Below, piece after piece: positions 1 through 64,000 of a DNA stretch of 64,000 nt (its first letter is position 1; every line of letters starts with the position of its first letter). Source of the DNA: Roseobacter sp. (GTDB lineage Bacteria; Pseudomonadota; Alphaproteobacteria; Rhodobacterales; Rhodobacteraceae). The stretch lies in contig JADFAE010000015.1 of the NCBI GenBank assembly GCA_015665415.1, positions 1 through 64,000 on the forward strand. The letters are read 5' to 3'. The notes under the pieces were generated by a model, which saw only the letters and a program-made list of their open reading frames with translations, was not told where the DNA came from and searched no databases. Made by a program: the position numbers and the translations under genes.

Positions 1-130
<130 letters not shown>

Positions 131-152
131 CTAGGCGCCCTTTTGAATGAGA

Positions 153-169
153 GGGTCGACCGTCGACCC
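153..169. repeat. Perfect inverted repeat in the tuf leader
   Basis: GGGTCGAC, one base, then GTCGACCC: two perfect 8-base arms with a single-base centre. It lies between the candidate tuf promoter and the tuf start, 26 bases upstream of the ATG. As RNA it could not form a normal hairpin at the tip with a 1-base loop, so a DNA-binding site or a shorter stem with an open tip is more likely. Function unknown. Confidence 0.6.
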
Positions 170-188
170 AAATTTTCTCTGCGCGCGC

Positions 189-217
189 CGCATATTTGGT
201 TTGAGAAGAAAAATCAA
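189..217 (-). promoter_or_regulatory. Candidate sigma70-type promoter of tuf
   Basis: On the minus strand there is a -35-like TTGATT (217-212), exactly 17 bases of spacer, and a -10-like TATGCG (194-189), followed by about 60 bases of leader before the tuf ATG. The -35 is close to consensus and the -10 is weak at its 3' end. It is the best-spaced pair between tuf and the upstream lipoprotein gene. This is inferred from pattern only. Confidence 0.4.
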
Positions 218-253
218 CCCGTTCCTGCTTGACAGCCGCAATTTTGGCCAAAC

Positions 254-877
254 TCAGCCTTCCGGAGCTGGTTCTGAGGGTAGGCTGTCGTCGACGGGGG
301 CTGCAGGGTCCTCGATCTGCTCCGAAATCTCTGCAGCCGAGGCGCTCTCGAACCAGCCATGTTCTGCATGTTGTTCGGCGATATATTCCTCAAGCCCGTC
401 CACAATTTTCAGCGCCAGACCGTCGATTTGCTCTGCCTTGGTGCGGCTATAGCCGGAGCCAATGATGGCGCTTTCTCCGGTGGTATCCTCAAAGATCTTC
501 ATTTGGTGCTTTCGCACCAGATAGGCCTTGCTGCTAACATCATAGACAAAGACATTCACCACTGCGGCGCTTTTGGGATTGACCAGAACCGGAATGCCCC
601 CCGTGGCCAAAAGGAAGCCTTCGAGGGTGATGGCAACATCATATTGCCCGCTGCCGTCATAACGACCCAGACGTGCCTCCAGCGCCCGTTCGATCGGCTC
701 ATTCCACTCTGAGGGCTCCGCGCTGCGCGACAGCGGCCATTGCAGCGCCTTGTCGGTATAGACAAAGCCAACGCGCATGTTGAAATCGCCCAGATCCTCT
801 GGCGGCTCATCCAGCGTGGTGGTTTCACAGGCTGCCAGCACGACCAGCGAGGCCAGAAGAGCAAGAATTCGGATCAT
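254..877 (-). CDS. Secreted lipoprotein, DUF6778-like
   Basis: About 207-residue envelope lipoprotein of unknown role. The N-terminus MIRILALLASLVVLAAC is a short signal peptide ending in a lipobox (LAAC), so the mature protein should be lipidated on Cys. The body (GDFNMRVGF, EWNEPIERALEARL, YDVAITLEGF) resembles small lipoproteins found across Rhodobacteraceae; DUF6778 is my best family match, from memory. The C-terminus is acidic and Pro-rich. Two ATGs are possible (889 and 877). The inner one has GAGG six bases upstream and is preferred. It stands alone between tuf and parC on the same strand. Confidence 0.75.
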   Translation of the reverse strand: MIRILALLASLVVLAACETTTLDEPPEDLGDFNMRVGFVYTDKALQWPLSRSAEPSEWNEPIERALEARLGRYDGSGQYDVAITLEGFLLATGGIPVLVNPKSAAVVNVFVYDVSSKAYLVRKHQMKIFEDTTGESAIIGSGYSRTKAEQIDGLALKIVDGLEEYIAEQHAEHGWFESASAAEISEQIEDPAAPVDDSLPSEPAPEG

Positions 878-929
878 CAGGGGCCTCATGCGTCTAGGAA
901 TGCAATTTCAGGATGGGTTCAAATAGACC

Positions 930-966
930 AGAGCCGCCCTTTCGGTAAACCGGGAAGGGCGGCTCT
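930..966. terminator. Long hairpin downstream of parC
   Basis: Twelve-base perfect arms (AGAGCCGCCCTT at 930-941, AAGGGCGGCTCT at 955-966) enclose a second small stem (CGGT/ACCG). It begins about 50 bases after the parC stop in the parC reading direction. There is no good T-run on the parC strand, so it may be an RNA 3'-end stabiliser or an atypical terminator. Confidence 0.55.
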
Positions 967-1018
967 CATTGGCTTCGGTGGCGCGAGGGCCACAGATGAT
1001 GGGCAAAAAGCTGCCTGA

Positions 1019-3364
1019 TCACTTGAACTTATAGTCACGCGGGAACCCATAGGGCGGACGTTTGCCGATTCCGGCGCGCTTGCCCAACCACTGGCTGAGG
1101 TCACTCTCGTGCCGGGTCTTGCCACCGCCCATTTCCCATGAGATGCCCTCTTCCCAGTTGAAGGTGGTGATGTCGCTGAGGCCGCCGTCCAGTTCCAGCG
1201 AGCCCTGCTTGCCACGCGCCATATTGTATTTTTGCAGGCGCACGCCTTTGCCCCGGGTCAGTTCCGGCATTTCCTCGATCGCAAAGACCAGGAACTTGCC
1301 GTTCTCGGAAACCACCGCCACGTGATCGCCGCTCACCGGGACACAGATCCGGGCGCGATCGTCTTCCTTGACGTTCAAGACCTGTTTGCCGCTGCGGGTC
1401 TGGGCCACGATTTCCTTTTCGGCGCAGATGAAGCCGTTGCCCGCGCTCGAGGCCACCAGCAGGCGGCCTTCGGGGTTGTGGATTAGGATATCGACGATTT
1501 CCACCTCGTTGGGCAGATCGACCATGAGGCGCAGAGGCTCGCCCATGCCGCGCCCGCCCGGCAGATTGGCGGCGCTGACGGTATAGAACCGCCCGTTGCT
1601 GCCAAAGACCAGCAACCGGTCGGTGGTCTCGGCGTGGAAAATGAAGCGCGCACCATCGCCATCCTTGAACTTCAGCTCGCGGGCCAGATCGATATGGCCG
1701 GTCATCGCCCGGATCCAGCCCATCTGGCTGCAGACCACGGTGATTGGCTCGCGGTCGATCATCGCTTCCAGCGGCACCTCTTCAACTTCGCCAGCCTCAG
1801 CAAAGCGGGTCCGGCGCGCACCGCCTGCGTAGCTCTTGCCAAACTGTTTCTTGGTCTCGCGGAGCTGCTCGGTGATCCTGACCCACTGCAGCTCATCGGA
1901 ACCCAAAAGCTCTACCAGCCCAGCGCGCTCCTCGCGCAGCGCGTCACGTTCGCGGGTGAGCTCGATCTCTTCCAGCTTGCGCAGACTGCGCAGGCGCATG
2001 TTGAGGATCGCCTCGGCCTGGACCTCGCTCAGGCTGCCGTCGCCTTTGCCCGGCGTGACATAATCTGCCTCGGTAAAGGCGCGGGGATGATCGAGATCCC
2101 AGTTCTCCCGCATCAGGGCGGCTTTGGGGTCTTCATCATAGCGGATGATGTCGATCACCCGATCCAGATTGAGGAAGGCGATGATGAAACCATCCAGCAC
2201 TTCAAGCCGGTGATCGATCTTGGCCATGCGATGGCGCGAGCGGCGCTGCAACACGTCACGACGATGATCCAGAAAGGCGCGCAGCACCTCTTTCATCGAG
2301 CAGACCTTAGGGGTCACCCCGTCAATCAGCACATTCATGTTGAGACTGAAACGCAGCTCCAGATCGGAATTGCGGAACATCATGTTCATAAGCACGTCCG
2401 GGTCGACATTTTTCGACTTCGGCTCCAGCACGATGCGGATGTCTTCGGCACTTTCGTCGCGCACATCCGCGAGAATCGGCACCTTCTTGGTCTGGATCAG
2501 CTCGGCGATCTTCTCGATGAGCTTGGATTTCTGCACCTGATAGGGGATCTCGGTGACCACGATCTGCCACTGACCGCGGCCCAGATCCTCGACCTCATGG
2601 GTACAGCGCAGCCGAAACGAACCACGCCCGGTGCGATAGGCCTTGGCGATATTTTCGCGCGGCTCGACAATCACGCCGCCGGTGGGGAAATCCGGTCCCG
2701 GCACATATTTCAACAATGTGTCGTCGTCGGCACCCGGGGCCTTGATCAGATGCACACAGGCATCGATCAGCTCAGCGATATTATGGGGCGGAATATTGGT
2801 CGCCATGCCCACCGCGATGCCCGCCGCGCCATTGGCGAGAATATTGGGGAAGGTCGCTGGCAGGACCGAAGGCTCGGTCAGGCGGCCATCGTAATTGTCC
2901 CGAAAATCAACAGCATCCTCAGCCAACCCCTCCAGCATCGCCTCGGCGACAAAGGTCATGCGGGCCTCTGTGTAGCGCGAGGCCGCCGGGTTGTCGCCGT
3001 CGATATTGCCAAAGTTGCCCTGACCATCGACCAGCGGGTAACGCACGTTGAAATCCTGCGCCAGCCGGGCCATGGCGTCATAGATCGCGGCATCGCCATG
3101 GGGGTGGAAATCCCCCATGGTATCGCCCGAAATCTTGGCCGATTTCAAAAACCCCCCGGTGGAGCTGAGACGCAGACGGCTCATGGCGTAGAGGATGCGA
3201 CGATGCACCGGCTTCAACCCGTCACGCGCATCCGGCAAGGCCCGGTGCATGATGGTGCTGAGCGCATAGGTCAGATAGCGCTCACCAATGGCGCGGCGCA
3301 GGGGTTCCAGGATCTCGCCGTTTTGCGGCTGAGGGGCATCGGTATCATCTACGGAGTCGTTCAT
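1019..3364 (-). CDS. parC: DNA topoisomerase IV subunit A
   Basis: Decatenates replicated chromosomes together with ParE, using an ATP-driven double-strand break. The 781-residue protein has the winged-helix/tower cleavage domain at residues 25-500, with the active-site Tyr in AASRYTEARM (about Y131), and a shorter beta-pinwheel C-terminal domain, as in ParC rather than GyrA. No GyrA-box (QRRGGKG) is visible, which supports ParC. The open frame runs 75 codons further upstream, but that extension is unlike any topoisomerase. The ATG of MNDSVDDTDA, preceded by GGGGGAAG, fits the family N-terminus. The quinolone-pocket positions read HPHGDAAIYD, with Ala where E. coli ParC has Ser80. Confidence 0.95.
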   Translation of the reverse strand: MNDSVDDTDAPQPQNGEILEPLRRAIGERYLTYALSTIMHRALPDARDGLKPVHRRILYAMSRLRLSSTGGFLKSAKISGDTMGDFHPHGDAAIYDAMARLAQDFNVRYPLVDGQGNFGNIDGDNPAASRYTEARMTFVAEAMLEGLAEDAVDFRDNYDGRLTEPSVLPATFPNILANGAAGIAVGMATNIPPHNIAELIDACVHLIKAPGADDDTLLKYVPGPDFPTGGVIVEPRENIAKAYRTGRGSFRLRCTHEVEDLGRGQWQIVVTEIPYQVQKSKLIEKIAELIQTKKVPILADVRDESAEDIRIVLEPKSKNVDPDVLMNMMFRNSDLELRFSLNMNVLIDGVTPKVCSMKEVLRAFLDHRRDVLQRRSRHRMAKIDHRLEVLDGFIIAFLNLDRVIDIIRYDEDPKAALMRENWDLDHPRAFTEADYVTPGKGDGSLSEVQAEAILNMRLRSLRKLEEIELTRERDALREERAGLVELLGSDELQWVRITEQLRETKKQFGKSYAGGARRTRFAEAGEVEEVPLEAMIDREPITVVCSQMGWIRAMTGHIDLARELKFKDGDGARFIFHAETTDRLLVFGSNGRFYTVSAANLPGGRGMGEPLRLMVDLPNEVEIVDILIHNPEGRLLVASSAGNGFICAEKEIVAQTRSGKQVLNVKEDDRARICVPVSGDHVAVVSENGKFLVFAIEEMPELTRGKGVRLQKYNMARGKQGSLELDGGLSDITTFNWEEGISWEMGGGKTRHESDLSQWLGKRAGIGKRPPYGFPRDYKFK

Positions 3365-3594
3365 ACTTTGGTGATACTTCCCCCACCAGCCGCGGTAAAG
3401 CCAAGGTTCCGAATTATCCACTGCCATCGCAAATCGAGGTGCAGCTGTGACCCTCGGTGCAAGAATTTTGAAAATCGACCAACACAGCACAACCTGCCCT
3501 TCTGAAACACAAGTTGAGCGAGTGCCGCTCTTGGCATTACTGTGGCTCAGGTATTCAAATGCCCTGACCAGACCTACAAAAGGACCCAAGCAGA

Positions 3595-4011
3595 ATGATT
3601 GCCTATGTCACCGTTGGTGCCGATGACATCCCCCGCGCAAAGCGATTTTACTCTGCCTTCCTGCCCGCCCTGAATTACACGCTGAGCGAGGGACCCGAGG
3701 GGCTGAGCTACGCGCTGCCGCCCCCACCGGGCCAGGCCCCCGTTCTGCCGGATTTCTACGTCAAGCCAACTTACGACGGGCACCCGGCCTCAGCCGGGAA
3801 CGGTGCCATGATTGCGTTTCAAGCGCACAGCCAAGACCAGGTACGTGAACTGCATTCTGCCGCCTTGGCAGCTGGCGGCTTTGACGAAGGCCAGCCGGGG
3901 TTTCGCGCCGCCTATGGTCCACATTTCTACGTGAGCTATCTGCGTGACCCCCAAGGCAACAAGATCGCCCTGTTCTCAAGCGATCCCAATGAGCAGGGGC
4001 GGGACGGATAA
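3595..4011 (+). CDS. VOC (glyoxalase/bleomycin-resistance fold) family protein
   Basis: 138-residue single-module vicinal oxygen chelate protein. It starts MIAYVTVGADDIPRAKRFYS, the usual first beta strand and 'D-h-x-R-A-x-x-F-Y' helix, and ends YLRDPQGNKIALF, the usual metal-site strand. Such proteins dimerise and bind a divalent metal, but substrates range from methylglyoxal adducts to antibiotics and cannot be told here. AAGGA lies about 11 bases before the ATG. It is divergent from parC across a 230-base gap. Confidence 0.85.
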   Translation: MIAYVTVGADDIPRAKRFYSAFLPALNYTLSEGPEGLSYALPPPPGQAPVLPDFYVKPTYDGHPASAGNGAMIAFQAHSQDQVRELHSAALAAGGFDEGQPGFRAAYGPHFYVSYLRDPQGNKIALFSSDPNEQGRDG

Positions 4012-4242
4012 CGCAGATCTCAGTGGCAGCTGTCCTATCCCAAAGGGGGGAGAAGCCCCCGCACTCTCCCCTGTGAGACGCAACTATTCTGTGCTTTACA
4101 GGCATTCGAACTATATTAATTGAACTTGACTAGGCTTTGGCGGTGCGATTGCTGCCGCAACGGTCCCAAACCTGTTCCTGAGAAATTGGGCCTGCCGCCA
4201 TATATTGCCGAATTTAATTTGTTATTCCGGGGGGAATGCGCC

Positions 4243-4911
4243 ATGTCGCGCTTTGTTGTTGTGTCATTTGCCTTTTTGGGCTGGGGTTTTTACGAGATCA
4301 GCGGTGGACAGGATTTCGCCCCGCCCGAACGCCCGGTGGAGCTCGCCAGCAAAAGCGTGCCCTTAGCCACAACCGAACCTGCCTACAGCCCTGCTGCGGC
4401 CACCGCCAAATTCCAGCGGTCCGCCAAATTGCGAGCCGCCTCGCAGGTCCACGCACAGCATAGCGAAACCACAGCCCCCGCCCGCCCTGCGGCCAATCCG
4501 GCGCAACGCCGGGCCGTGGCCCTGGCGCAAATCGCGTCGGCAGGGGCCACTCTGCAGGAGAGCGGCATCGCCTTTGCCGGCAGTACAACAGCCGGTGGCC
4601 TGCGACTGACATCGATTCAGGGCGGCTTGGCAGCGATCACCACCGACCAGACCCAAACCGCAGGCCTGTCGGGCACGGAGACGGTACCGCCGGTACCGGA
4701 AAGCTATCTCGATATCCGCCAAATCCGCGCCTCGCGGGTCAACATGCGCCAGGGCCCGGGCACCATCTATCCCGTTCTGACCCGGCTTTTGGCCGGGGAT
4801 GAGGTCCTGGTGATCGAAGACAGCGGCACCGGCTGGCTGCAACTGCGCACCCAAATTGGCAACAAGGTCGGGTGGGTTGCCGCTTCCCTGGTGAGCCAGA
4901 AACGCTCATAA
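4243..4911 (+). CDS. Exported SH3-domain (SH3_3) protein
   Basis: 222-residue protein with a hydrophobic N-terminus (MSRFVVVSFAFLGWGFYEIS) that acts as signal anchor or signal peptide. A long Ala/Pro-rich linker follows (residues 30-150). A C-terminal bacterial SH3 domain covers about 155-220, with the hallmark VNMRQGPGTIYPVLTRL and the closing GNKVGWVAASLV. Bacterial SH3 domains commonly bind peptidoglycan peptides, so a cell-wall role is likely; no catalytic domain is present. The frame is open further upstream, but the ATG at 4243 with GGGGGGAA just before it gives a sensible signal sequence. Confidence 0.8.
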   Translation: MSRFVVVSFAFLGWGFYEISGGQDFAPPERPVELASKSVPLATTEPAYSPAAATAKFQRSAKLRAASQVHAQHSETTAPARPAANPAQRRAVALAQIASAGATLQESGIAFAGSTTAGGLRLTSIQGGLAAITTDQTQTAGLSGTETVPPVPESYLDIRQIRASRVNMRQGPGTIYPVLTRLLAGDEVLVIEDSGTGWLQLRTQIGNKVGWVAASLVSQKRS

Positions 4912-4956
4912 CCCTCTGAACAGCCCCTTTGGGGCGACTTCAGAAGTGGGTTATCG

Positions 4957-5787
4957 ATGCAAAAAACGATCCTGATCACCGGCTGCTCCTCTGGGATCGG
5001 TCTGGATGCAGCACGCGGCATGCGGGATCGGGGCTGGCGCGTCTTTGCCTCTTGTCGTCAAGACGCGGACTGCGACCGGTTGCGCGCCGAGGGTTTTGAC
5101 AGCCCCCGCATTGACTACTGCGATGCCGCCAGCATTACCGCAGGCCTTGCCGAGGTTCTGAAGGCGACCGGCGGAACGCTGGATGTGCTGTTCAACAACG
5201 GCGCCCATGGGCTGCCCGGCGCGGTCGAGGATCTGGCCACTGCCGGTTTGCGCGACATCTTTGAAAGCAACGTCTTTGGCTGGCACGAGCTGACCCGCCA
5301 GGTTCTTCCGGTGATGCGCGCCCAGGGGCATGGGCGCATCGTGCAGAACTCCTCTATTCTGGGCTTTGTCTCCTTTCCCTGGCGCGGCGCCTATGTGGCC
5401 ACAAAATATGCCATCGAGGGCCTTAGCGATACGCTGCGGATTGAGCTGTCGGACACCGATATCAAGGTGGTGCTGATCGAGCCCGGTCCGGTGACCTCCA
5501 AAATCCGCGAAAACTCAATCCCGCATTTTGAGCGTTTTGTGGACTGGAAGAATTCCGCCCTGCGCCCGCTGTATGAAACAAGCCTGCTGAAACGCCTCTA
5601 CGAAAGCTCTGGGCCGGACAGGTTTGAACTGCCCGCTGCGGCAGTCACCGCCAAGCTGATCCATGCCTGCGAATCGCCCCGGCCGCGCCCGCGTTACTAT
5701 GTGACCACGCCAACCCATGTCGCAGGCCTGCTGCGGCGGATCCTGCCCACCCGGGCAATTGACCGCATCCTGGTCCGGCTCAGATAG
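4957..5787 (+). CDS. Short-chain dehydrogenase/reductase
   Basis: 276-residue classical SDR. It has the Rossmann motif TGCSSGIG at residues 8-15, and an NNGAHG segment replaces the usual NNAG. The catalytic Ser is in NSSILG, and Tyr/Lys lie in the YxxxK pattern of AYVATKYAIEG. The IEPGPVTSKI stretch after beta-6 and the long C-terminus (LIHACESPRPRPRYYV) resemble the YbbO-type oxidoreductases. Cofactor preference is not fixed; an Arg follows beta-2 (FASCRQ), which would suit NADP. Substrate unknown. Short gaps separate it from the SH3 gene and from the next small gene. Confidence 0.88.
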   Translation: MQKTILITGCSSGIGLDAARGMRDRGWRVFASCRQDADCDRLRAEGFDSPRIDYCDAASITAGLAEVLKATGGTLDVLFNNGAHGLPGAVEDLATAGLRDIFESNVFGWHELTRQVLPVMRAQGHGRIVQNSSILGFVSFPWRGAYVATKYAIEGLSDTLRIELSDTDIKVVLIEPGPVTSKIRENSIPHFERFVDWKNSALRPLYETSLLKRLYESSGPDRFELPAAAVTAKLIHACESPRPRPRYYVTTPTHVAGLLRRILPTRAIDRILVRLR

Positions 5788-5859
5788 GGAATTGCCTGTC
5801 GCCAAGGCGGGCAACTGGCGCTAGACCTGCCTTCAGGCAAACGCGAAGGAAGACGACAC

Positions 5860-6066
5860 ATGGGCGATCCACTTTATATTCTCGCCATTCTGGCCATGGC
5901 CGCCGTGGTGGTGGTTCTGGTTCTGGGACTTGGCAGCTTTGGCAAGGGCGGGAAATTCAACCGCAACAATTCCAACAGGCTGATGCGGCTGCGGCTTCTG
6001 TTTCAATTCATCGCCGTCGTCCTGCTGGTGGCCTATGTCTATCTGCGCGGCCAGGGAGGCCAGTAG
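5860..6066 (+). CDS. Two-helix membrane protein, HIG1-domain-like
   Basis: 68 residues with two transmembrane helices (about 5-27 and 45-62) joined by a basic Gly-rich loop (SFGKGGKFNRNNSN). The loop-to-helix motif NRLMRLRLLFQ resembles the signature of HIG1/hypoxia-induced proteins, which associate with cytochrome oxidase in mitochondria and some alphaproteobacteria. The family call is by pattern. GAAGGA precedes the ATG by nine bases. The stop is two bases before the start of the cobalamin adenosyltransferase gene, so the two are probably co-translated. Confidence 0.65.
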   Translation: MGDPLYILAILAMAAVVVVLVLGLGSFGKGGKFNRNNSNRLMRLRLLFQFIAVVLLVAYVYLRGQGGQ

Positions 6067-6068
6067 CC

Positions 6069-6641
6069 ATGGTGGTCCTGAACAAGATTTACACCCGCAC
6101 CGGAGACAAGGGCGACACCGCCCTGGGCAATGGCACCCGCGTGGCCAAACATGATGCCCGGGTCAATGCCTATGGCACCTCGGATGAGCTCAACGCCTTT
6201 ATTGGCGTCGCCCGCCTCAGCGCCGAGGGCGACATGGACGCGGCCCTGTCGCGAATCCAGAACGACCTGTTTGATCTTGGCGCCGACCTGTGCCGTCCCG
6301 ACATGGAAAAAGACGCTGAGGCAGACTATCCGCCGCTGCGCATTGCCCAGTCACAGGTCGATCGGCTGGAGACGGAAATCGACGCGATGAACAAGGATCT
6401 AGCGGCGCTGCGCAGCTTTGTGCTGCCGGGTGGCTCTGCCCTGGCGGCGCATCTGCATGTCTGCCGCACCGTGGCCCGGCGGGCCGAGCGTCTGGCCACA
6501 GAGCTTGCCACCGTCGAAGAGATCAATCCGGTAGCAGTGACCTACCTCAACCGGTTGTCCGACTGGTTTTTTGTCGCCTCACGTCAGGCCAATGACATGG
6601 GGGCCAAGGATGTGCTCTGGGTGCCGGGCGCCAATCGCTAA
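6069..6641 (+). CDS. Cob(I)yrinic acid a,c-diamide adenosyltransferase, PduO type
   Basis: Transfers the 5'-deoxyadenosyl group of ATP to cob(I)alamin to make coenzyme B12. The 190-residue length is normal for PduO-type enzymes. The ATP-binding N-terminus KIYTRTGDKGDTALGNG and the conserved SDELNAFIG and RRAERLA segments are present. The C-terminus LSDWFFVASRQAN matches the family's NRLSD-x-LF-x-x-AR motif. AdoCbl would serve enzymes such as methylmalonyl- and ethylmalonyl-CoA mutase, which fits mcd elsewhere in the window. The start follows the preceding stop by two bases. Confidence 0.93.
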   Translation: MVVLNKIYTRTGDKGDTALGNGTRVAKHDARVNAYGTSDELNAFIGVARLSAEGDMDAALSRIQNDLFDLGADLCRPDMEKDAEADYPPLRIAQSQVDRLETEIDAMNKDLAALRSFVLPGGSALAAHLHVCRTVARRAERLATELATVEEINPVAVTYLNRLSDWFFVASRQANDMGAKDVLWVPGANR

Positions 6642-6993
6642 CCTCGCTACGATCACATCTCATCGCACCCTACGTCACATGCTGCGCCGCAGCGTCACGC
6701 TGCCGCAGTGCTATCGACAGGGGCACGATTCGCCTCTACCACTTGGTCATCCCGGATTTCGTCACTCCGGGGTGAGCAGGCAGCCGTTGTTCCGTGTCCT
6801 CATGCGAAACACGCGCGACCCTCACGAAACATTCTTGCAAGATTGTCGTGGCAAATAGCCAAACACGACGTCCGCGATACAAAACGTGACGATTTTTCCC
6901 TGTTGTGCCCCGGGCTGACCCGGTATCAACAGCGCGAGAGCATAGAGGGCAGCCGCCTTGGTGGTGAGCCGTTTGGTAAGGAGAGAACGTAAA
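6642..6993. other. Intergenic region before etfBA, palindrome-rich
   Basis: 352 bases with no convincing gene. It holds a perfect 10-base palindrome TCTTGCAAGA (6833-6842), an inverted repeat GTCGTG (6845-6850) / CACGAC (6864-6869) and a further CACGA at 6823-6827, all within 50 bases. There is also a weak hairpin at 6747-6775. The cluster sits 125-170 bases upstream of etfB, a plausible place for promoter and operators. The etfB ribosome-binding site TAAGGAGAGA closes the region. Confidence 0.5.
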
Positions 6994-7752
6994 ATGAAGG
7001 TACTTGTGCCTGTCAAACGCGTGATTGACTATAACGTGAAGGTCCGCGTCAAAGCGGACGGCAGCGGTGTCGATCTCGCCAACGTCAAAATGTCGATGAA
7101 CCCTTTCGACGAAATCGCTATCGAAGAAGCGATCCGTCTGAAAGAGGCCGGCAAGGCTGATGAAGTTGTGGCCGTGTCCATCGGTGTCAAACAGTCCCAG
7201 GAAACCCTGCGCACTGCTTTGGCCATGGGTGCAGACCGCGCCATTCTGGTTGTGGCAGCTGATGACGTTCACACCGACATCGAGCCCCTCGCCGTTGCCA
7301 AGATCCTCAAAGGCATCGTCGACGAAGAACAGCCCGGCGTTGTTCTCTGCGGCAAGCAGGCGATCGACAATGACATGAACGCAACCGGCCAGATGCTGTC
7401 GGCTCTGCTGGGTTGGTCGCAGGGCACCTTTGCCTCTGAGCTGGACATCGAAGGCGACAACGCCAAAGTGACCCGCGAAGTCGACGGCGGGTTGCAGACC
7501 ATCAACGTGAAGATGCCCGCCATCATCACCGTTGACCTGCGCCTGAACGAGCCCCGCTACGCCTCGCTGCCAAACATCATGAAAGCCAAGAAAAAGCCGC
7601 TGGCCGAAAAGACCGCTGCGGATTACGGCGTTGATGTCACTCCGCGCCTGGAAGTGGTTTCCACCACCGAGCCCGCAGCCCGCGCTGCTGGCATTATCGT
7701 TGGTTCGGTTGACGAACTGGTCGAGAAACTCAAAGAAGCGGGGGCTGTGTAA
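6994..7752 (+). CDS. etfB: Electron transfer flavoprotein beta subunit
   Basis: One half of the FAD/AMP-containing ETF heterodimer that takes electrons from acyl-CoA dehydrogenases and passes them to ETF:ubiquinone oxidoreductase. The 252-residue length and the N-terminus [20 protein letters not shown] are typical. The segments [31 protein letters not shown] and the AMP-site [15 protein letters not shown] are conserved. The start is the ATG after AAGGAGAG; a 12-codon upstream extension is not family-like. It overlaps etfA by one base (TAATG), so the subunits are coupled. Confidence 0.97.
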
Positions 7753-8681
7753 TGGCTGTTCTTCTCCTTGCTGAAGTGACCGATGGCGCCCTGGCGCTGG
7801 ACGCAACCGCCAAGGCCGTGACCGCGTCTGCCGCTTTGGGTGACGTGACGGTTCTGGCCGCTGGCGCTTCTGCGGCCGAAGCCGGTGCCGAAGCCGCCAA
7901 GATCGCTGGCGTGTCACGCGTTCTGGTTGCCGAAGATGCATCGCTTGGTCACCGCCTTGCGGAACCCACAGCGGCGCTGATTGCTTCGCTGGCAGGCGAC
8001 TACGAGCACATCGTAGCCCCAGCCACCACCGACGCCAAGAACGTGCTGCCCCGCGTGGCCGCGCTGCTCGACGTCATGGTGATCTCGGATGTGACAGCCG
8101 TTGTAGACGGCTCCACCTTCGAGCGTCCGATCTATGCGGGCAACGCCATCCAGACCGTCAAATCCTCGGACGCAAAGAAAGTGATTTCTTTCCGTACCGC
8201 AACTTTTGACGCTGCTGGCGACGGCGGCTCTGCCTCCGTTGACACCATCGGTGCCGCCGACAACCCCGGCCTGTCCGAGTGGGTCGAGGACAAGGTTGCC
8301 GCCTCGGATCGCCCTGAGCTGACTTCGGCTGGTGTTGTGGTCTCCGGTGGCCGTGGCGTTGGCTCCGAAGAAGACTTCAAACTGATCGAAGGCCTGGCCG
8401 ACAAGCTGGGTGCCGCAGTTGGTGCCTCGCGCGCCGCCGTGGACTCTGGCTACGCCCCCAACGACTGGCAGGTTGGCCAGACCGGCAAAGTTGTCGCGCC
8501 TGACCTCTATGTCGCCGTTGGCATCTCCGGTGCCATCCAGCACCTGGCTGGCATGAAGGACTCCAAGGTGATCGTTGCGATCAACAAGGACGAAGAGGCA
8601 CCAATCTTCCAGGTTGCCGACTTTGGTCTGGTTGCAGATCTCTTTGCCGCCGTGCCCGAGCTCACCGAAAAACTCGGCTGA
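7752..8681 (+). CDS. etfA: Electron transfer flavoprotein alpha subunit
   Basis: Partner of EtfB; it carries the FAD-binding domain. The 309 residues match the family. The C-terminal FAD signature runs from [14 protein letters not shown] through [44 protein letters not shown], cited here only as a span (about residues 195-275) with key features SRAAVD, QVGQTG and GISGA. The N-terminal part is the usual alpha/beta domain. It is translated from an overlapping start with etfB and followed by a strong terminator. mcd and other acyl-CoA dehydrogenases are its likely electron donors. Confidence 0.97.
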
Positions 8682-8693
8682 GGCGCTTGAGGC

Positions 8694-8719
8694 GCTCACA
8701 GGGGGTAGCCTCTGTGAGC
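8694..8719 (+). other. Hairpin just after etfA
   Basis: Perfect 8-base arms GCTCACAG (8694-8701) and CTGTGAGC (8712-8719), starting 12 bases after the etfA stop. It has no T-run and is followed by a stronger hairpin; probably a 3'-UTR stem. Confidence 0.5.
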
Positions 8720-8733
8720 AGACCCAAAATTCG

Positions 8734-8765
8734 AACGGGGCTCGCATTCACATGCGGGCCCCGTT
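8734..8765. terminator. Bidirectional terminator-like hairpin between etfA and the next convergent gene
   Basis: Outer arms AACGGGGC / GCCCCGTT and inner arms CGCAT / ATGCG form a nearly continuous 14-pair stem with a 4-base loop. It lies between two convergent genes, has a short T stretch on the etfA strand, and could serve both. Confidence 0.65.
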
Positions 8766-8811
8766 TGCCGTGTTAGTCATCACGTCGGCCACCAAAGCCA
8801 TCGCGAGGATC

Positions 8812-9636
8812 TCAATCGTGCCGGGCCAGCTCCTGTAGCCGCTCTGCCAGGGTGCAGCCGATGCGGACATGCTCTGCGGGGCCCAGCACATGTTGCGCCG
8901 CAGGAAGATCCAGCTCGCCCATGACCATGCCATCAAAATCATCGACCCGTCCGGCCGGCGCTGCGGTGACCTCCACCAGCCCCCTGACCTGAGCGCGCAG
9001 GGATTTGAGCATCTTGCTGTCGACCAGAACCGGCTCTTGGCCAAAGGCCGCGCTGCCCGTCAGCTCATAGCTGGCCCGCAACAGGATCACCCGCCCCTCC
9101 AGCGACTTGATCAGCTGATGCATGCGGGTCAACCAGACCTCTTGCAGATGCGCCCGCAGCTGATCAAACCGCTCCTCGGACAGCGCCTGCAGCGTGGTCA
9201 GCAGATGTTTGTTGAAATGAAACTCGGTATAGTCGACTTCGGGGAACAATTGTTTCAACGGCGGTTGCGCCTGCAGAAACCGGTCGTTGCGCCGCGGGTG
9301 CACCCGGTAATAGCGGTTCGATATATTCTGCGCGCCCATCACTTGCAGCACCGTGTATTCGGCGTTGCGCGCGACAGCCAACAAGGCCTCATCCGTCGCA
9401 AACGTGTCCAGCCCGGCATTGACCGCCGCCAGATTGACGCAAGGAGTTTTCAACAAAGATTCGCTAACATCCGACAGCGGCGTCTCGACAAAACGGCCAA
9501 ATACCTCGGTCCCCCCCAGGAACGCGATATATGGTTTTGTCAGATCCCGTTTGGGGCCACGTACTGGCAGCCGCGATCCGGCATAGCAGCACGTTCCCCC
9601 CGAAAGCGCCCCAGCGCTTTTGAGTTCGTAGCTCAT
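8812..9636 (-). CDS. DUF6473-like protein of unknown function
   Basis: 274-residue soluble protein. The N-terminal CCYAGSRLPVRGP segment followed by PYIAFLGGTEVFGRFV is what I associate with the DUF6473 family of Rhodobacterales. A hydrophobic beta-alpha-beta stretch (PCVNLAAVNAGLD, YTVLQVMGAQNISNRYY) suggests an alpha/beta fold with a nucleotide-binding or GSCFA/SGNH-like arrangement. Late in the protein, EGRVILLRASYEL and VEVTAAP add further strands. No catalytic motif can be assigned. The ATG at 9636 follows GGTGGGAG. It is convergent with etfA and divergent from hbd, so it is its own unit. Confidence 0.6.
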   Translation of the reverse strand: MSYELKSAGALSGGTCCYAGSRLPVRGPKRDLTKPYIAFLGGTEVFGRFVETPLSDVSESLLKTPCVNLAAVNAGLDTFATDEALLAVARNAEYTVLQVMGAQNISNRYYRVHPRRNDRFLQAQPPLKQLFPEVDYTEFHFNKHLLTTLQALSEERFDQLRAHLQEVWLTRMHQLIKSLEGRVILLRASYELTGSAAFGQEPVLVDSKMLKSLRAQVRGLVEVTAAPAGRVDDFDGMVMGELDLPAAQHVLGPAEHVRIGCTLAERLQELARHD

Positions 9637-9792
9637 GGCTCCCACCTTTTATTCACCCAAGGATCACTTTGGGCGGGAAAGATTGCAAATTCCCTAAAGT
9701 TAAATTTCACCTAAAATTCCGGGCGTGCAGCCTTGTGCCTGCCCCAAGCCGCCCGATAAGATCGCGGCGCAGGCAATTCAGGAGCCATGGGT

Positions 9793-10668
9793 ATGGAAAT
9801 CAAGAAAATCGGCATCATCGGCGCAGGCCAAATGGGCAACGGCATCGCTCACGTCATGGCGCTTGCGGGTTATGATGTTGTTTTGAATGATGTAAATCAG
9901 CAATCCTTGGATGCGGCGATCAGCACGATTCACAAAAACCTGACCCGCCAGGCCGACCGCGGCAAGATCACCGAAGACGATGTTTCACAGACCCTGGCCC
10001 GGATTGTTCCAACCCTGACGCTGGCCGATGTCGGTGCCACGGATCTGGTGATCGAGGCCGCAACCGAACGCGAAACCGTCAAGCAGGCGATCTTTGAGGA
10101 TCTGCAACCGCATCTGTTGCCGCATACGATTCTCACCTCCAATACCTCCTCGATCTCCATCACCCGCCTGGCCAGCCGCACCGACCGCCCGGAACGCTTC
10201 ATGGGCTTTCACTTCATGAACCCGGTCCCGATCATGCAGTTGGTCGAATTGATCCGCGGCATTGCCACCGATGAAGAGACCTTTGCCAGCTGCCGCACCG
10301 TGGTGGAACGGCTGGGCAAAACCGCCGCCAGCGCCGAGGACTTCCCCGCCTTCATCGTCAACCGCATCCTGATGCCAATGATCAACGAGGCGGTCTATAC
10401 GCTTTACGAAGGGGTCGGGTCGGTCAAGTCTATCGATGAGTCGATGAAACTGGGGGCCAATCACCCCATGGGCCCGCTGGAACTGGCAGATTTCATCGGC
10501 CTGGACACCTGTCTTGCCATCATGAACGTTCTGCACGAAGGCCTGGCAGATACCAAATACCGCCCCTGCCCGCTGTTGACCAAATATGTCGAGGCCGGCT
10601 GGCTGGGCCGCAAAACTCAGCGCGGCTTTTACGACTACCGCGGTGACTCCCCCGTCCCAACCCGCTAA
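9793..10668 (+). CDS. hbd: 3-hydroxybutyryl-CoA dehydrogenase
   Basis: NAD(P)-dependent interconversion of 3-hydroxybutyryl-CoA and acetoacetyl-CoA, used in butyrate/PHB and fatty acid metabolism. The 291-residue length is standard. The Rossmann motif GAGQMGNGIAHVMALAG is at residues 8-24. The catalytic His lies in FMGFHFMNPVP. The dimerisation/active-site segments FIVNRIL and GANHPMGPLELADFIGLDT are present. Two ATGs lie six bases apart; the second (9793) has AGGAG at proper spacing and is chosen. Its closeness to etfBA is common in alphaproteobacteria and suits a role in short-chain acyl-CoA turnover. Confidence 0.95.
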   Translation: MEIKKIGIIGAGQMGNGIAHVMALAGYDVVLNDVNQQSLDAAISTIHKNLTRQADRGKITEDDVSQTLARIVPTLTLADVGATDLVIEAATERETVKQAIFEDLQPHLLPHTILTSNTSSISITRLASRTDRPERFMGFHFMNPVPIMQLVELIRGIATDEETFASCRTVVERLGKTAASAEDFPAFIVNRILMPMINEAVYTLYEGVGSVKSIDESMKLGANHPMGPLELADFIGLDTCLAIMNVLHEGLADTKYRPCPLLTKYVEAGWLGRKTQRGFYDYRGDSPVPTR

Positions 10669-10924
10669 CGCGCACCGCTGATCCAACCCCTGCCGCTGCT
10701 TCGGAGCCCTCATCGCCTGACGCCCGCAGGACGGCGGCGCGGACAGGGCGCAAGCCAAATTGCGGAGGCTCCGCGCCCGGCGGGCGTGGACACCGTCATT
10801 TTGCTTGGGACAGGGCCAAGGCGCTGTCACGCAGGGATCAGGGGATGCGGGCTTCGGAGTTGCTGCTTTGGTGAGTCAGAAGCTGAAACAGGCTTTGGCC
10901 AAGACCCAGCACAGATCTCTTTGT

Positions 10925-11818
10925 TCAAGCTTCGTCTTCGAGGCCCAGAGTATGCTCCCGCAGCCAGGCCATGAAGCCACGCGGGTCGCTTTGCAGCTGC
11001 GCCATCTGTTCTTCGTTCAAAGGTGCGCCCACCACCGGTGCCTGCGGTTTATTGCAGGAGCGAACGATCTCGTGCAGCAGCAGACCCTGGCGCAGAATCG
11101 GTGAGATCTTGTTGGCGATCTGATAGCTGCGAGAATTGCTGCCCGGGAAGAAGATCGGCACCACCCGCGCGCCTGAGCGGCGGATCAACTGGGCGGTGAA
11201 GACATTCCATTCCTGCTCGATTGCCGGACCAAACCAGGTATCAGAAGACATCACTACGCCCGAGGGAAACAGCGCCACGACGCCGCCATCCTTGAGATGC
11301 GCCATGGTCTTGGCGCGCATTTCCACCATCTTTTTCTGCGCTTCGGGATCATGGGGAAAGGGCACCGGGATCATGAAAGAGGTCGCGGCCTCGTCCAGAC
11401 CGGTCAGAACAGAGCGCGTGAGAATGCGATAGTCCTGACGCACCCGGCCAATCAGGTCGGCAAAGATCATGCCATCAACCATCCCGTGGGGGTGGTTGGC
11501 CACGATCACCACCGGGCCCTCACCCGGAATACGATCGATCTGCTCTTGCGGGGTCAACAGCTTGATGCCCATGATATTGAGCGCACCACGCCAGAACTTC
11601 TGGCCCCGGTATTCGGCATTCTGTTTCTCAAACCGGTTGACCATACGCAGAATGGTCAGCTTGCCGGTCACCCATTCAATGGCCTTGATGGCCAGTGAGG
11701 TCCAACGGTCATCAAAGGAGTTGGCATAGGTCAGGGTGCGGCGGTCATAGACCTCGCCACTGCCGTCTTCGGCCTCCGGCGCAATGCCGGCTTTTTCCTC
11801 ATGTGCGGTATCCGCCAC
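10925..11818 (-). CDS. Lysophospholipid acyltransferase family protein
   Basis: 297-residue PlsC-type acyltransferase that would transfer an acyl chain to a lysophospholipid or other lyso-lipid at the inner membrane. The catalytic HX4D box is NHPHGMVD (about residue 108). A PFPHDPEAQKK region and the FPSGV block follow (usual FPEG, here with Ser). It lacks long membrane segments. The start is a GTG. It is the first gene of the leftward strand after HPr, separated from it by 33 bases, and may belong to the same transcript as the HPr-ChvGI block. The exact lipid substrate is not determined. Confidence 0.85.
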   Translation of the reverse strand: MADTAHEEKAGIAPEAEDGSGEVYDRRTLTYANSFDDRWTSLAIKAIEWVTGKLTILRMVNRFEKQNAEYRGQKFWRGALNIMGIKLLTPQEQIDRIPGEGPVVIVANHPHGMVDGMIFADLIGRVRQDYRILTRSVLTGLDEAATSFMIPVPFPHDPEAQKKMVEMRAKTMAHLKDGGVVALFPSGVVMSSDTWFGPAIEQEWNVFTAQLIRRSGARVVPIFFPGSNSRSYQIANKISPILRQGLLLHEIVRSCNKPQAPVVGAPLNEEQMAQLQSDPRGFMAWLREHTLGLEDEA

Positions 11819-11851
11819 TGTGCCATTCCCGTCTGTTCGAAGGGGCCGAGG

Positions 11852-12121
11852 TCAAAAGCCCTCGCCGAATTTGTCGGCCACCAGAGCCTGTACTGCTTCA
11901 GCAAGAGCACCAGCATCCGGCCCCGAAGTCTCGACGTCAATAGTCGTTCCTTTCGAGGCTGCCAACATCAAAAGCCCCATAATGCTGTCGCCCGAGGCAG
12001 ACATTCCGTCCTTGGAAACCTCTGCCGTGGCATCAAAGCCTTCGACAACCTCCACCAGCTTGGCTGAGGCGCGGGCATGAAGCCCCTTTTCGTTCACGAT
12101 TTTCAATGTCTTCAAAGTCAT
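11852..12121 (-). CDS. HPr family phosphocarrier protein
   Basis: 89-residue phosphocarrier. His15 lies in EKGLHARAS, the site phosphorylated by EI-type proteins, and Ser46 lies in SASGDSIMGL, the site used by HPr kinase. Both sites being present fits the hprK gene three genes upstream. Its start directly abuts the stop of the EIIA-Man gene (no gap). No PTS permease is near, so a regulatory rather than sugar-transport job is inferred, as in other alphaproteobacterial nitrogen-type PTS clusters. Confidence 0.95.
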   Translation of the reverse strand: MTLKTLKIVNEKGLHARASAKLVEVVEGFDATAEVSKDGMSASGDSIMGLLMLAASKGTTIDVETSGPDAGALAEAVQALVADKFGEGF

Positions 12122-12529
12122 TTAGCGCGCCTGCTCCCCATCGGGATTAACATTTTGACAGTTGATATACTTGCGTCCTGCCTCCATCGCCTGACGCACG
12201 GCCTCGCCCACAACAAGGTGGCGGGATTTGGCCAGCTTGATCAAAAGAGGCAGGTTTGCTCCGTACAAAATGCGCCTGTTGGCCGGTGTACAGGCGCGCA
12301 GGCTGAGATTGGAAGGCGAGCCACCAAAGAGGTCGGTCACCACCACCACGCCATCGCCGGTATCAACCTTGTCGGCCGCAATGCAGATTTCACATTGCTT
12401 GTCTTCACGATCGTCATCCGGTCCGATTGCAATCGCCAGAAGATTGGGCTGCGCCCCCACGACATGCTCCACAGCGGCCAGGTATTCCCTGGCCAGCCCG
12501 CCATGCGCCACGATCACGATCCCGATCAA
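12122..12529 (-). CDS. PTS EIIA component, mannose family
   Basis: 135-residue EIIA-Man-like domain protein. The phosphorylatable His is in VIVAHGGLA (His9), and DGVVVVTDLFGGSPSNLS is the family's second signature. There is no fused IIB domain and no IIC/IID gene nearby, so it is a regulatory EIIA that takes phosphate from HPr. It starts with TTG, with GGAG eight bases upstream; no better start exists. It is packed between rapZ and the HPr gene. Confidence 0.92.
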   Translation of the reverse strand: MIGIVIVAHGGLAREYLAAVEHVVGAQPNLLAIAIGPDDDREDKQCEICIAADKVDTGDGVVVVTDLFGGSPSNLSLRACTPANRRILYGANLPLLIKLAKSRHLVVGEAVRQAMEAGRKYINCQNVNPDGEQAR

Positions 12530-12550
12530 CCCTGCAACTCCGTCTCTCTG

Positions 12551-13411
12551 CTAGCTTTGCAGCTCGCGGTGTCTAATTGACACCTGCTGGCCCTGTTCCG
12601 CAAGGGCTTTCGCAAGGGTTTCTGCCAGTGTCACCGAACGATGCTGCCCGCCGGTGCAGCCAAAGGCAATCGACAGATGCGATTTACCCTCTGCCCGATA
12701 GGCCGGCAACAGGAAACAGGTCAGATCCAGAACCCGGGCAAAGAACCCTTCATAGCGCGGATCCGCCCTGACATGGGCCTGCACCTGCGCATCGCGCCCA
12801 TTCAGCTGACGCAGCTCTGCCTGCCAATAGGGATTGGCCAGGAACCGGCAATCAAAGACCAGATCAACGCTGCGCGGCACCCCCCGTTTGTAAGAAAAAC
12901 TCTGCAGCGAGAGCGCCAGCTTGCGGCCCTCGGGCGCAAACAGCAGCTCGATTTCCGCTTTCAGCTGATGCACATTCATATCCGAAGTATCCATCAGCAA
13001 ATTGGCCCGCTCGCGAATCGGTGCCATCAGGCTCAGCTCGCGCTGAACGCCAACAGCGGGCGTCTCTGCGGGGGCCATGGGATGGCGACGTCGGGTTTCG
13101 GAATAGCGCTGCAGCAGAATCTCAGGGCGGGCATCCAGATACAGCACCGAAAGCTCGCAGCCCTCTTGCGCTTCCAACAGGTCAATCACATCCAGCAGGG
13201 CCGCCGGCGAGAAATCCCGGTTGCGACTGTCCAATCCCAAAGCCATCGGCCCCGCCACCCCGGCCGCAGAGACCAGCCCCGGCAACAGGCGCATCGGCAG
13301 GTTGTCAATGGCTTCAAAACCGAGATCCTCCAGCACATTGATCGCAGTGGTCCGCCCCGCCCCAGAGGGGCCGGTCACCAGCACAATCGGCTTAGCCTTG
13401 GCCTCAGACAT
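12551..13411 (-). CDS. rapZ: RNase adapter RapZ-type nucleotide-binding protein
   Basis: 286-residue P-loop protein of the RapZ/YvcJ family. In enterobacteria RapZ delivers a small RNA to RNase E and senses glucosamine-6-phosphate; in alphaproteobacteria the role is less known. The P-loop reads GPSGAGRTT, with Arg where the Walker Lys is usual. FEAIDNLP and the C-terminal FGCTGGQHRSV are family hallmarks. Its start overlaps the hprK end by eight bases. The pairing with HprK and EIIA-Man is conserved in the class. Confidence 0.93.
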   Translation of the reverse strand: MSEAKAKPIVLVTGPSGAGRTTAINVLEDLGFEAIDNLPMRLLPGLVSAAGVAGPMALGLDSRNRDFSPAALLDVIDLLEAQEGCELSVLYLDARPEILLQRYSETRRRHPMAPAETPAVGVQRELSLMAPIRERANLLMDTSDMNVHQLKAEIELLFAPEGRKLALSLQSFSYKRGVPRSVDLVFDCRFLANPYWQAELRQLNGRDAQVQAHVRADPRYEGFFARVLDLTCFLLPAYRAEGKSHLSIAFGCTGGQHRSVTLAETLAKALAEQGQQVSIRHRELQS

Positions 13412-13844
13412 CGGGATCCATCACTCCAGCTTTGAGAAATTGCAGCAGCGCGGCAGCAAAGTGCGCCGCCTGCACCCGGTAAAAGACCATGAGATCCTGC
13501 CCCAGCAGCGCCGCGTGACGGCGGCGTGGGAGACGCTCGGTTTCAAGACGGTCCATCTCGACTATAGCACAGAGCGGAACCGGCCCCTGTGATGCGGCCC
13601 GCAAAATCCCCAGGTGCCTGGCCTCGATGAGCCCGGCCAAGCTGTCCGGGGCGTTGGCCATGACCTGCCCCCCCTGCCGCCAGAGCTGCACTCGGTCATC
13701 CGCCACCAGATCCGCGCCATAGCCCATTAGCTGCAAAGCCAGAGTAGATTTGCCGCTGCCCGAGGCCCCGCGGATCAAAAGCCCACGTCCGGCAAGCGCC
13801 ACACAACTGGCATGCTCGGTCTGACTGGGGGCAACTTGGGGCAT
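13404..13844 (-). CDS. hprK: Short HPr kinase/phosphorylase
   Basis: 146-residue catalytic-domain-only HprK. The P-loop GASGSGKST is at about residues 26-34, the conserved HAS is at 11-13, and a LVADDRV strand holds the acidic pair. Firmicute HprK has about 310 residues with an N-terminal domain; alphaproteobacterial forms are short like this one. It would phosphorylate HPr on Ser46. The ATG at 13844 lies seven bases after the chvG stop with no clear Shine-Dalgarno, so coupling to chvG translation is likely. Confidence 0.9.
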   Translation of the reverse strand: MPQVAPSQTEHASCVALAGRGLLIRGASGSGKSTLALQLMGYGADLVADDRVQLWRQGGQVMANAPDSLAGLIEARHLGILRAASQGPVPLCAIVEMDRLETERLPRRRHAALLGQDLMVFYRVQAAHFAAALLQFLKAGVMDPDV

Positions 13845-13850
13845 CACTAA

Positions 13851-15566
13851 TCAGACAGGCAGGCCAACAACAAATCGGGCCCCCAAGGGCTCAGAGGTGA
13901 CATCCGCTTCGGTGGGGCGAATATTCTCGGCCCAAACCACGCCGCCGTGCGCTTCGACGATCTGTTTCGAGATCGCCAGCCCCAGGCCGGAGTTATTGCC
14001 AAAATGCTCCATGGGGCGCTGCGAATAGAAGCGTTTGAAGACTTTCGACAGTGCCTGTTCGGGAATACCGGGACCGGTGTCTTCGACCACGACCAACACC
14101 CGATTGTCACGGCGCCGGGCCCAGACCCTTATGGCATCCCCTTCTTCGCAAAAGGAAATCGCATTGGTGATCAGATTGACAAAGACCTGGGCCAGACGCG
14201 CCTCCAACCCCTGGATCATCACCGGGTGTTGCGGCAGATCGGTGATATAGTCGATCTCCTTGGCGCGGGCATCCTCTCCCAGATACTGGTTCAGATTGCC
14301 CAGCATCTTGAGCAGGTCGAACTCTTCCTCTTCCTCTTTCACCAGCTCCGCATCCAGCCGCGAGGCATTGGAGATATCGCTGACCAGCCGGTCCAGGCGA
14401 CGCACGTCATGTTCGATCACTTCCATCAGCTTTTCTCGCTGATCATCCCGCTTGACCATGCGCAGGGTGCCAACAGCCGATTGCAGGCTTGCCAGCGGGT
14501 TCTTGATCTCATGGGCCACATCTGCAGCAAATTGTTCGTTGCTGTCGATCCGGCTGTAGAGCGCCTTGACCATGCCCCGCAGCGCCCGGCTCAGGCGGCC
14601 GATCTCATCGGGGCGCGCCGAAAGATCCGGGATTCGCACCCGCCCCGGCTGCGCCTTTCGGGCATCACGATCACGGCCCAGTTCGGCGGCTTCGGCCAGA
14701 TCGGCCAGCGGATTGGCAATGGTAGAGGCCAGCACCAGACTGAGCCCAACGGAGACCAGCAAGGCAATGATGAAAATCTGCAAGACACGTTCGCGCTCAC
14801 CACGCACCAGAGCGTCGATCTCTCCCGCTGGAGAGGCCAGCGCAACAGTGCCGATCACCGTCCCATTGCTGTAGATCGGAGCCACCGCAGAAAAGACCGA
14901 ACCGCCATCCGTGTCAGTCACCAGCTCGATCTGTGCCGCACCAGCCAGGGACTGTTGCGCCAGCTTGCGCAGCTGCTCCTCCAGCGGCTTGATATCGGCT
15001 TGGTCCGGCCCGCTCGACTGGAACACCCCTCCGAGGGCGGACCACAGCGTCGACAGGCCGTCGGAAATCAACGTGCGAGTCTTGGCGCCTTCGTTCAGTG
15101 CATTGAGCGCATCCGGGCGTTCAACCCCGGTCACCTGCGCCACCAGCACCCCGGAGCTATCAAAGACAAAGGCCTCGACCCCGCCGCGCAGGGTCAACCC
15201 ACCCAGGGTATCTGCCACATCAATCCCATCGCCTGTTGTCAGGCTGACAGCCCCGGCAGAGGGCATCACCGCCTCAAAGACATCGGCAATCAGGGAGACC
15301 TCGGCCACCAGCGCGCCAGCCCGCTGCTTGATCAGGCTCTGACGCGAGGAGTTGAGATAAAGCACCCCGGTCACCAACAGGATCAAGGCAATAAGATTGA
15401 AGGTGATGATCTTGCGGGTCAGCGGCGACCCCTTCAGCGAGAAAAAACCTCGCCGGGCCCGCTTGACCTGCATTTCGGCCACAACGGTCTGATCCGGCGC
15501 GACCCAATCGTCGCCCAGAACCACATCGCCATCCTGCTGACCTGTCGTCAGTCCCGTGTCACGCAT
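13851..15566 (-). CDS. chvG: Sensor histidine kinase ChvG (ExoS-type)
   Basis: 571-residue membrane kinase of the ChvG/ChvI envelope- and acid-sensing system. Layout: a cytoplasmic N-tail (1-50), TM1 (about 54-72), a periplasmic sensor region (73-260), TM2 (about 262-282), HAMP, then the HisKA box with phospho-acceptor His352 in AADVAHEIKNPL. The HATPase follows with VEDTGPGIP (G1) and NSGLGLAISKQ (G2). Its response regulator chvI starts 33 bases upstream and hprK follows directly. In rhizobia the periplasmic inhibitor is ExoR; none is seen here. Confidence 0.95.
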   Translation of the reverse strand: MRDTGLTTGQQDGDVVLGDDWVAPDQTVVAEMQVKRARRGFFSLKGSPLTRKIITFNLIALILLVTGVLYLNSSRQSLIKQRAGALVAEVSLIADVFEAVMPSAGAVSLTTGDGIDVADTLGGLTLRGGVEAFVFDSSGVLVAQVTGVERPDALNALNEGAKTRTLISDGLSTLWSALGGVFQSSGPDQADIKPLEEQLRKLAQQSLAGAAQIELVTDTDGGSVFSAVAPIYSNGTVIGTVALASPAGEIDALVRGERERVLQIFIIALLVSVGLSLVLASTIANPLADLAEAAELGRDRDARKAQPGRVRIPDLSARPDEIGRLSRALRGMVKALYSRIDSNEQFAADVAHEIKNPLASLQSAVGTLRMVKRDDQREKLMEVIEHDVRRLDRLVSDISNASRLDAELVKEEEEEFDLLKMLGNLNQYLGEDARAKEIDYITDLPQHPVMIQGLEARLAQVFVNLITNAISFCEEGDAIRVWARRRDNRVLVVVEDTGPGIPEQALSKVFKRFYSQRPMEHFGNNSGLGLAISKQIVEAHGGVVWAENIRPTEADVTSEPLGARFVVGLPV

Positions 15567-15599
15567 TGATGCATGCCTCCCCGGTACAGGGCGCAGACC

Positions 15600-16304
15600 C
15601 TATTCTTCATTATAGCGATAGCCGATCCCATAGAGGGTCTCGATTGCCGCAAAATCGCCGTCCGCCGTCCGCATCTTCTTGCGCAGACGTTTGATGTGGC
15701 TGTCGATGGTTCTGTCGTCGACATAGACCTGGTCATCATAAGCAACATCCATCAACTGATCGCGGCTTTTGACAAAACCGGGACGCTGCGCCAGCGCTTG
15801 TAACAACAGGAATTCTGTGACCGTCAGCGAGACATCATTGCCTTTCCAGCTGACCGCATGCCGCAGCGGATCCATCCGCAGATTGCCCCGTTCCATCACC
15901 TTGGTCTCGGGGCTTTCGATGCCGACCTCTTCGCCGTTCAGCGCATCCTGACGCCGCAACAGGGCGCGGATCCGCTCTACCAATAGACGCTGCGAGAAGG
16001 GTTTTTTGACGTAGTCGTCCGCCCCCATTCGCAGGCCCAGAACCTCGTCGATCTCATCATCCTTGGAGGTGAGAAAGATCACCGGCATCTGGGTTTTCTG
16101 GCGCAGTCGCTGCAACAGATCCATCCCGTCCATGCGCGGCATCTTGATGTCGAGCACAGCCATATCCGGCAGTTTCTTGTTAAAGGCATCCAGTGCGGCC
16201 TGCCCATCATGATAGGTTTCGACCTCAAATCCTTCGGCCTCGAGTGTCATCGCCACCGAAGTCAAAATGTTGCGGTCATCATCCACCAAAGCAATCTTCG
16301 ACAT
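15600..16304 (-). CDS. chvI: Response regulator ChvI
   Basis: 234-residue OmpR-family regulator. The receiver domain has the acidic pair DDD at 8-10, phospho-acceptor Asp52 in [12 protein letters not shown], the conserved Thr in FLTSKDD, and Lys in YVKKPFS. The C-terminal winged helix (about 130-232) includes TVTEFLLL and [16 protein letters not shown]. It is the first gene of the chvI-chvG-hprK-rapZ-EIIA-HPr series and is divergent from pckA, so the shared 354-base region may hold control sites for both. Confidence 0.96.
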
Positions 16305-16658
16305 TGGATTTGCCCCTAAATCTGCTCTGTTATTGCCTGTATTTTTTTTACCTTAATCGCTGTTCTCGACCGCCGAATCAATCCCCATTGGCGAATCGCG
16401 GTAATCTTTGGACATAATTAGGGCAAAAATGTCTTATCATCCGCTGAACATTGCTGCGCGAATAGGCAGCGGCCATAATGGTTGCGCTAAACCGGGATTT
16501 GATGGCGCTAACTGCGCCAAACCGTCCTGTTCAGTCATGGAACCGTCATGTTATGAGCTGCCCAGCCGGTGTCGCTACCGGCCCTTCTGCCCCGATCTGC
16601 CTTGGGGCGCAGCTTTTAATCTATGCGGCAAACATTGCCGGCACAGGAGAGAGAACAC
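16305..16658. other. Divergent chvI/pckA control region with GCGCYAA repeats
   Basis: 354 bases with no gene seen. Three copies of GCGCYAA lie at 16484, 16505 and 16514. The first and third extend to an 11-base match (GCGCTAAACCG / GCGCCAAACCG, one mismatch) spaced exactly 30 bases. The middle copy is part of a loose palindrome around GGCGCT (16498-16515), the kind of centre favoured by LacI-family regulators. The pckA ribosome-binding site is the AGGAGAGAG at 16645-16653. Confidence 0.45.
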
Positions 16659-18257
16659 ATGGCATCTGGACGGGTTAACCCGAATTTCCGCCTCGAGGAT
16701 CAAGGTATCGAGGGTCTGGGCAATGTCCATTACAACCTCATGGAGCCTGCGCTTGTCGAAGCCGCACTGAAGCGCGACGAAGGCACCCTGGGCAATGGTG
16801 GCGCTTTCCTCGTCACCACCGGCAAGTTCACCGGTCGCTCCCCCAAGGACAAGCACGTTGTCAAATCCGACAGCGTCAAGGACACCATCTGGTGGGAAAA
16901 CAACGCCGAAATGAGCCCCGAAGGCTTCGACAACCTCTATGTCGACATGCTGGAGCACATGAAGGGCGGCGACTACCACGTGCAGGATCTGGTTGGCGGT
17001 GCCGACCCCAAGCATTCGATCAATGTCCGCATGGTCACCGAGCTGGCCTGGCACGGGCTGTTCATCCGCACCATGCTGCGTCGCCCCGAGCGCGAAGACC
17101 TGAACGATTTTGTGGCCGACTTTACCGTCATCAACTGCCCCAGCTTCCAGGCTGACCCCAAGCGTCACGACTGCCGCTCTGAAACCGTCATCGCGATGAA
17201 CTTTGACCGCAAGATGATCCTGATCGGTGGCACCGAATATGCTGGTGAAAACAAGAAATCTGTCTTTACCCTGCTGAACTACCTGCTGCCCGAAAAAGGC
17301 ATCATGCCGATGCATTGCTCGGCCAACCACGCCAAGGGCAACCCGGTCGACACGGCGGTGTTCTTTGGCCTGTCCGGCACCGGCAAGACCACCCTGTCTG
17401 CCGATCCCGACCGCGTGCTTATCGGCGACGATGAGCACGGCTGGGCCGACAACGGCACCTTCAACTTTGAGGGCGGCTGCTACGCCAAGACCATCAGCCT
17501 CAACCCCGAGGCTGAGCCGGAAATCTACGCCACCACCTCCAAGTTCGGCACCGTGATCGAAAACATGGTCTTTGACGAAGAGACCAAGGAATTGGATTTC
17601 GAGGACGACAGCCTCACCGCCAACATGCGCTGCGCCTACCCGCTGCACTACATTTCCAACGCCTCGCAGAGCGCAACCGGTGGCCACCCCAAGAACATCA
17701 TCATGCTGACATGTGATGCCTTTGGCGTGTTGCCTCCCATCGCGCGGCTGACCCCGGCGCAGGCCATGTATCACTTCCTCTCCGGCTTCACCTCCAAAGT
17801 GGCCGGCACCGAGCGCGGCGTGACTGAGCCAGAGCCCACATTCTCCACCTGCTTTGGCGCGCCCTTCATGCCACGTCGCCCCGAAGTCTATGGCAACCTG
17901 CTGCGTGAAAAGATCGCTGCCCACGGCGCAACCTGCTGGCTGGTCAACACGGGCTGGACCGGTGGTGCCTATGGCGTTGGCTCGCGCATGCCGATCCGCG
18001 CCACCCGCGCGCTGCTGACCGCCGCGCTCGAGGGCTCACTGGCCGAGGTCGAGTTCCGCAAGGACAGCAACTTTGGCTTTGACGTGCCGGTCTCTGTGCC
18101 TGGTGTTGCCGAAGTGCTGCTGGATCCCCGCCGCACCTGGGACGATCAGGCCGCCTATGACAAACAGGCCGCCAAACTGGTTGAAATGTTCTCGAACAAC
18201 TTCGAACAGTATCTGCCCTATATCGACGAAGACGTAAAAGCCGCCGCGATCAGCTAA
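16659..18257 (+). CDS. pckA: Phosphoenolpyruvate carboxykinase (ATP)
   Basis: Converts oxaloacetate and ATP to PEP, CO2 and ADP, the first committed gluconeogenic step. The 532-residue length suits the ATP-dependent type. The kinase P-loop is [13 protein letters not shown] (about residues 234-246), the metal-site [10 protein letters not shown] follows, and the [10 protein letters not shown] substrate loop is near residue 50. The ATG after AGGAGAGA is clear. It is divergent from chvI; in rhizobia the same neighbours occur and ChvGI influences central carbon use. It is followed by a strong terminator. Confidence 0.97.
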
Positions 18258-18278
18258 GCACCAAATTCATCACAGACC

Positions 18279-18316
18279 AAAGCCCCCGGTTTTTTTCACC
18301 GGGGGCTTTTTCTTTT
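18279..18316 (+). terminator. Rho-independent terminator of pckA
   Basis: Perfect arms AAAGCCCCCGGT and ACCGGGGGCTTT around a T-rich loop, followed by more T residues to 18316. It starts 22 bases after the pckA stop. It also shields the end of the convergent caspase-family gene, whose stop is at 18318. Confidence 0.92.
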
Positions 18317-18317
18317 C

Positions 18318-20165
18318 CTACTCGATTTCGATAATGAAGCCCGTGCCGTAGCCCCCGGTCCCGTCGTCCCAATACCGCACCTTGGCACCAGCTCGGTTCA
18401 TCTTGGCCTTAAGCCAGAAACGGGCGATGTGTTGCTGGTTCCGATGGTTGTCCGGATTGCCCGGGCTCCAGCCATTGTAGGTCACGCGATCACCGTTTGC
18501 CCACTCCCAGCCCCCGGCAGGTTCATTGCTGAAATCCACTTGATGCAAGCCGATGTTGGGGCCCATCTGGTGCCCCTGCCAATCCTTGTGAATGAAGGTT
18601 TCATCCTGCGAGAACAAATCTACCAGAAAGTCGTTTTCCACGCGGCTGCCGATAGCAACCAGATGGCCTCCGGCCTTTTGGGCAAGTTCGGAGGTGAATT
18701 TCCAGGAGCTGCCGGTCCAGGGGGTCGAAACCACGATGTAGAGATGTCCCTGAAAATAGTCGAAAAGCAACTTGCGTCCTTTCAAGGCCAGCAGGGCCTT
18801 TCGCAAGCGTGGCTCGAGACCTGAGGGAAGATCTTCGGGAAGGTAGCTGCGTGCTTTGTCCGACTGCAGTTGTCGCAGAATCAGGGCATTGGGGAGAATA
18901 CGAAGCAAGGCCACATCCACATTGGTCCCCGGGGCAAGTCCGGCCCGGGTACGGGCCTTGCCGATGGCACGGCGGGATTTAGGCCCGAACTGGCCATCCA
19001 CGCCGCCAGTGTCAAACCCCATCATGTTCAGGGATTGCTGGATCAACTGACGGTCTTGCCGTGTCAAAGAGATTTGCTCACCACTGCGGACAGCGGTCGC
19101 CAACCAAGGCTCGCCGATGCTGTAGCCCCGATCAATATCGCGATCCAGAAGCAGCGCCGCCATCCTCTCCTCTGCCAGCTCCAGCAGAGGGTGCCCCTCA
19201 TGCACCTGATGCTTTTGCAGGAAAGACCGCCAGGCCGTTGGGCTTTGCCGCTCGGAGGTCACTGCAAAGTCGCGTGAAAGCTCCTGATCATCCAGGATCG
19301 GCGCGGGCGGCGGTGCCTCAGCTACTGGCACAGGGATCGGCATCGCAACCGGCAAAGGGTCGACCAGATAGATGTCGTGCCCGGGCAAAGAGCCGTAGAC
19401 AAAGGGCTCTTGCTGCTGCTCCGTTACCTCAAAGACGCTGTCGCGTACCTTGCGAAAGAGTTTGCCCAGTTCCAGCCCCGGGGTTTCCAGATGCTCCATC
19501 AGCGCCATCGCATAGGGGCTGTTGCGCTGATGACCATCAAGGGCATAGGTTCCCCCCTTGGCCGCATAGCCAACAACAACACCCGTGGGTTCAATCCGCG
19601 CCAGACCTCGGCCAATGGACCGCGTAGCACCACTCTGGCGCATGCTGACCCGAAACGGATTGTCACGGCAGGCATCAATCAGCACGATCTTGAGCCCCTT
19701 CGGGGCCGCCAGAGCACTCAGCAGGGCGTCCAGGCGAAGCGCTTCGAACTCGACATCAGAAGCGCGCTTCAGCTCCGCATTGATGGGGATCAGATAATTG
19801 GTGTTCTCTATCTCGATGCCATGCCCTGCATAGTAAAGCAGCGCGATATCCGCGTTTTCGGCTTGTTCAGAGAAATCCCGTACAGCCAGGCGCATATCGC
19901 GATAATCTAGGTCGATGGCCTCGGTCACTTCGAAACCGATACGCCGCAGGGTTTGCGCCAGATCCAGCGCGTCATTTGTCGGGTTCTGTAAGCGCGGCAC
20001 ATGGGAGTACGCACCATTGCCAATGACAAGTGCGACACGGCGTTCGGTGGTGCTCGCAGTCGCCGCAACTGCAAAGCCAAACAGAACCACTGACAAAGGC
20101 AGAAACAGCCGGCAACGGCTGACATCAACACAGCTCAAGAAAACAGATTTGAACAATTCAAACAC
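18318..20165 (-). CDS. Secreted caspase-family protease fused to peptidoglycan-binding and C-type-lectin-like domains
   Basis: 615 residues. A signal peptide or anchor (about 1-40, ending VAATAS) precedes a caspase-like p20 domain (about 42-270), with the catalytic His in LLYYAGHGIE (about H115) and the catalytic Cys in VLIDACRDNPF (about C166). A Pro-rich linker follows, then a PG_binding_1 repeat (about 363-425: IQQSLNMMGFDTGGVDGQFG). The end is a C-type-lectin-like domain (about 465-615), with AGGHLVAIGSRVENDFL, a GGWEWANGDRVTYNGW block, the GNPDN loop and closing WDDGTGG...GFIIEIE. No disulphide Cys are present in that domain. The GTG start at 20165 has GGGGAA eight bases upstream. No caspase partner is adjacent. 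Confidence 0.85.
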   Translation of the reverse strand: MFELFKSVFLSCVDVSRCRLFLPLSVVLFGFAVAATASTTERRVALVIGNGAYSHVPRLQNPTNDALDLAQTLRRIGFEVTEAIDLDYRDMRLAVRDFSEQAENADIALLYYAGHGIEIENTNYLIPINAELKRASDVEFEALRLDALLSALAAPKGLKIVLIDACRDNPFRVSMRQSGATRSIGRGLARIEPTGVVVGYAAKGGTYALDGHQRNSPYAMALMEHLETPGLELGKLFRKVRDSVFEVTEQQQEPFVYGSLPGHDIYLVDPLPVAMPIPVPVAEAPPPAPILDDQELSRDFAVTSERQSPTAWRSFLQKHQVHEGHPLLELAEERMAALLLDRDIDRGYSIGEPWLATAVRSGEQISLTRQDRQLIQQSLNMMGFDTGGVDGQFGPKSRRAIGKARTRAGLAPGTNVDVALLRILPNALILRQLQSDKARSYLPEDLPSGLEPRLRKALLALKGRKLLFDYFQGHLYIVVSTPWTGSSWKFTSELAQKAGGHLVAIGSRVENDFLVDLFSQDETFIHKDWQGHQMGPNIGLHQVDFSNEPAGGWEWANGDRVTYNGWSPGNPDNHRNQQHIARFWLKAKMNRAGAKVRYWDDGTGGYGTGFIIEIE

Positions 20166-20237
20166 GACACCAATTCCCCAGCACAATACACAGGGGACAA
20201 CTTAGCACAGAGTTCTATTGCGCCAAAATTGCGGGGT

Positions 20238-21590
20238 TCAGATCCGCCCGGACACCATGTCCCGCACCTTGACCGCATAACGGTCGGTCATGCCGGAAAC
20301 AAAATCCGCCAGCGCATGCGTGGCGGAATAGGCATCCGATATATCGCGCAGGTCCAGACCCACCGCCCGCACCAGCTTGGCCCAATAGCCGTGACGCGCC
20401 AGGAACAATTCACTGTCCCAACCGCAGTCGCGCAGATCCCCATACAGCCCATGAAAGTGATCCAGCACCGCAAAGATCACAGAGCGGCCCGCGATCTCCA
20501 GCTCGGTCTTGCGCTGCGCGGTAAAGATCCGCGCGTTAGAGATATCCTTCACCTGGGCAAAGGCCTCTGCCTTGGAGGAGACCTCCATCAAGCCATCATT
20601 GAAATCCCCAGCCATGATCGCATCATAGTTGGCCATAAAGGCCTCGACCGCGGCCTCGATCGCCTGATGAATGGCCCCCGCCCGGCGCATCGCCACGACC
20701 TCAGCCACGGTCATGGATGCGTCGTCTGCGCGATTTGGCTTGCCCGCGATCTCTTCCAGGCAGGTGATCACCTGCTGCGCGCTCAGGTCGCCAACTGTAG
20801 CGGCATCCTCAAGATCCAGAATGCGGTAACAGATGTCATCTGCCGCCTCGACCAGAAAGGCCAGCGGATGGCGACGCCAGTATTTGCCTACGCCGACACC
20901 CTCGGCCCGCAGCCCCAACGCCTCTGCAACCTCGGCGAACAGCACCGCCTCGGATTGGAAAACGCCAAATTTCTTGAGCCCGACATAGCCCGGTTCTGCC
21001 TGCTGGCGCGCCTCTGCGGTGCAAGGATATTTCATGAAAGCCCCCAGCGTCGCATAGGACAGCCGCATGCCGCCCGCGCGCCGCGCCATCTCCAACCGAG
21101 CCGCAATGCGAAAGCCCTGGGCGTTGCCCTCAAAGGCTTCGAACTCTGCCTGTTGCGCCTGGGGAATGCTGCCTGCAACCCCGGTGCCCGCTTGAAACTG
21201 CTGGGCAAACCACTGGCCAATGCTGTCCTCGCCGGAATGACCAAAGGGGGGATTGCCAATGTCGTGCAAAAGACAGGCCGCCTGAATTGTGCCCGCGATG
21301 GCGTCGCGTTGCGCCTCGCTGATCAACCCCCGCTCCAGCATCGCCTGCCCTGCCAGCACCCCAAGCGAGCGCCCAGCGCTGGCGGTTTCCAGGCTATGGA
21401 TCATCCGGTGATGCACATGGTCATGTTCATACAGAGGATGCACCTGGGTCTTTTGCGCCAGACGGCGAAAGGGTTCGGAAAACAGGATCCGGTCATAGTC
21501 CTGCAGATAAGCCGGACGCCCAGGCGCCTCTGCGAATTCCGGGCGACACAAACGTCCGGGGTTCAACAACCTCTCCCATTGCATCGTCAT
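20238..21590 (-). CDS. dgt: Deoxyguanosinetriphosphate triphosphohydrolase-like protein
   Basis: 450-residue HD-domain dNTP triphosphohydrolase that splits dNTPs into nucleosides and tripolyphosphate, controlling dNTP pools. The metal-binding His/Asp set is seen in HHRMIHSLE (about residue 62) and LLHDIGNPPFGHSGED (about 111-126). The N-terminus RILFSEPFRRLAQKTQV and the C-terminal region (SDAYSATHALADFVSGMTDRYA) are family-typical. The ATG at 21590 has AGGAG eight bases before it. It follows the caspase-family gene's strand, with a short gap. Confidence 0.92.
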   Translation of the reverse strand: MTMQWERLLNPGRLCRPEFAEAPGRPAYLQDYDRILFSEPFRRLAQKTQVHPLYEHDHVHHRMIHSLETASAGRSLGVLAGQAMLERGLISEAQRDAIAGTIQAACLLHDIGNPPFGHSGEDSIGQWFAQQFQAGTGVAGSIPQAQQAEFEAFEGNAQGFRIAARLEMARRAGGMRLSYATLGAFMKYPCTAEARQQAEPGYVGLKKFGVFQSEAVLFAEVAEALGLRAEGVGVGKYWRRHPLAFLVEAADDICYRILDLEDAATVGDLSAQQVITCLEEIAGKPNRADDASMTVAEVVAMRRAGAIHQAIEAAVEAFMANYDAIMAGDFNDGLMEVSSKAEAFAQVKDISNARIFTAQRKTELEIAGRSVIFAVLDHFHGLYGDLRDCGWDSELFLARHGYWAKLVRAVGLDLRDISDAYSATHALADFVSGMTDRYAVKVRDMVSGRI

Positions 21591-21686
21591 AATCTGAGCT
21601 CCTGTTTCTGCCTGTGCGTCTTTTGTCTTGGCGAGGCTTAACGTCCCGCCAGCTCAAGGCCAAGGGCAGATTACCACCTTGCTGGG

Positions 21687-22586
21687 TTACTCTGGCGCGA
21701 TGCCAGAGGGCTCCATCTTGTGCTCGGGCTCGACGTGAATATTGACTTGCGCTTCGGGAAAGGCGGCTTGAATGCCCTCTTCAATACGGTCGCAGATGTC
21801 ATGCGACGCCCGCACCGTCATCTCCCCCGCCACCACCAGGTGAAACTCGACAAACAGCGCCACCCCCGCCCGTCTTGTCCGCAGCCCATGCACCTGAAGC
21901 GCACCATTTGCCTCTTGCTGCAGGATCTCTTCGATCCGCAAGCGTTCCGCTTCGGGGGCGGCGGAATCCATCAGCCCGTTCACCGAAGAGACCACCACCT
22001 GATAGCCTTCGCGCAGAATATTGGCCGCCACCACAAGCGCCAACAGCGGATCCAGGATCACCCATCCGGTGAGCATCGCCAGCCCCAATCCGCCCAGCAC
22101 CCCAACCGAGGTCCAGACATCGCTCATCAGATGGCGCCCTCCCGCCTGCAGCGCAGGCGAGCTGAGCCTGCGGCCGCGCAGCAGCAACAGACGCGCCCAG
22201 ACCAGATTGAGCCCCAGCGCGATGGCATTGACCATCAATCCGCCCCAACCCCAATCAGGTTGCTCCGCGAGGTTGGTCAGCGCATGCAGCGATTGTTCAA
22301 CAATCAAAAAGGCAGCGATGATGATCATGATGCCCTCGATCACCGCCGAGAAATACTCAGCCTTGTGATGACCAAAGGGATGACCGTCATCCGCAGGTCG
22401 CCGGGCATAATGCACCGCAATCCAGGCCATCACCGCGCCACCGACATTGACCAGCGATTCCAGCGCATCCGACAGCAGCGCAACAGAGGAGGTGAGCCAC
22501 CAGGCCAACAGCTTGAGCGCCAGAACCAGCAAGGCAACCAGAATGGACCCAAGCGCCAGCTGTTCTGCATTCAATCGCGTCAACAC
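21687..22586 (-). CDS. Cation diffusion facilitator (Zn/Fe/Co efflux) transporter
   Basis: 299-residue CDF protein that exports divalent metal in exchange for protons. Six transmembrane helices are expected. The metal-site motifs are SDALESLVN in helix 2 and HLMSDVWTS in helix 5, i.e. D-x3-D-like and HxxxD sets, preceded by the HPFGHHKAEYFSA loop typical of FieF/YiiP types. The cytoplasmic C-terminal domain (about 205-299) carries HGLRTRRAG and VEFHLVV. The start is GTG with GGGAG six bases upstream. Metal identity cannot be read safely. Confidence 0.9.
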   Translation of the reverse strand: MLTRLNAEQLALGSILVALLVLALKLLAWWLTSSVALLSDALESLVNVGGAVMAWIAVHYARRPADDGHPFGHHKAEYFSAVIEGIMIIIAAFLIVEQSLHALTNLAEQPDWGWGGLMVNAIALGLNLVWARLLLLRGRRLSSPALQAGGRHLMSDVWTSVGVLGGLGLAMLTGWVILDPLLALVVAANILREGYQVVVSSVNGLMDSAAPEAERLRIEEILQQEANGALQVHGLRTRRAGVALFVEFHLVVAGEMTVRASHDICDRIEEGIQAAFPEAQVNIHVEPEHKMEPSGIAPE

Positions 22587-22653
22587 GGCATGCTCCCTTG
22601 GTTGCCCTCTCCTTTGGTTGCCCTAGTACGGGGCCGGACTCCCCAACACCTTG

Positions 22654-23421
22654 TCAGCCCATCAGCCCCCGGCGCAACAGGTTCGCCCCCGCCAGCAGCA
22701 ACACTATGAGCGTTGCCTTCTTAAAAAGGGCTTGATCAATGCGATCATGAAGACGGCCGCCAATCCACATGCCCAGAACGGCGGGCAGGACCAGAAGCAC
22801 CGAAAACGGAAGTGTCTGCGCCCGCATCACGCCGGACCCCACATGCGCAAAAAGCAGGGCGGCGGCCCCCATGCCGTAGATGACCCCCTGCACCCGGATC
22901 TGCTCGCCCTTTTCAGTGCCAAGCGCCGTCAGGTAAGCCACAGTGGGCGGCCCCCAAACCCCGGAAACCCCGCCGATCAGTCCGGCAAAGCCCCCCACCA
23001 GCACCTCGATACGCGGGGTCGGGCGGGACAGCGTCAGCGGCACTCCCACCAGCTGCAACAGGACAAACACTGTCACCGGCCCGCCAATTGCCAGGTACAT
23101 GACATCTTGAGGCAGGATCCGCACCATCTGCGCACTGAGCAACAGAAAGACCAGACCCGCCAGCAAGAAGATACGAAACCGCTTGAGCGAGGCAAAGGCA
23201 GCCCCCAACCCCTGGCGCAAGGCCTGCATCCAGTTGGTCACCAGAGCAGGCAGGATCAACCCGGCCAGCGCCAGTTCAGGCGAAATCATCAGACTGAGCC
23301 CCGAGACCAGAAGCATCGGTAGCGCAAAGCCCACCATGCCCTTTACCGCGCCCGCCAACAGCGCAATGCCGCAGGCAATGATCAGATCTTGCGGGGTAAT
23401 CAATTGAAACAGCGTATCCAT
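22654..23421 (-). CDS. TauE/SafE (TSUP) family membrane permease
   Basis: 255-residue membrane protein with about eight helices and the twofold repeat of the TSUP family (GIALLAGAVKGMVGFALPML in the first half, VLVGGFAGLIGGVSGVWGPP in the second). Family members export sulfite, sulfoacetate or other sulfur-containing organic anions. GGVSGVWGPP is the conserved core loop. It sits upstream of the CDF gene on the same strand with a 67-base gap. No sulfonate-degrading genes are adjacent, so the substrate is open. Confidence 0.88.
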   Translation of the reverse strand: MDTLFQLITPQDLIIACGIALLAGAVKGMVGFALPMLLVSGLSLMISPELALAGLILPALVTNWMQALRQGLGAAFASLKRFRIFLLAGLVFLLLSAQMVRILPQDVMYLAIGGPVTVFVLLQLVGVPLTLSRPTPRIEVLVGGFAGLIGGVSGVWGPPTVAYLTALGTEKGEQIRVQGVIYGMGAAALLFAHVGSGVMRAQTLPFSVLLVLPAVLGMWIGGRLHDRIDQALFKKATLIVLLLAGANLLRRGLMG

Positions 23422-23578
23422 GGGGTCTGCCTATCACCCTCTGGCGACAAGAAGAACCAGCCTTTGAAGGGAGTTTTCCCGCGCAATAATTTAACGATTT
23501 GCCGCAGTGCGGCGTATTTTTGTTGCGCTGCACCTGCAAAGTGATTTACCACCTAGCCAAGACAAAAGGACGTGATTC

Positions 23579-25264
23579 ATGGCTCATGACGGACAGGACC
23601 TGCAAATGAAACCCATTCTGCTCCCCGAACTACTGACCCTCACCGGCGCAGCCATTGCCCCGCTTGACGCAGTGCTGGAGGCAGCGACGCAATCCGTCCG
23701 CACAACTGTCAGCAAGGATGGGCGCGTCTCGGGCCAGTTGATCGAGGCCAACCAGACCGCTGCCCATGGGCTCTCGTGGCTCGCCACCTATGTCTACAGT
23801 CTGCGCCAGATGCAGCAATGGGGCGAAAAACTGCAGGGTGAGGGCAAGTTCTCTGAAATGGAGCAGCTGATCCACCAGATTGCCTTTGGCGAGTATCTGG
23901 CCCAGGTGCAGGGCGGCATCCAGATGAACCAGGGCGAAATTCTACGTCTGCAGGACCTCGGCCTGGGTCAGGATGCCCTGACCAATTTGCGCACAGAGGC
24001 CGTGATCTCCCTGACCGAAGGCGGCAATACCCAAGGGGCCCGCGACCGTCTGGCAGAACTGATGCAAGAGCAGGCGGGGGCCACCATGTTTGGCACTTCC
24101 GGTCTGGAGGAAGAGCTGGAAATGATCCGCGACCAGTTCCGCCGCTATACCTCCGAAAAAGTCGAACCCCATGCCCATGACTGGCACCTGCAGGATGAGC
24201 TGATCCCGATGAGCGTGATCGAAGAGCTGGCGGAGATGGGCGTCTTTGGTCTGACCATTCCCGAAGAGTTTGGCGGCTTTGGCCTCTCCAAAGCCTCGAT
24301 GGTGGTGGTCTCCGAGGAGCTGTCGCGCGGCTATATCGGGGTTGGCTCGCTGGCGACCCGCTCAGAAATCGCCGCCGAGCTGATCCTCTGTGGTGGCACC
24401 GACGATCAAAAGGCCCAGTGGCTGCCCAAGATCGCTAGCGCCGAAATCCTGCCCACAGCCGTCTTTACCGAGCCCAATACCGGCTCTGACCTGGGTTCTT
24501 TGCGCACCCGGGCGGTCAAAAATGAGAGCGGCGACTACGAGGTGACCGGCAACAAGACCTGGATCACCCATGCCGCCCGGACCCATGTGATGACCCTGCT
24601 GGCGCGCACCGATCCTAAGACCACAGACCACCGGGGCCTGTCGATGTTTCTGGCAGAAAAGACCCCCGGCACCGATGAGGCACCTTTCCCGACACCCGGC
24701 ATGACCGGCGGCGAAATCGAGGTGCTGGGCTATCGCGGCATGAAGGAATATGAGCTTGGCTTTGACGGCTTCAAGGTCAAGCAGGAGAACCTGCTTGGCG
24801 GCGCAGAGGGCAAGGGCTTCAAGCAGCTGATGGAAACCTTCGAGAGCGCCCGCATCCAGACCGCCGCCCGCGCCATCGGCGTGGCGCAATCGGCGCTGGA
24901 TATCGCCATGCAATATGCCCAGGACCGCAAGCAGTTTGGCAAAAGCCTGATCAACTTCCCCCGCGTCTCTGGCAAGCTGGCGATGATGGCGGTGGAAATC
25001 ATGGTGGCGCGTCAGCTGACCTATTTCTCTGCATGGGAGAAAGACCACGGCCATCGCTGTGATCTGGAGGCCGGCATGGCCAAGCTGTTGGGCGCACGGG
25101 TCGCTTGGGCTGCGGCTGACAATGGGTTGCAGATCCACGGCGGCAACGGCTTTGCCTTGGAATACAAGATCAGCCGGGTTCTGTGCGACGCGCGGATCCT
25201 CAATATCTTTGAGGGTGCTGCAGAGATCCAGGCCCAGGTCATCGCCCGCCGCCTGCTGGCCTGA
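23579..25264 (+). CDS. mcd: (2S)-Methylsuccinyl-CoA dehydrogenase of the ethylmalonyl-CoA pathway
   Basis: Oxidises methylsuccinyl-CoA to mesaconyl-CoA with FAD. At 561 residues it is much longer than ordinary acyl-CoA dehydrogenases (about 380). The extra N-terminal helical domain (about 1-170) is a feature I associate with Mcd. The core has the FAD/substrate motifs TAVFTEPNTGSDLGS and TGNKTWITHA, the RKQFGKSL helix and the C-terminal FEGAAEIQA with the likely catalytic Glu. AAAAGGA is eight bases before the ATG. ETF encoded by etfBA is its expected acceptor. No other pathway genes are adjacent. Confidence 0.85.
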   Translation: MAHDGQDLQMKPILLPELLTLTGAAIAPLDAVLEAATQSVRTTVSKDGRVSGQLIEANQTAAHGLSWLATYVYSLRQMQQWGEKLQGEGKFSEMEQLIHQIAFGEYLAQVQGGIQMNQGEILRLQDLGLGQDALTNLRTEAVISLTEGGNTQGARDRLAELMQEQAGATMFGTSGLEEELEMIRDQFRRYTSEKVEPHAHDWHLQDELIPMSVIEELAEMGVFGLTIPEEFGGFGLSKASMVVVSEELSRGYIGVGSLATRSEIAAELILCGGTDDQKAQWLPKIASAEILPTAVFTEPNTGSDLGSLRTRAVKNESGDYEVTGNKTWITHAARTHVMTLLARTDPKTTDHRGLSMFLAEKTPGTDEAPFPTPGMTGGEIEVLGYRGMKEYELGFDGFKVKQENLLGGAEGKGFKQLMETFESARIQTAARAIGVAQSALDIAMQYAQDRKQFGKSLINFPRVSGKLAMMAVEIMVARQLTYFSAWEKDHGHRCDLEAGMAKLLGARVAWAAADNGLQIHGGNGFALEYKISRVLCDARILNIFEGAAEIQAQVIARRLLA

Positions 25265-25292
25265 CCCCTTCGCCAATAATTACACTCCAACT

Positions 25293-25320
25293 GCCCGGCC
25301 AATGGTCGGGCGTTTTCTTT
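25293..25320 (+). terminator. Rho-independent terminator of mcd
   Basis: An 8-pair GC-rich stem (GCCCGGCC / GGTCGGGC, one wobble) with a 3-base loop, followed by GTTTTCTTT. It starts 29 bases after the mcd stop. Confidence 0.85.
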
Positions 25321-25372
25321 GCGCCAAGGCAATTGCGCCCAAGATCGCAGGCGGGGTGGCAGGGCGTTTGGC

Positions 25373-26299
25373 CTAGTGGAATTCAGGGCGCTCAGGATAG
25401 AGCCGCGCCAAAACCGCGCGCCGGATCTGGATCGCCAGCGGGTCATGAAAAATCTCCAAAGCCCGCAGCGCTTGTGGACCCTTCAACCAGCCATCGGACA
25501 GACGCCAGCGGCGAAAGAAGATCCAGTCGAGTTGATTGCAACGCTGGAAGGCGAGACTCTTGCGGGTTCTGTCAGGGGTAGGCAGTCCAGCAATCCGCGC
25601 CTTTGGTCCAAACCTCAGGCGCGACTCCGCGATGGCCTGTTCCTGCCGGGCGATTGCATCTGCAACATCCTGATCGCTGATCGCAACCATCCTGTCGAAC
25701 GCGACCTGGATTTCCTGCGGCACGGTCCCGGCCGCCAGCTCAGCCGCGGCTTTGAACCGGGGATCGCCTATGAGATCCATGCCCCAGATGTGCGGTTGAA
25801 CCCGCCAAAGAACAACCTCGGCCAGCTCTGTCCAGTGCCCCTCTGCAATCAGCCCCAGTGCCTCAAGAAGAGGCAACAGATCCTCAGCCGCCCGTGCCGG
25901 TCCGAGTGCCCCAACTGCACCAATATTTGGGGCTGGATCAGGGATCTGCCCGTCGGGGCGCAAGACCACATAGCCGCCCATACCGGTGTTTTCAGGCGGC
26001 GCGTTTCCCTCGGCATTCCGATAGGACAGCAATCTATGTTGCGCGGCCAAACCCAGCACCGCGATGCAAATGTCATCCCAACGCGGCAGCACAGCTGGCA
26101 ACGCCGGAGCTGCAAGAGGGGCTGCGCCCCAGTCCGTGGCCTGTGCCTGTCCCAGCGCAACCAGGGCCTCACAGCCGATCTGATAGGCGGTCATGGCCTT
26201 GTCATTCCACCCGTCTCGTTCTGGATCACGCGGGAGGGTATCGGCAAGGAACTCGACAGCTTCAGACGCCCAATTCGTCTCTGGCCCTATGGCAGACAT
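25373..26299 (-). CDS. Conserved-looking hypothetical protein
   Basis: 308-residue protein I do not recognise. It is Trp- and Ala-rich and mostly helical by composition, without signal peptide or membrane helix. Noticeable blocks are NWASEAVEFLAD, PHIWGMDLIGDP and the basic C-terminal FQRCNQLDWIFFRRWRLSDGW. Codon use and GC look like those of the neighbours, so it is probably a real gene. It is convergent with mcd (terminator between them) and divergent from the SGNH lipoprotein gene. Confidence 0.55.
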   Translation of the reverse strand: MSAIGPETNWASEAVEFLADTLPRDPERDGWNDKAMTAYQIGCEALVALGQAQATDWGAAPLAAPALPAVLPRWDDICIAVLGLAAQHRLLSYRNAEGNAPPENTGMGGYVVLRPDGQIPDPAPNIGAVGALGPARAAEDLLPLLEALGLIAEGHWTELAEVVLWRVQPHIWGMDLIGDPRFKAAAELAAGTVPQEIQVAFDRMVAISDQDVADAIARQEQAIAESRLRFGPKARIAGLPTPDRTRKSLAFQRCNQLDWIFFRRWRLSDGWLKGPQALRALEIFHDPLAIQIRRAVLARLYPERPEFH

Positions 26300-26492
26300 A
26301 ATCCGCTTTCCTTATGAAAACACACCGACAAGGCTATCAAAAGCAGCACCAGAGTACAGATCCGCCATCGCAAGTGGTGGCCTTGAAATCACCGCAAATT
26401 GGCCATGCCGTCTCCTCGCTTGTTGATAAAATTCTAACGATTGAATTCTTCTTCTGTTTCCCTCTGCTCAACTGCCTGGTTAGACTTCGCTC

Positions 26493-27239
26493 ATGCCCCT
26501 ATCGATACCCCGTCTTCTGTCGCGCATACTGGTGACAACCCTCTCCCTTTTTCTGTTGCATGGCTGCGGTGAGCGGCCTGCCAACACTGGTGAAACCGAG
26601 GTTCTGGTCATCGGCGATTCCCTCATGGCCTGGAATGGCGGCAGCAGCCGGGCGGTATCGGATGTGATGGAGCAGCAGATGCAGGTTGAGGTGGTCGACC
26701 GCTCCGTCTCGGCGGCCCGAATGATCTACAACTTGCCGGTCAGCGGCGCGGCGGGGCTCAGCATTCCTAAGCAGGTGCGCGACGGAAACTGGGACTGGGT
26801 GGTGGTCAATGGCGGCGGCAATGATCTGTGGCTGGGCTGTGGTTGCTTTGCCTGCAAACGCAAGATGGACCGGCTGGTCTCTGAGGATGGCGGATCAGGG
26901 ACCATCCCTGCGCTGGTGTCACGGTTGCGCAGGATGGGGGCCAAGGTGATCTATACCGGCTATTTGCGCAGCCCCGGTCGTGGCTCCCCGATCGAACACT
27001 GCAAAGACGAAGGCCAGGAGCTGGACCGGCGCGCCGCCCGAATGGCCGCACAGGATGACGGGGTGTTCTTTTTGTCGCTGGCAGATCTGGTACCCCACGG
27101 AGATCGCTCCTACCATGCCCTGGATATGATCCACCCTTCGGTCAAGGGCAGTGACGCCATCGCCAGCCGGATTACCGCCCTGATGCAGGGCAAGCCGGCA
27201 CCGGATCCCACGTCCCGTAGCGGACAGCAAACAGAGTAA
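26493..27239 (+). CDS. SGNH/GDSL-type hydrolase lipoprotein
   Basis: 248-residue exported protein. The signal sequence ends in LLHGC, a likely lipobox. The SGNH blocks are VIGDSLMAW (block I, nucleophile Ser), NGGGNDLW (block III, Asn) and DMIHPS (block V, Asp/His). The GCGCFACKRKMD segment adds three Cys close together, unusual for the family and perhaps a disulphide or metal site. SGNH enzymes act on esters of lipids, sugars or cell-wall acetyl groups; the substrate is unknown. The next lipoprotein gene begins five bases after its stop. Confidence 0.85.
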   Translation: MPLSIPRLLSRILVTTLSLFLLHGCGERPANTGETEVLVIGDSLMAWNGGSSRAVSDVMEQQMQVEVVDRSVSAARMIYNLPVSGAAGLSIPKQVRDGNWDWVVVNGGGNDLWLGCGCFACKRKMDRLVSEDGGSGTIPALVSRLRRMGAKVIYTGYLRSPGRGSPIEHCKDEGQELDRRAARMAAQDDGVFFLSLADLVPHGDRSYHALDMIHPSVKGSDAIASRITALMQGKPAPDPTSRSGQQTE

Positions 27240-27243
27240 CCCG

Positions 27244-27684
27244 ATGCAGTCAGCCCGCCTGTCTCTTCTTTGTCGCTCTACCTCGAAGGGTGGGGGTGTC
27301 CTTTCAATGGTGGCGGCAACCCTCAGCCTGTTGGTGGGCTGCGGTGACGAAAGCCTCAGCGCCTATGGGGCGGGTGACCGCCTGTGGGTTCTGCAGCAAT
27401 TGGATGGCAATACCTTTGATGCCCGCGCCGAGATTACCTTTGACAGCGGCGGCGAGGTCAGCGGCATCGCGCCTTGCAACCTTTATCACGGCAGGCAAGT
27501 GGCCCCCTACCCCTGGATCCAGATCGAAGCATTGGCCGTGACCCGACGCGCCTGCCCGCAACTGAGGGAGGAGGCCCGCTATCTGCAGGCCCTGCAAGAG
27601 ATGGCAGAGGCAGAGGTCGCAGGCGAAGTGCTGATCCTGCGCAACCAGGCCGGGCGGGAAATGCTGTTCCGGGCGACGGACTAG
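27244..27684 (+). CDS. META-domain (HslJ-like) lipoprotein
   Basis: 146-residue exported protein with a single META domain at about 40-145: [21 protein letters not shown], then [11 protein letters not shown], then [14 protein letters not shown], the conserved Cys pair and strand order of HslJ/META proteins. The N-terminus has a hydrophobic run ending LLVGC (lipobox). HslJ is linked to heat shock and novobiocin resistance in E. coli, otherwise uncharacterised. It is probably co-transcribed with the SGNH gene. Its last four bases overlap the end of convergent recO. Confidence 0.82.
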
Positions 27685-28406
27685 ACCCGCCGCAAAAAGG
27701 CCTCGATGAAACGGGCACGGGCCTGGGGCAACGCGCGGTTTCCCAGGCTTGGCGCCAGCCGTTCGGCGAGGAAAAACCCGGTGGTTCGCAGCGCTTCGGC
27801 GACCTCGTGATCGGGGGCTGTGCCCTGCCCCAGCATTACCGGCGGCAGCGGCAGCAACCGCGCCACCCAGGGGCCTGCCTCCTGGCGTGAGACCGCACGC
27901 CCGGTTTTGGGCGAGACAAAGGCCAGTTCCACGTTGCGCCCGGTGACGGCGCAGGCGCTCAGATCAAGACCAAAGCCCAGTTCTGCAAGCAGGGCCATTT
28001 CCCAGCGCAGGTAGGCCAGCGGCCAGAGCTCTTCTTCCTCAAGCAGATCCAGCAAGCGTTCTGTTTGTCGGTAAAGGTCGGGATGGGCTTCGCGCTCCCC
28101 CAGACAAAACCCCAAAAGCGCGGTCACTGCATTGAGCCCCGCCAGGGCCATACGTCCGGAAAAGGCCGCCGCGGCACGGCTACGCAGAGGTTCCACCTGA
28201 TAGCTGCCAAGATGGTCCTCGAGCCGGGCCCGCCACATCAGATCCAGCTGTGCGCCCGGCTGCAGCACCGGCGCCTTTTTACGGCTGGCCCCGCCATGTA
28301 CGATGCCCGCATGCCGTCCATGGCTTTCGGTGAAGACGTCAATGATCACCGAGGTCTCGCCATGGCGACGGCTGGACAACAGGATGCCATGGTCACGCCA
28401 GTCCAA
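27681..28406 (-). CDS. recO: DNA repair protein RecO
   Basis: Recombination mediator that helps load RecA with RecR in gap repair. The 241 residues carry the OB-fold N-terminus ([25 protein letters not shown]) and a helical C-terminal domain. The metal-binding Cys set of other RecO proteins is not evident, as in many alphaproteobacteria. The start is TTG with AGGAGGA seven bases upstream. It is at the downstream end of the lepB-rnc-era direction, although DUF1491 and a plus-strand gene lie between. Confidence 0.92.
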
Positions 28407-28497
28407 AGGTCGGTCCTCCTGTTTTGCCGTTTGCCATTGACCTCACGCCTGGGCGCCCCATCTAATTAACTCATCAGTTAAATAAAGGGGCGCTATC

Positions 28498-28803
28498 ATG
28501 CGTGGAATTACAATCACCTATCAGTACACTGGCGATGAAGCAGAATGGAAGGCCACCGTTGGCGCCTTTGTCGCAGCAATCAACGCCGATCCACGCGCCA
28601 AGGGGCGGTTCACATATCAGGTTGCGGTCGCCGACGATGGCAAGACCCGCATTCATTGGGGCCGTTGGGACGATGCCGAAACCCTCGCTCATGTTCAGGC
28701 CCAGAGCTATTTCAAGGCCTTTGCGCCAAAGGTGCAGGACTTTGCCAAGGGTGAGTTGAGCGCGACTGCGCATAACATCCTTGAGAAGACATCAGGCTGG
28801 TAG
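28498..28803 (+). CDS. Small protein, possible dimeric alpha/beta-barrel fold
   Basis: 101 residues. ITITYQYTGDEAEWKATVGAFVAAINADPRAKGRFTYQV (described as a span) gives a strand-helix-strand order. Together with RIHWGRWDDAETLAHVQAQSYFKAF it recalls the ABM/Dabb ferredoxin-like fold, used by monooxygenases and stress proteins. The family is a guess from pattern. The ATG follows AAGGGGCG. It is the only plus-strand gene in this stretch, between recO and DUF1491, both read leftward. Confidence 0.6.
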   Translation: MRGITITYQYTGDEAEWKATVGAFVAAINADPRAKGRFTYQVAVADDGKTRIHWGRWDDAETLAHVQAQSYFKAFAPKVQDFAKGELSATAHNILEKTSGW

Positions 28804-29133
28804 CTACTCCAGCCCCGGTTGCTCTAGCAGGTGGCGGCCCTGACGGTCCTCCACCTCGATCACCCAGAGGTCCGGGTCGAAACCCTGCTGGCGGCGAATC
28901 GCGGCATCCACATCGCTCTCTGCGCCGCAGGCCAGTTCCACCCATTTGCGCGCCCCGCTCATCAGATCATAGGAGCGGTGAAAACTCTGTGCCTGTCCGT
29001 CCAGGGTGTTGAGCTTGACCAGCACCGCGCCTGCGGTGTCATCGCCATGGGCGGTGACAAAGGCAGGGATTTCCTGAAAGCGCAGGCGGGAAAGATAGGC
29101 ATCAACCCAGAAACGGGCGGTGAGACGGGTCAT
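28804..29133 (-). CDS. DUF1491 family protein
   Basis: 109-residue soluble protein of the DUF1491 family, found mainly in alphaproteobacteria. The N-terminus RLTARFWVDAYLSRLRF and the C-terminal FDPDLWVIEVEDRQGRHLLEQ fit my memory of the family; function unknown. It ends just after the stop of the convergent gene and follows era in the leftward run, with a 121-base gap that contains a dispersed-repeat-like sequence. Confidence 0.8.
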   Translation of the reverse strand: MTRLTARFWVDAYLSRLRFQEIPAFVTAHGDDTAGAVLVKLNTLDGQAQSFHRSYDLMSGARKWVELACGAESDVDAAIRRQQGFDPDLWVIEVEDRQGRHLLEQPGLE

Positions 29134-29189
29134 GGGGCCTCTGTCGGGATCTGGACCGCCAGGGGTGGCCTGTGGTGGACCCGCAGGAT

Positions 29190-29222
29190 GCCTCCGGCGG
29201 GGATATTTGTAGCCAAGTGAAA
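29190..29222 (+). repeat. Possible Rhodobacteraceae dispersed intergenic repeat
   Basis: The stretch starts GCCTCCGGCGGGGATATTTG and ends AGCCAAGTGAAAG. I recall very similar CTCCGGCGGGxxTATTT...AAGxxGAAG strings at many intergenic sites in Rhodobacteraceae genomes. Only one copy was found in this window. It lies between era and the DUF1491 gene and reads on the plus strand. Confidence 0.5.
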
Positions 29223-29254
29223 GCCGGGCGGCGGCGGGGCCACCCAGATCAAAG

Positions 29255-30160
29255 TCAATTTCCGTCTTTGAAGTCGAGGCCCATTTCGGAATAGCGCTCT
29301 GCCTCTTCCAGCCAGTTAGGGCGCACCTTGACCTGCAGAAACAGATGCACCTTGCGGCCCAAGAATTCCGTCAGTTCCTCGCGGGCGGCCTGAGAGACCG
29401 ATTTGATGGTCTCGCCGCGTTTGCCCAGCACGATGCCCTTGTGGCCATCGCGGACCACATAGATCACCTGGTCGATCTTGGCGGATCCATCCTTGCGCTC
29501 TTCCCAATTTTCGGTCTCAACCGTCATCTGATAGGGCAATTCCTGATGCAGGCGCAGAGTCAGTTTTTCCCGGGTTATCTCAGCCGCGATCATCCGCATC
29601 GGCAGATCCGCGATCTGATCTTCGGGATAAAGCCAGGGTCCCTCGGGCAGTTCTTTTGCCAACCAGCTGCGCAATGCATCGACCCCATGGCCGCGTTCTG
29701 CCGAGATCAGAAAGGTCTCGGCGAACTCATAACGCTCATTGAGATCCTTGGTCAGCCCCAGCAGCACTTCGGATTGCACCCGGTCGATCTTGTTGATCAC
29801 CAGGGCCACGGTGCGGCCCTGGCCGATATCCGCCAGGCCTTCGAGAATACGCTCGACGCCCTCGGTGATGCCGCGGTGGGCCTCGACCAACAGGAGCACC
29901 ACATCGGCATCCGCTGCTCCGCCCCAGGCGGCGGCCACCATGGCGCGGTCAAGACGTCGGCGCGGCTGGAACAGGCCGGGCGTGTCAACAAAGACGATCT
30001 GGGCATCGCCTTCCATCGCCACGCCGCGCACGCGGGCGCGGGTGGTCTGTACCTTGTGGGTCACGATCGAAACCTTGGCCCCGACCATGCGGTTCAGCAG
30101 GGTGGATTTGCCCGCGTTGGGCTCTCCGATCAGGGCGGCGAAACCGGCGCGTGTTGTCAT
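29255..30160 (-). CDS. era: Ribosome-assembly GTPase Era
   Basis: 301-residue GTPase that binds the 3' end of 16S rRNA during 30S assembly. G-motifs: G1 GEPNAGKS, G3 DTPG, G4 NKID, G5 SAERG. The C-terminal KH domain is at about 205-300, with the loop [12 protein letters not shown]. Its start overlaps the rnc stop by four bases, the classic lepB-rnc-era arrangement. Confidence 0.97.
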
Positions 30161-30843
30161 GTTTTTTGCTCCAAACGTGCCAAGAGCGCCTTGGCTGCGG
30201 CCTGTTCTGCGAGGCGTTTGGAGCCCGCAGAGGCGCGTTCTTCATGACCATCATCCAAGCGCACGGCGATGGTAAAGATGGGTTGGTGATCGGGACCACT
30301 GCGGGCCACTTCGACGTAGGCGGGTGGCGACTGGCGGCGGGCCTGGGCAAATTCCTGCAGCGCGGTTTTTGCATCGCGTGCATCGTCTTCGACCTGGTGA
30401 ATGCGCGCGCCCCAGAGCCGCAGGATCATTGCCTGCGCCACCTCGAAACCGGCATCCTTGTAAACGGCGGCGATCACCGCCTCCATGCCGTCGCCCAGCA
30501 GTGCCAGCTTGCGACGTCCACCCGACATCATCTCTGAGCGGCCCAGTTTCAGCACCGACCCCAGATCGATCTCGCGTGCGACATCGGCGCAGGCCTCCTT
30601 GCGCACCAGCGCGTTGAAACGCGGGGCAAGCTGTCCTTCGCTGGCGGTCTTGTCATGATCGAGCAGAGCCGTGGCCATGACCAAGCCTAGCACACGATCG
30701 CCGAGAAACTCCAAACGCTGGTTGTCCTGGCGATTGGGCGATGAAACGGAGGGGTGGGTCAGCGCGCGCACCAGAAGCTCCGGCTGGGCAAAGTCATGCC
30801 CGATCCGGTCCTGAAAGGCGCGCATCTCTTTGGAAAGTTTCAC
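30157..30843 (-). CDS. rnc: Ribonuclease III
   Basis: 228-residue dsRNA endonuclease that processes rRNA and some mRNAs. The catalytic signature is [12 protein letters not shown] (about residues 44-55). The second catalytic acidic residues come from [12 protein letters not shown], and a dsRNA-binding domain occupies about 155-226 ([11 protein letters not shown] at its start). The start overlaps the lepB stop by four bases. Confidence 0.97.
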
Positions 30844-31676
30844 TCGATCCCCTTGAAGTAGCGATTCGAACGCCAGGTCCAGAAGAACAGCATGGAGCGT
30901 CCGGCAGAAGAGAACATGATGCGATCTGCCCGGCCAATCAGGTTTTCCAGCGGCACAAAGCCAACGCCACCGGCGCTTTGGGCCAGACGGCTGTCACTGG
31001 AGTTGTCGCGGTTGTCGCCCATGAAGAAGAAATGCCCCTCGGGCACCTGATACACGCCGGTATGGTCTGCCGACTGATTGCCGATGTTGAGGACAACATG
31101 TTGGGAGCCACCGGGCAGGGTTTCGATCTGGCGTGATTTGAGACAGGATCCGCCCTGCCCCACCGGCTGGTTCTCACAACGCGGATAAGAGCCCTGCGGC
31201 CCCTGTGGGGCCATCAGCTCTTCGAAATTGCCCGCATCCTCGCGCCCGACAGCCTTGCCATTGATGAACAGTGCCCCGTTCTTCATCTGGATCTTGTCGC
31301 CGGGCAGGCCGATCAAACGCTTGATGAAATCGGTGCCGGTCACCGGGTGGCGAAAGACCACCACATCGCCGCGCTCTGGGTCCGAGCCGAGAAAGCGGGA
31401 ATTGTCACCATCGAGAAACCCGCAGATATCCTTGGCGTCGATATCAACCCCGATAACCCCCAGGCGCACACTGGGACAGGAGGCATAGGAGTAGCCATAG
31501 GCCATCTTGTTCACAAAGAGGAAATCGCCAATCAGCAAGGTCTCTTTCATCGACCCGGAGGGGATCCAGAAGGGCTGAAAAAACAGGGTGCGGAAAACCC
31601 CTGCAATGAGCAGAGCATAGACAATGGTTTTTACCGTTTCGAGGATCGAGTGTCCGGCTGAGGTTTTGGCCGTCAT
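30840..31676 (-). CDS. lepB: Signal peptidase I
   Basis: 278-residue membrane protease that removes signal peptides. One N-terminal transmembrane helix (about 12-33), catalytic Ser42 in [10 protein letters not shown], catalytic Lys in [11 protein letters not shown] and the C-terminal box [11 protein letters not shown]. Cys residues in SCPSVRLG and SCLKSRQ are extra but common in alphaproteobacteria. It is translationally coupled to rnc and has a 66-base gap from acpS. Confidence 0.96.
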
Positions 31677-31742
31677 CAGGCTCTCCGGGTTATAAATAAA
31701 GGGTCCGGCGCTACATGAGGGTGCGGCGGGCGCAAGTCAAGC

Positions 31743-32189
31743 TTATGCGTTGGTTTCCGCCCCTTGAGCCGGTGTTTCCGCCACTTCACCCCCAATTGGC
31801 AGGGCTTCGATCAGAACAAAGGCCTGGGCCCAGGGGTGATCATCAGTCAGGCTCACATGAATCACCGCGCGGTGACCCGGCGGTGTCATCTTTTTCAGGC
31901 GATCCGCGGCCCAGCCGGTGACATGCATGACAGGCTGGCCAGTGCGCAGGTTGCTGACCGCCATATCCTTCCAGGCGATGCCCATGCGCAGGCCGGTGCC
32001 AAGCGCCTTGGAGCAGGCCTCCTTGGCGGCCCAGCGTTTGGCATAGGTGCCTGCCACGTCGCGGCGGCGGTCCGCCTTGCGCTGCTCCGTCTCGGTGAAG
32101 ACCCGATTGCGGAACCTGTCGCCAAAGCGATCCAGGGTGCCCTGAATACGCTCGATATTGGCAAGATCGGTTCCGATGCCGAGGATCAT
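31743..32189 (-). CDS. acpS: Holo-[acyl-carrier-protein] synthase
   Basis: 148 residues. It moves phosphopantetheine from CoA to acyl carrier protein. Signatures: [14 protein letters not shown] (metal-binding Asp) and [16 protein letters not shown] (metal Glu). The C-terminal tail (about 125-148) is Glu/Ala-rich and longer than in E. coli. It starts four bases after the LysE stop in the pdxJ-LysE-acpS-lepB series. Confidence 0.95.
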
Positions 32190-32193
32190 GGCG

Positions 32194-32820
32194 CTACCCG
32201 TCCAGTCGCGCCGTCAGGATCTTGAGACTGGCAAAGCCAAAAAAGCCGGCAAAGACCAGCTCAAAGCCGCGCTTCATCCGCATGTAGCCTGCGACCACTC
32301 CGGGGGTGGAGAACAAAAAGGCATAGCCGACGAAGATCAGGATTGAACCCGAATAGAGAAAGGCAAAAAGGCCAAAGACCTCAGCCGGGACGGATCCGGC
32401 AGGCAGAACCAGCGAATAGATCGAGGCCCAGGACAGGATCGCCTTGGGATTGGTCAGGTGGATCAAAGCGCCTTTGCTAAAGATCTGCCAGGCCGTGCCG
32501 CCATAGGCACGCTGTGACAGGGGCGCATTGGGTGTCAGCGCAGAGCGCAAGGATTTTGCAGCCAGGAACAGCAGGTAGCCGGCCCCGCAGTAGCGCAGGA
32601 CCTCAAAGACCCAGGCATTGGCCAGCATCAGCGCGCTGAGGCCCGCCGCCGCGGCCAGCCCCCAGGAGGCTGAACCAAACAAAATCCCCAGCGCAAAAAT
32701 CAATCCGGCCCTGCGACCGGTGTTCATAGACGTTCCGGCAATGGACAGGGTCGCGGGGCCGGGACTGCCCCCGGCAAGAACCCAGGCGACCCAAAGCGCG
32801 GCCCATTCCGGGCCAATCAC
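32194..32820 (-). CDS. LysE/RhtB-family amino acid exporter
   Basis: 208-residue membrane protein with five to six helices. The first half carries [20 protein letters not shown], a variant of the family's PGP loop, and [16 protein letters not shown]; the second half has [10 protein letters not shown], the NPK motif of LysE/RhtB proteins. The substrate is unknown. Its GTG start overlaps the pdxJ stop by four bases (GTGA), so it is coupled to pdxJ within an otherwise housekeeping operon. Confidence 0.88.
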
Positions 32821-33563
32821 GCCCGGGCCTCGTCCATCTTGCGGCGCATCTCTGCCAGAGCGGCCGGCAGGCCGACAAACATCGCCTCCCCCATCAGGAA
32901 GTGACCAATGTTCAGCTCTTTCACCTGCGGCAAGGCGGCAATAGGGCCAACACTGTCGTAGGTCAGGCCATGACCGACATGCACCTCGAGCCCCAGACCA
33001 TGGGCATAGGCCGCCATCTCGGTGATTTTGGTCAGTTCAGCGTCGCGCTCCTCCCAGCGACCTTCGGCCCAGGCATCGGCATAAGCACCGGCATGCAGCT
33101 CGATCACCGGCGCACCAATACGATGGCTGGCCTCGACCTGGGCCTTATCCGCAGCGATGAACATGGAAACCCGGCTGCCCGCATCGCGCAAAGGGGCGAT
33201 GTAGTCAGCCAGCGCATTGTCATTGGCGGCCACGTCCAGCCCGCCTTCGGTGGTGCGCTCTTCGCGCTTTTCCGGCACCAGGCAAATTGCGTGCGGTTTG
33301 TGCCGCAGGGCAATGGCCTGCATCTCTTGTGTTGCCGCCATCTCAAAGTTCAGCGGGATGCGCAGCGCCGCCATCAGACCATCAATGTCGCTGTCGATGA
33401 TATGGCGGCGGTCTTCGCGCAGATGCGCGGTAATACCATCGGCACCGGCATTCTGCGCCAGGATCGCTGCCCGCACCGGATCGGGATTGTCGCCGCCGCG
33501 GGCATTGCGCACCGTGGCCACGTGGTCGATGTTCACACCCAAGCGCAACGCGTTCTGAGCCAT
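32817..33563 (-). CDS. pdxJ: Pyridoxine 5'-phosphate synthase
   Basis: Condenses 1-deoxyxylulose 5-phosphate with 3-amino-2-oxopropyl phosphate in vitamin B6 synthesis. 248 residues with [19 protein letters not shown], the catalytic HLREDRRHI and the phosphate-site GHGLTYDSV. The frame is open 21 codons further upstream, but the ATG of [10 protein letters not shown] with AGGA eight bases before it matches the family N-terminus. Confidence 0.96.
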
Positions 33564-33650
33564 ATCATTAGTCCTGAAATCAGTCTCTGTTGCCCCAGAG
33601 ACTAGACAGCGCACCCGCGAGGGCAACCCCTAGCCCGGCAATTCGCACCG

Positions 33651-34358
33651 CTATTTTGCTTTGCGCACCCTTGGCAGCACCAGCTTGGGTTTGGATTTCA
33701 CCACCTCCGGCGCGGGGCTGATCCCGGCGGCCTCCATCTCGGCGCGTTTCTTGATCGCCTCGAACTTGGCCTTGATGCGTGAGCGGCGATGCTGCTGGTA
33801 GGCGCGGATCACTGGCAAGCTGAGCATATAGCAGACGGTGGCGGTGATGACCCCGGGCAGAACCCCGCCCACCAGATAGGGAAAGAACACCTCGTCGTAG
33901 AACAGGTCCAGCCCGTGCCAATCGGCGGGGCGGTCATGGAACAGCGCAAAGAGATTGTCCTTCAGGTCCTTGCCCGCATCTAGGAACTTGCCCGCCAGCG
34001 ATTTGTCGACTTCTTCGTATTCGGTGCCCAGCATCCAATGCCCGGTCTGCAACGCAGCAACCCCAATGGGCACATAGGTCAGCGGATTGCCAAAAAAGGT
34101 CCCGCTGAGGGCGGCCAGGATATTACCATTCATCAGCCGGGCAATCAGCGCGGCGACGACAAAATGCATGGCATAAAACGGCGTGAAAGTGGTGAAGACC
34201 CCGGCCCAGATCCCCCGTGCGATACGCTCTGGCGAATCCGGCAAACGGCGCACCCGGTGTTTTACGTATAAAAACGCCCGCTTCCAGCCCCCGCGGGGCC
34301 AGATAAAGTCCGCAACCGCCCGAAGGAGCGGGCGTCTATCGCGGCGCCTGAATACCAA
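33651..34358 (-). CDS. DUF2062 domain-containing membrane protein
   Basis: 235 residues. A basic N-terminus precedes the DUF2062 block SPERIARGIWAGVFTTFTPFYAMHFVVAALIARLMNGN (span about 42-80) and GTFFGNPLTY. Two to three membrane helices are expected. The C-terminus is highly basic (KPKLVLPRVRKAK). Function unknown; its place between relA and pdxJ is common in Rhodobacterales. Confidence 0.85.
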   Translation of the reverse strand: MVFRRRDRRPLLRAVADFIWPRGGWKRAFLYVKHRVRRLPDSPERIARGIWAGVFTTFTPFYAMHFVVAALIARLMNGNILAALSGTFFGNPLTYVPIGVAALQTGHWMLGTEYEEVDKSLAGKFLDAGKDLKDNLFALFHDRPADWHGLDLFYDEVFFPYLVGGVLPGVITATVCYMLSLPVIRAYQQHRRSRIKAKFEAIKKRAEMEAAGISPAPEVVKSKPKLVLPRVRKAK

Positions 34359-34391
34359 AACCCCTGGTCCTTCCTCGTTTCAAGCCTGCAT

Positions 34392-36524
34392 TCACTCCGA
34401 AACCGAGCGTGTCTCCGGTCGCTCCCGAAAACGCGCGACTTCGGCGACATCGCTCTCGGCCTCCAACGTCAGCATCAAGGAATGCAACTGCTCCACATCC
34501 CTCAGTTCGACATTTACCCTAAGACGGTAAAAGTCTGGTTTCCGATCGACGAATTCAAGGTCGGAGATATTGGCCTTCTTCTCGCCAATCAATGTGCAAA
34601 TTCGCCCCAGGACACCGGCATCATTGCCGATGGTCAGGTCCAGAGTGATCCCATAGGCCGCCGCATGGGTGCCGCTGTCCCAATGCACATCGACCCAACG
34701 CTCTGGCTGGCTGTCAAATTCGCTCAGCTTGTCGCAATCCGCTGCATGTACCACAACACCGCGACCGCGGTAGGTGATACCAATGATCCGCTCGCCGGGC
34801 AGGGGCTGACAGCAGGGCGCACGCTCAAAGCTTTGTCCTGCCTCCAACCCGATGACCGCACGACGCGGCGAGATCACATCGCCCTCCTGCGAGGTCAGCT
34901 CTGGGTAGACCGATTGCACCACGTCATGGGCGGTGATCTCGGCCGCGCCAAGGCTCGCCAACAGCTCATTCACCGAATTGATACGCAGCGCCCGGGCGGC
35001 TGTTTCCAGCGTCTTGTCGGTTGCCTTGCGGTCCACGTGTTCAAAGGCGGAGCGGGCCAGTTCGCGGCCCAATTTGACAAACCGCGCCCGATCCGCCTCG
35101 CGCAGGGCGCGGCGAATGGCAGTGCGGGCCTTGCCGGTGGTGGCGATCTCCAGCCAGCTCACCTGAGGCATCTGGCCCTCGGCGGTGATCACCTCAACCG
35201 ATTGGCCATTACGGATCCGGGTCCAGAGCGGCACCCGAATGCCGTCGATCTTGGCCCCGACGCAGGCGTGACCAATGCGGGTGTGGATGGCATAGGCAAA
35301 ATCAATCGGAGTTGCGCCTTTGGGCAGCTTGGTCACATCGCCCTTGGGGGTAAAACAGAAGACCTGATCGGAATACATCTCCAGCTTCACCGCTTCGAGG
35401 AACTCGTCGTGATCCTCCTCGGCGTCAAACTGTTCGGTCAGCGAAGCAATCCATTTGGCCGGGTCCACCGCAAATGGGTTCTGGGTGCGCACCCCATCGC
35501 GGTAGGACCAATGGGCGGCAACCCCGGTTTCCGCCACATCATGCATCTGCCGGGTGCGGATCTGCACCTCGACCCGCTTGCCATCGCGTCCCGACACCGT
35601 GGTGTGGATCGAGCGATAGCCGTTGGACTTGGGCTGGCTGATGTAATCCTTGAAGCGTCCCGGCACCGCGCGCCAACGCTGGTGGATCGCGCCCAGCGCG
35701 CGATAGCTGTCTTCCTCGCTTTGGGTGATGACACGAAAGCCGTAGATGTCAGAGAGCCTTGAGAAGCCCTGATCCTTGGCCTGCATCTTGCGCCAGATCG
35801 AATAGGGTTTCTTGGCGCGGCCAAAGACCTCGGCCTCGATGCCCGCCTTTTCCAGCTCGATACGCATATCGCCGGTAATCCGGTGGATCACATCCCCGGT
35901 CTCGCGCTGCAGGGTGACAAAGCGGCGAATGATCGATTGACGCCCCTCAGCGTTGAGCACCTTGAAGGCCAGGTCTTCCAGCTCTTCGCGCATCCACTGC
36001 ATCCCCATGCGCCCCGCAAGTGGCGCATAGATATCCATGGTTTCGCGCGCCTTCTGCGCTTGTTTTTCCGGCCGCATTGCCTTGATGGTGCGCATATTGT
36101 GCAAGCGGTCAGCCAGCTTGACCAGGATAACCCGCAGGTCCTTGGACATGGCCATAAACAGTTTGCGGAAATTCTCCGCCTGTTTGGTCTCGCGGCTGGA
36201 GAGCTGCAGATTGGTCAGCTTGGTGACCCCATCCACCAGCTCAGCCACCTCATCGCCAAAGCGGTGGGCGACCTCTTCATAAGAGGCCTTGGTGTCTTCG
36301 ATGGTGTCGTGCAGCAAGGCGGTGATGATGGTGGCATCATCCAGGCGCTGCTCGGTCAGCAGCGCGGCAACCGCGACGGGATGGGTGAAATAGGGTTCCC
36401 CAGAGTGGCGAAACTGCCCGTCATGCATTTCTTCGCCATAGGCAAAAGCCTCAGCGATCTTGCCTGCATTAGTCTTGGGGTTGTAGTTGCGGACCAGAGC
36501 AATCAGGTCTTCTGGTGTAATCAT
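34392..36524 (-). CDS. Bifunctional (p)ppGpp synthetase/hydrolase
   Basis: 710-residue RelA/SpoT (Rsh) protein controlling the stringent response. The HD hydrolase domain (about 25-190) is intact: PYFTHPVAVA, LLHDTIEDT and VKLADRLHNMRT. The synthetase domain (about 230-360) carries YGFRVIT and KPKSNGYRSIHT-like QPKSNGYRSIHT. TGS (about 390-450) and a C-terminal ACT domain (about 635-705) follow. Having HD residues intact makes it bifunctional. It follows rpoZ on the same strand, as in E. coli spoT. Confidence 0.95.
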   Translation of the reverse strand: MITPEDLIALVRNYNPKTNAGKIAEAFAYGEEMHDGQFRHSGEPYFTHPVAVAALLTEQRLDDATIITALLHDTIEDTKASYEEVAHRFGDEVAELVDGVTKLTNLQLSSRETKQAENFRKLFMAMSKDLRVILVKLADRLHNMRTIKAMRPEKQAQKARETMDIYAPLAGRMGMQWMREELEDLAFKVLNAEGRQSIIRRFVTLQRETGDVIHRITGDMRIELEKAGIEAEVFGRAKKPYSIWRKMQAKDQGFSRLSDIYGFRVITQSEEDSYRALGAIHQRWRAVPGRFKDYISQPKSNGYRSIHTTVSGRDGKRVEVQIRTRQMHDVAETGVAAHWSYRDGVRTQNPFAVDPAKWIASLTEQFDAEEDHDEFLEAVKLEMYSDQVFCFTPKGDVTKLPKGATPIDFAYAIHTRIGHACVGAKIDGIRVPLWTRIRNGQSVEVITAEGQMPQVSWLEIATTGKARTAIRRALREADRARFVKLGRELARSAFEHVDRKATDKTLETAARALRINSVNELLASLGAAEITAHDVVQSVYPELTSQEGDVISPRRAVIGLEAGQSFERAPCCQPLPGERIIGITYRGRGVVVHAADCDKLSEFDSQPERWVDVHWDSGTHAAAYGITLDLTIGNDAGVLGRICTLIGEKKANISDLEFVDRKPDFYRLRVNVELRDVEQLHSLMLTLEAESDVAEVARFRERPETRSVSE

Positions 36525-36559
36525 TTCCAGTCCGCAGCCTCAGATTGGTAGTGCCGGTG

Positions 36560-36913
36560 TCAGCCCTGCCCCTGGGCCTCCATGAGTGCGCGCAGCAGTT
36601 TTTCTTCCGACATGTCGTCGTCAGCAGGCTTGTCGTTTTCGGCCCCCATCAACAGAGCCATCGAATCTTCTTCGGGCTCGTCGACTTCGATCTGGTTCTG
36701 GTTGTTCTCGATCAGACGCTCGCGCAGGTCATCAGCGCGCTGGGTCTCATCCGCAATCTCGCGCAGCGACACAACAGGGTTCTTGTCGTTGTCACGCTCA
36801 ACAGTCAGCTCAGCGCCGGCAGCAATCTCGCGGGCACGATGGGCCGCCAGCATTACCAGCTCAAAGCGGTTGGGTACTTTGTCTACGCAGTCTTCAACCG
36901 TCACGCGGGCCAT
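36560..36913 (-). CDS. rpoZ: RNA polymerase omega subunit
   Basis: 117 residues. [20 protein letters not shown] and LAAHRAREI are the omega core that clamps the beta' C-terminus. The acidic C-terminal extension is usual in alphaproteobacteria. It lies directly upstream of the relA/spoT gene, matching the ppGpp-binding role known for omega. Confidence 0.96.
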
Positions 36914-37007
36914 AGGCGACTCTCCAAAATCAATGTGGGTCCGGAAGGGCGACTTTTACGCCCAAATCTTTTTATTGACAAGCGCAGAAAGCAACGCAAG
37001 GGCGGGT

Positions 37008-37577
37008 TTAAAGCGGTTGGACCGCCTCCAGATCAGATTTTGGCAGCGCGGCGCAGAGTTCTGCGGCCGTTTTGCCCAGAATCGGATGGCACCAACCCGG
37101 CCAGATGTCACACAGCGGCACCAGGACAAAAGCTCGGTCCTGCACCCGCGGATGCGGGAGAATCAGCTCAGCGGGGGTTTCGCTCATCTGCTGCTCCAGC
37201 GGCAGGTCGCGCCAAGCCTGATACCCATCCAGATCAGGCAAGACGGTCTCACCCAAGGCGATGAGATCCAGATCCAATGTCCGCATCCCCCAGCGCTGAT
37301 CACGCTGGCGTGCATATTTCTGTTCCACCTCGTGCAGGTGTGCCAGCAGAGCTTTGGCTGACAACGCGGTCTCCACCGTCAAAACAGCGTTAATATAATC
37401 CGGCCCGGCCCCCACCGGGAAACATGGGGTTTGAAAAAGTCGGGAAGTTTGGCAAGCTTCTCCCAATAGGAGAATAAGATCTTGAATTGCAGCCTCAAGC
37501 ACTTGCGACGATGTCATCTCGCCCAAGGGTAGGTTGCCCCCCAACGCAATGATCGCTTTTGTTTGCAAAATCGTCAC
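37008..37577 (-). CDS. folK: 2-amino-4-hydroxy-6-hydroxymethyldihydropteridine pyrophosphokinase
   Basis: 189-residue HPPK of folate synthesis; moves pyrophosphate from ATP to the pterin. ALGGNL begins the fold, and RWGMRTLDLDLI followed by LPHPRVQDRAFVLVPL are the family's signature. The start is a GTG with GAGG six bases upstream. It is the first gene of the leftward housekeeping run, divergent from the labA-like gene. Confidence 0.94.
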   Translation of the reverse strand: MTILQTKAIIALGGNLPLGEMTSSQVLEAAIQDLILLLGEACQTSRLFQTPCFPVGAGPDYINAVLTVETALSAKALLAHLHEVEQKYARQRDQRWGMRTLDLDLIALGETVLPDLDGYQAWRDLPLEQQMSETPAELILPHPRVQDRAFVLVPLCDIWPGWCHPILGKTAAELCAALPKSDLEAVQPL

Positions 37578-37712
37578 TTTTGACCTCGTTTAGGAAAAAC
37601 CGTATACTTGAAGCAGGTGCCAAAGTACTTACAATATGTCCACCCGTTTCGCCGCACCAAATTCACTCACGGATCATTAGGCGCAAACGGATTTACCGGA
37701 AGGACACTTTAG

Positions 37713-38285
37713 ATGTTTTATAAAGACGAACGGCTTGCGCTGTTCATAGACGGTTCAAATCTCTACGCCGCTGCCAAGGCGCTTGGGTTTGATATCGACT
37801 ACAAGCTTTTGCGGCAGGAATTTATGCGTCGCGGAAAGCTTTTGCGTGCCTTTTATTATACGGCCCTGCTGGAAAACGACGAATATTCCCCCATCCGCCC
37901 CCTTGTCGATTGGCTGCATTACAATGGTTTTACCATGGTGACCAAGCCTGCCAAGGAATACACGGACAGCATGGGTCGCCGTAAGGTCAAAGGCAATATG
38001 GACATCGAGCTCACGGTGGATGCCATGGAACTGGCTCCGCGCGTGGATCATGTTGTGCTGTTTTCTGGCGACGGGGACTTCCGCCCGCTGATTGCCAGCC
38101 TGCAGCGCCAGGGGGTCCGCGTCTCGGTCGTCTCCACCATTCGCAGTCAGCCGCCGATGATTTCGGATGAGTTGCGCCGCCAAGCGGACAATTTCATCGA
38201 GCTGGAAGAGCTGAAAGACGTGATCGGTCGCCCGCCACGGGAACATCCGGCTGACACCCGCTCGGTCTCTGCCGTCCCCGGCTAA
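37713..38285 (+). CDS. LabA-like NYN-domain protein
   Basis: 190-residue PIN-like NYN nuclease-fold protein. The acidic residues expected for a metal site lie in ALFIDGSNLY, NMDIELTVDAM and LFSGDGDFRPL. The family was named from cyanobacterial LabA, a circadian output repressor; several relatives are predicted RNases. GGAAGGA precedes the ATG. The downstream 270 bases are unusually hairpin-rich and end in a terminator, so RNA-level control is possible. Confidence 0.88.
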   Translation: MFYKDERLALFIDGSNLYAAAKALGFDIDYKLLRQEFMRRGKLLRAFYYTALLENDEYSPIRPLVDWLHYNGFTMVTKPAKEYTDSMGRRKVKGNMDIELTVDAMELAPRVDHVVLFSGDGDFRPLIASLQRQGVRVSVVSTIRSQPPMISDELRRQADNFIELEELKDVIGRPPREHPADTRSVSAVPG

Positions 38286-38557
38286 GCCCAGCACAATCGC
38301 ACGCGCCAGGTTCGAAAGCTTTCACGGGCAACGCGAGGCGTCTCTGGCTTGCGGACCCTGGGCTTCAGCCCAGGGGTTCGGCCTTGGCTGTACGAATTCG
38401 ACACAGAGTTTCAAGGCGGGTTTTCACTCGAACCCGCCTTGAAGGCCCCGCTGCGCAAGCACACTCCTGCAAGCGCAACCCACTCCCCGCAACCCCGACG
38501 GAAAAACTTATCAGCAGGCCCAGCGCCTTTCTGCTGTGCAGGGGCCTGGTCTTTTTT
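38286..38557 (+). ncRNA. Structured 3' region or candidate small RNA after the labA-like gene
   Basis: Non-coding interval with ordered hairpins on the plus strand: CCCTGGGC-TTCA-GCCCAGGG at 38356-38375 (8-pair stem, tetraloop), a perfect 13-pair stem TTCAAGGCGGGTT / AACCCGCCTTGAA at 38410-38443, and a T-ended hairpin at 38515-38557. No known RNA family (4.5S, tmRNA, 6S, RNase P) was recognised and no promoter pair is convincing, so it may be only a long 3' UTR. Confidence 0.35.
38515..38557 (+). terminator. Rho-independent terminator after the labA-like gene
   Basis: Arms CAGGCCC (38515-38521) and GGGCCTG (38542-38548), then GTC and six T residues. It lies 230 bases past the labA-like stop and just before the stop of the convergent hybrid kinase gene. 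Confidence 0.75.
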
Positions 38558-38564
38558 AACCGTC

Positions 38565-40796
38565 CTATCCCCGAGGCAAAGCCGCGCGATTGCCAGCCTG
38601 GCCTAGAGCCTGACTGTGGGCCTGCATCGTCGGCAATTGCTGACGGATGACGGTTTCCAACCCGGCAATGGTCACTGGTTTGGAAACATATGCATCCATC
38701 CCCTCAGACATGCAGGTCTCGGCCTCACCGGCCAGCGCATTTGCGGTCACAGCCACAATCGGCGTGTGCTTCAACCGCTGCTGCTCTTCGATTTCACGAA
38801 TGATGCGAGTCAGTTCGAAACCATCCATGACCGGCATCTGGCAATCCGTTAGAATGAGATCGAAATCTCCCTGCTTCCAGGCCGCAAGACAGTCCGCCCC
38901 ATTGCGCACAAGCGTCACTTCACAGCCCAGCAAAGCGAGCTGATCTTTGACAACCGCGCGGTTGATCTCATTGTCTTCAGCAACCAGAATATGGACCCCC
39001 GTCGGCCGCTTGGGCAGGGCCGCTCCCACCGGGTCCAGTTGCAACCCGCTATGCTTGCTGCGTCCAGCCACCCGCGCCAGAGCCTCCCAGAACTCGCTTG
39101 GCAGAACCGGCCCCACCTGGACCATGGCCCGACGATTGTTGCGGGGCTCAGGCACAGAGCCAGCCTTTGAGCTCAACTCCAGCAGGCGTAGGTCCGGCAG
39201 TTCGTTTTCCAGTCTTCCCTGAAACCAGCCGTCGCGGTGATTGCCAGGTTCCCGCTCGGGCAGGATAAAGACCGTGTCCTCACCGGACAAACGGGCTAGC
39301 GCCAGGAACTCCTCTCGGTCGCGCACCCACTTCAGGTCACAATCTGCCGCCAGAACATAGGCAGGCCAGCTGCAGCTCGCCTCCGTCTCTGGCATCATTG
39401 CCACGACTTTTACCCCTGCTAGCCTGGGCGCCTTGATTGGCCCCGATGGCGCATTGATCGGCAGTCGGACGGTAAACAGGCTGCCTTCCTCCGGGGCGCT
39501 TTCGACTGAAACCTCGCCCCCCATTTGGGAAACCAACTGACGCACGATGGTGAGGCCAAGCCCGTTACCCTTGATCATACTTTTGGCAACAACGCTGCTG
39601 CGCTCGAAAGGGGCAAAAATCGCCTCCTGCACCTCCGGATCGATGCCAATGCCGTTGTCTTGTACCAAGAAGTCTATCCAGCCGGGCTCTCGCATCTCGA
39701 CCCGCAACCCAACCTTACCCGGCCGGTGTCCGATCTCGGATATCGCAGACGGTTCAGAGAATTTGATGCCGTTTCCCAGCAAGTTGATCAGGATCTGCCG
39801 CAATCGGCCCGCATCCCCCATCATGGTATCCGGCAGATCCACCTGGAGAGACAGCGACAGCTCCACCTGCATCTGCCCGGCATGTGGCCGCAAGGTCGCC
39901 ATCGCCCCTTCGATCAAGGGCACAAGACGCATCGGTGCCTGCACCAGCTCCATCTTGCCCGCCTCGATCCGGGACACGTCGAGAATATCATCGATGATCC
40001 ACAATAGCGCGGTCGAAGAGTCCTGGATTGTCGAAAGGATACGACGTTGCTCGGGGGTCAGATCCGTATTTTCCAGCACTTCCGCCATTCCCAGCACCCC
40101 GTTCATCGGGGTGCGGATCTCATGGCTCATGGCGGCCAGGAATTCACTTTTGGCCCGATTCGCACGGCTCTCTTCCTGATGCGCATGCAGCAGATCTTCG
40201 CTATAGCTGTCGGCCAATTGCCCAAAGGCCATCATTTCAACAATTATGATCGTAAATATCGTGGCCAGCACCCCGCCTGACAAATAGGGCTCAAGCTGAC
40301 CTGCCTCCAATATCGGTGGTCCAAAAAAGCCGGGACCCAAAAAGCGAAACAGCAGCCAGCTGCCCAGAATCACGCCCAGCAACAGCAGGATCAGCGGTTT
40401 TTCCCGCCGCATCGAAAAAGTCATGAATGGCCCGCCCAGCAGAACTGCAAACAGCAACTCGACCTTGCTGGTCGCAGGTAAGGAAAAAACCGCACCCATG
40501 ACGGCCATCAGGCCAGTTGAAAACCAGATCAGCCGCGCCAAAAGCTTGCGCTCAGATCGGATCAGAATGGCAGCCGCCGTTGAGCCGATGATCGCCAATG
40601 AAGCAAGCCCCACCACAACGGGTTCCTGCACGACAATGCCAAACACAATCCACAGCGCACCAAGTGCCACCACCACGTTCGAAGTGCTGCGCACGGTGCG
40701 AAATCGTCGCTCCATCATCGACAGGTGCTGCTGGCGCTGAAATTCGGTCCAGCCTGCCATGCCGTTCATTTCTACTTGATCCGCTTTTTCCAACAC
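38565..40796 (-). CDS. Hybrid histidine kinase with degenerate and intact receiver domains
   Basis: 743 residues. An N-terminal membrane region with about six helices (residues 40-190) lacks a recognisable sensor module. Next come HisKA with the phospho-acceptor in [12 protein letters not shown] and HATPase with NGIGIDP and [12 protein letters not shown] segment of about 120 residues then looks like a receiver without the Asp, followed by a true receiver ([22 protein letters not shown] with Asp). There is no Hpt domain, so phosphate must go to a partner elsewhere. The GTG start is a guess; the ATG nine codons on is also possible. Confidence 0.87.
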
Positions 40797-40977
40797 GCTG
40801 CCTCGCCATCACCTGCATTCACAACAGGTCCTCTTTAGCCACGCTCGGTTAATATTCCCCTCCTTGCGCCCCCTGCTGACCCTGACCCTGCGCCGCGAGA
40901 CACCTGTTGTCAGGATTGGCCGCCGGACTGGACCTTGCTGCAGCAAAGCCTTAGATCTGCCTTTCAAGGAGACGCCC

Positions 40978-41931
40978 ATGACCAAACCTGTCCTCACCCT
41001 CTATCTGGCTGCGCCGCGTGGTTTTTGCGCTGGCGTCGATCGTGCCATCAAGATTGTCGAGATGGCCCTGGAGAAATGGGGCGCGCCGGTCTATGTCCGC
41101 CACGAGATCGTGCACAACAAATTTGTGGTCGATGGGTTGCGGGCCAAAGGCGCGGTCTTTGTCGAAGAGCTGGATGAATGCCCTCAGGACCGGCCCGTGA
41201 TCTTTTCGGCCCACGGGGTGCCAAAATCGGTGCCTGCGGCAGCCGAAGCCCGACAGATGGTCTATGTCGATGCCACCTGCCCGCTGGTCAGCAAGGTTCA
41301 CATCGAAGCCCAACGCCATGCCGAAGTCGGGCTGCAGATGATCATGATCGGCCACAAGGGCCACCCCGAAACCATCGGCACCATGGGGCAATTGCCCGAA
41401 GGCGAGGTCATTCTGGTGGAGACCCCCGAAGATGTGGCCGATGTTGAGGTCCGCGACCCCGCGCGCCTGGCCTATGTCACCCAGACCACATTGTCGGTGG
41501 ATGACACCAAGGGTATCGTCGCCGCATTGGAAGCCCGCTTTCCGCAGATTGTCGGCCCCCACAAGGAAGACATCTGCTACGCCACCACCAACCGGCAGGA
41601 AGCGGTCAAGGCAGTGGCTCCCAAATCCGATGCGCTGCTGGTGGTTGGCGCGCCAAACTCCTCCAACTCGCGTCGTCTGGTCGAGGTCGGCTCCAAGGCC
41701 GGCTGTGCCTATGCCCAGCTGGTCCAGCGCGCCGAAAATATCGACTGGCGCGCACTTGAAGGGATCTCGAGCATTGCCATCACCGCCGGGGCCTCTGCTC
41801 CGGAACTGTTGGTCAATGAGGTGATCGATGCCTTTCGCGCCCGCTTTGACGTCACCGTCGAAGTGGTGGAAACGGCAGTGGAACGGGTGGAATTCAAGGT
41901 GCCGCGGGTGTTGCGTCAGGCCGCCAGCTAA
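40978..41931 (+). CDS. ispH: 4-hydroxy-3-methylbut-2-enyl diphosphate reductase
   Basis: Last enzyme of the MEP isoprenoid pathway; makes IPP and DMAPP with a [4Fe-4S] cluster. 317 residues with the three cluster Cys in [22 protein letters not shown] and [11 protein letters not shown], and [10 protein letters not shown] near the active site. The open frame starts 38 codons earlier, but the ATG with AAGGAG six bases upstream begins right at the family N-terminus. Confidence 0.97.
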
Positions 41932-42044
41932 GCGCCCTCCTTCTTTCGCATAAATTGCTGGACTGGCTGGTTTACGCCTGCCGCCTCTGCCCCTAGGTTG
42001 ATCCCGTTCATTCGACGAACAGCCTTATGCAAGGAGGGAAACCC

Positions 42045-42659
42045 GTGATTTCCATGCAGTTTCTGATCACCGCCTTTGTCGTTGTCCTGGCCCCGGGCAC
42101 CGGGGTTCTCTACACGCTGGCCCTGGGCCTGGGACAGGGGGCACGCCCGGCGATCTGGGCCGCATTGGGCTGCACCCTCGGTATCCTGCCGCATCTGGTC
42201 GCCGCCACCCTGGGGTTGGCAGCGGTCCTGCACAGCTCAGCGCTACTGTTTCAGATCGTGAAATTCCTCGGCGTGCTCTATCTGCTCTACCTGGCCTGGC
42301 AGGCCCTACGCGCAGGTGGGGCGCTGACGATCTCCTCGGATACCAAGATACAATCGGGGCTGCGCATCGCACAGCGCGGGGCCCTGATCAATATCCTGAA
42401 CCCGAAACTCTCGGTGTTTTTCCTCGCCCTGCTGCCGCCGTTCCTGTCGGGGGATCCGACAACGGCAACGCTCGAGATGTCCCTGCTGGGCGGCATCTTC
42501 ATGGCGCTCACCTTTGCGATCTTTGTGCTTTATGGTTATTTTGCAGCCCAGGCGCGACAGTTTGTACTGGGCTCCGAAACTGTGTTGAAGTGGCTCAATC
42601 GCGGCTTTGCCGGGCTTTTTGCGGCACTGGCGGCGCGGCTTGCCATCGAACGCGCCTGA
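42045..42659 (+). CDS. LysE/RhtB-family exporter
   Basis: 204-residue membrane protein with six predicted helices. VVLAPGTGVLYTLALGLGQG at the start is a PGP-loop variant and INILNPKLSVFFLA carries the family's NPK. The GTG start at 42045 has AAGGAGG seven bases upstream; other nearby ATGs lie inside or after this site. It is a second LysE-type protein in the window, not closely similar to the one near acpS. Substrate unknown. Confidence 0.87.
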   Translation: MISMQFLITAFVVVLAPGTGVLYTLALGLGQGARPAIWAALGCTLGILPHLVAATLGLAAVLHSSALLFQIVKFLGVLYLLYLAWQALRAGGALTISSDTKIQSGLRIAQRGALINILNPKLSVFFLALLPPFLSGDPTTATLEMSLLGGIFMALTFAIFVLYGYFAAQARQFVLGSETVLKWLNRGFAGLFAALAARLAIERA

Positions 42660-42697
42660 TCCACGCCGATTTTCCTTCTCGAACCCGAGGTCCTGCC

Positions 42698-43291
42698 ATG
42701 AGCGACGCCGAAACCCTCCGCATCTATGACACCAACGCCGCGGATTACGCCAAAAAGAACCAAGACGAGCTCAGCAGCAATCCGCGCCTGCTGGACTTCA
42801 TCACCGCTTGCCGCCCGGGTGGGCGAGTGCTGGATCTGGGTTGTGGGCCGGGCACCTCGGCTGCGGTGATGGCCAAGGCCGGCCTCAAACCGGATGCAAC
42901 GGATGCCTCGACAGAGATGGTCGCCTTGGCCAAGGCCCATGCCGGTGTGAACGCCCTGCAGGCCAGCTTTGAGGAGATCACCGGCGACGACCTCTATGAG
43001 GGGATCTGGGCCAGTTTCAGCCTGCTGCATGCGCCCCGCAGCGCAATGCCCGGCCACCTGGCCGCAATAAAACGCGCGCTCCGGCCTGGCGGCGTCTTTT
43101 ATATCGGTCTCAAGATGGGTAAAGGCGAGGCCCGCGACGCCCTTGGGCGGCTCTATACCTACTACGAGGAAGACGAATTGAAAGATCTGCTCAAGACCGC
43201 CGGTTTTACCGTGCTGGACTGCACCTTTGGCGAATCCGAAGGGCTGGATGGTGTAGTGGCACCCTGGATTTCGGTGGCAACCCATGGCTGA
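42698..43291 (+). CDS. SAM-dependent class I methyltransferase
   Basis: 197 residues. The SAM-binding motif [15 protein letters not shown] is at about residues 47-61, with the acidic residue of motif II in [25 protein letters not shown] is motif IV-like. It resembles UbiE/SmtA-type small-molecule methyltransferases; the target is unknown. The ATG at 42698 follows CCGAGG. It overlaps the rnhA start by eight bases. Confidence 0.88.
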
Positions 43292-43751
43292 GCTTTTTGC
43301 CTATACCGATGGCGCCTGTTCCGGCAATCCCGGCCCCGGCGGCTGGGGGGCCCTGCTGCAGGCCATGGACGGCGATACCCTGGTCAAGGAAAAGGAGCTT
43401 AAGGGCGGCGAGGCCAATACCACCAACAACCGGATGGAGCTTCTGGCCGCGATCAATGCTCTGGAAAGCCTGGATCGTCCCTCGGCGCTGACGGTGGTCA
43501 CCGATAGCAACTACGTGAAAAATGGCATCACCGGCTGGATTTTTGGCTGGAAGAAGAACGGTTGGAAAAACGCCGCCAAGAAACCGGTCAAGAATGTCGA
43601 ACTTTGGCAGCGTCTGGATGCGGCCCAAAGCCGCCATCAGGTCACCTGGAAATGGGTTAAGGGCCACGCCGGTCACGCCGAGAACGAACGCGCCGATGAG
43701 CTGGCCCGCGCAGGCATGGCCCCCTTCAAAAAGGGCAAGGCCAAAGCATGA
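43284..43751 (+). CDS. rnhA: Ribonuclease HI
   Basis: 155 residues. It cuts the RNA of RNA/DNA hybrids. The catalytic carboxylates lie in [30 protein letters not shown] and RADELAR, so the DEDD set is complete. It overlaps the methyltransferase upstream by eight bases and the next membrane-protein gene by four. Confidence 0.97.
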
Positions 43752-44371
43752 GCCTGGTCACGCTGCTCGACTATGCCTCGGTCCTGGTCTTTGCCCTGAC
43801 CGGCGCGCTGGTCGCCAGCCGTTCGCAGCTGGATATCGTCGGCTTTGCCTTCATATCTTGCCTGACGGCAGTGGGGGGCGGCACGGTTCGCGATCTGCTG
43901 CTGGGCCGCGACGAGGTGTTCTGGATCGCTGATCCCAACCACATTCTGCTGGCCACAGGCGCGGCGGTAGCGGTGTTCTTTAGCGCCCATCTGGTCGAAA
44001 GCCGGTTGCGCTGGGTCATCTGGCTCGACAGTTTTGCTCTCGCCATCGCGGTCTCTGCCGGCACCGGTGCCGCCGTGGCAATGGGGAAACCTGCCGTCAT
44101 CGTGGTGCTGATGGGCATGGCCACCGGCAGTCTGGGCGGGTTGATGCGCGATGTCGTGGTCGGAGAAGTGCCCTTGGTGCTGAAACAGGGCGAGCTCTAT
44201 ATTACCTGCGCCATGAGCGGGGCCATGGTGGCGGTTGCGGCTCTCTCTTTTGGCCTGGCCTCCGGTCTGGCCCTGATCCTCTGCGCCGTGGTCTGCTGGG
44301 GGTTGCGGGCCGGGTCCATCGCCTTTGGCTGGCACTTGCCGGTTTACAAAAGCCGCCCGCCCAGAAGCTAA
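43748..44371 (+). CDS. TRIC-type (UPF0126) trimeric cation channel family protein
   Basis: 207-residue membrane protein with about seven helices in two repeats. The repeated signature is [12 protein letters not shown] in the first half and [19 protein letters not shown] in the second, as in bacterial TRIC homologues, which conduct K+ or Na+. The start overlaps the rnhA stop by four bases (ATGA). Confidence 0.9.
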
Positions 44372-44381
44372 TGCCTCGACG

Positions 44382-45329
44382 TCAGAGCCCTGGCTGAAAC
44401 CGCATGGCGCCGGGGGGCGCGGGGGTCTGGGCCGCAAGAACCTCCTGACAGCTGCGTATAAAATCCGAAATCAGCGGCTGTTCCCCTGCGCCTTTGCGGC
44501 TGGCCAGAACAATTGATTGCGGCCCCAGATCCGTGGACAGCGGCACCGCGACCACTGCATCGCCATGATAGGTCACAGGATTGGGAGGTTGAAAGGCCAT
44601 CAGGGTAAAACCCAGGCCCTTGCCGACACAGGAGCGCGCCAATTCATAAGACCGGGTCACCAGCGCCACCTCAGGATCCAGCCCGGCCTGGCGCAGCAGA
44701 TCCAGATACCCCGGCCCGACGCTCGGATCCTGTACCAACAGATAGGGCATCCCTTCCAGATCCTGTAACGATACGGCAGCCCGCCGCGCCAAGACGTGTT
44801 GCGCCGACAGCAGTACCTTGGGGCGGACCTCTGCGAGCGGCAGGATGTCAAAGGCATCGCGATCCAGCCCCTGATCATAGGTCAGGATGAGATCAACCTC
44901 GCCCCGATGCAGCAGGTCTTGCATCTCCTGGAAATGGGTCTCAAACACCTCTAGCCGCACCTCGGGCCACTGGTGGCCATGGAGCATCAGGATCGGCGGC
45001 GCAAAGACATAGGCCAGGACGGGATAGCAGCCAAAGCGAATATGGCCGCGGCGGCGCTGCTCCAACCCCTGAAGCCCGGCCTGCAGCTGCTCGCCCTGGG
45101 CCAAAAGATCACTCGCCGCCTGCAGCACCTCGCGGCCAGAGGCCGTCAGCACAATGCCCTGCGCCGGAAACCGATCAAACAGCTTCAGACCGCTCACCTG
45201 CTCCAGCTTGGCCAGTGAGGCGGCAATGGCAGCGGGGGTCATCCCCAGCTCCCGCGCGGCAGCCGCCAGGCTGCCCAAACGTGCGGCGGTGCTGAAATGC
45301 TCCAACTGGCGTAGGGTGAACTTAATCAT
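44382..45329 (-). CDS. LysR-family transcriptional regulator
   Basis: About 315 residues. The N-terminal winged helix (residues 3-62: FTLRQLEHFSTAARLGSLAAAARELG) and the substrate-binding domain (about 90-300) fit CbbR/CysB-type regulators. The frame is open to a TTG at 45359 and an ATG at 45341; the ATG at 45329 is chosen because AAAGGA lies about 12 bases before it and the protein then starts right before the HTH. It is divergent from the TauD-family gene, its likely target. Confidence 0.88.
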   Translation of the reverse strand: MIKFTLRQLEHFSTAARLGSLAAAARELGMTPAAIAASLAKLEQVSGLKLFDRFPAQGIVLTASGREVLQAASDLLAQGEQLQAGLQGLEQRRRGHIRFGCYPVLAYVFAPPILMLHGHQWPEVRLEVFETHFQEMQDLLHRGEVDLILTYDQGLDRDAFDILPLAEVRPKVLLSAQHVLARRAAVSLQDLEGMPYLLVQDPSVGPGYLDLLRQAGLDPEVALVTRSYELARSCVGKGLGFTLMAFQPPNPVTYHGDAVVAVPLSTDLGPQSIVLASRKGAGEQPLISDFIRSCQEVLAAQTPAPPGAMRFQPGL

Positions 45330-45365
45330 CAGTTTTTTCATCCTTTGACGAAAGAACAATATATT

Positions 45366-45383
45366 TTTCCTGACTTTAGGAAA
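45366..45383. promoter_or_regulatory. Candidate LysR-type operator
   Basis: Perfect inverted repeat TTTCCT-N6-AGGAAA in the 91-base gap between the LysR gene and the TauD-family gene. It has the form and spacing of a LysR recognition site (T-N11-A core). Confidence 0.55.
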
Positions 45384-45420
45384 CCCCTAACCTGAAGCCT
45401 GGAAAACAGGAGAAGACGCG

Positions 45421-46257
45421 ATGCAGATCACCCCTCTGACAGGCGGGCTTGGGGCCGAGGTTCACGGCGCCGATATTCGTAACGGGGCTGATTTTTTGCC
45501 CCTGTTCGAGGCCTTCAAGGCCCATTCCGTGCTGGTGATCCGCGCCCAAACCGAGGTCACGCCCGAGGATCACATTGCCTTTGCCGCCCGCTTTGGCCCG
45601 ATCAACGTGAACCGGTTTTTCAAACCCGTTGAGGGCCACCCGGAAATTGCCACTGTGCTCAAGGAAAAGGAGCAGAAATCCGCCATTGGTGAAGGCTGGC
45701 ACACCGATCATTCTTACGATGAGGCCCCGGCCATGGGGTCTTTGCTGCGCGCCATTGAGGTACCACCCTATGGCGGGGATACGCTGTTTGTGTCGATGGC
45801 TCAGGCCTTTGATACCCTGTCGCCTATGATGCAGCGCTTCCTGGAAGGGCTCAGTGCCTGCCACAGCTCGCGCCATGTCTTTGGGGCCGCAGCCCAGGAC
45901 AGCGAGGCCACGCGATCAGGACGGCTGAGAAATGCCGAAGCGGCCACTCAGGACGTGCGCCACCCGGTGGTGATCAAACATCCCTTTTCGGGGCGCAAAT
46001 GCCTATTTGTGAACCCGGTCTTCACCACCGGTATCGAGGGGCTCTCAGAGGCTGAATCTACGGCGCTGTTGCAAATGCTCTATCAGCATTGCCAGCAGCC
46101 AGAGCTGCAGGCCCGGGTGCGCTGGCAGGCAGGGGACATCACCCTTTGGGACAATCGCGCCACCTGGCACAAGGCGATCAATGATTACCACGGCTTTCGC
46201 CGCTACATGCATCGCATCACGGTAGAGGGCTGCAAATTGGACGGGGTCAGCGCTTGA
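45421..46257 (+). CDS. TauD/TfdA-family Fe(II)/2-oxoglutarate dioxygenase
   Basis: 278 residues. The iron-binding His-x-Asp is in EGWHTDHSYDEAPAMGS, and the distal His and the 2-OG Arg are in DNRATWHKAINDYHGFRRYMHRI. The family desulfonates taurine or hydroxylates other small acids. The first iron-ligand loop lengths fit TauD/TfdA broadly, not a specific substrate. CAGGAG is before the ATG. Control by the divergent LysR gene is inferred. Confidence 0.9.
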   Translation: MQITPLTGGLGAEVHGADIRNGADFLPLFEAFKAHSVLVIRAQTEVTPEDHIAFAARFGPINVNRFFKPVEGHPEIATVLKEKEQKSAIGEGWHTDHSYDEAPAMGSLLRAIEVPPYGGDTLFVSMAQAFDTLSPMMQRFLEGLSACHSSRHVFGAAAQDSEATRSGRLRNAEAATQDVRHPVVIKHPFSGRKCLFVNPVFTTGIEGLSEAESTALLQMLYQHCQQPELQARVRWQAGDITLWDNRATWHKAINDYHGFRRYMHRITVEGCKLDGVSA

Positions 46258-46483
46258 TATAGGTCTGCCACAGCCAGATCAGCGCCAGTGCGCCCAGCAC
46301 CGCACCAACAAAGCCGGCCATCATGCCCATAACCGCCAGCAGAGCGCGCAGAAGCAGCCCGCCAATCAGCGCCCCGGCAATGCCGATGACCACGGTGGTG
46401 ATGATATCCGTCTCTATGCGCATCAGCCGCGTCGCCAGAAACCCCGCTGCTGCGCCGATGATGATCAGGAAAACGATGCTCAT
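46247..46483 (-). CDS. GlsB/YeaQ/YmgE-family small membrane protein
   Basis: 78 residues with three hydrophobic segments and the family pattern IIIGAAAGFLATRLM, GIAGALIGGLLL. It is a stress-associated small membrane protein of unknown biochemistry. Its end overlaps the TauD-family gene end by 11 bases on opposite strands. It follows a related small gene read the same way. Confidence 0.8.
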   Translation of the reverse strand: MSIVFLIIIGAAAGFLATRLMRIETDIITTVVIGIAGALIGGLLLRALLAVMGMMAGFVGAVLGALALIWLWQTYIKR

Positions 46484-46510
46484 GTCATGCCCCTATCTGT
46501 GATGCCGCTG

Positions 46511-46732
46511 TCAGCGTCGCCAATGGGTTGGCACGATGATCAGGGCCCCGATGGAGGAGAGGATGGCATTTATCCCCGGCGAGGCAAAGCCAAAGCCAAA
46601 CATGATGCGCACTAAGTAGAACAGAAAGGCGCCGCCAATACAGATGATGATCGAGGGCAGATAGCCATTATGGGTAAAACCGCTTTTCTCGGCGGCATAG
46701 CCGGTAATGCCGGCGATCACCACGGTGCCCAT
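46511..46732 (-). CDS. Small membrane protein, YeaQ/YmgE-like
   Basis: 73 residues with two to three hydrophobic segments: MGTVVIAGITGYAAEKSG, LPSIIICIGGAFLFYLV, INAILSSIGALIIVP. It looks like a diverged YeaQ/YmgE protein and lies 28 bases past the fmt stop. The frame is open far upstream, overlapping fmt, but only the ATG at 46732 gives a sensible start. The neighbouring gene is a second member, suggesting duplication. Confidence 0.65.
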   Translation of the reverse strand: MGTVVIAGITGYAAEKSGFTHNGYLPSIIICIGGAFLFYLVRIMFGFGFASPGINAILSSIGALIIVPTHWRR

Positions 46733-46760
46733 CAAGGTCAGAAACAATGGCCTACTCCTG

Positions 46761-47669
46761 TTACAGCTGGCGTCCCGTCGCAAGCGGGAAGCCCCGCGTA
46801 AAGATCTCGCGATCCTGCGCGCCTTTGCCCGCCCGTTGCAAGCGCAGAAGCTCAACCGCGCCCGAGCCGCAGGCAATTGTCAGGCTCTCGCCCTCCAGCA
46901 CCTGCCCTGGCGCGCCTTCGCCCGCTACCAGCCGCGAGGCCAACAGCTTGACCCGCTGACCGTCGATTTCCACCCAGGCACCGGGAAAGGGCGACAGGCC
47001 GCGGATCTTGCGGTCCACCTCTTCACCCGGCTGGCTCCAGTCGATCTGCGCCTCGCTCTTGTCGATCTTGGCCGCATAGGTGACCCCGTCATCGGGCTGC
47101 GGATCCGGCGACAGACCATCCAGATGGCGCAGAGCGGTGACAATCAGCGACGCGCCCATCTCAGACAGGCGATCATGCAATTGGCTGGTGGTTTCCTCAT
47201 CGCCGATGGGCGTGCCTTCGCGCAACAAAACCGGCCCGGTATCCAGTCCCGCCTCCATCTGCATGATGCAGACCCCGGTTTCTGCGTCGCCCGCCATGAT
47301 GGCGCGATGGATCGGCGCGGCTCCGCGCCAACGCGGCAACAGGCTGGCATGAATGTTGAGGCATCCCTTTGCGGGCGCATCCAGCACCGCCTGCGGCAAG
47401 ATCAGCCCATAGGCCACCACCACGGCGATATCCGCTTTCAATGCTGCAAACGCGGCCTGTTCGGCCTCCCCTTTCAGCGAGACCGGGTGGCGCACCTCAA
47501 AACCCAGCTCAGCGGCGCGGGCATGTACTGGGGTGGGCCGGTCCTTTTTCCCCCGTCCGGCAGGGCGCGGTGGCTGGCAGTAGACGGCAGCGATCTCATG
47601 GCCCGCCGCGACCAGCCCGTCCAAGACCGGCACCGAAAACGCCGGCGTTCCCATAAAGATGATGCGCAT
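46761..47669 (-). CDS. fmt: Methionyl-tRNA formyltransferase
   Basis: 302 residues. It formylates initiator Met-tRNA. The catalytic Asn/His/Asp region reads [27 protein letters not shown], and the start [19 protein letters not shown] is typical. The C-terminal tRNA-contact domain is present. It directly follows the deformylase genes, as is usual, with a 16-base gap. Confidence 0.97.
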
Positions 47670-47685
47670 CAGATGCTCCCTGGCC

Positions 47686-48183
47686 TCAGCCGTTCAGTTT
47701 CTTGGATTTCTTGATCAACATGTCGCGTTTCACCTTGCTCAGGTGATCAAAATACAGCTTGCCGTTCAAATGGTCGATCTGGTGCTGCACGCTGGTGGCC
47801 TCGATGCCGACAAAATCGCGCTCGATGATTTCGCCCGCCTCATCCATGTAGCGCACGGTGACAGCCCGCGGACGTTTGATCTTGGCCGAGACGCCGGGCA
47901 GGTTGGGACTGGCCTCTTCGTGTTCGCGCAGCTGAGTCGAGGCATGCAGCACCTCGGGGTTGGCCATCCGCACGGCGCGGCCGCGTTCCTTGGAGCCATC
48001 CACCACCGCCAGGCGCTGCATCACCCCGATCTGATTGGCCCCCAGGCCAACACCGGGCATCGCTTCCATGGTGTCGATCATGTCGGTCCAGATCTGGCGG
48101 ATCTCATCCGTGATCTCGTGCACCTCTGCGGCGGCAGTGCGCAGGCGTTTGTCAGGCCAGGGCAGGCAGATACGGGCAGTCAT
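47686..48183 (-). CDS. Peptide deformylase-like protein lacking catalytic residues
   Basis: 165 residues with a clear deformylase fold pattern. Motif 1 is kept ([10 protein letters not shown], usual GxGLAAxQ). In motif 2 the expected EGCLS is EASPN, so the metal-binding Cys is Ser (about S92). In motif 3 HEIDH is HQIDH, so the catalytic Glu is Gln (about Q135). Both His ligands remain. It is therefore probably unable to deformylate, and more likely structural, RNA- or ribosome-associated, or a diverged enzyme. It overlaps the next deformylase by four bases and precedes fmt. Confidence 0.88.
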
Positions 48184-48698
48184 TCGGATTTCTCCAGATT
48201 TCGAAAATAGATTTCTTCGGCCTCAAGGCGGGCTTGGGGTGAGAGATGGTCAAAGGTCACCCGACCTTGGAGGTGGTCATATTCATGCTGAATGCAGCGG
48301 GCGGCAAAGCCGTCAAAACTGCCGGCCTGCCAGCGGCGGGTCTCATCCTGCCAGCGCAGAGTAACAGAGCTAGGCCGCTGAACTTCGGTCAGGACACCGG
48401 GGATTGAAAGACAGCCCTCAACGCCGCTTTCTTGCTGCCCACCAACTGACACCAGCTCAGGGTTGATCATCACCAGCGGGGTGCCTGCGGTCCTGTCCGA
48501 GCTGTCCTTCCAGGTGGCATCCATCACAAACAGCCGCTTGAGCACGCCGATCTGCGGTGCCGCCAGCCCGCGACCGGGAGCGGCGTACATAGTTTCAAAC
48601 ATATCGGCGATCAGCTCTGCCAGGTCTTCATCGCCCACGGAATCGCAGGGCGTGGACAGTCCCGGGTCAGGCCATTGCAGAATTTGCAGCAGCGCCAT
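48180..48698 (-). CDS. def: Peptide deformylase (second copy)
   Basis: 172 residues. All three motifs are complete: GRGLAAPQIG, EGCLSIPG and IQHEYDHLQG, so metal Cys, two His and catalytic Glu are present. It removes the formyl group from nascent N-terminal Met. It is coupled to the degenerate paralogue by a four-base overlap and lies six bases after the first def gene. The start is ATG. Confidence 0.95.
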   Translation of the reverse strand: MALLQILQWPDPGLSTPCDSVGDEDLAELIADMFETMYAAPGRGLAAPQIGVLKRLFVMDATWKDSSDRTAGTPLVMINPELVSVGGQQESGVEGCLSIPGVLTEVQRPSSVTLRWQDETRRWQAGSFDGFAARCIQHEYDHLQGRVTFDHLSPQARLEAEEIYFRNLEKSE

Positions 48699-48703
48699 GA
48701 CGA

Positions 48704-49222
48704 CTAGCCCCGCGCCTGCTCACGTTTGAGCTTTTGCATCTTGCGGGTGATCATCTGCCGCTTCAATGGTTTCAGATAATCGATGAACAGCTTGCCCTCG
48801 AGGTGGTCGATCTCATGCTGGACGCAGGTCGCCCAGAGCCCGTCAAAGGTCTCTCGTTGCAGCTTGCCGTCGCGGTCGAGCCATTGCACCTCGACCTCTT
48901 TGGGGCGGGTGACTTCGGCATATTGATCCGGAATCGACAGGCAGCCCTCTTCATAGACATTGGTCTCGTCCGCGGAGGCGATGATTTCAGGGTTGAACAT
49001 CACCAAGGGCTTGGCCGCCACGCCCTCTTCCTTTTCGCAATCCAGCACGATGAGCCGCTCCAGAATGCCAATCTGCGGTGCCGCCAGGCCTATACCGGGC
49101 GCTGCATACATGGTTTCCAACATGTCGTCGGCCAGCAGACGCAGCTTGTCCGAAAGATCAGCTACCGGGGCACAGATCTTTTTCAAACGGGGATCGGGAT
49201 GGATCAGGATCGAGTGTTTCAT
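48704..49222 (-). CDS. def: Peptide deformylase (first copy)
   Basis: 172 residues with complete motifs GIGLAAPQIG, EGCLSIPDQ and VQHEIDHLEG. It is the most standard of the three and first in the series def-def-deformylase-like-fmt, all read leftward with gaps of 5, -4 and 16 bases. The C-terminal helix KRQMITRKMQKLKREQ is the usual ribosome-binding tail. Confidence 0.96.
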   Translation of the reverse strand: MKHSILIHPDPRLKKICAPVADLSDKLRLLADDMLETMYAAPGIGLAAPQIGILERLIVLDCEKEEGVAAKPLVMFNPEIIASADETNVYEEGCLSIPDQYAEVTRPKEVEVQWLDRDGKLQRETFDGLWATCVQHEIDHLEGKLFIDYLKPLKRQMITRKMQKLKREQARG

Positions 49223-49352
49223 GGGCTTGATTTAGGCCATTGCCTGCCGCACTGCAACGCCCCCGTGATTGCTGCTGTTTTCACCCTGATTTGCCTGTTC
49301 TACGCAAGCAGGCAAACAACCAAGAACAGATCCCCTTGCACATGGCGCGTTT

Positions 49353-49388
49353 CCCGCTAGCTTCGCGGGTAAACAAGCGGAGTTTACC
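49353..49388 (+). promoter_or_regulatory. Candidate RNA switch over the MalY/PatB gene start
   Basis: Hairpin 1: CCCGC (49353-49357)/GCGGG (49365-49369), loop TAGCTTC. Hairpin 2: GGTAAAC (49368-49374)/GTTTACC (49382-49388), loop AAGCGGA, ending one base before the ATG. They share two bases (49368-49369) and cannot both be complete. The hairpin-2 loop holds the ribosome-binding GCGGA, and its AAGC can pair with GCTT in the first loop (a possible pseudoknot). Not matched to a known riboswitch. Confidence 0.5.
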
Positions 49389-49389
49389 A

Positions 49390-50562
49390 ATGGATTTTGA
49401 CAGCATCATCGATCGTCGCGGCACACATAGTGTGAAATGGGACAATATGGAGAGCCTCTATGGCGTCTCTCCCGATGAAGGGCTGTCGATGTGGGTGGCC
49501 GACATGGATTTTGCCGTGCCCGCCGTGATCACCGACCAGATGCGCGCGATGGCGGATCACGGTATCTATGGATACGTCGACTGCGACAGACCCTACAAGG
49601 ATGCAATCTGCTGGTGGATGCAGAACCGCCATGGCTGGCAGGTCGAGGCGGATGCGATCTTTACCACCACCGGCCTGGTCAATGGCGTTGGCATGTGCCT
49701 TGACGCCTTTACCCAGCCCGGCGACGGCATCGTTGTCTTCACCCCCGTCTATCACGCCTTTGCCAAGGTGATCCGCAATGCCGGCCGCGAGGTGGTCGAA
49801 TGCGAAATGACCAATACCGATGGCCGCTACGAGATGGACATGGCCGCTTATGACGCGCAGATGACCGGCAAAGAAAAGATGGTCATCCTGTGTTCACCGC
49901 ATAACCCCGGCGGCCGGGTCTGGACCCAGGAGGAACTGCAGGCGGTGGCGGATTTTGCCAAGCGCCACGATCTGCTGCTGCTCTCGGATGAGATTCACCA
50001 CGATCTGGTCTTTGGCGATGCCACCCATATCCCGATGCAGAACGCCGTGCCCGAGATCACCGACAGGCTGCTGATGCTGACCGCGCCCTCCAAGACCTTC
50101 AACTTTGCCGGGCTACACACAGGCCAGGTGATCATTCCCGATCCGGATCTGCGCGAGACATTCCGCCGCCGCATGCTGGCGCTGGCGCTGTCGCCGAACT
50201 CTGCCGGCCAATTGGCAACCGCTGCGGTCTATTCGCCTGAGGGGGCAAAATGGGCCGATGAGCTGGTCACATATATCGACGGCAACTGTCAGGCCTTCAA
50301 TGCGGCCATCGCAGAGATCCCCGGCCTCAGCGCGATGAAGCTGCAGGCCACCTATCTGGCCTGGGTGGATTTCTCCGGCACCGGGATGAGCCGCGAAGAA
50401 TTCACCAAACGGGTGGAACAGGGCGCTGGGATCGCGGCCAATCACGGCACCACCTTTGGCACCGGTGGTGAAAATTTCCTGCGCTTCAACATGGGCACCC
50501 AGAGGTCCCGTGTCCTTGAGGCGGGCGAGCGCCTGGCCAAGGCCTTTGGCGACCTGCAGTAG
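49390..50562 (+). CDS. MalY/PatB-family PLP C-S lyase (cystathionine beta-lyase type)
   Basis: 390 residues. It starts MDFDSIIDRRGTHSVKWD, the family N-terminus. The PLP Lys is in TAPSKTFNFAGL, and Asp/Tyr of the PLP site are in SPHNPGGRVW and LLLLSDEIHHDLVF. PatB/MalY enzymes cleave cystathionine or cysteine S-conjugates; a methionine- or sulfur-metabolism role is likely. The ATG follows GCGGAG at seven bases, inside the candidate RNA switch listed separately. An L,D-transpeptidase gene begins three bases after its stop. Confidence 0.9.
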   Translation: MDFDSIIDRRGTHSVKWDNMESLYGVSPDEGLSMWVADMDFAVPAVITDQMRAMADHGIYGYVDCDRPYKDAICWWMQNRHGWQVEADAIFTTTGLVNGVGMCLDAFTQPGDGIVVFTPVYHAFAKVIRNAGREVVECEMTNTDGRYEMDMAAYDAQMTGKEKMVILCSPHNPGGRVWTQEELQAVADFAKRHDLLLLSDEIHHDLVFGDATHIPMQNAVPEITDRLLMLTAPSKTFNFAGLHTGQVIIPDPDLRETFRRRMLALALSPNSAGQLATAAVYSPEGAKWADELVTYIDGNCQAFNAAIAEIPGLSAMKLQATYLAWVDFSGTGMSREEFTKRVEQGAGIAANHGTTFGTGGENFLRFNMGTQRSRVLEAGERLAKAFGDLQ

Positions 50563-50565
50563 AAC

Positions 50566-51102
50566 TTGCTGAGGCGCGTCCTCATTGCAGTCGCGATTTG
50601 CGGCGGCGCGGCACTGGGCTGGGGGCTATGGCACAGCTATGGCCCCGGCTCCACTGCGCCCCCTGATCTGGCTGCCGAGGTTGATCGGGTCGATCATATC
50701 CTGATTGAGAAGACCTCTCGTCGCCTCACCGCCAGCCGCAGAGGCGAGACCGTGCTTTCGTTCAATGTTGCGCTTGGCTTTGCCCCCATCGGCGACAAGC
50801 AGCAGGAAGGCGACGGCAAAACGCCCGAGGGTCTGTTCAAAGTCAATCGCCGTAATCAGAACAGCAGCTATCACCTGTCGCTCGGGCTCGACTATCCGCA
50901 AGCCGAAGATCTCGCACATGCAAAAGACCTGGGCATAGATCCAGGCGGCGATATCTTCATTCACGGTCAACCCAACACCCTGGGTGGCGTACTGATCCTG
51001 CCTGGCGACTGGACCGCCGGCTGCATTGCCATCAGCGACGCCGAGATGGAGGCCCTTTGGCAGCTGGTCGAACTGGGCACCGTGGTGGAGATCAGACCCT
51101 GA
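50566..51102 (+). CDS. L,D-transpeptidase (YkuD) domain protein
   Basis: 178 residues. One N-terminal membrane anchor (about 3-22), then a YkuD domain with VDHILIEKTSRRLTA, IFIHGQPN and the catalytic Cys in DWTAGCIAISD, where Ala takes the usual Asp or His/Arg place. Other ErfK-like proteins crosslink peptidoglycan or attach proteins to it. The TTG start has no clear ribosome-binding site and lies three bases after the upstream stop, suggesting translational coupling. Confidence 0.85.
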   Translation: MLRRVLIAVAICGGAALGWGLWHSYGPGSTAPPDLAAEVDRVDHILIEKTSRRLTASRRGETVLSFNVALGFAPIGDKQQEGDGKTPEGLFKVNRRNQNSSYHLSLGLDYPQAEDLAHAKDLGIDPGGDIFIHGQPNTLGGVLILPGDWTAGCIAISDAEMEALWQLVELGTVVEIRP

Positions 51103-51131
51103 CGCTGTGGCCTCTCAGATAACCAGACAAC

Positions 51132-51161
51132 AAAAAACCCGCAGAACCTGGGCCTGCGGGT
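51132..51161 (-). terminator. Rho-independent terminator of the leftward hypothetical gene
   Basis: On the minus strand: ACCCGCAG and CTGCGGGT arms with a 9-base loop, then six T residues. It lies 36 bases past the stop at 51198. Confidence 0.88.
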
Positions 51162-51197
51162 CGTGTTAGACTCTTTATGATCGCGCACTGGACGCCG

Positions 51198-51566
51198 TTA
51201 CAAACGCCCTTCAGCACCATCATTGCCGAGCAAACCAACCGGGGCATCAGGGGCCCGATAAAAATCAAGCGGGGCTTTGTCGGCAGCAACGGTAGAGCGC
51301 TTGAACTCATAGCGCATCTCGCCGCCTTCGGCCTCGGAGGCAACAATCAGGCATTGCGACAGATGCCGCGTGCCATCAAACAGATCCACTAGCCCGCGCA
51401 GCTGCGGCGCAATCTCTTCTTCAACCGAAAACCCGGTCGCCCACATCCGCAGCACCGGGAAATAGTCCTCCCCGGTCAACACCCGCAGGCGGCTTTTCTT
51501 CTTGAGCCCAGTAAGCCGTGCGGCATCCAGGGCTTCTTGAACAGCTTTTGGCACATAGGTGGTCAT
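51198..51566 (-). CDS. Hypothetical protein
   Basis: 122 residues, not recognised. A helical N-terminus (MTTYVPKAVQEALDAARL) and a basic KKKSRLRVL patch precede a mixed alpha/beta part (DYFPVLRMWATGFSVEE; YEFKRSTVAAD). No membrane helix or known motif. The ATG at 51566 is preferred; the frame is open for about 70 more codons upstream, but this would be a poorly protein-like extension. A good terminator follows, supporting a real leftward gene. Confidence 0.6.
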   Translation of the reverse strand: MTTYVPKAVQEALDAARLTGLKKKSRLRVLTGEDYFPVLRMWATGFSVEEEIAPQLRGLVDLFDGTRHLSQCLIVASEAEGGEMRYEFKRSTVAADKAPLDFYRAPDAPVGLLGNDGAEGRL

Positions 51567-51826
51567 GGCAGCAGCCTTCCAGACTAGCGGTTGAGCGAGG
51601 GGAATCGCAAAAAGATGGGCTTGTGAGCCACCCCTTAAAGGTGCCTCGGAAATAGATAAAATCAAGTGAACATTTTGAGACAATTTGCCACCAAAGGATA
51701 GTTCTCTGCCGATCCCCCATCCCAGATGTGCGGCCATGCAGAGCAGCTGCGCGACAGCAGAGATAGGCCCAGGCCACGTCACGCTCTATCTGTTTTCGCA
51801 GTCATTACTGCTGAGGAGTGCACCCG

Positions 51827-52801
51827 ATGGGACTATTGATTGACGGCGTCTGGAAGGATCAATGGTATGATACCAAATCGACCGGCGGCGCGTTCAAACG
51901 CTCTGCGGCGCAGTTTCGTAACTGGGTAACCTGCGACGGCAGTGCCGGTCCCGACGGCACAGATGGCTTCAAGGCCGAAAGCGGTCGCTACCATCTTTAT
52001 GTCTCGCTGGCCTGTCCCTGGGCACACCGCACCCTGATCTTTCGCCAGCTCAAAGATCTGGAGGATCATATTTCGGTTTCGGTGGTACATCCGGATATGC
52101 TGGACGAAGGCTGGACCTTTGAGCGCGACGACCACGGAGCCACTGGAGATCACCTCTATGGCAGTAGCCACGCGCATCAGATCTATACCCGCGCCGATAC
52201 CACCTATACCGGCCGCGTCACGGTGCCGATCCTGTGGGACAAACAGCGCGCGACCATCGTCTCGAATGAAAGCGCGGATATCATCCGCATGTTCAATTCC
52301 GCCTTTGACGAGATCACCGGCAATGACCGGGACTTCTGGCCGGAAGAGCTGCGCGAACCCATTGAAGCCGTGAACACCCGCATCTACAGCACCCTCAACA
52401 ACGGCGTTTACAAATGCGGCTTTGCTACCTCCCAAGAGGCCTATGACGCCGCGGTTGAACCGCTGTTTGCCACCCTGGACTGGCTTGAGGATCTGCTGTC
52501 GCAGCATCGCTATCTGATGGGGGAGCAACTGACCGAAGCGGATTGGCGTCTTTTCACCACCCTGGTGCGCTTTGACCCAGTTTATCATCTGCACTTCAAG
52601 TGCAACCGCAAGAGGATCTCGGACTACCCGAACCTCTGGGCCTATTGCCGCGAGTTGTACCAACATCCTGGTGTCAGCGCGACTGTGGGCATGGACCATA
52701 TCGTGCGTCACTACCACTATAGTCACAACACCATTAACCCCTATCGGATTATACCGGTAAACCCCGATATCGACTGGGCCGAACCGCATCGGCGCGGTTA
52801 A
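51827..52801 (+). CDS. Glutathionyl-hydroquinone reductase (GST Xi class)
   Basis: 324 residues. The Xi-class signature is SLACPWAHRTL (Cys near residue 60), followed by a thioredoxin-like half and a helical C-terminal half with TEADWRLFTTLVRFDPVYHLHFKCN. Enzymes of this class reduce glutathionyl-hydroquinones with glutathione. The ATG at 51827 has GAGGAG eight bases before it. It has a divergent hypothetical gene upstream and the cobalamin pair downstream. Confidence 0.9.
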   Translation: MGLLIDGVWKDQWYDTKSTGGAFKRSAAQFRNWVTCDGSAGPDGTDGFKAESGRYHLYVSLACPWAHRTLIFRQLKDLEDHISVSVVHPDMLDEGWTFERDDHGATGDHLYGSSHAHQIYTRADTTYTGRVTVPILWDKQRATIVSNESADIIRMFNSAFDEITGNDRDFWPEELREPIEAVNTRIYSTLNNGVYKCGFATSQEAYDAAVEPLFATLDWLEDLLSQHRYLMGEQLTEADWRLFTTLVRFDPVYHLHFKCNRKRISDYPNLWAYCRELYQHPGVSATVGMDHIVRHYHYSHNTINPYRIIPVNPDIDWAEPHRRG

Positions 52802-52952
52802 ATCCAATGTCCAACGCGGGCAGCAGGCCGTGACAGCTGACGAATGCCCCAATAGATTGTGAAGCCCGCTTGCCTTATTGGCCTCGCTGTTTCATACGCT
52901 GTAGAACGGTGCTAGTTGCGCCAGCGATGTTACCAGCTCGGGGCCTGCTTTC

Positions 52953-53927
52953 ATGTCGGCAAGTGTTCTAGACAACCCTGTTGAAACCGGCGCCACCCTG
53001 CGTGACCACGGCGGCAATCTCAGCGCTGCCATTCGGCGCTATGGCGGCAGCCGCGCGGATTGGATCGATCTGTCAACTGGCATCAACCCCAATCCCTATC
53101 CGCTGCCAGAACTGACTGCGGCGGATTGGGGGGAGCTGCCGGACACCGAGGCCAGCGAAGCCTTGCAACAAGCGGCCCGACGATTCTGGAACATCCCTGC
53201 GGGAGCCGCGGTACTGCCCGCCCCCGGTGCCTCCGCGCTGATCGCGCTGGTGCCCGGATTGGCAGATCCGCGCTGGGTAAAGATCGAAACTCCCACCTAT
53301 AACGAACATGCCGCCGCCTTTGCCAACCACGGCTGGAAGCTGTCCCAAAGCGAACCGGTCGAGGCCCGCGTTGCGGTGCATCCCAACAACCCGGATGGGC
53401 GTCTTTGGCGTGAAGAGGAACTTGGCGCGCCTCTCACGGTAATCGACGAGAGTTTTTGCGATGTCTGCCCCGAGCAGAGTCTGATCCATCTGGCCGACAA
53501 GCCGGGCACCATCGTGTTGAAAAGTTTTGGAAAATTCTGGGGGCTGGCCGGCATGCGGCTGGGCTTTGCCATTGGCGATCCGGTGCTGCTTCAACGGCTG
53601 TCCAATCTGCAGGGCCCCTGGGCGGTTTCCGGACCGGCGCTGAAAACCGGCATCCAGGCGCTGCGGGATCATAGCTGGGCCGCGACCACCCGTCAGGACT
53701 TGGCCCGCGACGCCCGGCGTCTGGATCAGTTGGCGGCGGCCAGAGGTGCGAGATTGCTTGGCGGCACAGACCTGTTTCGCCTCTATGAGGTCAGCGATGC
53801 CGCCGCCTGGCAGGACCGCCTGGCTCATGCCCATATCTGGAGCCGCGTCTTTCCCTATTCCAAGACCTTTCTCCGCCTCGGTCTGCCCCCCAAAGCGGGA
53901 TGGGAGCGACTGGAGGCCGCCCTATGA
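52953..53927 (+). CDS. Threonine-phosphate decarboxylase-like PLP enzyme (cobalamin biosynthesis)
   Basis: 324 residues. [14 protein letters not shown] and [12 protein letters not shown] begin the CobC/CobD-type aminotransferase-fold protein. The PLP Lys lies in [17 protein letters not shown] and [11 protein letters not shown] is the cofactor site. It makes (R)-1-amino-2-propanol phosphate for the nucleotide loop of B12. It is named cobC in Pseudomonas-type and cobD in Salmonella-type nomenclature. Its stop overlaps the cbiB start (ATGA), which supports the role. Confidence 0.9.
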
Positions 53928-54835
53928 GTACCGCCGAAATCCTGGTCCTGGCCCTGCTGCTGGACGCCGTTCTCGGAGAGCCCGCCTGGCTTTGGTCGCG
54001 ACTGCCGCACCCGGCGGTGCTGATGGGCAAATGCGTCTCCTGGTTGGAGACCCGCCTCAATATCGGCGATGGGCGGCGCGCCAAGGGCGTGCTTGCCGTT
54101 GCCCTTCTGGTTGGCACCGGGGTGGGGCTGGGCTGGCTGTTGTCGTTTTTTGGACCTGTGGTCGAGTGTCTGGTCGCGGCGATTCTGCTGGCGCAGCGCT
54201 CTTTGGTCGAACATCTGCACGCCGTGGCCACAGGTCTGGGTCAATCCCTCGCCGCCGGACAACAAGCGGTTTCGATGATCGTCAGCCGTGACACGGACAG
54301 CATGACGGGACCGCAAGTGGCTCGCTCTGCCATCGAAAGCGGCTCTGAAAACATGTCGGATGGGGTCATCGCTCCGGCCTTTTGGTTTTTGGTCGCAGGG
54401 CTGCCGGGGCTGCTCGCCTACAAGATGATCAATACCGGAGACAGCATGATCGGCTATCGCAATCCCCGATTTGAGGACTTTGGCTGGGCCACTGCCCGGC
54501 TGGATGATCTGGTCAACCTGATCCCGGCCCGTCTGACCGGCCTGATGATGGCACTGGTGGGGGGCTGCCTGCGCGACTGGCCCGCCCTGGTCCGGGATGC
54601 GGGCAAGCACCGTTCGCCCAATGCCGGCTGGCCCGAGGCCGCCATGGCCCGCGCCCTTCAGGTCTCCTTGGCGGGGCCACGCTCCTATGACGGTGAAATG
54701 CGAGACTTTCCCTGGGTCAATGAAACCGGTGCCAAAGGCCCTACCGGGGCCACCATTCTGCGCAGCTGCGAGATCCTGTGGAAAACATGGGGGCTTGCAT
54801 TGGCGCTAACGGTTGCTTTTGCACTCATCTTTTAG
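53924..54835 (+). CDS. cbiB: Adenosylcobinamide-phosphate synthase
   Basis: 303-residue membrane enzyme that attaches the aminopropanol (phosphate) side chain to adenosylcobyric acid. [24 protein letters not shown] is the family's N-terminal motif. GRDTDSM-type [19 protein letters not shown] and [15 protein letters not shown] follow. Four to five helices. It overlaps the preceding decarboxylase gene by four bases. It is called cobD in Pseudomonas naming. A PduO-type adenosyltransferase sits at 6 kb. Confidence 0.93.
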
Positions 54836-54873
54836 CACAAAACTGTCTTGAGTATTTCCAGAAGGACGATCCG

Positions 54874-56043
54874 ATGCGCCTCTTGCCCCTAGCCCTTGCC
54901 GCCCTGTTGATTCCGGCCACGGCCTTTGCCCAATGCGGCGGCGGTTTTTCGGGTTTTGTCCAATCGCTCAAGCAAGAGGCAATGAATGCAGGCTATGACG
55001 TCAGCACCGTCAACGGCTTTTTCAAAGGCGCGCGCCAGGATCCCAAGGTACTGCGGGCCGATCGCGCCCAGGGGGTGTTCCAAAAGCCCTTTATCGAATT
55101 CTCCCGTCGGCTGATTTCGCAAAGCCGCATCGACCGCGGCCGCTCCATGGCGCAGAAATACGACAGCACCTTTCGCCGCATCGAAACCACCTATGGCATC
55201 AACCGCGGTGTCTTGCTGGCCTTTTGGGCCTTTGAGACCGACTACGGCAGCTTTCAGGGCGATTTCAACACCCGCAACGCGCTGATCACCTTGGCCCATG
55301 ACTGCCGCCGACCTGAACTGTTCCGACCTCAGATTTTCGCGGCGCTGGAGCTGTACAGCCGGGGCAATTTAGATCCCAACCGCACCACCGGTGCCTGGGC
55401 CGGTGAGATCGGCATGGTGCAGATGCTGCCGCAGGATATTCTCGACAATGGTGTTGATGCCGATGGCGACGGCCATGTAAGCCTCAAGACCTCGGCCCCG
55501 GACGCACTGATGTCGGGGGCCAAGATGCTGTCGCACCTGGGCTGGACAGCGGGCGAACCCTGGCTGCAGGAGGTCACCATTCCCACAGGTCTCGACCTGA
55601 CAAAATCCGGCACCGGTTCCAAGCTCTCGGTCCAGGAGTGGCAAGGCATGGGCGTGCGCGCCAAAGACGGATCCCTGGGGGCGCGGGGCCTGCAGGCCTC
55701 GTTACTGCTGCCGCAGGGACACAAGGGACCGGCCTTCCTCGCCTATCCCAATTTTGATGTCTATTTCGAATGGAACCAAAGCTTTACCTATGTGTTGACC
55801 GCAGCCTATTTTGCCAATCGCCTGGAGGGCTCTTCGGTTTATCGCGCAGGCAATCCCGATCAGGGGCTGAGCGGTGCGCAGATGAAACAGCTGCAACAAA
55901 AACTGCAGAGCCTCGGCCATGATGTTGGCAAGGTGGATGGAATTCTGGGGGCCAAGACCCGGGCGGCGATCCAGCGGGAACAACAGCGGCTTGGCCTGCC
56001 GGCTGACGCCTGGCCAACGCCCGCCCTGCTCAAACGTCTCTGA
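54874..56043 (+). CDS. Lytic murein transglycosylase (MltB type) with peptidoglycan-binding domain
   Basis: 389 residues. The signal peptide ends ATAFA-Q. The SLT2/MltB domain covers about 25-300, with the catalytic Glu in LAFWAFETDYGSFQG and the lid residue region AGEIGMVQMLPQDIL. A C-terminal PG_binding_1 domain lies at about 325-387 (MKQLQQKLQSLGHDVGKVDGILG). It cleaves glycan strands to 1,6-anhydro ends. AAGGA lies seven bases before the ATG. Confidence 0.93.
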   Translation: MRLLPLALAALLIPATAFAQCGGGFSGFVQSLKQEAMNAGYDVSTVNGFFKGARQDPKVLRADRAQGVFQKPFIEFSRRLISQSRIDRGRSMAQKYDSTFRRIETTYGINRGVLLAFWAFETDYGSFQGDFNTRNALITLAHDCRRPELFRPQIFAALELYSRGNLDPNRTTGAWAGEIGMVQMLPQDILDNGVDADGDGHVSLKTSAPDALMSGAKMLSHLGWTAGEPWLQEVTIPTGLDLTKSGTGSKLSVQEWQGMGVRAKDGSLGARGLQASLLLPQGHKGPAFLAYPNFDVYFEWNQSFTYVLTAAYFANRLEGSSVYRAGNPDQGLSGAQMKQLQQKLQSLGHDVGKVDGILGAKTRAAIQREQQRLGLPADAWPTPALLKRL

Positions 56044-56053
56044 CCAACCGCGT

Positions 56054-56425
56054 CTAGGGCCGCACCGGGTAGCGATCTCCGGTTTCGGAAATCAGAATGA
56101 CCCGCACGCCATTGCGTACATAAAGATCGCAACGCTGCCGCCCATTGGCAAAGACCACACAGACGCTGCCGTCCTGGGCGATATTGTAGCTGCCATGGGC
56201 CGTCCCGCCACCGTTCTCGGCTGAATAGGTGTAGCTATAGGCACCCTGATCGCCATAGGCCGCGCGCCCGTCATCAAAGAAGGTAAAGCTCTGGCCGGCA
56301 AGGGAGGCCAGATCAACCTGGTCAAACGGCTGATCGCCGGGCCTGAGCACCCAATCGGCAGCTGTCGCCAGTGTTGCATAGGGCCAGAAAGCAAGGCACA
56401 GAAAAAGGGGCATGCGAGATGTCAT
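56054..56425 (-). CDS. Exported hypothetical protein
   Basis: 123 residues with a signal peptide (about 1-22: MPLFLCLAFWPYATLATAA). The mature part is mostly beta: DQPFDQVDLASLAGQSFTFF, YSYTYSAENGGGTAHGSY, CVVFANGRQRCDLYV, with two Cys. No family recognised; a small periplasmic domain is likely. It is convergent with the transglycosylase, 10 bases apart. Confidence 0.65.
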   Translation of the reverse strand: MTSRMPLFLCLAFWPYATLATAADWVLRPGDQPFDQVDLASLAGQSFTFFDDGRAAYGDQGAYSYTYSAENGGGTAHGSYNIAQDGSVCVVFANGRQRCDLYVRNGVRVILISETGDRYPVRP

Positions 56426-56497
56426 GCCCCCAAACTAGAGAAGAAATTCTCCGCTTGCCTGTCACGTTGTGGTGATGGCCCGGCAGATCAGGAAACC

Positions 56498-56521
56498 GGG
56501 GCCAGATCCGCATCCGGCCCC
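56498..56521 (-). terminator. Weak terminator-like hairpin
   Basis: Arms GGGGCC and GGCCCC with a 12-base loop, followed by few T residues. It lies just past the stop of the YbjN-like gene. Confidence 0.35.
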
Positions 56522-56536
56522 TGTCGTATCTTGGTC

Positions 56537-57010
56537 TTAGTTTTTGAAGTCGATCACATCTTCAAAATCGCCCATGCGGCGCGACCAGAGAGCGACCGTG
56601 GTGGCGAAATCATCTGCGCCCAACCCATCATCACCAAAATAGACATCCATCTCCAGCTTGGTCGAGCCATCATCGCCAACATAGGCACGCACCCAACGTT
56701 TCTCTTCGTTGAAATCATTGACGGTCTTCAGGCGCACCCGGCCATCGGTCGCATATCCGGAATAAAACTGGATCGAATCGCAGTTGGTGTTGTTGTCGCA
56801 GCCGTAGTAGAAAATGGTAAACTCGCTGCCGTAGTAGTTAACGTCCAACTGTGGATCGCCAACATTGTCTTCCAGAAGTTCGACACCAGCGCCTTCATCC
56901 AGGAAAAAGTTCTGGATGCTGCTGGCGGAGCGTGCAGTCAGGGTCTCAGCCTGGACCGCCATTGGGCTGATGGCGAGTGCAGCCACCACAAAGAGTTTCG
57001 TCAGATTCAT
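56537..57010 (-). CDS. YbjN-domain exported protein
   Basis: 157 residues. The signal peptide is MNLTKLFVVAALAISPMAVQA. The YbjN-like part (about 30-150) includes FTIFYYGCDNNTNCDSIQFYSGY (noted as a span) and TVNDFNEEKRWVRAYV, the family's core. YbjN relatives affect stress and motility in E. coli. The ATG at 57010 follows GGAGGAAACT and is clear; the extra upstream codons are not used. Confidence 0.85.
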   Translation of the reverse strand: MNLTKLFVVAALAISPMAVQAETLTARSASSIQNFFLDEGAGVELLEDNVGDPQLDVNYYGSEFTIFYYGCDNNTNCDSIQFYSGYATDGRVRLKTVNDFNEEKRWVRAYVGDDGSTKLEMDVYFGDDGLGADDFATTVALWSRRMGDFEDVIDFKN

Positions 57011-57165
57011 AGTTTCCTCCAATTGGCTATTCAAACAATGGCCTTGTTGCTTTTTGTCAAACTACAGAGCGGCCTATACAACAGGCAAGGGGGCGGTTTT
57101 TGTGCCTTTTCCCCCAAACCAAAAAAGAGACTGCCTTGTGCCCGCAAATCTTGCGAAATTTCTGC

Positions 57166-60100
57166 CTAGGCCACAAGAGCTTCGGCCTTTTTCAAATCAA
57201 CAGAGACCAGCTGACTGACACCTTTTTCCTGCATCGTGACCCCAAACAGGCGATCCATCCGCGCCATGGTCACCGCGTGGTGGGTGATGATCAGAAACCG
57301 CGTGTCGGTCTGGCGGCACATCTCGTCCAGCAGATCGCAGAACCGGGTCACATTGGCGTCATCCAGCGGCGCATCCACCTCATCCAGCACGCAGATCGGC
57401 GCCGGGTTGGACAGGAATACCGCAAAGATCAACGCCATCGCCGTCAGGGTCTGCTCGCCGCCAGAGAGCAGCGACAGCGTCGACAGTTTCTTGCCCGGCG
57501 GCTGGCACATGATCTCAAGCCCCGCATCCAGCGGATCATCGCTTTCGACCATAACCAGATTGGCCTCGCCACCACCAAACAGGTGCGTAAACAGATTGGC
57601 AAAGCTGGCATTCACCTCCTCGAAAGCAGTAAGCAGCCTCTCGCGTCCCTCGCGGTTGAGGCTGGCAATGCCGCTGCGCAGGGTCTTGATCGCCTCTTCC
57701 AGGTCGGATTTCTCCGAGACCAGCTCATCATGTTCGGTCTGAATTTCGCGCGCGTCTTCTTCCGCGCGCAGGTTCACCGCGCCCAGAGCATCGCGCTGGC
57801 GCTTGTGACGGTTGACCTCCGCTTCCAGCTCTTCGGCCCCTGGCATCTCATCGGGGTTCACCTCCAGCTGCGCCAGCAGGGCCTTGGGGCTGCAGTTCTG
57901 CACCTCGCTGATCCGTTCCGCCGCATGGGTCACCGTTTCGCGCGCCGCTTCACACAGCGCCTCAGAGCGCGCCCGTGCCTCGCGCCCTTCCGAGGCCAGT
58001 CGTTCGGCCTCGCGTTCGGTCTGTACCATCTCGCGCAGCGCCATCTCGGCACTGACCAACGCCTCTGAGGCCTCTGTTTTGCGCGCCTCAGCCTCCGCGA
58101 TAGCCTCGTTCAGCTCTTCGCGTTTCTCGGCGATCTCGGCGGGCACGGCATGGGCTTCCTCCAGATCCTCCTGCGACGCCTCGCGCCGTTCGGCCAGCTC
58201 CTCGATGCGCCGCTCCGCGGTCTCCAGCCGATGCCGCCAGCCCGACAACTCCTTGGTCACCTGCTGTGCCCGCTTGGTGCGCGCCTCCCCCTCGCGGCGC
58301 AGCTCGTCATGGCTGGAGCGATGGGTGAGCATGGTGATCCGGGCCGCTTCGACGCCCTGTTTCACATCCTCCACGGCGCTGCGGGCCGCATCCAGATCGC
58401 CCAGGTCCGCCTGCGTGGCCTCTGCTTCCTTTAGCTGCAGCCGCGCGGTCATCGCATCTTCGCCGTGACGTGTCACCGCAATCCCCAGGGTCTCCAGCTT
58501 GCCTTCAGCCAGATTGCGCTCAGCTTCCGTCCGGCTCAACGCGCGGGCGGCATCGGCCACCCGCTGATCCGCGACCCGGCGGGCCTGACGGGCATCCTGA
58601 TCCGCCTGCGTCACCTCTTCCAGGCGGCGCATCAGCATCTCATGGGCTGCACGGGTGCCATCCGCCTTGGCGCTGACCCGTTCCAATTCCTGCTTCAAAG
58701 CCTCCAGCCGGTTCAACTGCTCCAGACGCAGCGCGGCCGCACTGGGCGCATCCTCTGCCCAGGCGCGATAGCCGTCCCAGCGCCAGATATCGCCCTCCAG
58801 CGTCACCAGTCGCTGCCCCGGTTTCAACGCCGACTGCAGCCTGCGGGCCTGATCACTGTCAATCAAGCCAATCTGTCCAATGCGGCGGGCCAGCGCCTGC
58901 GGCCCCGACACATGTTTGGCCAATGGCTCCACCCCATCCGGCAGCGGCTGATCCCGGTCATAGCCCGGCAGATCTACCCACCCCGTTGGTCCGTCCACCG
59001 CCGCCAAAGGCGCGCGCAGGTCATCCGCAAGGGCAGCTCCCAATGCCTTTTCATAGCCCGGTGCCACGCTCAGCTCATCCAGGATCTGGCCGCTTTCGGC
59101 GGTGTCCCGTTCCAGCAGCTTGGCCAAGGCCGTCGCTTCGGCGCGGATCGCCCCCAATTCGCCCTCGGCCTCAGAGCGTTGCGCCCGCGCTGCGGATTCA
59201 AGCGACTGGGTTTCGGTCCGCATCTCATCCGCTGCCGCCAGCGCCTCTTCCGCCATCTCGGCGGCTTCGCGGGCCTCTTCCTCATTGGCCAGTGCCACCT
59301 CGAAGGTCTCGCCCGCCAGTTCCAGCGCCTCGCGCGCCTGGTCCTGGGCTTGCTGGGCCGTCGCTCCCTCCCCTTCGGCGCGCGCCAGGGTACGGCGGCA
59401 ATCCTCGATCAGACGCTGCGCCGACTGATAGCGCGCCGCCAACCTGGCAACATCTTCATTCAGCTGGGTCAGATGATCCTCGCGCGCCTCAAGGATGCTG
59501 GCGGCCTCACCGGCCAGCTCTCCTGCTTCGCGCAGGCGATCATCCTGCCCCTCACTGGCTTTAGCCAGCTCCTTTTGCTCCCAGTCGAGCCGTTCGATCG
59601 TGTCCCCGGCATCCCGGTTGAGACCACTTTCGCGGTCGATATCATTGCCCAGCTGCTGGATCCGGCTGACCAGACGTTCGATGGCCTGGCGCGCCTGCGC
59701 CTCCTGGTCGCCCAATGAATCGCGTTGCACCACCAGCCGCTGCAAGATGGCCGCCGCTATGGCCTCTTCCTCGCGCAGGGGCGGCAGGCGTGCTTCCGCC
59801 TCTGACCGTTTGGCCGCTGCCGCGCGCGACAGCGCCTCGCCTTTGGCCGCCTGGCTCACCCGGATGGTCAGATCCTGTTCCGCACTCAGCCGGGCATCAT
59901 CAGCCTCGCGCCAACGCCGATACAACAACATGCCCTCTGCCAGCCGCAGCTTTTCACCGATGTCACGATAGCGCTGTGCTTGGCGCGCCTGGCGCGCCAA
60001 TTGCCCCAGCTGGCCCGCCAGCTGCTCCACCACGTCATCCACCCGTAGCAGGTTTTGTTCGGTGTTCTTCAGCTTCAGCTCGGCCTCGTGGCGGCGCTGA

Positions 60101-60621
60101 TACAGGCCCGAGATCCCCGCCGCCTCCTCCAGGATACGGCGACGCGCCTTGGGCTTGGCGTTGATCAACTCCGAGATCTGACCCTGCCGCACCAGAGCAG
60201 GCGAATGCGCCCCCGTCGAGGCATCGGCAAACAACATCTGCACATCGCGGGCGCGCACATCCTTGCTGTTGGACTTATAGGCACTGCCCGCATCCCGGGT
60301 GATCCGGCGCACGATTTCCAGCTGATCCGAATCATTAAAGCCTGAAGGCGCCAATCGGTCGGAATTGTCGATCAGCAGGTTCACTTCGGCAAAGTTGCGG
60401 GCAGAGCGCGAGGTGGTCCCGGCAAAGATCACATCCTCCATGCCACCACCACGCATGGCCTTGGCGCGGGTTTCCCCCATCACCCAGCGCAAAGCCTCCA
60501 ACAGGTTCGATTTGCCGCAGCCGTTTGGCCCAACCACACCTGTCAGCCCGTCACCGATAATCAGATCGGTCGGGTCGACAAAGCTTTTAAAGCCATTGAG
60601 CCTGAGTTTGGAAAAGCGCAA
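57166..60621 (-). CDS. smc: Chromosome segregation protein SMC
   Basis: 1151-residue structural-maintenance ATPase. Head: Walker A GPNGCGKSN at about 32-40. Signature: LSGGEQTLTAMALIFA (about 1050). Walker B: PICVLDEVDAPLDD (about 1080). Between these are two long heptad-rich coiled coils and a hinge region around 500-640 (GWVDLPGYDRDQPLPDGVE). The whole frame is open without breaks. It is leftward and followed by no obvious partner (ScpA/ScpB not in window). Confidence 0.97.
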   Translation of the reverse strand: MRFSKLRLNGFKSFVDPTDLIIGDGLTGVVGPNGCGKSNLLEALRWVMGETRAKAMRGGGMEDVIFAGTTSRSARNFAEVNLLIDNSDRLAPSGFNDSDQLEIVRRITRDAGSAYKSNSKDVRARDVQMLFADASTGAHSPALVRQGQISELINAKPKARRRILEEAAGISGLYQRRHEAELKLKNTEQNLLRVDDVVEQLAGQLGQLARQARQAQRYRDIGEKLRLAEGMLLYRRWREADDARLSAEQDLTIRVSQAAKGEALSRAAAAKRSEAEARLPPLREEEAIAAAILQRLVVQRDSLGDQEAQARQAIERLVSRIQQLGNDIDRESGLNRDAGDTIERLDWEQKELAKASEGQDDRLREAGELAGEAASILEAREDHLTQLNEDVARLAARYQSAQRLIEDCRRTLARAEGEGATAQQAQDQAREALELAGETFEVALANEEEAREAAEMAEEALAAADEMRTETQSLESAARAQRSEAEGELGAIRAEATALAKLLERDTAESGQILDELSVAPGYEKALGAALADDLRAPLAAVDGPTGWVDLPGYDRDQPLPDGVEPLAKHVSGPQALARRIGQIGLIDSDQARRLQSALKPGQRLVTLEGDIWRWDGYRAWAEDAPSAAALRLEQLNRLEALKQELERVSAKADGTRAAHEMLMRRLEEVTQADQDARQARRVADQRVADAARALSRTEAERNLAEGKLETLGIAVTRHGEDAMTARLQLKEAEATQADLGDLDAARSAVEDVKQGVEAARITMLTHRSSHDELRREGEARTKRAQQVTKELSGWRHRLETAERRIEELAERREASQEDLEEAHAVPAEIAEKREELNEAIAEAEARKTEASEALVSAEMALREMVQTEREAERLASEGREARARSEALCEAARETVTHAAERISEVQNCSPKALLAQLEVNPDEMPGAEELEAEVNRHKRQRDALGAVNLRAEEDAREIQTEHDELVSEKSDLEEAIKTLRSGIASLNREGRERLLTAFEEVNASFANLFTHLFGGGEANLVMVESDDPLDAGLEIMCQPPGKKLSTLSLLSGGEQTLTAMALIFAVFLSNPAPICVLDEVDAPLDDANVTRFCDLLDEMCRQTDTRFLIITHHAVTMARMDRLFGVTMQEKGVSQLVSVDLKKAEALVA

Positions 60622-60862
60622 AGCCGCCCCTGTGTGATTCTTATTACCTCAAAGTCCAGCAGCTTCTTGACCGCCGAGTCAACGCAAACAGCCCTAATGG
60701 CAGCTCATGAGGCCCAGAACACCACTATATCTTGTGGATAACCTGCCAAATCATCGCTCAAACTGGTTTCAGCTTCAGCATTCCCCTAAAGACTTCCGGG
60801 GAAATGCACCTTTGGCGCAAAGGCGGTGGTGCCGTCTCTGTCACAGGCAGCACCACTGTCCA

Positions 60863-61174
60863 TCAGGTTTTCTGCACAGCACAGTCGAGGATCCCTGTCA
60901 TCAGGGTCTGATCGCCAAGCACACCGCGCACCTCACAGCCGCTCACCATGGCCATGGCCCGGGCAGCGCGCGCCCGCAGAGGGCCCAGGCGGGGCGCATA
61001 TTGCGGATTGATGCGGATCGCCTCGGCCAGATTGCCCCGCAGGCGAATGTCAAACACACTGCCTTCAACGCTGACGCGGGTGACCTTGGCCGCGCCAAAA
61101 TGCGGATGCGGATCAGCACAGGCAGCCAGCACCACAAGCAGAACCAAGGAAAATGGGCGAAACGCGTAAGCCAT
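60863..61174 (-). CDS. Small lipoprotein
   Basis: 103 residues. The signal sequence ends LLVVLAAC, a good lipobox. The mature domain has TRVSVEGSVFDIRLRGNLAEAIRI and AMAMVSGCEVRGVLGDQTLMTGILDC, with two Cys. Not recognised beyond being an envelope protein. The ATG at 61174 is chosen because the longer frame starts outside a signal peptide. It is read the same way as smc, 241 bases away. Confidence 0.7.
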   Translation of the reverse strand: MAYAFRPFSLVLLVVLAACADPHPHFGAAKVTRVSVEGSVFDIRLRGNLAEAIRINPQYAPRLGPLRARAARAMAMVSGCEVRGVLGDQTLMTGILDCAVQKT

Positions 61175-61226
61175 GATACAGCCAGCCTGAAACAACTAAG
61201 ACAGGAGTGCTAGAGAAATCTTTGCG

Positions 61227-62468
61227 CTAAAACCCACCCTCTGCCTTGATCTGCTGCAACAGGTCGCCAAGCCGGGCGATCCCGGTTTCAATATCGGCCT
61301 CCGCGAGCGTTGAAAAGCTGAGCCGCAACGTGTTGTGCCCAGCTCCATCGGCAAAGAAGGCCTTCCCCGGCACAAAGGCGATCTCCTGCTCCGCCAATGC
61401 GCGCTGCAGCAGCGCAGCACCGTCCAAGCCTTTGGGCAAGGTCAGCCAGATAAACATGCCGCCCTCGGGTCGGGTCCAGCTCACCCCGGCTGGCATATGC
61501 GCCTGCAGGGCCGCCAGCATGGCATCGCGACGGGCTCCATAGGCCAGACGCAGCGTCTGAACATGGGTGGCAAATCCGCGCGCGGCCACCTGGTGCACCG
61601 CCATCTGGTTGATCGTCGCTGAATGCAGGTCTGCGGCCTGTTTCATCAAAACCATCTGCGCAATCACCGGCTTGGCCGCCACCACCCAGCCGACTCTGAG
61701 CCCTGGCGACAGTGTCTTGGAAAATGAGCCGCAATAGACCGTGCGGCAGGATTCGAGGGTACCACGACGCTTGATTTCCAGCGCCAGCACCGGAGGCACC
61801 TCTTCGCCGTCATAACGCAGGGCCTGATAGGCGCCATCCTCAACTATCGCGCAATTCAGTTCCTCTGCCAGATCCAGCAGAGCCTCGCGACCGCTCAGCG
61901 ACAGGGTTTCACCCGTGGGATTGGCAAAATCGGGGGACAGATAGGCAAATTTCACCTCCCCTCTGCCCGCCGCCATCTGAACCGACTGGGCCGCCTCTCG
62001 GTAGCTGGCGGCGGTACGGTTGCCCGTTGGATTGAGCTGATCAAACCGGGGCTCATAGGCGCGAAAGGCCGCCAGCGCGCCCAGATAGGTTGGCGCTCCG
62101 ACAAGGGCGGTATCTCCCGGGGACAGGAACAGCTTGCCCAGATAGTCCAGCGCCTGCTGCGATCCTGAGGTGATCAGGATATTGTCGATGTCGCAGGGCA
62201 CGCCGATCGCCGCCATCTGCGATCTGATCCATTGGCGCAGTGGCACATAGCCTTCGCTGACCGAATATTGCAGCGCCTGGGCCTGGCGGTCGGGGGTCAA
62301 AGCCTCCTGAAAGGCCTCGGCAAAGGCTTTGGCGGGGAACAGCCCCGGATCCGGAATGCCGCCCGCAAAGGACAACAGGCCGGGGCGGTCCAACAGCTTG
62401 AGCAGCTCGCGTATTTCCGAGGCCTTCATCTGCAGGGTGCGGCTGGCAAAAAGCTGTTGCAGTGACAT
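61227..62468 (-). CDS. PLP-dependent aminotransferase (class I/II, LysN/2-aminoadipate type)
   Basis: 413 residues. LSFAGGIPDPGLFPAKAF and SEGYVPLRQWI give the family's N-terminus. YLSPDFANPTG holds PLP ligands, and the PLP Lys is in GSFSKTLSPGLRVGWV. Such proteins transfer amino groups of broad-range amino acids (2-aminoadipate, aromatic or branched). It is divergent from a FadR-type regulator gene with two operators between, so that regulator probably controls it. Confidence 0.9.
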   Translation of the reverse strand: MSLQQLFASRTLQMKASEIRELLKLLDRPGLLSFAGGIPDPGLFPAKAFAEAFQEALTPDRQAQALQYSVSEGYVPLRQWIRSQMAAIGVPCDIDNILITSGSQQALDYLGKLFLSPGDTALVGAPTYLGALAAFRAYEPRFDQLNPTGNRTAASYREAAQSVQMAAGRGEVKFAYLSPDFANPTGETLSLSGREALLDLAEELNCAIVEDGAYQALRYDGEEVPPVLALEIKRRGTLESCRTVYCGSFSKTLSPGLRVGWVVAAKPVIAQMVLMKQAADLHSATINQMAVHQVAARGFATHVQTLRLAYGARRDAMLAALQAHMPAGVSWTRPEGGMFIWLTLPKGLDGAALLQRALAEQEIAFVPGKAFFADGAGHNTLRLSFSTLAEADIETGIARLGDLLQQIKAEGGF

Positions 62469-62607
62469 GGGGACCTCCTGTTTTTCCCGACTGATCCGCA
62501 GAGCCTAGGAAAATTGCGCAATAAGTCAATATTGCTGACCTAATATTTCATTCCTTGTGAAGTCCAATTGCAGATCTTGCGCGCGGCTTGCGGCCTTGCC
62601 TGGGGCG

Positions 62608-62626
62608 TGGTCATATGTTTTGACCA
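62608..62626. promoter_or_regulatory. Candidate GntR/FadR-type operator
   Basis: Inverted repeat TGGTCA-N7-TGACCA in the gap between the divergent aminotransferase and FadR-type regulator genes, about 50 bases before the regulator's ATG. A 10-base direct repeat CCAATTGCAG occurs at 62564-62573 and 62624-62633, exactly 60 bases apart and overlapping this site. Confidence 0.5.
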
Positions 62627-62677
62627 ATTGCAGGGACCGCCACCCGGCCCTTTCCACAAGATCAACCAGAGGCCCCG

Positions 62678-63448
62678 ATGCCGTTTCAAAAAGTCCAGCC
62701 TGAGAAACTCTCCGCCGCAGTGGTGCACCAGATCGAACAGTTGATCCTGCGCGGGATCCTGTCGCCCGGCGAGCGGCTGCCCTCCGAGCGCGAGCTGGCA
62801 GAGCGTCTGGGGGTCTCGCGCCCCTCTCTGCGCGACGCCATTTCCGAACTGCAGCAGGGCGGCTTGCTGAGCGCCAGGGCGGGATCGGGGATCTTTGTGG
62901 CCGATGTTCTGGGCTCTGCCTTCTCGCCTGCCCTGGTGCGCCTGTTTGCCACCCACGACGAGGCGCTGTTTGACTATCTCAGCTTTCGCCGCGACATGGA
63001 GGGGCTGGCCGCCGAGCGCGCCGCGCAGTTTGGATCTGACGCCGATCTGCAGGTGATCCAGACGATATTTGACAAGATGGTGGAGGCCGGGGATCCCTCC
63101 CTATCGGATGAGGCCGCCAGTCTGGATGCGCAGTTTCACTCTGCCATCATGGACGCCAGCCACAATGTGATCATGCTGCATATGATGCGCTCGATGTTCG
63201 ATCTGCTGCATCAGGGCGTGTTCTACAACCGCCGCATCATGTTCAGCCGCCATATCACCTATGAAATCCTGCTGGCCCAGCACAGCGATATCAACGCTGC
63301 CCTGCAGGCACGCGATGCCCAGGCCGCACGCGCCGCCGTCGAGATCCATCTGGACTATGTAAAACAGGCTTTGCTTGATCACCAACGCAGCCAGCGCAAC
63401 GCCGAGATCGCCCGGCAACGGCTGGAGCATGAAAGCGGCAAAGCCTAG
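62678..63448 (+). CDS. FadR/GntR-family transcriptional regulator
   Basis: 256 residues. The winged HTH (about 10-75: LILRGILSPGERLPSERELAERLGVSRPSLRDAI, described as a span) is classic GntR. The C-terminal FCD domain (about 95-230) holds the helical His set with FHSAIMDASHNVIM and HSDINAALQARD, so it senses a small acid or amino acid with a metal. It is adjacent to the divergent aminotransferase and to a cupin-like gene 23 bases downstream. Confidence 0.9.
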   Translation: MPFQKVQPEKLSAAVVHQIEQLILRGILSPGERLPSERELAERLGVSRPSLRDAISELQQGGLLSARAGSGIFVADVLGSAFSPALVRLFATHDEALFDYLSFRRDMEGLAAERAAQFGSDADLQVIQTIFDKMVEAGDPSLSDEAASLDAQFHSAIMDASHNVIMLHMMRSMFDLLHQGVFYNRRIMFSRHITYEILLAQHSDINAALQARDAQAARAAVEIHLDYVKQALLDHQRSQRNAEIARQRLEHESGKA

Positions 63449-63471
63449 CCAAAACAATACGAGGAGAGATC

Positions 63472-63852
63472 ATGACAGACCCGATCAAGTGCACACGCCT
63501 CTACGCGGACCCGCACGGCGAGAGCCTATTTGAGGATTTCGACATAGCTCTGTCAGCAGTGGCCTATGCGCCACCGGCCCCAGCGCTGGACATCTCAGAA
63601 GCCACCCCGGCGGATCGGTTCTTTTGGCTGCGGTTTCCCAAAGACTGGAGCGATGCCGCCCATCCCTCGCCCAGACGTCAATTGTTTGTGGTGCTCGAAG
63701 GTCAGGTCGAAGGCTGGACCAGCACCGGCGAGTCGCGGATTTTCAATCCCGGAGACCGGTTGCTGATGGAAGATACCACCGGCAAGGGACATGGGGCCCG
63801 CCCCTTGGGCAATACCGCCTTGGCTCTCGTCATCGCATTGGACCCGAGCTGA
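63472..63852 (+). CDS. Cupin-like protein
   Basis: 126 residues. A jelly-roll reading: RQLFVVLEGQVEGWTSTGESRIFNPGDRLLMEDTTGKGH is the cupin-type turn (span about 64-102) with the PGD and a His near its end. Metal ligands are incomplete compared with metal cupins, so it may be a binding protein. It follows the FadR-type gene with AGGAGAG before the ATG and is probably in the same transcript. Confidence 0.75.
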   Translation: MTDPIKCTRLYADPHGESLFEDFDIALSAVAYAPPAPALDISEATPADRFFWLRFPKDWSDAAHPSPRRQLFVVLEGQVEGWTSTGESRIFNPGDRLLMEDTTGKGHGARPLGNTALALVIALDPS

Positions 63853-63893
63853 CACCTCGCGGTGACGCCAAGCCTGCTCGCTCTCTTGAAAGC

Positions 63894-63922
63894 AAAAACC
63901 CGGCCACTGGGACCGGGTTTTT
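63894..63922. terminator. Bidirectional rho-independent terminator
   Basis: AAAAACCCGG and CCGGGTTTTT, perfect arms with a 9-base loop. A-run and T-run on opposite sides make it work on both strands. It separates the cupin-like gene from the partial gene at the right edge. Confidence 0.9.
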
Positions 63923-63949
63923 ATCTTCAGATACAGTGATCTTTGTTGA

Positions 63950-64000
63950 TCAGTGCAGCTTGTCGTTGACGTCGGTGATGGCCGCGTCGATCAGTTTGTT
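63950..64000 (-). CDS. C-terminal fragment of an unidentified protein (continues beyond window)
   Basis: The reverse strand reads ...NKLIDAAITDVNDKLH followed by TGA. This is an open coding end, not a random stretch, because it sits right after a bidirectional terminator. The first part is outside the window, so nothing more can be said about its family. Confidence 0.5.
   Translation of the reverse strand, partial: NKLIDAAITDVNDKLH

Follow-up and report, generated by a model that had tools for sequence, protein, structure and literature searches.

What does a bacterium do with a caspase-like protease that is followed by a peptidoglycan-binding repeat and a lectin-like end? A gene of this kind lies in the 64,000-nucleotide stretch of Roseobacter sp. 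DNA analysed here (the window). The best-known bacterial caspases are cytoplasmic and act in cell death or phage defence. The initial annotation of the window had suggested, from the sequence letters, an extracellular or periplasmic protease that reads a glycan, unlike the usual bacterial caspases and perhaps involved in defence, predation or self-lysis.

Organization of the Gene and of the Locus

The strand of the gene had not been stated and is minus according to the open reading frame (ORF), which runs from position 20165 to a stop codon at 18318 and encodes 615 residues with no stop in between. It starts with GTG, and a TTG codon located 21 bases upstream would yield 622 residues. The following features were recognized in the gene and on both sides of it:

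18318–20165, minus strand: caspase–PG_binding_1–CTLD gene, 615 amino acids and stop codon, starting with GTG, with TTG at 20186 as an alternative start
20046–20165, minus strand: signal-like segment, residues 1–40, hydrophobic core LFLPLSVVLFGFAV, 14-residue hydropathy peak of 2.51
19389–20042, minus strand: Peptidase_C14 caspase domain, residues 42–259, Pfam E-value 9.8e-41, best Foldseek match MALT1 (7.3e-18)
19821–19823, minus strand: catalytic His115 (GHG), aligned with YYAGHG of MALT1
19668–19670, minus strand: catalytic Cys166 (DACRD), aligned with DMCRK of MALT1, the sole cysteine past the signal segment
19587–19631, minus strand: Arg-rich loop, residues 179–193, candidate self-processing linker, pLDDT below 50
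18900–19061, minus strand: PG_binding_1, residues 369–422, Pfam E-value 5.2e-6, above the cut-off
18321–18773, minus strand: C-type-lectin-like domain (CTLD), residues 465–615, no cysteine, from profile and predicted fold
18447–18461, minus strand: GNPDN, residues 569–573, aligned where C-type lectins have the EPN/QPD sugar motif
18363–18371, minus strand: WDD, residues 599–601, aligned at the place of WND
16623–18257, plus strand: pckA, converging neighbour, NCBIfam and Pfam PEPCK
20238–21590, minus strand: dgt, dGTP triphosphohydrolase, TIGR01353 (302 bits for a cut-off of 152)
18279–18309, no strand assigned: G+C-rich hairpin in the gap where the 3' ends of pckA and the caspase gene converge, a possible shared terminator, noted by eye

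The protein begins with the hydrophobic signal-like segment; the caspase domain is followed by a helical linker, the PG_binding_1 domain, a short bridge and, from about residue 465, the CTLD. The motifs reported previously were all located: WEWANGDRVTYNGW, GHG (residues 114–116), DAC (from 164), GNPDN (from 569) and WDD (from 599). An orthologue with 61% identity is present at the equivalent locus in one genome of the same genus (G298), and the frame is therefore not a chance ORF.

The 3' end of dgt is situated 72 bases upstream of the caspase gene on the same strand, and the caspase gene and pckA are convergent. Nine window genes around the caspase gene were scanned with NCBIfam. No partner gene was recognized adjoining the window copy, which lies between pckA and dgt, nor was any toxin, immunity or secretion gene. 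A row of genes at 12554–18257 encodes RapZ, an HPr-kinase-like protein, a ChvG-like sensor kinase, a response regulator and pckA; the ChvG model match is below its cut-off, and about 3 kb separate this membrane-bound two-component sensor from the caspase gene.

A Paracaspase-Like Protease Domain

The Peptidase_C14 score of 140.4 bits is far above the Pfam cut-off (21.4 bits). The paracaspase MALT1 was the best solved match, by sequence as well as by predicted fold, and its chains filled ranks 1–34 among the best 50 Foldseek matches listed for the caspase model. The expected His/Cys pair was borne out, H115 and C166 being placed as in this active caspase. Both motifs are intact in all 18 proteins with the same domain order (described below).

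MALT1 is an Arg-specific paracaspase. Residues D65 and D164 align with two acidic positions of MALT1, presumably the acidic residues of its S1 pocket, and are invariant in 12/12 and 18/18 rows of relatives. A preference for cleavage after Arg or Lys, putative as it derives from two conserved acidic positions, is therefore expected. The Arg-rich loop at residues 179–193 is a candidate site of self-processing, in a region of low confidence of the model. The full-length model has a pTM of 0.45, too low to fix the arrangement of the domains relative to each other. The window genome possesses four further caspase genes. Assignment of the window protein to the EACC1-type caspases was rejected (NCBIfam NF047832, 56 bits for a cut-off of 140).

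Export and the Peptidoglycan-Binding Domain

Judging from hydropathy, export of the protein across the inner membrane is probable. A hydropathy peak of 1.85–2.84 precedes the caspase domain in the 18 proteins of the same architecture, and the threshold of 1.8 was reached by none of 782 control stretches taken inside caspase domains. The catalytic cysteine is the only one from the start of the caspase domain onward in 11 of the 18 proteins, and the other seven have exactly two more, all of them C-terminal. Such a small number of cysteines is as expected for an oxidising compartment.

These N-terminal features are ordinary in this family. Thirty-four caspases were compared, a non-random set made of the best caspase from each of 30 family genomes (that of the window included) and the four other caspases of the window genome. 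A hydropathy peak was observed just before the caspase domain in 33 of them, and at an E-value of 1e-3 PG_binding_1 was detected in 29 (counted at E ≤ 0.001, not at the Pfam cut-off), Sel1 repeats in 19 and Lectin_C in three. The signal-like segment and PG_binding_1 are the local norm for caspases of the Rhodobacteraceae sample, and the idea that either would be special to the window protein was rejected. The extracellular or periplasmic location holds by inference from hydropathy; the presumed difference from the usual bacterial caspases is not supported for the signal-like segment or PG_binding_1. The CTLD is the unusual part of this architecture.

The predicted PG_binding_1 domain was found, with 27 bits for a cut-off of 23. 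Domains of this family are not always peptidoglycan binders. Contact with the wall through this domain is putative.

The C-Terminal Domain Has a C-Type-Lectin-Like Fold

The Pfam Lectin_C model matched the C-terminal domain at 0.0027 and 18.8 bits, short of its cut-off of 22.6 bits, which was passed by 4/6 cyclase-linked relatives of the domain (see below). A CTLD profile made of 11 rows matched animal C-type lectins of the PDB, with single-domain lectins from 2.1e-10; the best whole-sequence E-value, 4.7e-17, belonged to a receptor with several domains, each of which scores weakly by itself. An AlphaFold2 model of residues 430–615 reached a mean pLDDT of 78.5 and a pTM of 0.81 from an alignment of only five sequences. 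In Foldseek, it matched the CRD2 of Endo180 (2.1e-6, TM-score 0.74 on the target and 0.52 on the query), as well as lithostathine, SPL-1, langerin and the mannose receptor. All of the best 50 rows listed were C-type lectin or CTLD structures. The modelled structure thus supports a CTLD fold for the end of the protein, as had been anticipated from its motifs.

Binding of a sugar is another matter. The GNPDN and WDD sites, which stand where C-type lectins have the EPN/QPD and WND calcium ligands, keep the calcium motif in part, with NPD in the place of EPN/QPD and WDD in the place of WND. The site varies among relatives, and E-P-N is seen in 2/18 of the caspase–PG_binding_1–CTLD proteins. The domain resembles animal CTLDs such as Endo180 CRD2 and the mannose receptor in its fold and in the WxW, W..G.PDN and WDD landmarks, and differs from them by the lack of cysteine and by the incomplete calcium motif. 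As judged from this incomplete site, sugar binding is unproven, and the statement that the protein reads a glycan is not supported as it was made. Many CTLDs bind proteins or work without calcium, and SPL-1, titled Ca2+-independent, is among the structural matches.

Comparison with the G298 orthologue showed identities of 79% for the caspase, 75% for PG_binding_1, 66% for the CTLD and 46% for the linker. The CTLD has diverged more than the caspase, but its ligand-side stretches WSPGNPDN, QHIARF and RYWDDG are identical in the two proteins.

Distribution of the Three-Domain Proteins

A search for the same domain order recovered 18 distinct proteins in Rhodobacteraceae and Rhizobiales (Mesorhizobium, Ensifer and Rhizobium for the latter), with an identical order in all. 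They were drawn from the family sample plus named records and plasmids. The set was corrected by hand: a G082 gene present twice was counted once, two truncated copies of genes represented in full elsewhere were removed, and the G298 orthologue was included.

In the family sample of 295 genomes, 77 had caspases matching that of the window at 1e-30, 21 had any CTLD-profile match at 1e-4, and six had a strong CTLD match fused to a caspase. These six accounted for 11 genes (three each in G055 and G082, two in G193 and one each in G000, G043 and G240). In a class-wide sample, 6 of 385 genomes had a CTLD match, two strong (both in Rhodobacteraceae) and four weak. Within the genus, 2 of 12 genomes matched the CTLD profile and had the gene in full length; in the other ten, pckA and dgt stand side by side with no caspase match in between. 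The window genome has a single CTLD-profile match, the gene itself, and the profile search found no second copy of the domain. A selection by full-length alignment and the two caspase motifs gave at least 80 loci, mostly from Bradyrhizobium, numbers that are not frequencies.

Some relatives are carried by plasmids, one of which, pP14_b of Phaeobacter piscinae, is typed as conjugative and has IS elements near the gene. The relative on this plasmid shows 55% identity in an alignment spanning 92% of the protein. Genes for IS transposases flank it on one side, and the other side has, in the first 6 kb or so, dgt, TcmP and genes of the phage Gp37/Gp68 family.

The CTLD Is Shared with Cyclases and Has Moved between Caspases

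The best-scoring relatives of the CTLD outside caspases were six proteins in which it follows a cyclase and a transmembrane (TM) segment (117–132 bits, compared to at most 82 for the others). All six are above the Guanylate_cyc cut-off, and each has a TM-like peak between the cyclase and the CTLD, so that the CTLD should face outside, the place of a sensor. These class III cyclases (L181, L163, L164, L165, L211 and L212) belong to Rhodobacteraceae and Rhizobium. One genome, G043, has both a caspase-linked and a cyclase-linked CTLD.

Caspase trees were built with 88 rows and with 48 rows (the 18 proteins and 30 hand-picked ones), out of 170 distinct rows. The CTLD-bearing caspases appeared in two places, nine of them forming a clade (support 100/98), and monophyly of all 18 was rejected in the 48-row tree (p-AU 7e-8). 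The CTLD trees comprised 27 and 24 rows with one long branch (L012). Caspase-linked and cyclase-linked CTLDs grouped together with a support of 100/100 against three outgroup rows, the only ones in the 27-row tree, and the cyclase-linked CTLDs clustered together in both trees (86/93 or 93/97). The grouping of the other nine was rejected by the CTLD tree (p-AU 0.007), a group that was defined on the caspase tree once the first CTLD tree was known.

Since the caspase and CTLD trees disagree, the CTLD module has moved. The trees indicate at least one event in which the CTLD, and perhaps PG_binding_1 with it, was added to a caspase lineage or swapped between such lineages. A caspase without CTLD, L043, falls within the first caspase group of the 88-row tree, a placement that also requires loss or replacement of the CTLD. 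Because the caspases do not form one clade and the nearest CTLDs found without a caspase are on cyclases, the CTLD looks like an exchangeable module, best read as the part of the protease that senses or targets.

Cyclases with a CHASE2 Domain in the Neighbourhood

In G193 and G043, the caspase–PG_binding_1–CTLD gene is found with genes for a CHASE2-cyclase and for a protein with DUF928, a domain whose function is unknown, in a different gene order. The three-gene set, present in two genera, is located as follows:

L041:3705–8022 and L042:3030–7518: CHASE2-cyclase, DUF928 protein and caspase–PG_binding_1–CTLD

In G055, a CHASE2-cyclase lies between two of the three copies. Out of the 73 listed CHASE2 places, the test took the 29 that occur in 19 genomes for which a caspase was also listed; G027, which has both families, was left out as the place of its caspase was not listed. 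Four were at most 6 kb away from a caspase of the list, for 0.21 expected (Poisson, 6.6e-5, an optimistic value as two of the neighbourhoods had already been seen and prompted the test), and 25 were away from any listed caspase. Three of the four adjoin CTLD-bearing caspases. The fourth, in G101, adjoins a caspase for which no CTLD is known, in a genome without CTLD-profile match. CHASE2-cyclase-like ORFs were seen in 5 of the at least 80 loci (L059, L060, L112, L115 and L134), L059 and L060 being the G193 and G043 loci again. A metacaspase–CHASE2 fusion is recorded for Trichodesmium in the available part of PMC3501461.

It is conceivable, although we hold it to be distinctly improbable, that a periplasmic caspase-to-cyclase axis exists, in which CTLD-caspases would sense a wall ligand and cut the extracytoplasmic part of CHASE2- or CTLD-cyclases. 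The idea comes from the CHASE2 genes beside caspases, from the repeated three-gene set and from the CTLD common to both types of protein. Such an axis would turn surface recognition into an internal cyclic-nucleotide signal, by analogy with receptor-proximal paracaspase signalling. No CHASE2 was found by search of the window genome, and no CTLD-cyclase by the CTLD profile, so the window caspase would need another target. That 25 of the 29 CHASE2 genes stand apart from listed caspases also speaks against the axis.

Proposed Function and Alternatives

We propose, with about even confidence, that the window protein is a periplasmic protease of Arg/Lys type, gated or targeted by a ligand, with the CTLD as input module. 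In this model, Sec export would place a cysteine protease of the paracaspase/orthocaspase type in the periplasm, where it would be expected to cut after Arg or Lys. PG_binding_1 would hold it near the cell wall. The C-terminal CTLD would bind a ligand, glycan or protein, present at the envelope or coming through it, and binding would either free the caspase or bring a substrate to it. The outcome would be the regulated cleavage of an envelope protein, for signalling or remodelling and not for bulk lysis. The results obtained here are the domains, the intact His/Cys pair, the CTLD fold, the presence of the CTLD family on receptor-like cyclases, and the exchange of the CTLD among lineages of caspases; export, wall contact, P1 specificity and gating are inferred. 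A probable outside location, a putative wall domain, a module known otherwise from receptor-like cyclases and an intact protease fit together in this proposal. Gating and mere tethering by the CTLD would look alike in the sequence. The roles in defence, predation or self-lysis evoked initially have no direct support, and the cyclase links point at least as much to signalling, which for this protease seems more likely than suicide.

The same domains could serve a secreted or surface effector against other cells, phages or hosts, the CTLD sticking to the target and the caspase killing or disarming it. The patchy occurrence (2/12 genomes of the genus and 6/295 of the family), the plasmid-borne relatives (one of them on the conjugative-typed pP14_b, near IS elements) and the presence of up to three copies per genome would suit such a role, as would the divergence of the gene, which between G000 and G298 is 61% identical when the flanking dgt and pckA are 85% and 97% identical. 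A weak match to a PADLOC caspase model (2.7e-6, 24.9 bits) reflects only the caspase fold. With no toxin, immunity or secretion gene recognized beside the window copy, and a signal-like segment that points to the periplasm, we regard an effector as unlikely, though as the main alternative. Patchiness argues against a second alternative, an envelope housekeeping protease held by PG_binding_1 and the CTLD at the wall or at one substrate without any sensing. PG_binding_1 on 29/34 of the scanned caspases is in keeping with that role, and so are the many CTLDs that bind proteins or act without calcium, with the SPL-1 match; the occurrence of the CTLD family on receptor-like cyclases argues for sensing, and we also judge this explanation to be rather unlikely.

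Lastly, the CTLD could be a variable receptor diversified by a retroelement (DGR), by comparison with the CLec-orthocaspases of cyanobacteria, published as DGR targets (PMC7517822, part of the text). In the window genome, a draft of 40 contigs, RVT_1 had no match, when control matches were obtained in 3/14 genomes, and a second copy of the 3' end of the gene was not found. The ligand-side stretches are, moreover, identical in the G298 orthologue. With neither reverse transcriptase nor template repeat in this draft, a DGR target was rejected for the window genome, and we give the explanation hardly any credit.

Relation to Known Caspases

MALT1 is a human cytoplasmic signalling protein with other domains. 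It shares the fold, the dyad and the two acidic positions with the window caspase, and has no peptidoglycan-binding or CTLD part. Among prokaryotic proteins, the orthocaspases or metacaspases surveyed by Asplund-Samuelsson et al. (2012, PMC3501461) are alike in combining a caspase with a putative peptidoglycan-binding domain, reported there for 11 of 671 sequences, and an N-terminal helix, possibly a signal peptide, is reported for 46. The main text of that survey does not contain the word lectin, and a CTLD end common to cyclases is not described in the part consulted. The CLec-orthocaspases mentioned above are similar in that the available text of PMC7517822 proposes their C-terminal CLec fold as the ligand-binding part. 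The window protein differs by the absence of reverse transcriptase or second repeat, by the PG_binding_1 in between, by its signal-like segment and by a CTLD of the Lectin_C-like type. In the two-gene EACC1-caspase conflict systems of a 2020 eLife survey (PMC7159879, part of the text), a cNMP cyclase sometimes takes the place of the caspase; the exchange of caspase and cyclase is similar here but takes place on a module facing outside.

The associations of a caspase with a peptidoglycan-binding domain and with a CLec fold are therefore each already published, and the three-part combination was not found described. In the open-access literature searched, we found no description of caspase, PG_binding and CTLD together, or of CTLD-cyclases. 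A recurrent family that seems to act beyond the inner membrane and has a lectin-fold module in common with receptor-like cyclases would give caspases a surface-sensing role in common environmental bacteria. Its members are small testable cases for what switches on a bacterial caspase and what it cuts.

Clusters of Caspases with Different Ends

Two clusters were observed among the relatives. In G055, six caspase genes with differing C-terminal ends are gathered in about 25 kb (L038:8568–14208 and L039:3819–15853). Three ends are PG_binding_1–CTLD; the other three, identified by eye only, are SH3-like, LprI-like and another. The cluster resembles a local repertoire, in which one protease has exchanged ends. 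In a metagenome-assembled genome (MAG) of Hyphomicrobiales (L117:2233–11263), three successive ORFs of 1275, 930 and 887 amino acids each end in a caspase domain, and the last two overlap.
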